From a virus, in the IMG/VR virus record IMGVR_UViG_3300029267_002130, positions 1-20,534 of that record: a stretch of DNA of 20,534 nt; one strand, written 5' to 3'. Positions within the stretch are counted from its first letter, which is position 1, and the number at the start of each line of letters is the position of its first letter. The notes below the pieces were generated by a model, which did not search any database, was not told the origin of the DNA, and worked only from the letters and a program-made list of their open reading frames with translations. The translations under genes were made by a program, and so were the position numbers. This document shows positions 1-20,534 of this stretch, in pieces.

Positions 1-144
1 AGCTTGAAGGTCTACGAGAACGACGTACTGAAGAGCACGACAACAAAGGAGGTTGTTAAGAGTGACGGCGATCCGGCGGACGCCACTGTAATTTGGTGCA
101 CGATCGACGGCGATACAGGCGACGTGACGGAAGTAAATCCATAG
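1..144 (+). CDS. C-terminal fragment of a phage structural protein (5' truncated)
   Basis: Frame 1 is open from the first base to a TAG at 142-144 and encodes the last 47 residues of a protein that begins outside the window. The visible tail (starting SLKVYENDVLKSTTT, ending GDVTEVNP) is polar and beta-rich with no recognisable motif. It sits 15 bases before the next gene, in the same direction, at the head of a row of virion genes, so a structural or tail-associated protein is the likely identity. This is inferred from position only. That the frame is coding is supported by the tight spacing to the next ribosome binding site (AAGGGG at 151-156). Confidence 0.6.
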   Translation, partial: SLKVYENDVLKSTTTKEVVKSDGDPADATVIWCTIDGDTGDVTEVNP

Positions 145-159
145 AGATATAAGGGGTAG

Positions 160-759
160 ATGATGGCGATTATGGGCACTGGGTTCGGCACTTCAATGAC
201 TGTCGGCCCCTGGGGGCACGTTACGTCGAGCTTTGATCCTGGTGCAGGCGCACAGCAGCGACTCGCGGAAGAGCAATGGGCTTTTGAAAAGCAGAAGTAT
301 CAGAACGAACTAAAGCAGTCCAAGGCGGCGGGGACCAGCCTCAGCAAGCTCATTAACCAGTACAACCAGGGCTGGGCTGAGGCGAAGGCCGCGAATGAGG
401 CACGTTACCAGCAGGGGCTCGGGATCATCGACCAGACCACGGGCCAGCGCGAGGCCGACATCCGGAGCGATTACGCCGGGCAGCGGTCGGACATCATGCA
501 GCAGCTTGCCAGGACTGGCATGGGGAATACCACCATTTCCCCGACGATGGGGCTCGGTGTCGAGCGAGAAAAGCAGTCTGCATTAAACCGTCTGGCCGAT
601 AGCCTCCAGGGCACCAAGCTCGGGTGGATCGAACGCCGCGAGGACGAGTATCCGGAGTCCGATATGATTGTCTCGCTCATTAACCAGCTTGGGAAGGGTT
701 CTGGCGGGCAGAGTGGTTCACAGGTCTATAGCGCTCTCGGGAATATGAGGATCGCATAA
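160..759 (+). CDS. Virion-associated coiled-coil protein, 199 aa
   Basis: Not assignable to a named family from sequence alone. The protein has a Gly-rich N-terminus (residues 1-30), a long charged helix rich in Glu, Gln and Lys (about 32-115) that should form a coiled coil, a Gly/Thr/Pro-rich break with GMGNTTISP near 120, and a second amphipathic helix ending around 165. Two ATGs are in tandem (160 and 163). The AAGGGG at 151-156 is better spaced for the second, so the true product may be 198 aa. Its stop overlaps the next start (TAATG at 757-761). Length, helical character and position before two larger helical proteins resemble the first of the three internal virion proteins of T7-like phages. 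That parallel is an inference. Confidence 0.75.
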   Translation: MMAIMGTGFGTSMTVGPWGHVTSSFDPGAGAQQRLAEEQWAFEKQKYQNELKQSKAAGTSLSKLINQYNQGWAEAKAANEARYQQGLGIIDQTTGQREADIRSDYAGQRSDIMQQLARTGMGNTTISPTMGLGVEREKQSALNRLADSLQGTKLGWIERREDEYPESDMIVSLINQLGKGSGGQSGSQVYSALGNMRIA

Positions 760-1832
760 TGGGGATTCGAGTCAAGCACGGAGAGGGCGACATTACGGCC
801 CTGGCGCAACTTGCCGCCTTGGCCGGCGCTACTGAGGCCAGGACACCGCAGGCACCGCGAATCGATCCCCAAGGGGCCCCGCGAGGCGGCGGCGGTGGTG
901 GCGGCGGCCGAACGCGGACTAGCCGCGGCCCAATGATGGCCGACTATGGCCGGCTGCACTACCCGTCTGATCGCGAGCTAGCCGCCGAGGCGAAAACGCG
1001 AGAGATGGAGTATCAGCGAAAGTTGATCGAGCAGGAGGAAGCTCAAAAGCGGGCGATTCCGGTTGACTTCAAGTATACGCCAAAGCAGCGGGCTGAGATT
1101 GCAAGGCTTCAAAATGCCAAGCAGCAACTCACACAGAACAAGCGATATTCCGAACAGGAAAAGGCGCTACTCGCGCAGGAGATTGACACGCAAATTGATA
1201 CAATCAAGCCGACTGGTATTCCCCGCGATCCAAGTGCCCCGCAGTACCCGGAAGGTCGTGGGCCCGGGGATACGTTCCAGGAGCCAGACGGTTCGTGGTA
1301 CACGATCGACCAGGACGGCAATAAGAAGCTCATGTTGCGCTACGATCAAACAAAGGAATACATTGAGCAGCAGGCTGCAAGGAGGCGAGAGGAGAAGATT
1401 CTCGATATTCGACACAAGTTAATCGCGGACAAGATTAAGACGAAAGATAAGCTCGGTATGGAGTCAGAGCGTTATCGCACACCAGAGGAAGTGGACCAAG
1501 CGATGGCGATTATTCTTGGCGAAGCACCGGAAGGTGAGGTGTATCGCGAGGACTTGGAGTCTGAATTACGCAAGCGCATTGCCGCGAAGAAAAAGGAAGC
1601 TGTGCCGAAAAAGCCGAAGAAACGCGAGTACATTGGATGGGCCCGCAACCTCGGCGTGAAGGCAACGGAGGAAGAAAAAGGTATGCCGCGTGAAGTGCAG
1701 ATTGCCCAGGCGTTTTTGCGGGAGGTTGGCCAGCGTGCTGCTGCTGGTGTCGAACCTCCGGCGCAAATGGCGGACGCTGTGAACCAGGCGACTGCGGTAC
1801 TGGAGTGGTGGGACGCGAAGAATGCCGATTGA
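759..1832 (+). CDS. Charged, helix-rich virion-type protein with poly-Gly tract, 357 aa
   Basis: Function unknown. The ATG overlaps the upstream TAA by one base, indicating translational coupling. The N-terminal 60 residues are low in complexity, with an uninterrupted run of eight glycines followed by an Arg/Thr/Ser-rich stretch. The rest is dominated by Lys, Glu, Arg and Gln helices (about 65-145 and 195-320), with a short beta-like insert around 165-190 (PEGRGPGDTFQEPDGSWYTI) that could be a small folded module. No signal peptide or membrane segment is seen. It ends 11 bases inside the giant downstream gene. Position between a coiled-coil protein and a 1513-aa protein suggests an internal virion or ejection protein, by analogy with T7 gene order only. 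Confidence 0.75.
   Translation: MGIRVKHGEGDITALAQLAALAGATEARTPQAPRIDPQGAPRGGGGGGGGRTRTSRGPMMADYGRLHYPSDRELAAEAKTREMEYQRKLIEQEEAQKRAIPVDFKYTPKQRAEIARLQNAKQQLTQNKRYSEQEKALLAQEIDTQIDTIKPTGIPRDPSAPQYPEGRGPGDTFQEPDGSWYTIDQDGNKKLMLRYDQTKEYIEQQAARRREEKILDIRHKLIADKIKTKDKLGMESERYRTPEEVDQAMAIILGEAPEGEVYREDLESELRKRIAAKKKEAVPKKPKKREYIGWARNLGVKATEEEKGMPREVQIAQAFLREVGQRAAAGVEPPAQMADAVNQATAVLEWWDAKNAD
885..908 (+). repeat. GGC/GGT codon run encoding eight glycines
   Basis: Eight consecutive GGC or GGT codons lie inside the 357-aa gene. The tract is a simple-sequence repeat prone to slippage and probably encodes a flexible linker between the N-terminal tail and the helical body. Confidence 0.9.
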
Positions 1833-4800
1833 TCGCGATGTACTGAACTTCGGCCGGCAATTCAGGGAAGGGGCGCTGGAAGTGCGCGAAAAGGGCGTCA
1901 ATCAAGATGTCCTGGAGGTTGGCCGCAATCTCAGGGATTATTATGCGCAGCAGCCGCCGAAGCGTCAGGAGTTAACGGAGGCGGAGCGCCGCCAGTCCGA
2001 GCAGATTATCGAGCGCGAGCGGCTGCTGGCGCAGGCCAGCAAAGAGCTTGGTGAGTCAAACTGGCCGGGCGTTAAGGCGTATGCAATTGAGGCTGGGGCG
2101 GATATTGTCTCGCCGATTGCCAGATTGACCGGCCACGATGAGTATGCCGATCGGATGAATCGCTTCGCGGATGCGGTCGAGCAGGTCCAGCGAAAGCGCG
2201 AGCGTGGCGGGATCGTCCCCGACGTTATTCAGAGCGGCGTCCGCGGGGCTGGACGATCCCTCACGACAATGGGTGCCGCCGGGATGGCAGGCGGCCCCGC
2301 CGCGGCGATTCTCGCGGCCTCCGGCCAGGAGGCGAACCGGGCCATTACTGAGGGGCGGGACGCCGGGCTGAAGGGCACCAAACTAGCTGGCTATGCAGTT
2401 AGCCAGGGCGTTATCGAGGGAGCCCCGGCCGCGGTTATGCAGAAAATGGGCCTGGGTGGCGTCGAAACCATGGTTGCAGGGAAGCAGGCCGTGGCTGGCG
2501 GGGTCCGCGAGGGGCTAAAGCGGCTCGGGATGGCAATCGCCCAGGAAGTCCCGGAAGAACTCGTGACTGAGATCAGCCACGGCGTGGCCGCGAAGGTGGC
2601 CGACGTGGACCCCGAGGCCCTCACGAAAGACAGCCTCCGGCAGATAGTCAATGAAACGACAGTCCAGACGGTGATTGCGTCGGCATTTGCTGGGTCCCCG
2701 GGGATCGTGCGGCAGATGAGTCGCGAAAAGGTGGCTCGGGTGACTGGCGAGATCGTGGCCTACGCCAAAGAGGGGCGGGTCCCATCGCGGAAAACCTGGA
2801 AGAAATGGGGCCTGGCTCCCGAGTACGGCGAGTCTCGCAAGCAGCGGAGGGCGTTCACGGAGGAAGTAAGTAAGGCATTTACGCCCGCTCCAGAGGCCCG
2901 AGGGGCCAAGACGGCCCAGGAGCCGGCCAAAGCCCAGGAGGCCGTGAGCGAGCCGCAGACGGACGCTGACAGGGCGGTAGCGGCCCAGGAATCGCCGACC
3001 GTCGAGCCTAAAAAGGCATGGGAAGTATTTAAGGTGGGGAAGACGACCGTAGTAAAGAACCCCACGATTCAGGACAGGCAAGAAATATCGGCAGAGTTCA
3101 GAGAGAAGTATCCCAGCGCCCCGAAGGGCGAGCCAAAGACGAGAAGTACGACAGACTCCGAGGGTAACGTATACCTCTGGATAGCTGATAAGACTCACAC
3201 CGAGATCGAGCCGGCAATCAGCCGGAGGTACGGCACGGCAGTCAGTCAGAACCCGCCTGTAGCCGCTGAGCCGGCCAGGGTCCTCCAGCAGAGGGCCATC
3301 GGGATCGCCGGCAACCTAACGACGGAGGCCCTGGAGTCAGGTGCTCCGCTTCCGGCGGACGGCATTCACGCGCCAGAAACGGCCGCCAAGCCAGGGAAGA
3401 GGAAGAAGTCGCCCGTAGCCTCGAAAGCACGGGCGGCGGCCGAAGACCTTGTGTCGATAGCGTCCCCGGTCGCAGCCGGTGGGCGGCGGGCCAGGCGAGC
3501 GGGGCATATCCTGCGCGGCCAGATGGCTCGTGCGGCTCAGTGGGACGAGGCGTCCAAGCATTCGCTCGACAAGATTGAGCGGTCATTCTACAAGATGTCG
3601 CCCGACGAGCGCCTTGAGTTTATTGACCGCATGGAGTCCGGGACAGAGCAGCCGGGTGAGTTAAACGCCGTCGCAAAGGTAATCCGAGGTGAGTTGGACG
3701 CGGCGCGAGAGCGTGTTCAGAAGGTCGGGAAGCTAGAGAAATTCAACGAAGACTACTTCCCGCATTTATGGAAATCCAGTCCAGAAGCAGACACGGTGCT
3801 CGGGCAGATTTTTCGGAAGACCTATCGGAAGTCTGGCTTCCTCCGTAAGCGGGTTATCCCGACCGTGAAGGAAGGTCGCGAGGCTGGCCTCGAACTTGTA
3901 ACCGACAACCCGGCGGAGTTGGCGTTCATGCGGATTCATCACATGAACGAATACGTAGCGAAGACGGAGGCGATGGGCCTACTGAAGCAACATGGCCTGG
4001 CTGTGTTCGTGCCGGCCAGCTTGGAGAAAGATTATCTGCCGAGTGGATTCAGGTTTGTTGATGATCCGGCGTTCTTGGTGCAAACGTCCGGAGACGTGAC
4101 AGTCACGGAAGCGTTCGACAAGCTACTCGTGGATCAACTCACGTCAGTCGCAAACTCTCTGGGAGTAGCGACAAGACGGGTAACGAAGCTGGAGTCGTTT
4201 GGTGAGACCGTCGTAACGAAGAAGGGACGTAGGATCATTAGGACGCGGGTAGGGACACCTGTAGCGACACTCGCACACGAGATCGGGCACAATATCGGCG
4301 AAATCTACGGCCTGTACGATTACATGGTGGAGAGTGGCGGTAAGGCGGTGCAGCAGGAGTTGGACGCGCTGTCGTCACTCCGCGTCGAGAGATCGATACC
4401 GGAGACGGAAGGGTTCGTCGAATACTCTAAGACGCCGGAAGAGCAGGAGGCCGTTATCTTAGAAGCGTGGCTTGCAACACCGGAGAAGATGCGAGAAATC
4501 GCGCCGAAGGTGACTGGGATATGGCAAGACTTCCTGGCCGCTAACGAGCCACTTAGTCCGCTGTTAATGCTGGACCGCTCGCTCGTGCTCGGGACGCAGG
4601 AACAGACGATCAAGCAGCAGGGCGTGAGGGTGCTGGGGCGATGGGCCATGCCAGATAAGGTCGCGGGGATGATTGAGAATCAACTGTCGCCTGGGTTGAG
4701 GGCTAATCCGAATACTGCTGTTCGCACGTTATACAATACTGCGCGCATGTATGGCAACGCAATGAATCAGGCTAGCTTAGCATTATCTGCGTTCCATGGA

Positions 4801-6363
4801 ATCAACGTGACGACTGACGCCGTTGCTACACAGACTGGCGTGTCAATTTTGAAGCTGTTGCGTGGTGACTTACCGAGTGCGGCGGCGGAGTTCGTCACGG
4901 CCCCAATGGCAGGCTTTAAGTCGCTGTGGCGCGGAAATAAACTCATTAAAGCGATGCGCAGCGACCTCAGCCAGATCAAAAATGAGAAGCTAGCAGACAC
5001 AATTGAGGACGTTATCAGGGCTGGCGGACGGGCCAGTATGGACGCCAGGTACCATAACCAGTCGATTAAGGCTCTCAGAGGCACATTCTATGACCTGAAG
5101 TTCGGGGGCCCCATAAGGAAGGTATCCTCGGCCGTTAAGCTCCCGGTTCAGGGTATCTTCGCGACCCTGGAGGCAGCGGCAATACCAGTGATGGAATACA
5201 TGGTGCCGCGGCTGAAGCTTGGAACCTTTCAGTATTTAGCTGGTGATATATACAGCAGGTCAGCTAACCTTACCGAGGAGCAGATTACCGAGCAGTTAAC
5301 TCAAGCGTGGGATAGCGTTGACAATCGCCTTGGGCAGCTACCCTACGACAACTTATTCTGGAACCAGTACGTCAAGGATGTGAGTATGCTGGCCGTGCGG
5401 TCAGTAGGCTGGAACCTCGGTAGCATCCGCGAGTACGGTGGCGCAATCACGGACATCTTCACTACCAAGGAACGGATTGCGCTAGGCGGAGAGCTAATCA
5501 GTGGCAAGCAAGCGTATGTAATGGGGGCGGCAATTTCTTATGCCACGCTCGGGGCCGTGCTGACCTACCTGTTTACTGGAGAACGGCCGAAAGAACTGAA
5601 AGATTACTTCTTTCCGCCAACTGGCAATCGAAACCCAGATGGAAGCGCTGAGCGGATTGGCCTGCCGACTTACTCCCGTGATGTGTACTCGTGGACGCAT
5701 GATCCGGCGCGAACGGCACACCATAAGGTGCATCCGATGTGGGGCACATTCGCCGATATGTGGGTAAACGAGGACTACTACGGAACGGAAATTCGGAACG
5801 CAGACGACCCGTTGATGGCCCAGCTAATTGACAGCGTGCAGCATGTTGGCGAAGCGTACATACCATTCTCGGTCAAGAACTACCTGCGGATGCGTGAGGC
5901 GAAAGAGCCAGCCGTCCAGGCGGCTATTACGAGCGGTCTCGGAATCACGTCCGCGCCGGCATACATCACGAGAAGCAACGCGCAGAAGTTGGCGATGCAG
6001 TACCTCGCGGACAAAATCCCGGCTGGTTCCAGGACGCGAGAGAAAGCTGAGAGAAGCAAGAGGCGCAAGGGGCTAGTTCGGCGATTTCGGGCCGACGAGG
6101 AAGTTACGCCAGAAGAACTGGAAGGGTTCGCCGGCACAGAGCGAAAAGGGATTCTGGCAGAATCGAGGCTGACGCCGCTCCAGGCGTCAGTCAAGAGACT
6201 ATCGCTGCGCGAATCGTTGGACGTTTTCCTGCAAGGGACAGCCGAAGAGCGCAAGCAACTTTGGCCGATCATTGCGGCAAAGCGCAATAACGCGAGAACG
6301 ATAGACCAAGAGTTGGCTGAGTATTACGTTGAGGTGGCAAACCTGTTTCTTTCTAAGGAGTAG
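1822..6363 (+). CDS. Giant internal virion-type protein with zinc metalloprotease domain, 1513 aa
   Basis: Start ATG 1822 overlaps the upstream stop by 11 bases. The layout is as follows. Residues 1-60 are charged helices. About 75-295 is an Ala/Gly-rich region with hydrophobic helices (GAAGMAGGPAAAILAASGQE) and a conserved-looking EVPEELVTE, typical of phage ejection or large polyvalent proteins. A Pro/Ala/Glu-rich linker spans about 350-420. A mixed region follows to 800. The site HEIGH is at 819-823. Downstream, EEQEAVILEAW holds Glu876 and Glu881, one of which could be the third zinc ligand of a gluzincin, followed by LATPEKMREIAPKV. About 900-1450 is a long helical C-terminus with several hydrophobic stretches. 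Size, position and composition fit an injected virion protein that acts in the host envelope. The peptidase call rests on the motif plus context. Substrate is unknown, and self-processing of virion proteins is one possibility. Confidence 0.85.
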   Translation: MPIDRDVLNFGRQFREGALEVREKGVNQDVLEVGRNLRDYYAQQPPKRQELTEAERRQSEQIIERERLLAQASKELGESNWPGVKAYAIEAGADIVSPIARLTGHDEYADRMNRFADAVEQVQRKRERGGIVPDVIQSGVRGAGRSLTTMGAAGMAGGPAAAILAASGQEANRAITEGRDAGLKGTKLAGYAVSQGVIEGAPAAVMQKMGLGGVETMVAGKQAVAGGVREGLKRLGMAIAQEVPEELVTEISHGVAAKVADVDPEALTKDSLRQIVNETTVQTVIASAFAGSPGIVRQMSREKVARVTGEIVAYAKEGRVPSRKTWKKWGLAPEYGESRKQRRAFTEEVSKAFTPAPEARGAKTAQEPAKAQEAVSEPQTDADRAVAAQESPTVEPKKAWEVFKVGKTTVVKNPTIQDRQEISAEFREKYPSAPKGEPKTRSTTDSEGNVYLWIADKTHTEIEPAISRRYGTAVSQNPPVAAEPARVLQQRAIGIAGNLTTEALESGAPLPADGIHAPETAAKPGKRKKSPVASKARAAAEDLVSIASPVAAGGRRARRAGHILRGQMARAAQWDEASKHSLDKIERSFYKMSPDERLEFIDRMESGTEQPGELNAVAKVIRGELDAARERVQKVGKLEKFNEDYFPHLWKSSPEADTVLGQIFRKTYRKSGFLRKRVIPTVKEGREAGLELVTDNPAELAFMRIHHMNEYVAKTEAMGLLKQHGLAVFVPASLEKDYLPSGFRFVDDPAFLVQTSGDVTVTEAFDKLLVDQLTSVANSLGVATRRVTKLESFGETVVTKKGRRIIRTRVGTPVATLAHEIGHNIGEIYGLYDYMVESGGKAVQQELDALSSLRVERSIPETEGFVEYSKTPEEQEAVILEAWLATPEKMREIAPKVTGIWQDFLAANEPLSPLLMLDRSLVLGTQEQTIKQQGVRVLGRWAMPDKVAGMIENQLSPGLRANPNTAVRTLYNTARMYGNAMNQASLALSAFHGINVTTDAVATQTGVSILKLLRGDLPSAAAEFVTAPMAGFKSLWRGNKLIKAMRSDLSQIKNEKLADTIEDVIRAGGRASMDARYHNQSIKALRGTFYDLKFGGPIRKVSSAVKLPVQGIFATLEAAAIPVMEYMVPRLKLGTFQYLAGDIYSRSANLTEEQITEQLTQAWDSVDNRLGQLPYDNLFWNQYVKDVSMLAVRSVGWNLGSIREYGGAITDIFTTKERIALGGELISGKQAYVMGAAISYATLGAVLTYLFTGERPKELKDYFFPPTGNRNPDGSAERIGLPTYSRDVYSWTHDPARTAHHKVHPMWGTFADMWVNEDYYGTEIRNADDPLMAQLIDSVQHVGEAYIPFSVKNYLRMREAKEPAVQAAITSGLGITSAPAYITRSNAQKLAMQYLADKIPAGSRTREKAERSKRRKGLVRRFRADEEVTPEELEGFAGTERKGILAESRLTPLQASVKRLSLRESLDVFLQGTAEERKQLWPIIAAKRNNARTIDQELAEYYVEVANLFLSKE

Positions 6364-6367
6364 CACC

Positions 6368-6793
6368 ATGAGATTGTTGCAATTGCTTTCGTTGTTGAGA
6401 CGTGTGCCCGTCCGCGATCTGATTAACTTCCCAGACGACCTGAGTGACAGCGAGGACGTGCGCCGCTGGACTATGGCGGCTATCGAGACGGGCGTTGTGC
6501 TCGCCGAACGCACCGTAATCGAGATCGACGATACGATTCTTGATTTCGCTGCCGATTTGGTTGCCAGAGATGAGGCGTGGGCGCTGATTCACGGCGTCGT
6601 CCTGGCGGTTATTGAGGGGCGATTCACGGCCGAGCAGAGCCTCCAATGTTCGCAGGAGCTTCAAGAGGTTACTGAGTGTGCATTCAACCCCATGATGATT
6701 TTCGCGATCATCCAGGCCGTCCAGGCTGGTATCAAGATCCTGAAGGCGCTGCGCGAGGCCCGTCAACAACGTCAGATTTCATTTGCTGTGTAA
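6368..6793 (+). CDS. Hypothetical late protein with hydrophobic C-terminal helix, 141 aa
   Basis: I chose ATG 6368 because AAGGAG at 6355-6360 lies 7 bases upstream. The frame is open further back, but that part lies inside the giant gene. No family is recognised. The N-terminus is basic and Leu-rich (MRLLQLLSLLRRVPVRDLI) and looks like an amphipathic helix rather than a cleavable signal. The middle is acidic. Residues about 110-130 (NPMMIFAIIQAVQAGIKIL) form a hydrophobic helix followed by a basic tail. It sits 4 bases after the giant virion gene and its stop precedes the start of the protease lipoprotein by 10 bases. A membrane-active late protein (accessory virion or lysis protein) is possible but unproven. 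Confidence 0.7.
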   Translation: MRLLQLLSLLRRVPVRDLINFPDDLSDSEDVRRWTMAAIETGVVLAERTVIEIDDTILDFAADLVARDEAWALIHGVVLAVIEGRFTAEQSLQCSQELQEVTECAFNPMMIFAIIQAVQAGIKILKALREARQQRQISFAV

Positions 6794-6803
6794 GGAGGTA
6801 CCT

Positions 6804-7796
6804 GTGAGACGACTGCTCTTGATTCTGCTGTTGGTGTTGCCGGGTTGTGTGCCCATGTCGGACGGCGCATGCCCGGATGATGATTGTGATAAGTGCCCGA
6901 AGGGCGGCTGTCCGTCGCAGGAATTGCCGATCCCAGAGCCCGGCGACCCGATCGTCGATCCGGAGCCGGAGCCGTTCGATCAGCTTTACGAATACCTGAA
7001 AGCGACCTGCCGTGTACGCGGCGGAGGTTCCGGCGGGAGTGGGTGCTGTTTTGCGATTGACGACAAGTACGTCTACGTACTCACTTGCCGGCACGTCGCC
7101 GGGCGAACGAAGACATTCATTGTCGAGTTCTGGTTGGACGGCCATATCACTGGCGAGTACAAGGCGACGGTCGTGAAGACCCTGAAAGTTGATGCGGCGA
7201 TCCTTAAGATTCCGGTAAGTGCGTTCAAGGAGGGCAAGTTACCGAACGCAATTCCTATCGGCGAGGCGTCCCCGGAAGAGGATACCGCGATTATTTCGAT
7301 CGGCTGTCCAGGGCTCTCATGGCAATCGCTATGGGAGGGGCATGTCAAGGGGAGCGCGAACATGAGCCCGAAGTACAACGGCGGCCGGACGAGCTTCACG
7401 TTCGTCCCGCCACCTAAAGGTGGCCGGTCTGGCTCCGCGATCTTCCAGGACGGCAAGATTGTCGGAATCTTGTGGGGTTCCGATGGCGGGATCGGCTACG
7501 CCGTGCGCTGCGAGGATTTTCGCAAGGGGGCCCTGAGTGCGATTGGCAGCCAGGAGGGTTCCGGTAATTTCTTTTTCAGGGCCGACTGGTGCCGATTCTG
7601 TCCGCAGATGAACGAGATTGTAGTTCAGTTGGTCCAGGAGGGGGTCGACATCCAAGTGATTGACTATGACGAGAATACGACGTTCGCCGAGATGTACGAG
7701 ATCGGTGGCCTGCCGGCCTACGTGAACCGGCTGGGCGAGACGCTTTCTGGGGTACAGCCGATCGACCGGCTGCGCGAATTCTACGGGAGGGAATAG
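6804..7796 (+). CDS. Lipoprotein with trypsin-like serine protease fused to thioredoxin-like domain, 330 aa
   Basis: I chose GTG 6804 because AAGGAGG at 6792-6798 fits it and it gives a clean signal sequence: MRRLLLILLLVLPGC, a type II lipobox with Cys14 as the predicted lipidated residue. A short Cys/Pro-rich spacer follows. The protease domain (about 70-235) shows His97 in TCRHVAG, Asp130 in KVDAAILKI and Ser209 in GRSGSAI, which is a complete S1-type catalytic triad. The C-terminal 80 residues look like a thioredoxin fold: WCRFC with Cys263 and Cys266, VDIQVIDYD, and GLPAY as the cis-proline loop. The expected location is the outer face of a host membrane. It lies between virion genes and the holin-like gene, so it may act in lysis, in envelope quality control, or as a lysogenic-conversion factor. 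Domains are clear; the biological role is inference. Confidence 0.88.
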   Translation: MRRLLLILLLVLPGCVPMSDGACPDDDCDKCPKGGCPSQELPIPEPGDPIVDPEPEPFDQLYEYLKATCRVRGGGSGGSGCCFAIDDKYVYVLTCRHVAGRTKTFIVEFWLDGHITGEYKATVVKTLKVDAAILKIPVSAFKEGKLPNAIPIGEASPEEDTAIISIGCPGLSWQSLWEGHVKGSANMSPKYNGGRTSFTFVPPPKGGRSGSAIFQDGKIVGILWGSDGGIGYAVRCEDFRKGALSAIGSQEGSGNFFFRADWCRFCPQMNEIVVQLVQEGVDIQVIDYDENTTFAEMYEIGGLPAYVNRLGETLSGVQPIDRLREFYGRE

Positions 7797-7797
7797 G

Positions 7798-8064
7798 ATG
7801 AGATGGCTTGCGTGTGGGCCGATATGGGGAATGGCTGTGCTCTTGGCGACCGAGGGGGCCCCGGGGATTCCGCAAATCGCCCCGGAGATGCTTCAGGGCG
7901 GGGCCCTGGCGGTCCTCGGCTGGACAATATACTATGTGCTGTCGAGAGTCGGCCCGGCCCACACGAAGGCCCTGACAGAGCAGCGAGACGCCTTCCTGGA
8001 GGCTTTGGCTGCTGAGCGAAAGGAGATTCGAGAACTGCTTGCGGCGCTCAGGAGGCCAGATTGA
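7798..8064 (+). CDS. Holin-like small membrane protein, 88 aa
   Basis: ATG 7798 follows GGGAGG (7785-7790) by 7 bases and begins one base after the upstream stop. The product has a hydrophobic N-terminal segment (about 3-18), a Pro-rich turn, a clear transmembrane helix around 34-50 (GGALAVLGWTIYYVLSRV), and a charged coiled-coil tail rich in Glu, Arg and Leu ending the protein. One or two membrane segments plus a charged cytoplasmic tail, at the end of the late operon just before a terminator, is the typical layout of a phage holin. No endolysin gene is recognisable next to it. An unrelated small membrane protein cannot be excluded. Confidence 0.65.
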   Translation: MRWLACGPIWGMAVLLATEGAPGIPQIAPEMLQGGALAVLGWTIYYVLSRVGPAHTKALTEQRDAFLEALAAERKEIRELLAALRRPD

Positions 8065-8088
8065 GTGTATTGCGGGTGGGGCGGGACT

Positions 8089-8119
8089 GAGCCGGCCACG
8101 TCCACGGCCGGCTCTTTTT
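8089..8119 (+). terminator. Rho-independent terminator closing the late operon
   Basis: A perfect 9-bp GC-rich stem (GAGCCGGCC at 8089-8097 with GGCCGGCTC at 8106-8114) encloses an 8-base loop and is followed by five T at 8115-8119. It lies 25 bases after the holin-like gene and has the strength expected to stop late transcription from entering the integrase region. Confidence 0.92.
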
Positions 8120-8124
8120 CTGCG

Positions 8125-8142
8125 CGGGTGTAACTACACCCG
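8125..8142. repeat. Inverted repeat CGGGTGTA-AC-TACACCCG
   Basis: A perfect 8-bp inverted repeat with a 2-base centre lies just downstream of the late terminator. The short centre makes it a protein-binding palindrome rather than an RNA hairpin. A regulator or integrase accessory site is possible. Confidence 0.7.
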
Positions 8143-8148
8143 AATCTG

Positions 8149-8178
8149 CCCCCCAGTGTCCCCTATTGTCCCCAATTG
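8149..8178. repeat. Three tandem imperfect 10-bp repeats, candidate integrase arm sites
   Basis: The units CCCCCCAGTG, TCCCCTATTG and TCCCCAATTG follow one another with a 10-base period, so each copy presents the same DNA face. Such helically phased short repeats near an int gene resemble arm-type binding sites of lambda-like integrases. Function is inferred from location. Confidence 0.5.
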
Positions 8179-8200
8179 ACCAAGACAACAAGAGTCGGGA

Positions 8201-8230
8201 TTGACGTAACCTACGGCCAGTAAGTAGGAT
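8201..8230 (+). promoter_or_regulatory. Possible sigma-70 promoter (TTGACG, 18-base spacer, TAGGAT)
   Basis: TTGACG at 8201-8206 matches 5 of 6 consensus -35 bases. TAGGAT at 8225-8230 is a 4 of 6 -10 match. It would give a leader of roughly 200 bases before the integrase, so it is less attractive than the site at 8364. Confidence 0.3.
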
Positions 8231-8363
8231 ATGACACATGCCATTTTCCCCGCAAATGACCCACTACCAGGCCGCCTAGTTTCCGGGGTGTCACCCTAAA
8301 GCCTTTCCTGGCGACGACTTACGGGGCAACCGCCACGCCTGGCGAAAATCCAATAACACCCTC

Positions 8364-8392
8364 TTTACACCCGGAGACTTCCTAGTTATGCT
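8364..8392 (+). promoter_or_regulatory. Likely integrase promoter (TTTACA, 17-base spacer, TATGCT)
   Basis: TTTACA at 8364-8369 and TATGCT at 8387-8392 are separated by the optimal 17 bases. Transcription would start near 8399, about 50 bases before the integrase ATG. The region downstream is AT-rich, including TATACT at 8423-8428, which could be an alternative -10. Confidence 0.5.
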
Positions 8393-8447
8393 AAATTAGT
8401 GTGAATTGGTTCGGAAATGTAGTATACTTCCCTGGAGGGCGGTTGAC

Positions 8448-9605
8448 ATGGTGCGCCCCGAAGTCGCTGAGTACCGAGAGTGGAAGCTAGCCCACCCCGA
8501 CTGGCCCCTGACGGTCCATCCGAGCGGCCAGTGGAGTAAAAAGGTCAGGGGGCGTGTTCACTACTTCGGCCCGCTGACCGATCCCGACCGGGCGCTGCGA
8601 CTCTGGCTCCAGGAGCGCGACCACCTTCTGGCCGGACTGATCCCGCCGACACAAGACGGCAGCCTGACGGTCAGGGAACTGCTCGCCAAGCATCTCGCGG
8701 ACGTGGACGACCGGATCGTCACTGGCCAGCTTTCACCAAGGACTCGCCACGACTATCAGGCCGCCAGTCAACTCCTGGAGGATACCCGGCTCGCCGGGGT
8801 GCCGATCGCGTCTCTCGGGCCAGAGCACTTCACAGCAGTCCAGAGCGCCATGGAACGCCGGGGCTGGGGCCCATCGACGATGCGAAATCGCATCACGGCC
8901 GTCCGGACTGTCTTCCGCTGGGGTCGTGAGATGGGGCTGTACGACCGAGAGGTTCGCTATGGCCCGAGATTCAAGGCACCTGGAATCCACGCAATCGAGT
9001 ACGAGCGAGAGGAGCGCGGTGTATCTCGCTTTCTGGACCGGGAGGTAATTCTGGCGGCACTTCGGGTCGCAGAGCCCAGTATGCGGGTTGCGATCCTGCT
9101 AGGGATCAACTGCGGCTTCTATCAGAGTGATACGGTCGCCGTGACGCTCGACCGGCTCCACCTGGACGGCGAGATTCCCTACCATGATTTCCGGCGAGTC
9201 AAGACGAAGCGCCGTCGCATGGCGGCCCTTTGGCCCGAGACTGTTACGGCGATCCTGGATTACCGAGACAACCATCGTAAGCCGGTCGACCAGACGGAGC
9301 GGCGACTACTGCTGACCAGGCGGCGACGCGCACACAGCGGGCGGGAAGCCCTAGAGCGGGCGTGGCGCAAGCTGCTGGCAGACAAGCATCTCCCCGGGGC
9401 CGGAATCGGCTCCCTCCGCCACACCTACGCCACTGTCGTGGACCTCGTGCCCGATCAGGCCATGATCGACCTTACGATGGGACACGCCCCGAGATCGCTT
9501 CAGAAGCGGGTCTACTCACAACTCAATCTCAATGAACTAGGGAGACTACAGAAAATAGCGAATACTGTACGCGAATGGTTATTTGATGGATCGGTGCGGG
9601 ATTAG
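8448..9605 (+). CDS. int: Tyrosine integrase with non-canonical active site, 385 aa
   Basis: It catalyses site-specific insertion and excision of the phage. I chose ATG 8448 because GGAGGG (8434-8439) lies 8 bases upstream; the frame extends back to a TTG at 8406 that has no ribosome binding site. An N-terminal DNA-binding region (about 1-75) precedes a core-binding SAM-like helical domain (about 80-170: SLTVRELLAKHLADVD, SPRTRHDYQAA) and the catalytic domain. Recognisable are Lys252 in RVKTKR, Arg324 in SLRHTYATV, His346 in MGHA and the nucleophile Tyr356 in RVYSQL. The usual first Arg (TGLRxSE) aligns with GFYQSD, so that Arg is replaced by Tyr225, and the His of HxLR is Gly. I recall similar 'NCGF' boxes in planctomycete integrases. 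It is followed directly by the repressor promoter. Confidence 0.9.
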   Translation: MVRPEVAEYREWKLAHPDWPLTVHPSGQWSKKVRGRVHYFGPLTDPDRALRLWLQERDHLLAGLIPPTQDGSLTVRELLAKHLADVDDRIVTGQLSPRTRHDYQAASQLLEDTRLAGVPIASLGPEHFTAVQSAMERRGWGPSTMRNRITAVRTVFRWGREMGLYDREVRYGPRFKAPGIHAIEYEREERGVSRFLDREVILAALRVAEPSMRVAILLGINCGFYQSDTVAVTLDRLHLDGEIPYHDFRRVKTKRRRMAALWPETVTAILDYRDNHRKPVDQTERRLLLTRRRRAHSGREALERAWRKLLADKHLPGAGIGSLRHTYATVVDLVPDQAMIDLTMGHAPRSLQKRVYSQLNLNELGRLQKIANTVREWLFDGSVRD

Positions 9606-9607
9606 CC

Positions 9608-9636
9608 TTGACAGGATGTTTCACCCGGATTAGACT
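9608..9636 (+). promoter_or_regulatory. Strong sigma-70-type promoter for the regulator operon
   Basis: TTGACA (perfect -35, 9608-9613), a 17-base spacer and TAGACT (9631-9636, 4 of 6) lie in the gap between the integrase stop and the XRE regulator. The -35 overlaps the end of the integrase region. AGGAGGG at 9649-9655 then serves the next ATG. This is the best promoter in the window and probably drives the regulator and possibly the early genes. Confidence 0.75.
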
Positions 9637-9661
9637 ACATTGAGATACAGGAGGGCACGGA

Positions 9662-9916
9662 ATGGTGATTACGGCAGGAATCAAAATGCCTATCGACCCG
9701 AAACTAAAACGACAGATGCGGCGGGCCCTCTTTGAGGCCAATATCTCTCAGCGCGAACTGGCAGAACGCACCGGCCTGGCCGGCAGCACTATCTCTCTCG
9801 TGCTCGGCAATAAGCCGTGCGACGTGAAGCTCTCCACGCTCGAATCTATTGCTCGCGCTCTCGACTGCGAGCTTCATATTCACTTCCGTGAGTTGCGCGA
9901 AGAGCCGCGCGACTAG
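9662..9916 (+). CDS. XRE/Cro-family helix-turn-helix regulator, 84 aa
   Basis: A small DNA-binding protein. Residues about 15-65 form the Cro/CI-type five-helix fold, with the recognition unit ISQRELAERTGLAGSTISLVLGNK-like at 28-51 (first half ISQRELAERTG, second half GSTISLVLG). It continues into STLESIARALDCEL, the usual fourth and fifth helices. There is no C-terminal dimerisation or RecA-cleavage domain, so it is more like Cro or a HigA-type protein than a full CI repressor. AGGAGGG at 9649-9655 fixes ATG 9662, and a near-consensus promoter lies 26 bases upstream. It probably controls lysogeny or early genes in this phage. The operator is unknown, although the TGTGAC cluster at 10389-10439 is a candidate. 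Confidence 0.88.
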   Translation: MVITAGIKMPIDPKLKRQMRRALFEANISQRELAERTGLAGSTISLVLGNKPCDVKLSTLESIARALDCELHIHFRELREEPRD

Positions 9917-9989
9917 CACGACCTCTTTACGTTCTGTCTCGCTTTCCCAGTTTCGTTTTCTGCGATAGCGGTGCGCGCCACTGCTCCTT
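9917..9989. other. Short pyrimidine-rich gap between two regulators
   Basis: These 73 bases are CT-rich on the + strand and carry no clear promoter, hairpin or ribosome binding site for the next gene. The following ATG at 9990 lacks a Shine-Dalgarno match, so its start could be leaderless, weak or misassigned. Confidence 0.4.
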
Positions 9990-10388
9990 ATGCAATTTCT
10001 GCTTTCTGATACTGAAGCCGTCGATCTTATGCGGACGGCGATACGGCGCACAGACGGAATGCTTCTGATCGACATCCCGGATACCCGACTGGCTAGCGTG
10101 CGGATCAACAGGCCGCATCTGCGATTCGACCCTAAGACACGCACGGTTCAGTACGGGCAGCAGAGTCTCCGGTTGCCGGTGGCTGAGTTCAAGCTATTCC
10201 GACATCTTCGCGAGCACGAGCGCGCGACATTCGAGGAAGCGCAGGACGTTGCGTGGGGCAAGCCAATTAGCGATAACGCGATTCGCAAAGCCTGTTCTCG
10301 TCTCTCTGAGCGACTTCTTGATGCTGGCATTCCACTCGCGATTCTCACGCGACACGGCAGTATTCTCTTAGAAGAAGTCTCTGTCTGA
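9990..10388 (+). CDS. OmpR-like winged-helix DNA-binding protein without receiver domain, 132 aa
   Basis: Residues about 48-132 resemble the C-terminal DNA-binding domain of OmpR/PhoB response regulators. They show the beta strand pair RFDPKTRTVQYGQQSLRL, then VAEFKLFRHLREHE (equivalent of the 'LT..EF.LL..L' helix), a helix with FEEAQDVAWGK, the recognition helix NAIRKACSRLSERLLDAG, and a terminal hairpin ILTRHGSILLEEV. The N-terminal 45 residues are short and do not form a phosphoacceptor domain. The gene lies between the XRE protein and a cluster of TGTGAC repeats that begins right after its stop, so autoregulation through those sites is plausible. No ribosome binding site supports the start. 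Assignment is by pattern recognition and the exact family is uncertain. Confidence 0.65.
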   Translation: MQFLLSDTEAVDLMRTAIRRTDGMLLIDIPDTRLASVRINRPHLRFDPKTRTVQYGQQSLRLPVAEFKLFRHLREHERATFEEAQDVAWGKPISDNAIRKACSRLSERLLDAGIPLAILTRHGSILLEEVSV

Positions 10389-10439
10389 TTTGTGACGAAA
10401 AGTCGCCATTTGTGACGAATCTCGTCACAGTTGTGACAA
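10388..10439. promoter_or_regulatory. Four-copy TGTGAC(GA) operator or iteron cluster
   Basis: ATTTGTGACGAA occurs at 10388-10399 and exactly again at 10408-10419, 20 bases apart. The inverted copy TCGTCACA is at 10422-10429 and a fourth copy TTGTGACAA at 10431-10439. Copies two and three form a perfect 8-bp palindrome with a 3-base centre (10411-10429). Copies three and four form GTCACA-GT-TGTGAC (10424-10437). The array begins at the stop of the winged-helix gene and precedes the excisionase-like gene. It is most likely an operator for one of the neighbouring regulators. Replication iterons or excisionase sites are alternatives. Confidence 0.8.
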
Positions 10440-10454
10440 GCCGGCTGGATAGGA

Positions 10455-10479
10455 TTGAAGTATCAGAATTGAGCTTCAA
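10455..10479. repeat. Inverted repeat TTGAAG...CTTCAA
   Basis: Six-base arms at 10455-10460 and 10474-10479 flank a 13-base centre, 21 bases before the excisionase-like ATG. This may be a further regulator site or a chance match. A TTGACA at 10486-10491 has no -10 partner. Confidence 0.35.
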
Positions 10480-10499
10480 CCCTGTTTGACACGGCAATC

Positions 10500-10733
10500 A
10501 TGCGACTTTTGACCTTCAAAGAAGCTGCCAGGCAACTCTCTTGCTCTGTTCGCACCGTCAGACGCCTTATTGAGCGGGGCGATTTAGCGTGTGTAAACGT
10601 CTCGCCGTCCGGCACTCGACGACCGCGACGACGGATCAGGGAAGAAGACCTGGCAGCTTTCTCTTTCGCCCACCGGGAAGAGCCTCGCCAAGAGCGTTTG
10701 TTGCGCCGGCGACAGCGGAGAGCAATCCCATGA
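10500..10733 (+). CDS. Excisionase-like MerR-type HTH protein, 77 aa
   Basis: Residues 2-55 match the helix_turn_helix_17/excisionase pattern: LLTFKEAARQLSCSVRTVRRLIERGDL, then a basic wing (GTRRPRRRIREEDLAAF). The C-terminal tail is very rich in Arg and Glu. Small proteins of this type act as directionality factors for phage integrases or as local transcription regulators. Here it lies downstream of the integrase and just after the TGTGAC cluster. The start ATG has no convincing Shine-Dalgarno sequence. Its TGA overlaps the next ATG (ATGA at 10730-10733), so the two are translationally coupled. Xis function is inferred from fold and context. Confidence 0.75.
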   Translation: MRLLTFKEAARQLSCSVRTVRRLIERGDLACVNVSPSGTRRPRRRIREEDLAAFSFAHREEPRQERLLRRRQRRAIP

Positions 10734-10855
10734 CGGAGGATGAGATGGTCGACTGGAATCAACGACTGGAGGACGGGTGGCGATTGCTGGCGGACGACTA
10801 CGGTACTGAAGACAGCGACGGGTTGACGATTTGGGAACATAAGGAGCCAGAGTAA
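10730..10855 (+). CDS. Small acidic protein, 41 aa
   Basis: The ATG overlaps the upstream TGA by 3 bases, and GGAGAG about 8 bases upstream can serve as ribosome binding site. The 41 residues are acidic with several Trp (VDWNQRLEDGWRLLADDYG) and end in TIWEHKEPE. The frame is open further upstream, but that part is antiparallel in composition to the excisionase gene and is not used. The TAA overlaps the next ATG (TAATG at 10853-10857). No family is recognised. Packing at both ends is the main support for it being real. Confidence 0.6.
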   Translation: MTEDEMVDWNQRLEDGWRLLADDYGTEDSDGLTIWEHKEPE

Positions 10856-11655
10856 TGGCCTACGATTTGAGTCAAATCACATCCGGGAAATGCATTCGAG
10901 CACCGCGCATCATTCTGTTGGGCGTGGAGAAGATCGGCAAAAGCACGTTTGCCGCCGAAGCAAACAATCCCGTATTCCTTCCGATCGCAGGCGAGGAAGG
11001 GATCGACGACTTGGACGTGCATAAGGTGCCGGTCTGCCAGTCCGTCGGAGACGTACTTGGCTGGTTGCAATTCCTGTATGAGAGCCAGCACGAATTCCAG
11101 ACAGTCGCAATCGACTCCGTGAGTACGCTTGCACTGATGATGCACGCGGAAATCTGCCAACAGGGTGGTGTTAAATCAATCAACGACGTTGGTGGTGGAT
11201 TCGGCAAAGGCACTGACGAGGCTTTGTCACGATGGCAAGACATTACGGCCTGGCTGGACGCACTTCGGCGCGATCGCAACATGACTTCCATTCTGGTTGG
11301 CCACGTCAAGATTCGGCGCTTCGACGATCCAGGGGGCGACTCATACGATCAGTATCAAATGGACGTGCATGAGAAGGTCTCTAACCTTCTCTTCCGTTGG
11401 GCCGACAGCATTCTCTTCTGCAACAACAAGGTGGCCGTCAAGGAGGAAAAGCTGGGCTTCCACAAAGAGAATGTCAAGAAGCGCGGGATCGAAATCAATC
11501 CCGGCTCTCGCTGGCTCTATACGCAGAAACGACCTGCGCATCCAGGCGGAGGGCGTGGCGTATATGGCGAACTCGAATATGAATTACCGCTATCGTGGGA
11601 GGCGTTCACGGGGGCCGTTGTTTCCGCAATGAGGAGGCGCGGGAATAGTGGTTAA
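10855..11655 (+). CDS. Sak4-like RecA-fold ATPase (phage recombination), 266 aa
   Basis: A single-strand annealing or recombination-mediator ATPase of the AAA_24/Sak4 type. Walker A is GVEKIGKST at residues 23-31, and Walker B is QTVAIDS with Asp87. The segment ILVGHVKIRRFDDPGGDSYDQY (start ILVGHVKIRRF) is the sensor-like strand and following loop common in this group. A C-terminal RGVYGELEYELPLSWEAF closes the fold. AAGGAG at 10841-10846 fixes the ATG. Length is usual for the family. Neighbours (endonuclease VII, DUF669, Cas4-like nuclease, helicase) are the typical partners of Sak4 in phage recombination modules. Its stop overlaps the start of the next gene by 8 bases. Functional annealing activity is inferred from the family. 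Confidence 0.88.
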   Translation: MAYDLSQITSGKCIRAPRIILLGVEKIGKSTFAAEANNPVFLPIAGEEGIDDLDVHKVPVCQSVGDVLGWLQFLYESQHEFQTVAIDSVSTLALMMHAEICQQGGVKSINDVGGGFGKGTDEALSRWQDITAWLDALRRDRNMTSILVGHVKIRRFDDPGGDSYDQYQMDVHEKVSNLLFRWADSILFCNNKVAVKEEKLGFHKENVKKRGIEINPGSRWLYTQKRPAHPGGGRGVYGELEYELPLSWEAFTGAVVSAMRRRGNSG

Positions 11656-12163
11656 AGTATGCAGTAAATGCCACAGGGAAAAAGATGAAAAGTGCTTTCC
11701 GCTATCGTATCGGAAAAAGACAGATGGTTCTATGTCTCGCATAAGTATATGCCGAGAGTGCAAGCGAGAGTATGCGGCGGAGTGGCGGTCTATAAATCGC
11801 GAACATGTTAATCTTCGGCAGAGGGAATACAACTCACGAAATCGATTCAGGGTTACGCTAATCGAGTCACGTAAAGTAGCAAAGAAGCGCGGCCATAAAT
11901 CGTGCTCAGCAACAATAGAAGAGTTGGAAGCGTCCTATACTGGTTACTGTCATTCATGCGGCGTCAATGAGGCCAGCCTAAGTACAAACTTGCACATGGA
12001 CCATAGCCATGAAACTGGCAAATTAAGGGGATGGCTGTGTAATGGATGCAATTTAGCCGCTGGATATTTGCAAGATTCGAGCAGAAAAGCGCAACTTCTT
12101 GCAGGCTACTTAAACGCTATTGAAGAAAAGAAGTCGCCCGAAAATACGCGGCCCGTGCGCTGA
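11648..12163 (+). CDS. Endonuclease VII-type HNH nuclease with zinc-ribbon N-terminus, 171 aa
   Basis: A nuclease of the T4 gp49 (recombination endonuclease VII) family, which cleaves Holliday junctions and branched DNA. GTG 11648 follows AGGAGG (11632-11637). The N-terminal zinc ribbon uses Cys5, Cys8, Cys35 and Cys38. The nuclease domain has Cys101, Cys104, Cys131 and Cys134 as a structural zinc site, the catalytic pair Asp118-His119 in MDHSHETGKLRGWLC, and Asn135 in CNGCNLAAG. The gene is visibly more AT-rich than its neighbours: three 60-base lines I counted average about 44% GC, against 58% for one line of the preceding gene. It also uses more ATA and AGA codons. Recent acquisition is likely. 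A homing-type HNH is an alternative, but the domain order fits endonuclease VII better. Confidence 0.88.
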   Translation: MVKVCSKCHREKDEKCFPLSYRKKTDGSMSRISICRECKREYAAEWRSINREHVNLRQREYNSRNRFRVTLIESRKVAKKRGHKSCSATIEELEASYTGYCHSCGVNEASLSTNLHMDHSHETGKLRGWLCNGCNLAAGYLQDSSRKAQLLAGYLNAIEEKKSPENTRPVR

Positions 12164-12212
12164 CAACTTCCTTGCGAACCGATAGGTCGGACTACCGGAG
12201 CACACGGGCCGC
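12148..12212 (+). other. Long imperfect hairpin at the end of the HNH gene
   Basis: A 14-base arm at 12148-12161 (spanning the stop codon) pairs with 12199-12212 with a single C-A mismatch. This gives ten GC-rich pairs, the mismatch, then three more. The 37-base loop contains a smaller CCGA-TAGG-TCGG stem. No U-run follows. It is likely an RNA structure that stabilises or partly terminates the message between the HNH gene and the zinc-ribbon gene. Confidence 0.6.
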
Positions 12213-12223
12213 CCGGAAACAGC

Positions 12224-12655
12224 ATGAAGTTCAAGACTTGTAGTCGCTGTGGAAAACGAAAGCCAGTAAGTGAGTTCTACCTTCGCCACGAACGAACGCC
12301 TGATGCAGATGGTGAACCGAAACGACGCAACCCGTGTAAGGCGTGCCGGAACGAGAAAGCCAAACGGCGGTATGCAATCCAAACAAGTTGGGACATTGCT
12401 GAGTATAAACGCTGTCCATATTGTGGCGGTGAAGTACGGCCGATCTACCTGTCGGAGTACCTGATTGTGCCGTGTTACGTATGTTACCTGAACGGTCTTG
12501 TTGAACCCCTGGAGAATCCAAATGCAACCACCCCCGTCCATGCCAGTCCCGCCGTCGATGCCGGCCCCAGCGCCAATGGCGATGGAGCAATACGGAAACC
12601 TGACGGCAATCTTCGGCCAGCCGATCGACCCGAATACGATCGCGCCGCAGGATGA
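12224..12655 (+). CDS. Double zinc-ribbon protein, 143 aa, overlapping the DUF669 gene
   Basis: Residues 6-41 hold Cys6, Cys9, Cys38 and Cys41 in the same spacing style as the N-terminus of the upstream HNH nuclease (CxxCxxxK....F...CxxC). A second ribbon uses Cys64, Cys67, Cys84 and Cys87. The last 45 residues are Pro/Ala/Asp-rich without pattern and are encoded across the start of the next gene in another frame, with a 134-base overlap. The N-terminal half is convincing as a protein; the tail may be a by-product of the overlap. A weak GGAAA precedes the ATG. It could be a DNA-binding helper, a late-gene activator, or a remnant of a second endonuclease VII gene that lost its nuclease domain. 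Confidence 0.6.
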   Translation: MKFKTCSRCGKRKPVSEFYLRHERTPDADGEPKRRNPCKACRNEKAKRRYAIQTSWDIAEYKRCPYCGGEVRPIYLSEYLIVPCYVCYLNGLVEPLENPNATTPVHASPAVDAGPSANGDGAIRKPDGNLRPADRPEYDRAAG

Positions 12656-13199
12656 TTTCTCGCCAGTTCCGCCCGGCACGTATCCCATGCTGATTGAGTC
12701 TGCCGAAATCAAGCAGACCAAGAAAGGCGACGGCCACTACATTAATCTCGCCATGACCGTACTGGACGGCCAGCAGAAGGGACGGAAACTCTTCGATCGC
12801 ATTATGATTCAGCACCCGAACGCCGAGTGCTTGGCGATCGGAATGAAAGCGTTCGGGGCGATCGGCCGTGCGATCGGGGCCGCTGAACTCACGGACACGT
12901 CTCAGCTATTGAATCAAGTCGTGGCTATCCGGGTGCGTGTCACGACAGACGAGAAATATGGCGCGCAGAATGAAGTTCAGAAATACCTGCCCCCCAGTGA
13001 GGCACAGCCGCAGACTGGTGATGCTGGCCTGCCGCAACCGACCTACGCACCGCCTCCAGGACCGCCCGCACAGCCCGTCGCTGTCGTGCCGCAAGCCGTC
13101 GGCCCCGCTCCTGCCCCGGCAGGGCCGGCGGCCCCTGTGGCGGCTCCAGCGCAGCAACAGGCCCCGCAACAGGCCCCGTGGATGAGAAAGGCCGCTTGA
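12522..13199 (+). CDS. DUF669-family protein, likely ssDNA-binding partner of recombination module, 225 aa
   Basis: I chose ATG 12522 because GGAGA at 12511 precedes it by 7 bases; an in-frame TTG at 12498 and ATG at 12576 are alternatives. The core, residues about 38-155, follows the DUF669 pattern: PPGTYPMLIESAEIKQTKKG, DGHYINLAMTVLDGQQKGRKLFDRI, IQHPNAE, and a final strand pair VVAIRVRVTTDE with NEVQKYLP. Both ends are low in complexity: a Met/Pro-rich N-terminus and a long Pro/Ala/Gln tail (about 165-215) ending in WMRKAA. Such a fold plus disordered tail with a terminal aromatic/basic tip is reminiscent of single-strand DNA-binding proteins. DUF669 genes commonly sit beside Sak4-type ATPases and replication helicases. 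The SSB role is inference. Confidence 0.82.
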   Translation: MQPPPSMPVPPSMPAPAPMAMEQYGNLTAIFGQPIDPNTIAPQDDFSPVPPGTYPMLIESAEIKQTKKGDGHYINLAMTVLDGQQKGRKLFDRIMIQHPNAECLAIGMKAFGAIGRAIGAAELTDTSQLLNQVVAIRVRVTTDEKYGAQNEVQKYLPPSEAQPQTGDAGLPQPTYAPPPGPPAQPVAVVPQAVGPAPAPAGPAAPVAAPAQQQAPQQAPWMRKAA

Positions 13200-13214
13200 G
13201 ATAGGTGTTGGTCA

Positions 13215-13234
13215 GGTGGCCACGGAGGGCCACC
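13215..13234 (+). terminator. Weak hairpin after the DUF669 gene
   Basis: A perfect 7-bp stem (GGTGGCC at 13215-13221, GGCCACC at 13228-13234) with a 6-base loop lies 15 bases after the stop. It is followed by CTTCTGCTTCC instead of a T-run. It is probably an attenuating or mRNA-stabilising structure rather than a full terminator. Confidence 0.4.
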
Positions 13235-13261
13235 CTTCTGCTTCCTTACGAAAGAGGACTA

Positions 13262-13474
13262 ATGCCATTCGGCTGGCTCGGAAACGCCCTGATTATCGCC
13301 GGCCACTGGAGGCTCGGTGCGCGGTCCCGGGTAGGGTTTTTACTCGGGATCGCCGGGGGCTGCTGCTGGATCGTTGAGGGCGTTCGGATTGTGAAACCTG
13401 ACCTGATCTTTATCGAGTGCGTGCTGGCCAGTATCGCACTCCGGAACTTCCTGAAATGGGGACAACATGACTGA
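13262..13474 (+). CDS. Small membrane protein with two hydrophobic helices, 70 aa
   Basis: I chose ATG 13262 because AAAGAGG at 13251-13257 precedes it; the open frame further upstream covers the hairpin. Two or three hydrophobic stretches are visible: FGWLGNALIIAGHW (about 3-16), VGFLLGIAGGCCWIVEGV (about 23-40) and PDLIFIECVLASIAL (about 45-59), ending RNFLKWGQHD. The spacing of Trp and Gly resembles small PnuC-like membrane modules found in phages, but a transporter function cannot be claimed for 70 residues. It overlaps the next gene by 8 bases. Confidence 0.65.
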   Translation: MPFGWLGNALIIAGHWRLGARSRVGFLLGIAGGCCWIVEGVRIVKPDLIFIECVLASIALRNFLKWGQHD

Positions 13475-13889
13475 CGAACAAGAGCAAGTCAAGACCATAA
13501 GAACGCTGGCAGGGAAACTGCGGGACGCGAAGGACGCGGAAGCCCTTGCACGCGAGGTTCGGATCGGAATCGAGACGCAGATTGCCGAGTTGGTCCCGAC
13601 CGACGAAGAAGGTCAGAAGACGATCCCGGTTGGCGATGGTGTGAAGTTGACCGTGAAGCGCAGCCTGGCCTATAGGGCGGACATGGAGGAAATCGCCCGC
13701 ACGCTCAATCGACTCGGGCTCCGGGACGGCAACAAGTATCACCCGCCCATCAAAACCACCACACGGCAAGAGTTAGACGTTGCCGGCTATAAATGGTATC
13801 GCAAAGAATCGCCGGAGGTTTGGAAGGCGATCGCCGAACACGTCGTAGTCACCCCCAGAAAAGTCGCCGTGACCCTGAAAGAGAAGTAA
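13467..13889 (+). CDS. Conserved phage protein of unknown function, 140 aa
   Basis: Residues 1-50 form a charged helix (VKTIRTLAGKLRDAKDAEALAREVR) that should coil. Then come PTDEEGQKTIPVGDGVKLTVKRSLAYRAD as a beta sheet, and a helical C-terminus ending VVVTPRKVAVTLKEK. The helix, then 'EEG..T....G.KVTV', then a 'P.K..V.I' ending is a pattern I recall from small proteins in phage recombination modules (DUF7173-like), but I am not certain of the family. The gene overlaps its neighbours at both ends (8 bases upstream, TAATG downstream) and so belongs to the same translationally coupled block. A Gam-like or nuclease-modulating role would fit the location but nothing in the sequence proves it. 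Confidence 0.7.
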   Translation: MTDEQEQVKTIRTLAGKLRDAKDAEALAREVRIGIETQIAELVPTDEEGQKTIPVGDGVKLTVKRSLAYRADMEEIARTLNRLGLRDGNKYHPPIKTTTRQELDVAGYKWYRKESPEVWKAIAEHVVVTPRKVAVTLKEK

Positions 13890-14068
13890 TGAACCTGAAA
13901 CGATTACCGACCAAGGCGGAGCGTATGCGTGCCTACGCAGAGAGACATAAACGCAAAGGGCGGCCTGGACTCGACGTGAAGCGCGGGCCCTCTGCCTCGC
14001 GACTTCCAACCTGTGTGGGACTACAAGCCCTGGCTGATGTGTGGGGCGCAACCGCGAGGAGCAAATGA
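13889..14068 (+). CDS. Small basic protein, 59 aa
   Basis: ATG 13889 overlaps the upstream TAA by one base. The N-terminal 40 residues are strongly basic (LPTKAERMRAYAERHKRKG) and probably helical, suggesting nucleic-acid binding. The rest is neutral and ends ALADVWGATARSK. No family is recognised. The frame is open upstream within the previous gene, so reality rests on coupling at both ends: its TGA overlaps the next ATG. Confidence 0.55.
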   Translation: MNLKRLPTKAERMRAYAERHKRKGRPGLDVKRGPSASRLPTCVGLQALADVWGATARSK

Positions 14069-14244
14069 TGAAAGTGTGGCTGTCTAACGTCTGGCTGAAA
14101 GATGCCGAGAAAATCCTCCGTGCCTTTCCAGGCACGTCTGTGAAAGTTCCGCGGGGACCGAAGAGTCTCTGTCGGGTCGGAATCGCAAGCATCTGGGCCC
14201 CGAAAGAACTGGCAGAGAAGATCAGAAAGGAACCCGTATCGTGA
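14068..14244 (+). CDS. Small hypothetical protein, 58 aa
   Basis: Tandem ATGs at 14065 and 14068 follow GAGGAG (14056-14061). The second has better spacing. The product starts MKVWLSNVWLKDAEKIL and is mildly basic, with a short beta segment TSVKVPRG and helical ends. Similarity to any known family is not apparent. It is part of a chain of overlapping small genes. Confidence 0.6.
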   Translation: MKVWLSNVWLKDAEKILRAFPGTSVKVPRGPKSLCRVGIASIWAPKELAEKIRKEPVS

Positions 14245-14345
14245 CCGTTGACGACCTTCTCACAACCATGGTTGCGTTTGCTGTTGTCGAGTTCGCGCTT
14301 GGCTTCGTCTGTGGCGCTTGCTATAGGAGCCTGTTCAAGCCATGA
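14241..14345 (+). CDS. Tiny membrane protein, 34 aa
   Basis: GTG 14241 overlaps the upstream TGA by 4 bases and is preceded by AAAGGAA (14226-14232). The product starts MTVDDLLTTM, then has one transmembrane helix (VAFAVVEFALGFVCGACY) and a basic tail RSLFKP. The hydrophobic segment followed by positive residues predicts an N-out, C-in single-pass protein. Too short for family assignment. Coupling to both neighbours supports translation. Confidence 0.55.
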   Translation: MTVDDLLTTMVAFAVVEFALGFVCGACYRSLFKP

Positions 14346-14455
14346 GCCCGATCATTGAAGAGGCTATCGTTGCTGCTGCCTTAATCGGTATTGCCGGATT
14401 TCTAATCGGCGCGGCAGTGTGTCTTGTTTGGCTCAAAGGGAGACACCGTGGGTAA
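14342..14455 (+). CDS. Second tiny membrane protein, 37 aa
   Basis: ATG 14342 overlaps the preceding TGA in an ATGA. The product is acidic at the start (MSPIIEEAI), has one hydrophobic helix rich in Ala, Gly and Ile (about 9-31) and ends in a basic KGRHRG. The architecture is the same as in the preceding 34-aa protein. Its end overlaps the start of the exonuclease gene by 8 bases. The pair may be an antiholin-like, superinfection-exclusion or envelope-sensing unit, but the function is unknown. Confidence 0.55.
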   Translation: MSPIIEEAIVAAALIGIAGFLIGAAVCLVWLKGRHRG

Positions 14456-15758
14456 CATCGCAGACATGCAAGCTGAGTCGCAGACCGTCAAGGCGATCTA
14501 CGACCACTATAAGGCTCGGGGCGACAACGGCTACCTGAGCCGGACGGTCTCCGCCTCGCAAATCGGCCACCCGTGCGAGCGATATCTATGGTATTGCTAC
14601 CGGCAATGCTGTAGGCCGAGTTTCGACGGCCGGATGTACCGCTTATTCGAGACTGGCCAGCGGGAGGAAGACCGGATCGTCGAGAACCTTCGCGCGATCG
14701 GTTGCGAGGTTCATGCCGTGGACCCGCAGACCGGCCGGCAATTTCTCGTGACCGACTTCGGCGGGCACCTGAAAGGCTATCTGGACGGTTGCGTTCTCGG
14801 GCTCCCCGAGGCCCCGAAGACCTGGCATGTCCTGGAAGGGAAGACATATAACGCCAAGTCATTCCGCGACCTGTGTAAACAGGGCGTAAAGAAATCGAAG
14901 CCGATACACTACGCACAGTGCATGATCTACATGCACAAAACCGGCATGAAGCGGGCCCTGTATTTCGCGGTGTGTAAGGATAATGACGCGATCTATGTGG
15001 AGCGGATTTATTACGTCGAAGCCGAGGCTAAAGCGCTGGTAGATAAGGCGAAGAGGATTATCGAGTCGCCGTTCCCGCCACCCAGGCTCTCCGACCGCCC
15101 CGACTATTATGAGTGCCGTTGGTGCGACGCGCACGCAATTTGCCACGGCACCGGCGAGGTAGCTTTACCCGTTCCGAAACTCTCGTGCCGGCATTGCTGC
15201 CATGCTACGCCAATCACTACGGGTGATGGCGGGCAATGGGAGTGCGAGCGATATAACGTGCAAATCAACACGGACGCCCCATGCCGCGACCACATCACCC
15301 TGCCTGGCCTGCTGCCATTCGCGGAACCGGGTACCTATAACGCGGACGATGCCGGCCACCAGTCGATCGAATTTCGCAACGAAGACGGAACGACCTGGAA
15401 GCATGGCAGCGCCCCAGGCTGCATCACGAGCCATGCTCTCATGGGAATGCCGGCCAGCCTGACGGGGAACGAGACGATAGGCGCGGCCGGAGACCTGTTC
15501 GGCGCTCGCATCACCGGCTACGTCCCAGACGACATTCTGGCTCGCTACCCCGAAGAGGACTCACGGATTGTCTGGAAAGGGAAGCCCGGCGGGTTTGTGC
15601 ACGCATGGAAGGGGATTTACGGGGAGAAATTCTCGGAACTGAAGCCGATCGCGCGGTGCGATCTGGCTGAAGCCACCGTATGCGAGTACGAGGGCGGGCG
15701 AGTGGCGATCCTCTGGGAAGGTGGCAAGTGGGCTGAAATTAGAGAGGGGGTTGAGTGA
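14448..15758 (+). CDS. Cas4/AddB-like PD-(D/E)XK exonuclease with Fe-S cluster, 436 aa
   Basis: A RecB-family nuclease. GTG 14448 follows GGGAG (14438-14442); ATG 14466 is an alternative. Active-site residues are Asp113 in KGYLDG, Glu130 and Lys132 in LEGKTYN, and Gln157 in YAQCMIYM (the QxxxY motif). Four Cys have the Cas4/AddB arrangement: Cys43 in HPCERYLWY, then Cys223, Cys226 and Cys232 (C-x2-C-x5-C), so a 4Fe-4S cluster is predicted. Beyond residue 240 a second Cys/His-rich patch (CRHCCHATP, WECERYN, APCRDH) may bind zinc. The last 130 residues are an extra domain with no counterpart I recognise, ending in VAILWEGGKWAEIREG. It probably resects DNA ends for the Sak4/DUF669 pathway. Confidence 0.88.
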   Translation: MGNIADMQAESQTVKAIYDHYKARGDNGYLSRTVSASQIGHPCERYLWYCYRQCCRPSFDGRMYRLFETGQREEDRIVENLRAIGCEVHAVDPQTGRQFLVTDFGGHLKGYLDGCVLGLPEAPKTWHVLEGKTYNAKSFRDLCKQGVKKSKPIHYAQCMIYMHKTGMKRALYFAVCKDNDAIYVERIYYVEAEAKALVDKAKRIIESPFPPPRLSDRPDYYECRWCDAHAICHGTGEVALPVPKLSCRHCCHATPITTGDGGQWECERYNVQINTDAPCRDHITLPGLLPFAEPGTYNADDAGHQSIEFRNEDGTTWKHGSAPGCITSHALMGMPASLTGNETIGAAGDLFGARITGYVPDDILARYPEEDSRIVWKGKPGGFVHAWKGIYGEKFSELKPIARCDLAEATVCEYEGGRVAILWEGGKWAEIREGVE

Positions 15759-16534
15759 TGAAGAGATTGGAGCACCATCCCGTTTCAGAGGCATTTCCGC
15801 TCATGGAGGGTGACGACTTCAAGGAGTTCGTTGAGGACATTCGCCGGAACGGACTGCTGTGCCCCATCGAGCTCTACGAAGGGAAGATCATCGACGGCCG
15901 CAACCGCTACCGGGCGTGCTTGGAGCTTGGGATTGAGCCCGAGGTGGTCGACGTGGACGGCCATGTTAGCGACCCCGGAGGTTACGTCATATCGCTGAAC
16001 ATTCACCGCCGCCATCTCTCGATCTCGCGGCGGGCCATGTCCATGGCTAGGTTGCGTGATATTTACGACGCGGAGGCGAAGGAGAGGCAGAGACAGTCTA
16101 AGGGGCGAGGCCAAAAAGGTAAGGAAGTATGTCCTGACCTTAATGGCCAATCCCGCGACAAACTTGGGAAGCTCGCGAAGGTCTCCGGCAGGACGATCGA
16201 CAAGGCAACGAAGATCCTCAAGCACGGATCGAAGGAACTGATCCGTGCCGTAGAGACCGATCAGGTGACGGTCAACCGCGCCGTCACGGTTCTTGATCGG
16301 CCGAAGTCTGAGCAGTTGAAGGCCCTTAATGTTAAGCCAAGGGAGCCCAAGACTCGCGAGAACAATGGTCAGTGGAAGACCAAGACGATTCGACGGGAGA
16401 GAATCGAAAGGCTCTTTAACGGAGTTGATGATCTTGTCACATACCTAAATCGTGGTGACATGTTCGCGTGTGCGTACACGGCCTGGGAGAAGGCAACGGT
16501 TATTCACGAGGACGTTAAGTCGATGTTGCGTTAG
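15758..16534 (+). CDS. ParB/sulfiredoxin-fold DNA-binding protein, 258 aa
   Basis: ATG 15758 overlaps the exonuclease stop (TGATG) and follows a GAGAGGGGG ribosome binding site. The N-terminal 90 residues are a ParB/Srx domain: HPVSEAFPLMEGDDFKEF, DIRRNGLLCPIELYEGKI, and the signature DGRNRYRA with Asp46-Arg50. Then LNIHRRHLSISRRAMSMA leads into a helix, a Lys/Gln/Gly-rich basic loop, and a helix-turn-helix (DKLGKLAKVSGRTIDKATKIL) with a ParB-like second helical pair (LIRAVETDQVTVNRAV). The C-terminus is helical. Phage ParB-like proteins of this type are CTP/DNA-binding or nuclease-like regulators. No parA lies nearby, so a partition role is unlikely. A role in replication or transcription is inferred. 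Confidence 0.85.
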   Translation: MKRLEHHPVSEAFPLMEGDDFKEFVEDIRRNGLLCPIELYEGKIIDGRNRYRACLELGIEPEVVDVDGHVSDPGGYVISLNIHRRHLSISRRAMSMARLRDIYDAEAKERQRQSKGRGQKGKEVCPDLNGQSRDKLGKLAKVSGRTIDKATKILKHGSKELIRAVETDQVTVNRAVTVLDRPKSEQLKALNVKPREPKTRENNGQWKTKTIRRERIERLFNGVDDLVTYLNRGDMFACAYTAWEKATVIHEDVKSMLR

Positions 16535-16556
16535 TTCTATCACAAAGGAGAGAGAG

Positions 16557-17411
16557 ATGTTTAAGTTGGTATCGAGTAAGCATGTTCCACTGACGCCAGA
16601 ATTCGCAAAATACTTCTCGGAGTTGCCTTCAATTGATGGCGACAGAGATCGGAATTCGCCGGAAGGCAGGCGGAGGGTGGCATGGTCGCGTGGGTTGCTT
16701 TCGGCCGGAATGTTCTACACTCCCAAGTGGGCGACCGCAGAACTGGATGGCAAGCTGTATCGCACAGACGGCAGCCACACATCAGGAATGTTGGTTGAAG
16801 CGAATGGCGAATGGGAAAATGCGCCACCGACAGTTTGTATCGACCATTTCGTGTGCGACACGCACCTTGATTTAGTGAAGCTTTTCGACCACTTCAACAG
16901 CCCCAGGTCAGTACGTAAACGACATGACCAAACGCGAGCGCACGCAGCAGCGGAGAGCGTGCTGAACGGAGTTTCCCCTACGGCAATTAACTGCTGCCTT
17001 GATGGTATCGTGCATTGCAAAGCGGAATTTTGCACTAGCAAGTTGATACCGCCAACTACCAGGGCGTATTTGATTCACGATCATGCCGGCTTCATTGCTT
17101 GGGCAGCTAGCTACACGAAAAACCGGCTCTTCAAGCGCATCGGGATCGCAGCCGCAATGTTCGCGACCTTCAGCATCAACGAAGAGAAAGCCAAGGAATT
17201 CTGGGAGTTAGCGTACACATGCAGCGGTGGCACTGACGCCCCAGCCACAAGGCTCATGGTCTGGCTCCGCGAGTGCATCGGATCAGACCAGAAGTGGAAT
17301 CATCGCGCATACTACTGCAAATGCATCCAGGCGTGGAACGCCTGGCGACGAAATACCGGCACTGCGCTCCGATACTTCCCGAATAAGCCTCTCCCGCGAA
17401 TCGAGAAGTAG
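16557..17411 (+). CDS. Divergent DGQHR/ParB-like phage protein, 284 aa
   Basis: I chose ATG 16557 because AAAGGAG at 16544-16550 is well placed; the frame is open back to 16452 within the previous gene. Residues about 45-80 read SAGMFYTPKWATAELDGKLY then RTDGSHTSGML, with Asp71-Gly-Ser-His74 in the place of the DGQHR/DGRNR box of the ParB-like superfamily. Downstream, FNSPRSVRKRHDQTRAHAAA and a helical C-terminus (about 180-284) with TRLMVWLREC are typical of proteins that follow such a box. It is probably a DNA-associated relative of the preceding ParB-like protein, though not a close one. It is notably Cys- and His-rich. Function unknown. Confidence 0.6.
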   Translation: MFKLVSSKHVPLTPEFAKYFSELPSIDGDRDRNSPEGRRRVAWSRGLLSAGMFYTPKWATAELDGKLYRTDGSHTSGMLVEANGEWENAPPTVCIDHFVCDTHLDLVKLFDHFNSPRSVRKRHDQTRAHAAAESVLNGVSPTAINCCLDGIVHCKAEFCTSKLIPPTTRAYLIHDHAGFIAWAASYTKNRLFKRIGIAAAMFATFSINEEKAKEFWELAYTCSGGTDAPATRLMVWLRECIGSDQKWNHRAYYCKCIQAWNAWRRNTGTALRYFPNKPLPRIEK

Positions 17412-19024
17412 TGACCCCACGCCCATACCAGAACGATTGCCTCACAGCGCTGCATAATCACATCTGCACGCTGGCGACGAACCCGTGCGTCGTGATGCCG
17501 ACGGGCTCCGGTAAGTCGCCATGCATTGCGTGGGCGATCCAGAAATGGAAGCAAGACGCACCGTGGTTCCGTTGCGCGATTCTCGCGCACCGGAAAGAGT
17601 TGATTGAGCAGAATGCTGCGGCGCTGGAGGCGATCGCCCCCGGGCTTAAAGTGGGTGTTTTCTCGGCGGCGCTAAAACGCCGAGATTGGGAGGCTTCCGT
17701 ATTATACGCCTCTATTGATTCGATCTTTTGGCGGGCCGGCGATTTTACGCCATGGGACGTGATTATGGTGGATGAGGCCCATAGGATACCGCTGAAAGGC
17801 GAGGGGAAGTATCGGCGATTTATCCAGGAGAGCAAGCAGTGGAACGATCAACTCCGCGTCGTCGGTTGGACTGCAACTCCCTTCCGCCTGGACGGCGGGC
17901 CCATCTGTCACCGTGATCACATCCTGAATGAGATTTGCTACGAAGTCAGAGTAACGGACCTCATTAAGCAAGGCTACCTCTGTAATTTGCGGTCCAAGGT
18001 CGCCGAGACGCAGCCAGACCTAGCGACCGCCAAAAAGTCCGGCGGAGACTATACGATCAAGAGCCTTGCGGCAATCACGAACCGCGACCAGATTGTGACG
18101 GACGCCGTATCGGAGGCTGTGCGCCTTCTTAAGACCGAGGGCCGTAAGGCCGTGATTTTCTTCTGCGTCGACATTGAACACTGCCAGCGAGTTAACTTTG
18201 AGCTTCAGAAGCACGGGATTCACGCGCCGATCGTGACCTCCAAGACGAAGCAGCGCGACCGCGATAAGATCGTCCGGGACTTCAAGGCTCGGAAGATCAA
18301 TGCCCTCTGTAATGTGAATGTTTACACGGAAGGATTTGATGCCCGGCATGTCGACTGCATTGTGCTCCTGCGCCCCACGCTTTCAGCCGGACTCTATTCA
18401 CAGATGGTCGGCCGCGGATTGCGAATCCACGAGGACAAGAAGGATTGTCTCGTGTTAGACTTCGGCGGCTGTATCGAGCAACACGGTCCGATCGACCTGC
18501 TAGGCGGCGAGGCGGTTGTGATGGCAACGTGTGGCAACTGCCGCGAGTCTTTTAGCCGTGCCGTGCGAGTCTGCCCGCAGTGTGGCTGGGAGATTCCGAA
18601 ACAAGAGATCGACCGCCTGGAGGGCGAAGAGCGAGAGCGGCGTTTACACGACCGAAAGGCGTCCGACAGGTCGATCCTCTCAACGCAGCCGCGCACCTAC
18701 AAAGTAGACGCTGTGCATGTCAATCGACACAAAAAGCACGGCTCGCCGGATTCGATACGGGTACAGTACCGTTGTGGGCTGTCGATGTACCGAGAGTGGG
18801 TCTGCTTGGACCATCCCGGATACGCCGGCCAGAAGGCACAGCAATGGTGGGCCGAGCGGTTCGGGAGGCCGAAAAGCGGCAAGGTCAGTGTTAGCGATGC
18901 GCTCGAAAACCTCTTCCTCTCGCAAGGGATCATGGAACACACGAGGACTGTGACCGTTCGGAAGAACGGCAAGTTTTGGGAGATCGTTGCGTACAATCAA
19001 CCCCTTCAGGAGACCGAACGATGA
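17411..19024 (+). CDS. SF2 DEAH-type helicase with zinc finger, 537 aa
   Basis: A superfamily 2 DNA helicase for phage replication or recombination. GTG 17411 overlaps the upstream TAG; the ribosome binding site is weak. Motifs in order: RPYQ near the N-terminus, Walker A MPTGSGKS with Lys35, LAHRKEL (Ia), the DEAH box Asp121-His124 (MVDEAHRI), GWTATPFR (III), VIFFCVDIEH (IV), VYTEGFDA (V) and SQMVGRGLR (VI). A four-Cys zinc finger follows at Cys374, Cys377, Cys388 and Cys391 (CGNC...CPQC), then a 130-residue C-terminal domain rich in Lys, Arg and Trp. The order and spacing match UvsW/RecG-like phage SF2 helicases with a C-terminal zinc ribbon. It lies between the ParB-like pair and the prim-pol module. 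Confidence 0.92.
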   Translation: MTPRPYQNDCLTALHNHICTLATNPCVVMPTGSGKSPCIAWAIQKWKQDAPWFRCAILAHRKELIEQNAAALEAIAPGLKVGVFSAALKRRDWEASVLYASIDSIFWRAGDFTPWDVIMVDEAHRIPLKGEGKYRRFIQESKQWNDQLRVVGWTATPFRLDGGPICHRDHILNEICYEVRVTDLIKQGYLCNLRSKVAETQPDLATAKKSGGDYTIKSLAAITNRDQIVTDAVSEAVRLLKTEGRKAVIFFCVDIEHCQRVNFELQKHGIHAPIVTSKTKQRDRDKIVRDFKARKINALCNVNVYTEGFDARHVDCIVLLRPTLSAGLYSQMVGRGLRIHEDKKDCLVLDFGGCIEQHGPIDLLGGEAVVMATCGNCRESFSRAVRVCPQCGWEIPKQEIDRLEGEERERRLHDRKASDRSILSTQPRTYKVDAVHVNRHKKHGSPDSIRVQYRCGLSMYREWVCLDHPGYAGQKAQQWWAERFGRPKSGKVSVSDALENLFLSQGIMEHTRTVTVRKNGKFWEIVAYNQPLQETER

Positions 19025-19365
19025 AGTTCATGTCGAGAGCGTTTCGTAAGATGGGCAGCACATTCTACTCGCCATGCGAGGATCGGGATTGCTGCCCAAT
19101 GGACCTTGGTTGGCTGGATGCCCTGGAAATTCCGGAGACCGCAGAAACGCTCTGGTTTGAGCTGCGCGACACATCGACCGACGGCTCGATTCCCGTGAGA
19201 GCGGACCTGGGGTGTAATTGCGTGGACTTATGCACCGGAAACGAGTATTCGGCCCTCTATTTCGATGAATTTGCTGGCAAGGCCGACGAAAAACTGAGAG
19301 ACCTCCTGGAAGGCGATCTAGTCGGTTATGTCGATATGCACTTGCAAGTTCTTTACCGGGAGTAG
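19021..19365 (+). CDS. Hypothetical Cys-rich acidic protein, 114 aa
   Basis: ATG 19021 overlaps the helicase TGA (ATGA) and follows AGGAGA (19008-19013) by 7 bases. The product is acidic with Cys at scattered positions (SPCEDRDCCPM, LGCNCVDLCTG), suggesting a possible metal site, and ends in YVDMHLQVLYRE. Similarity to any family is not seen. The good ribosome binding site and coupling indicate real translation. Confidence 0.65.
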   Translation: MKFMSRAFRKMGSTFYSPCEDRDCCPMDLGWLDALEIPETAETLWFELRDTSTDGSIPVRADLGCNCVDLCTGNEYSALYFDEFAGKADEKLRDLLEGDLVGYVDMHLQVLYRE

Positions 19366-19371
19366 ATCGCC

Positions 19372-19521
19372 ATGACTGTTCGTGAACTGATCGCAGAGTT
19401 GCAGAAGTATGACGAAGATTTGCCAGTTGCCGTTGCTGGCTACGAAGGTGGCCCGATAACAGGAACGTACAGTCCCCCAAGGCACTTCACAGCGACAGTG
19501 TATATCGAAAAAGAGTTTTAG
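19372..19521 (+). CDS. Small protein of the 'TVRELIAELQK' type, 49 aa
   Basis: GGGAG (19358-19362) precedes ATG 19372 by 9 bases. The product begins MTVRELIAELQKYDEDLPV, then VAGYEGGPITG and a beta-like end ATVYIEKEF. The opening pattern (TV.ELI..L...D.DLPV...GYEGG) is one I recall from many small phage and bacterial proteins of unknown function. The gene is too short for routine gene calling but has a proper start, stop and spacing. Confidence 0.7.
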   Translation: MTVRELIAELQKYDEDLPVAVAGYEGGPITGTYSPPRHFTATVYIEKEF

Positions 19522-19550
19522 TAAACCACTCTCTTTCCCTATGCGAGCCA

Positions 19551-19838
19551 ATGATTGATGACCAACTAGTCGCAGAAACGCTTTACGCGATCCAAAAAGA
19601 GTGCCGTAGAATGATGCTCTCTAAACCGGAGCGCGAACACGCCGTTGTACTTACATCGTTAAAGTTCCACGAGCAAGCAATGAAGGTTCTGCAAGAGCGG
19701 AACATGCAAATCACCGACCATAAGGGCCTGCCGACTGGGCACCTGTTTGTTTATGGGATGCGCGTCGTCGAAGTGCCGTATTACCATCACTCCACATTTG
19801 AGATCAGATTTCAGATCGACAATAACATCAGGCTTTAG
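19551..19838 (+). CDS. Hypothetical protein, 95 aa
   Basis: Starts at ATG 19551, 29 bases after the previous stop. No strong Shine-Dalgarno sequence is visible. A 5-codon mini-frame from ATG 19541 ends over this start (ATGATTGATG), so reinitiation is possible. The N-terminal half is helical (AETLYAIQKECRRMML) and the C-terminal half alternates in a beta pattern (GHLFVYGMRVVEVPYY), ending FQIDNNIRL. It lies 3 bases before the prim-pol start. Unknown function. Confidence 0.65.
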   Translation: MIDDQLVAETLYAIQKECRRMMLSKPEREHAVVLTSLKFHEQAMKVLQERNMQITDHKGLPTGHLFVYGMRVVEVPYYHHSTFEIRFQIDNNIRL

Positions 19839-19841
19839 TCA

Positions 19842-20534
19842 ATGAACCCCTTCCTTAAAGCAGCCCTGAAGTACGCCGAGTTCGGTTGGCACGTCTTTCC
19901 GTGCAGGCCAGGGCAGAAGATTCCCATCACAAAGCACGGCGTCAAAGACGCCACGCGAGATGCCAATCAGATTCGGACGTGGTGGACGGTATGGCCGAAC
20001 GCGAATGTGGCTGTTGCGTGTGGCGCGGAGAGTGGCGTCTATGTGGTGGATGTAGATGTAACCAAAGCCGGGGACGTGAACGGCTACAAGTCCTTGGAGG
20101 AATTTCCGTCACTCCCTTACACGGTCACACAACAGACCCCGCGCGGCGGCTTCCATGCCTTCTATCATACCGACAACCCGCCGGCCAACAGGAACGGCTT
20201 CCGGCCGGGGATCGATCTTCGTGGCGACGGGTTCTACGTGGTCGTCGCGCCGAGTATTCACCCAAACGGTGGACAGTATGCTTGGGCCCAGGGCTGTGCT
20301 CCGGGCGAGATTGCGATCGCTCAATACCCGGAATTCATGCGACCACCGGCCCGCCCATTACTCGTTAAGCCGGTCACACCGCTCCCGCCCCACGTCCCAA
20401 CAGGCGACAGTGCCGCGAGGATGCGTGTCGCCGAGGCGTACATCCCGACGTGCGATATAGCGGTCTTGCACCAAGCCGGGCACAACAAGCTATTCTGGGC
20501 AGCCCAATGCGCGATCAACGGAATCGGGCTCTCG
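19842..20534 (+). CDS. Bifunctional DNA primase-polymerase, N-terminal part (3' truncated)
   Basis: ATG 19842 opens a frame that runs to the end of the window (231 codons, no stop). The sequence is that of an archaeo-eukaryotic-type prim-pol domain (PF09250 group): KYAEFGWHVFPCRPGQK at the start, ATRDANQIRTWWTVWPNANVAV, the catalytic pair Asp70 and Asp72 in VVDVDV, Gly-Gly-Phe-His105 in RGGFHAFYH, and Asp125 in GIDLRGDGFYVVVAPSIH. From about residue 170 a Pro-rich linker leads into the next domain (RMRVAEAYIP), where a helicase part would be expected. It starts 3 bases after the previous gene. It primes and copies phage DNA, working with the SF2 helicase upstream. Confidence 0.93.
   Translation, partial: MNPFLKAALKYAEFGWHVFPCRPGQKIPITKHGVKDATRDANQIRTWWTVWPNANVAVACGAESGVYVVDVDVTKAGDVNGYKSLEEFPSLPYTVTQQTPRGGFHAFYHTDNPPANRNGFRPGIDLRGDGFYVVVAPSIHPNGGQYAWAQGCAPGEIAIAQYPEFMRPPARPLLVKPVTPLPPHVPTGDSAARMRVAEAYIPTCDIAVLHQAGHNKLFWAAQCAINGIGLS

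Follow-up and report, generated by a model that had tools for sequence, protein, structure and literature searches.

A viral serine protease fused to a thioredoxin domain

What would a phage do with a protein that joins a serine protease to a thioredoxin domain? The question is raised by a gene in a 20,534-nucleotide stretch of viral DNA (IMG/VR record IMGVR_UViG_3300029267_002130, positions 1 to 20,534; hereafter the window), in which all features given below by window position lie on the + strand. The gene, at 6804..7796, has a GTG start with AAGGAGGT just 5' of it and codes for 330 amino acids, and its product joins the two domains in a single protein that, from its sequence, is predicted to be exported. 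An initial annotation had described this 330-residue reading frame, its domain architecture, motifs and residue numbering, all of which match our ORF and domain evidence.

The stop-free frame that contains the gene is 350 codons long, compared with longest frames in 200 shuffles that averaged 224 codons and reached a maximum of 342; frame length alone is weak evidence for a gene at this position. A chance ORF is nevertheless ruled out by the orthologues and by dN/dS, which between the window and its L005 orthologue was 0.105 for the protease, 0.033 for the thioredoxin domain and 0.297 for the leader and linker. We conclude that the fusion gene is under strong purifying selection.

The protease domain has an HtrA/Deg-like fold

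A Pfam match and a fold match to DegP together place a serine protease domain of the HtrA/Deg fold at approximately residues 61-240 (6984..7523). The Trypsin_2 profile (PF13365) was matched over its whole length by residues 78-222 with E=2e-14, over its cut-off. The best VIA fold match was DegP 8f0a (Z 23.1, rmsd 2.0, 179 residues), and the top Foldseek matches for the model were MarP/Rv3671c (E 6e-12) and DegS; the lists from these searches, in which the thioredoxin domain was not queried alone, were filled by matches to the protease domain. The catalytic residues His97 (codon 7092..7094), Asp130 (7191..7193) and Ser209 (7428..7430, in the motif GRSGSA) are each the same in all eight aligned proteases, which also keep the His-Asp-Ser order of the HtrA/Deg triad. 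They are likewise identical in 6/6 aligned orthologues, in agreement with the complete triad that had been assigned to this protein, and the alignment and the fold match together suggest that the three side chains would come together in triad geometry. The serine motif reads GRSGS in all six fusion orthologues and so departs from the HtrA-type GNSGG. HtrA proteins have a C-terminal PDZ domain, though not every member does; no PDZ family was found in the window protein by Pfam at E up to 1, and a thioredoxin domain is there instead. Since the protease is HtrA/Deg-like by fold, the thioredoxin occupies the place that PDZ domains have in HtrA proteins.

Residues 65-216 also gave a PADLOC match to LmuA (E=6e-9), as might be expected of a prophage-encoded anti-phage effector akin to the LmuA-type trypsin-like proteases. 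In Lamassu, LmuA works with a partner, LmuB, and among the three window proteins scanned the two direct neighbours were without a PADLOC match; the LmuA match is, moreover, limited to the protease part of a protein that looks exported. We consider such a function highly improbable.

The C-terminal domain resembles thioredoxin

The thioredoxin domain, approximately residues 250-330 (7551..7793), was assigned from PF00085 scores and from the topology of the structure model. Its CRFC active-site motif (Cys263-Cys266, 7590..7601) has both cysteines in 6/6 orthologues, across which Trp262, Cys263, Cys266 and Pro304 are identical, so that both WCxxC and the conserved proline are present. The window protein scored 21.3 bits against PF00085, just below the cut-off of 23.5, and the orthologues from L102 (25.2) and L140 (30.7) passed it; together with the invariant motif, this agrees with the thioredoxin-like WCRFC domain that had been noted at the C-terminus. 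A single-sequence phmmer search matched a PDB thioredoxin at E 9e-5. The profile built from alignment A8 gave E 1e-30, which is weak support because most A8 rows are thioredoxins.

Structure prediction, which the initial annotation had suggested, was carried out with AlphaFold2 on residues 58-330, using an alignment of 53 rows from which protease fragments of five other contigs had been dropped (an earlier alignment of 5 rows gave a poor model, pLDDT 42.6). The best model had a mean pLDDT of 83.1 and the other four 66.2-74.6. In the best model the protease part is mostly beta and HtrA/Deg-like in fold, and the C-terminus is predicted to be beta-alpha-beta-alpha-beta-beta-alpha, a topology that fits thioredoxin in a model whose alignment rows are mostly thioredoxins.

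The N-terminus is hydrophobic

Residues 1-23 of the window protein form a hydrophobic segment (peak 2.12), and the hydrophobic N-terminus that ends in LPGC15 (6804..6848) is a probable lipoprotein-type or anchored signal. The protein had been described as a lipoprotein with a signal II sequence. This holds for the hydrophobic N-terminus with its LPGC15 and less well for the lipobox, which has a Pro at -2 and is atypical by the lipobox rule. The FAGC of L102 and the LMGC of L140 look like standard lipoboxes, and the N-terminus of L030 is hydrophobic only, with no lipobox; a hydrophobic N-terminal anchor is present in all of the fusion orthologues. Between the N-terminus and the protease domain of the window protein lies a linker rich in Pro and Glu. 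A Cys-rich linker sequence, CPDDDCDKCPKGGC (window 6864-6917), was seen in the window and G001 copies and was missing from L005, L030, L102 and L140.

The same fusion is found in other uncultured phages

The same domain order was found in five more phage lineages of IMG/VR, all uncultured, at 54-98% identity: 98% in G001 and G002 (one phage), 83% in G006, 57% in G003, 54% in G004 and, by tblastn, 55% in G009. Exact terminal repeats were present in G001, G003 and G006 (123 bp) and in G009 (114 bp), from which these four sequences (51.0-53.1 kb) appear to be circular and complete. For terminase and primase, the only relatives are distant ones (<60% identity) and belong to phages with a variety of hosts.

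A tblastn search of 50,697 deposited phages with an E limit of 10 matched 71 records, none of which (0/71) covers both domains or 80% of the protein, and none of the 41 plasmid records matched (0/41) covers 80% of it. Two scans of bacterial genome contigs gave matches to 6 and 92 stretches, in which no relative is encoded; as the genome scans detect near relatives only, fusions of this kind may exist in cells. No phage protein with a protease-thioredoxin fusion was found in the literature, among the matches listed. The statement in the initial annotation that it knew of no phage gene described with this architecture is consistent with both the 71 matched records and the literature matches listed, and the search for the same domain order that had accompanied it added five phage lineages and, within the reach of scans for near relatives, no bacterial one. 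Each domain is common by itself.

One further protein (G005/L069) carries the fusion in reverse. Like the window protein, it combines Thioredoxin and Trypsin_2 in a single exported chain; it differs in the order, thioredoxin and then protease, and in a C-terminally fused tail that by eye is TM and coiled-coil-like.

The fusion gene lies near the end of the virion-gene block

From 160 to 8064 of the window all genes are on one strand and overlap or are separated by gaps of a few bases. The fusion gene is the penultimate gene of this same-strand virion-gene block and comes right after the virion genes and a gene for a 1513-aa protein; in G001, a terminase and matches to a major head protein and a tail protein were found 5' of it. 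This position directly 3' of the virion genes would also suit a protease for virion assembly, or one carried in the virion for entry, but the hydrophobic anchor found at the N-terminus of every orthologue and the lack of any PHROG virion match make that very unlikely.

The ORF immediately upstream (6368..6793) codes for 141 amino acids with a hydrophobic C-terminal segment. L102 and L142 each encode a homologue of it at the corresponding position (blastp E 1e-29 and 3e-23), so that an upstream protein of 129-141 aa is common to these and the window, and it has no Pfam or PHROG family; the upstream protein of L030 and L140 is unrelated to that of the window, and the L140 copy has two hydrophobic segments. 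Downstream, 2 bp 3' of the fusion, lies an 88-aa ORF (7798..8064) that is TM/coiled-coil-like and is a conserved partner, with homologues that adjoin the fusion or its substitutes in other loci. Several homologues have a clear TM segment, which in the window copy falls below the threshold. None of the holin matches obtained with the small ORFs was significant (E 0.21-0.28).

A terminator-like hairpin with a T-run follows at 8089..8119 and is in the same place, 21-31 nt past the TM ORF, in 5/5 loci scanned (the window, L005, L102, L140 and L030). The folding of the window hairpin has a z of -1.52 against shuffles, 14/200 of which were at least as good, and the L102 hairpin has a poor T-run. Counts of terminator-like sites per region were near the shuffle means and clearly above them only in L005 and L030. 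The weight of the argument from the hairpin is in its conserved place, which together with the position of the gene at the end of the virion block leans towards a late role at the envelope or in lysis.

The next transcription unit, outside that of the fusion, has a promoter-like site at 8364..8392, with the same hexamers at 5577-5605 of L005, just 5' of a gene for a tyrosine-type integrase (8406..9605; PHROG integrase, E=1.4e-20). A Pfam scan of this integrase gave no family, even with E values of up to 1 admitted. An integrase is 3' of the fusion in 4/6 loci (window, L005, L030 and L102), so that the fusion gene could be a moron, which counts against a function in lysis. Together with the HtrA/Deg fold and the membrane anchor, the neighbouring integrase would fit a role in lysogenic conversion, superinfection exclusion or envelope quality control, in which a lysogen would display the protease-reductase to trim or refold proteins of its envelope such as phage receptors. 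In G009, however, the fusion and the TM ORF are kept with no homologue of the window integrase by tblastn, although a serine recombinase is present about 14 kb away by eye, and we take this to mean that the cassette follows the virion block rather than the integration module. As the gene also lies at the end of the virion-gene block, ahead of the terminator-like hairpin, lysogenic conversion is disfavoured, and we rate this group of functions as distinctly unlikely.

Proteases and exported thioredoxins recur together

A scan with the TM ORF found contigs in which the slot of the fusion has other contents. In L144 it holds an exported trypsin-like protease without thioredoxin (L144:4095-5189), which also showed a weak match to collagen repeats. 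In L142/L143 it holds an anchored protein whose thioredoxin-like match falls below the cut-off (E 0.009) and a 330-aa papain-motif protein, and in another phage group (L134/L135) a papain-motif protein is directly 5' of an exported thioredoxin. The putative papain assignment of the proteins at L134:576-2084 (also in L135) and L142:2226-4454 comes from their motifs, their mutual similarity (E 2e-6) and a lone, weak match in the PDB (E 0.02); Pfam gave no support for it in L142. A 190-aa ORF of L032 that appeared papain-like by eye was supported by no search and was not counted.

Across 81 thioredoxin loci, a protease gene was found within 4 kb in 6/18 of those with an exported thioredoxin and in 1/63 of the others (p=3.5e-4), in a test to which the papain pair was added later on the strength of its motifs, whose profile included L030 and L069, and in which flanks stop at contig ends. 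The sole non-exported locus with a protease was L069, whose N-terminus is signal-like and just under threshold. With L069 reclassed and near-duplicates collapsed, in the exported set only, the counts became 6/15 and 0/62, and without the two fused proteins they were 4/13 and 0/62. Proteases and exported thioredoxins thus recur together in phage loci.

Several further arrangements were seen. In larger phage contigs, an exported thioredoxin has a trypsin-like gene 2-3 kb downstream (L064:3863-7261 and L123:5845-8762), in L064 with a subtilase-like ORF between the two by eye. In a 527-kb viral contig, the genes of an anchored thioredoxin and an exported trypsin-like protein are divergently oriented (L121:4978-7489), with a C39-like ORF beside the pair by eye. 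Single thioredoxins of lipoprotein type lie just 5' of a terminase-like gene at L032:1897-4228 and L037:417-1085, and L032 also has two further exported ORFs.

These relatives bear on the possibility that the thioredoxin domain is part of an intramolecular redox switch, acting mainly on conserved cysteines of its own protease and toggling proteolysis by the redox state of the envelope. Cys69, 82, 95 and 168 are present in 6/6 fusion orthologues, whereas the thioredoxin-less protease of L144 has none at these positions and L069 has one; their invariance in the fusions and absence from L144 suggest redox gating, in a comparison whose thioredoxin-less side is a single sequence. Disulfide-linked control is described for MarP/Rv3671c, the top Foldseek PDB match, in the available text of PMC4992679, and P1 Lyz is reported to be under disulfide control. 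The likeness to MarP is, however, one of fold. We regard such a switch as unlikely but worth serious consideration; it is compatible with a role in lysis, from which it differs in the purpose given to the thioredoxin.

Peptidoglycan hydrolases were not recognised

Pfam scans of non-overlapping ORFs of at least 70 aa from G001, G003 and G009, with G006 left out, recognised no peptidoglycan hydrolase at E up to 1e-3 in 65 ORFs of G001 (a set with one row from G002 and one from the window, leaving out 98 of the 153 six-frame ORFs of at least 90 aa) or 64 of G003, and none among the best 25 of 26 families in 68 ORFs of G009; a few ORFs across piece borders were lost. Six-frame searches with eight hydrolase families were each negative in 9/9 related phage records, the positive control, phage Axy10, giving Glyco_hydro_108 at 9e-25, and CHAP was also negative in three deposited phages that were added. 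The PHROG listing for G001, the best 25 of 77 families, was not used for absence. No hydrolase was recognised in any of the four circular genomes that carry the fusion. As many ORFs match nothing and overlapping ORFs were omitted from the Pfam scans, the missing endolysin is a weak argument, and one of an unknown family may be encoded. A Band_7/SPFH-type protein is encoded in G001 and G003 (E 2.6e-13 and 9e-18).

A tentative role in lysis or egress

From its gene context we read the fusion as a late, membrane-tethered protease-reductase of a lysis or egress cassette, a reading that we hold tentatively and at somewhat less than an even chance. The protein would be exported by Sec in its real host and then anchored in the membrane. 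With its gene next to those of small membrane proteins where the virion-gene block ends, it would be produced late and would breach the envelope of the host during lysis or egress: the thioredoxin domain would open disulfides of envelope proteins, or of the protease itself, while the protease cuts. Since an ordinary wall-cutting enzyme was not recognised in any of these phages, the fusion may help to break the outer layers of the host. The best-known function of HtrA-fold proteases is, however, quality control and not lysis. Of the three functions that the initial annotation had left side by side, the evidence leans to a late one at the envelope or in lysis and away from lysogenic conversion, with envelope quality control a lesser possibility.

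A further proposal, which we consider doubtful, is that these phages lyse without an endolysin, the cassette dismantling a load-bearing, disulfide-linked protein envelope. Such a cassette would consist of an exported protease, a disulfide reductase and small membrane proteins; the protease would be interchangeable, HtrA-like or papain-like, and the pairing with thioredoxin would recur. An envelope of this kind has been proposed for planctomycetes, in which cysteine-rich wall proteins are described (PMC8567305), and a protein wall of planctomycete type is proposed as the target by analogy with that wall literature rather than from host evidence.

If the fusion does act in lysis, it would be a cloneable candidate for phage exit from hosts with envelopes based on protein and disulfides, and a protease with a built-in thioredoxin would be an architecture suited to disulfide-locked proteins. 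Lysis without an endolysin would, if true, be proteolytic and reductive in principle and not muralytic. Even without a role in lysis, a tie is made here between adjoining or fused proteases and the exported thioredoxins of phages, to which annotations usually assign no role.

Comparison with known systems

The window protein resembles the HtrA/Deg proteases DegP, DegS and DegQ (MEROPS S1C) in its protease fold, in the order of its triad and in being apparently exported and anchored. The serine motif of HtrA/Deg proteases is GNSGG; the window protein differs from them in having GRSGS, in its C-terminal thioredoxin with no PDZ match, and in being encoded by a phage. With thioredoxin (PF00085) it shares WCxxC, the Pro before the third strand and, in a model built largely on thioredoxin rows, a topology that fits the minimal fold, and it differs in having CRFC for CGPC and in being fused behind a protease and probably exported. 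The mycobacterial MarP/Rv3671c is similarly a membrane-tethered protease, with disulfide-linked control as described in the text available from PMC4992679; it is, however, a cellular stress protein, and the matched chains as listed have no thioredoxin domain. Finally, P1 Lyz and other redox-controlled exported endolysins are, in the accessible descriptions, like the fusion in being exported phage enzymes with possible control by disulfides, and they differ from it in that Lyz is a muramidase, whereas the fusion is a protease for which we propose a role in lysis.
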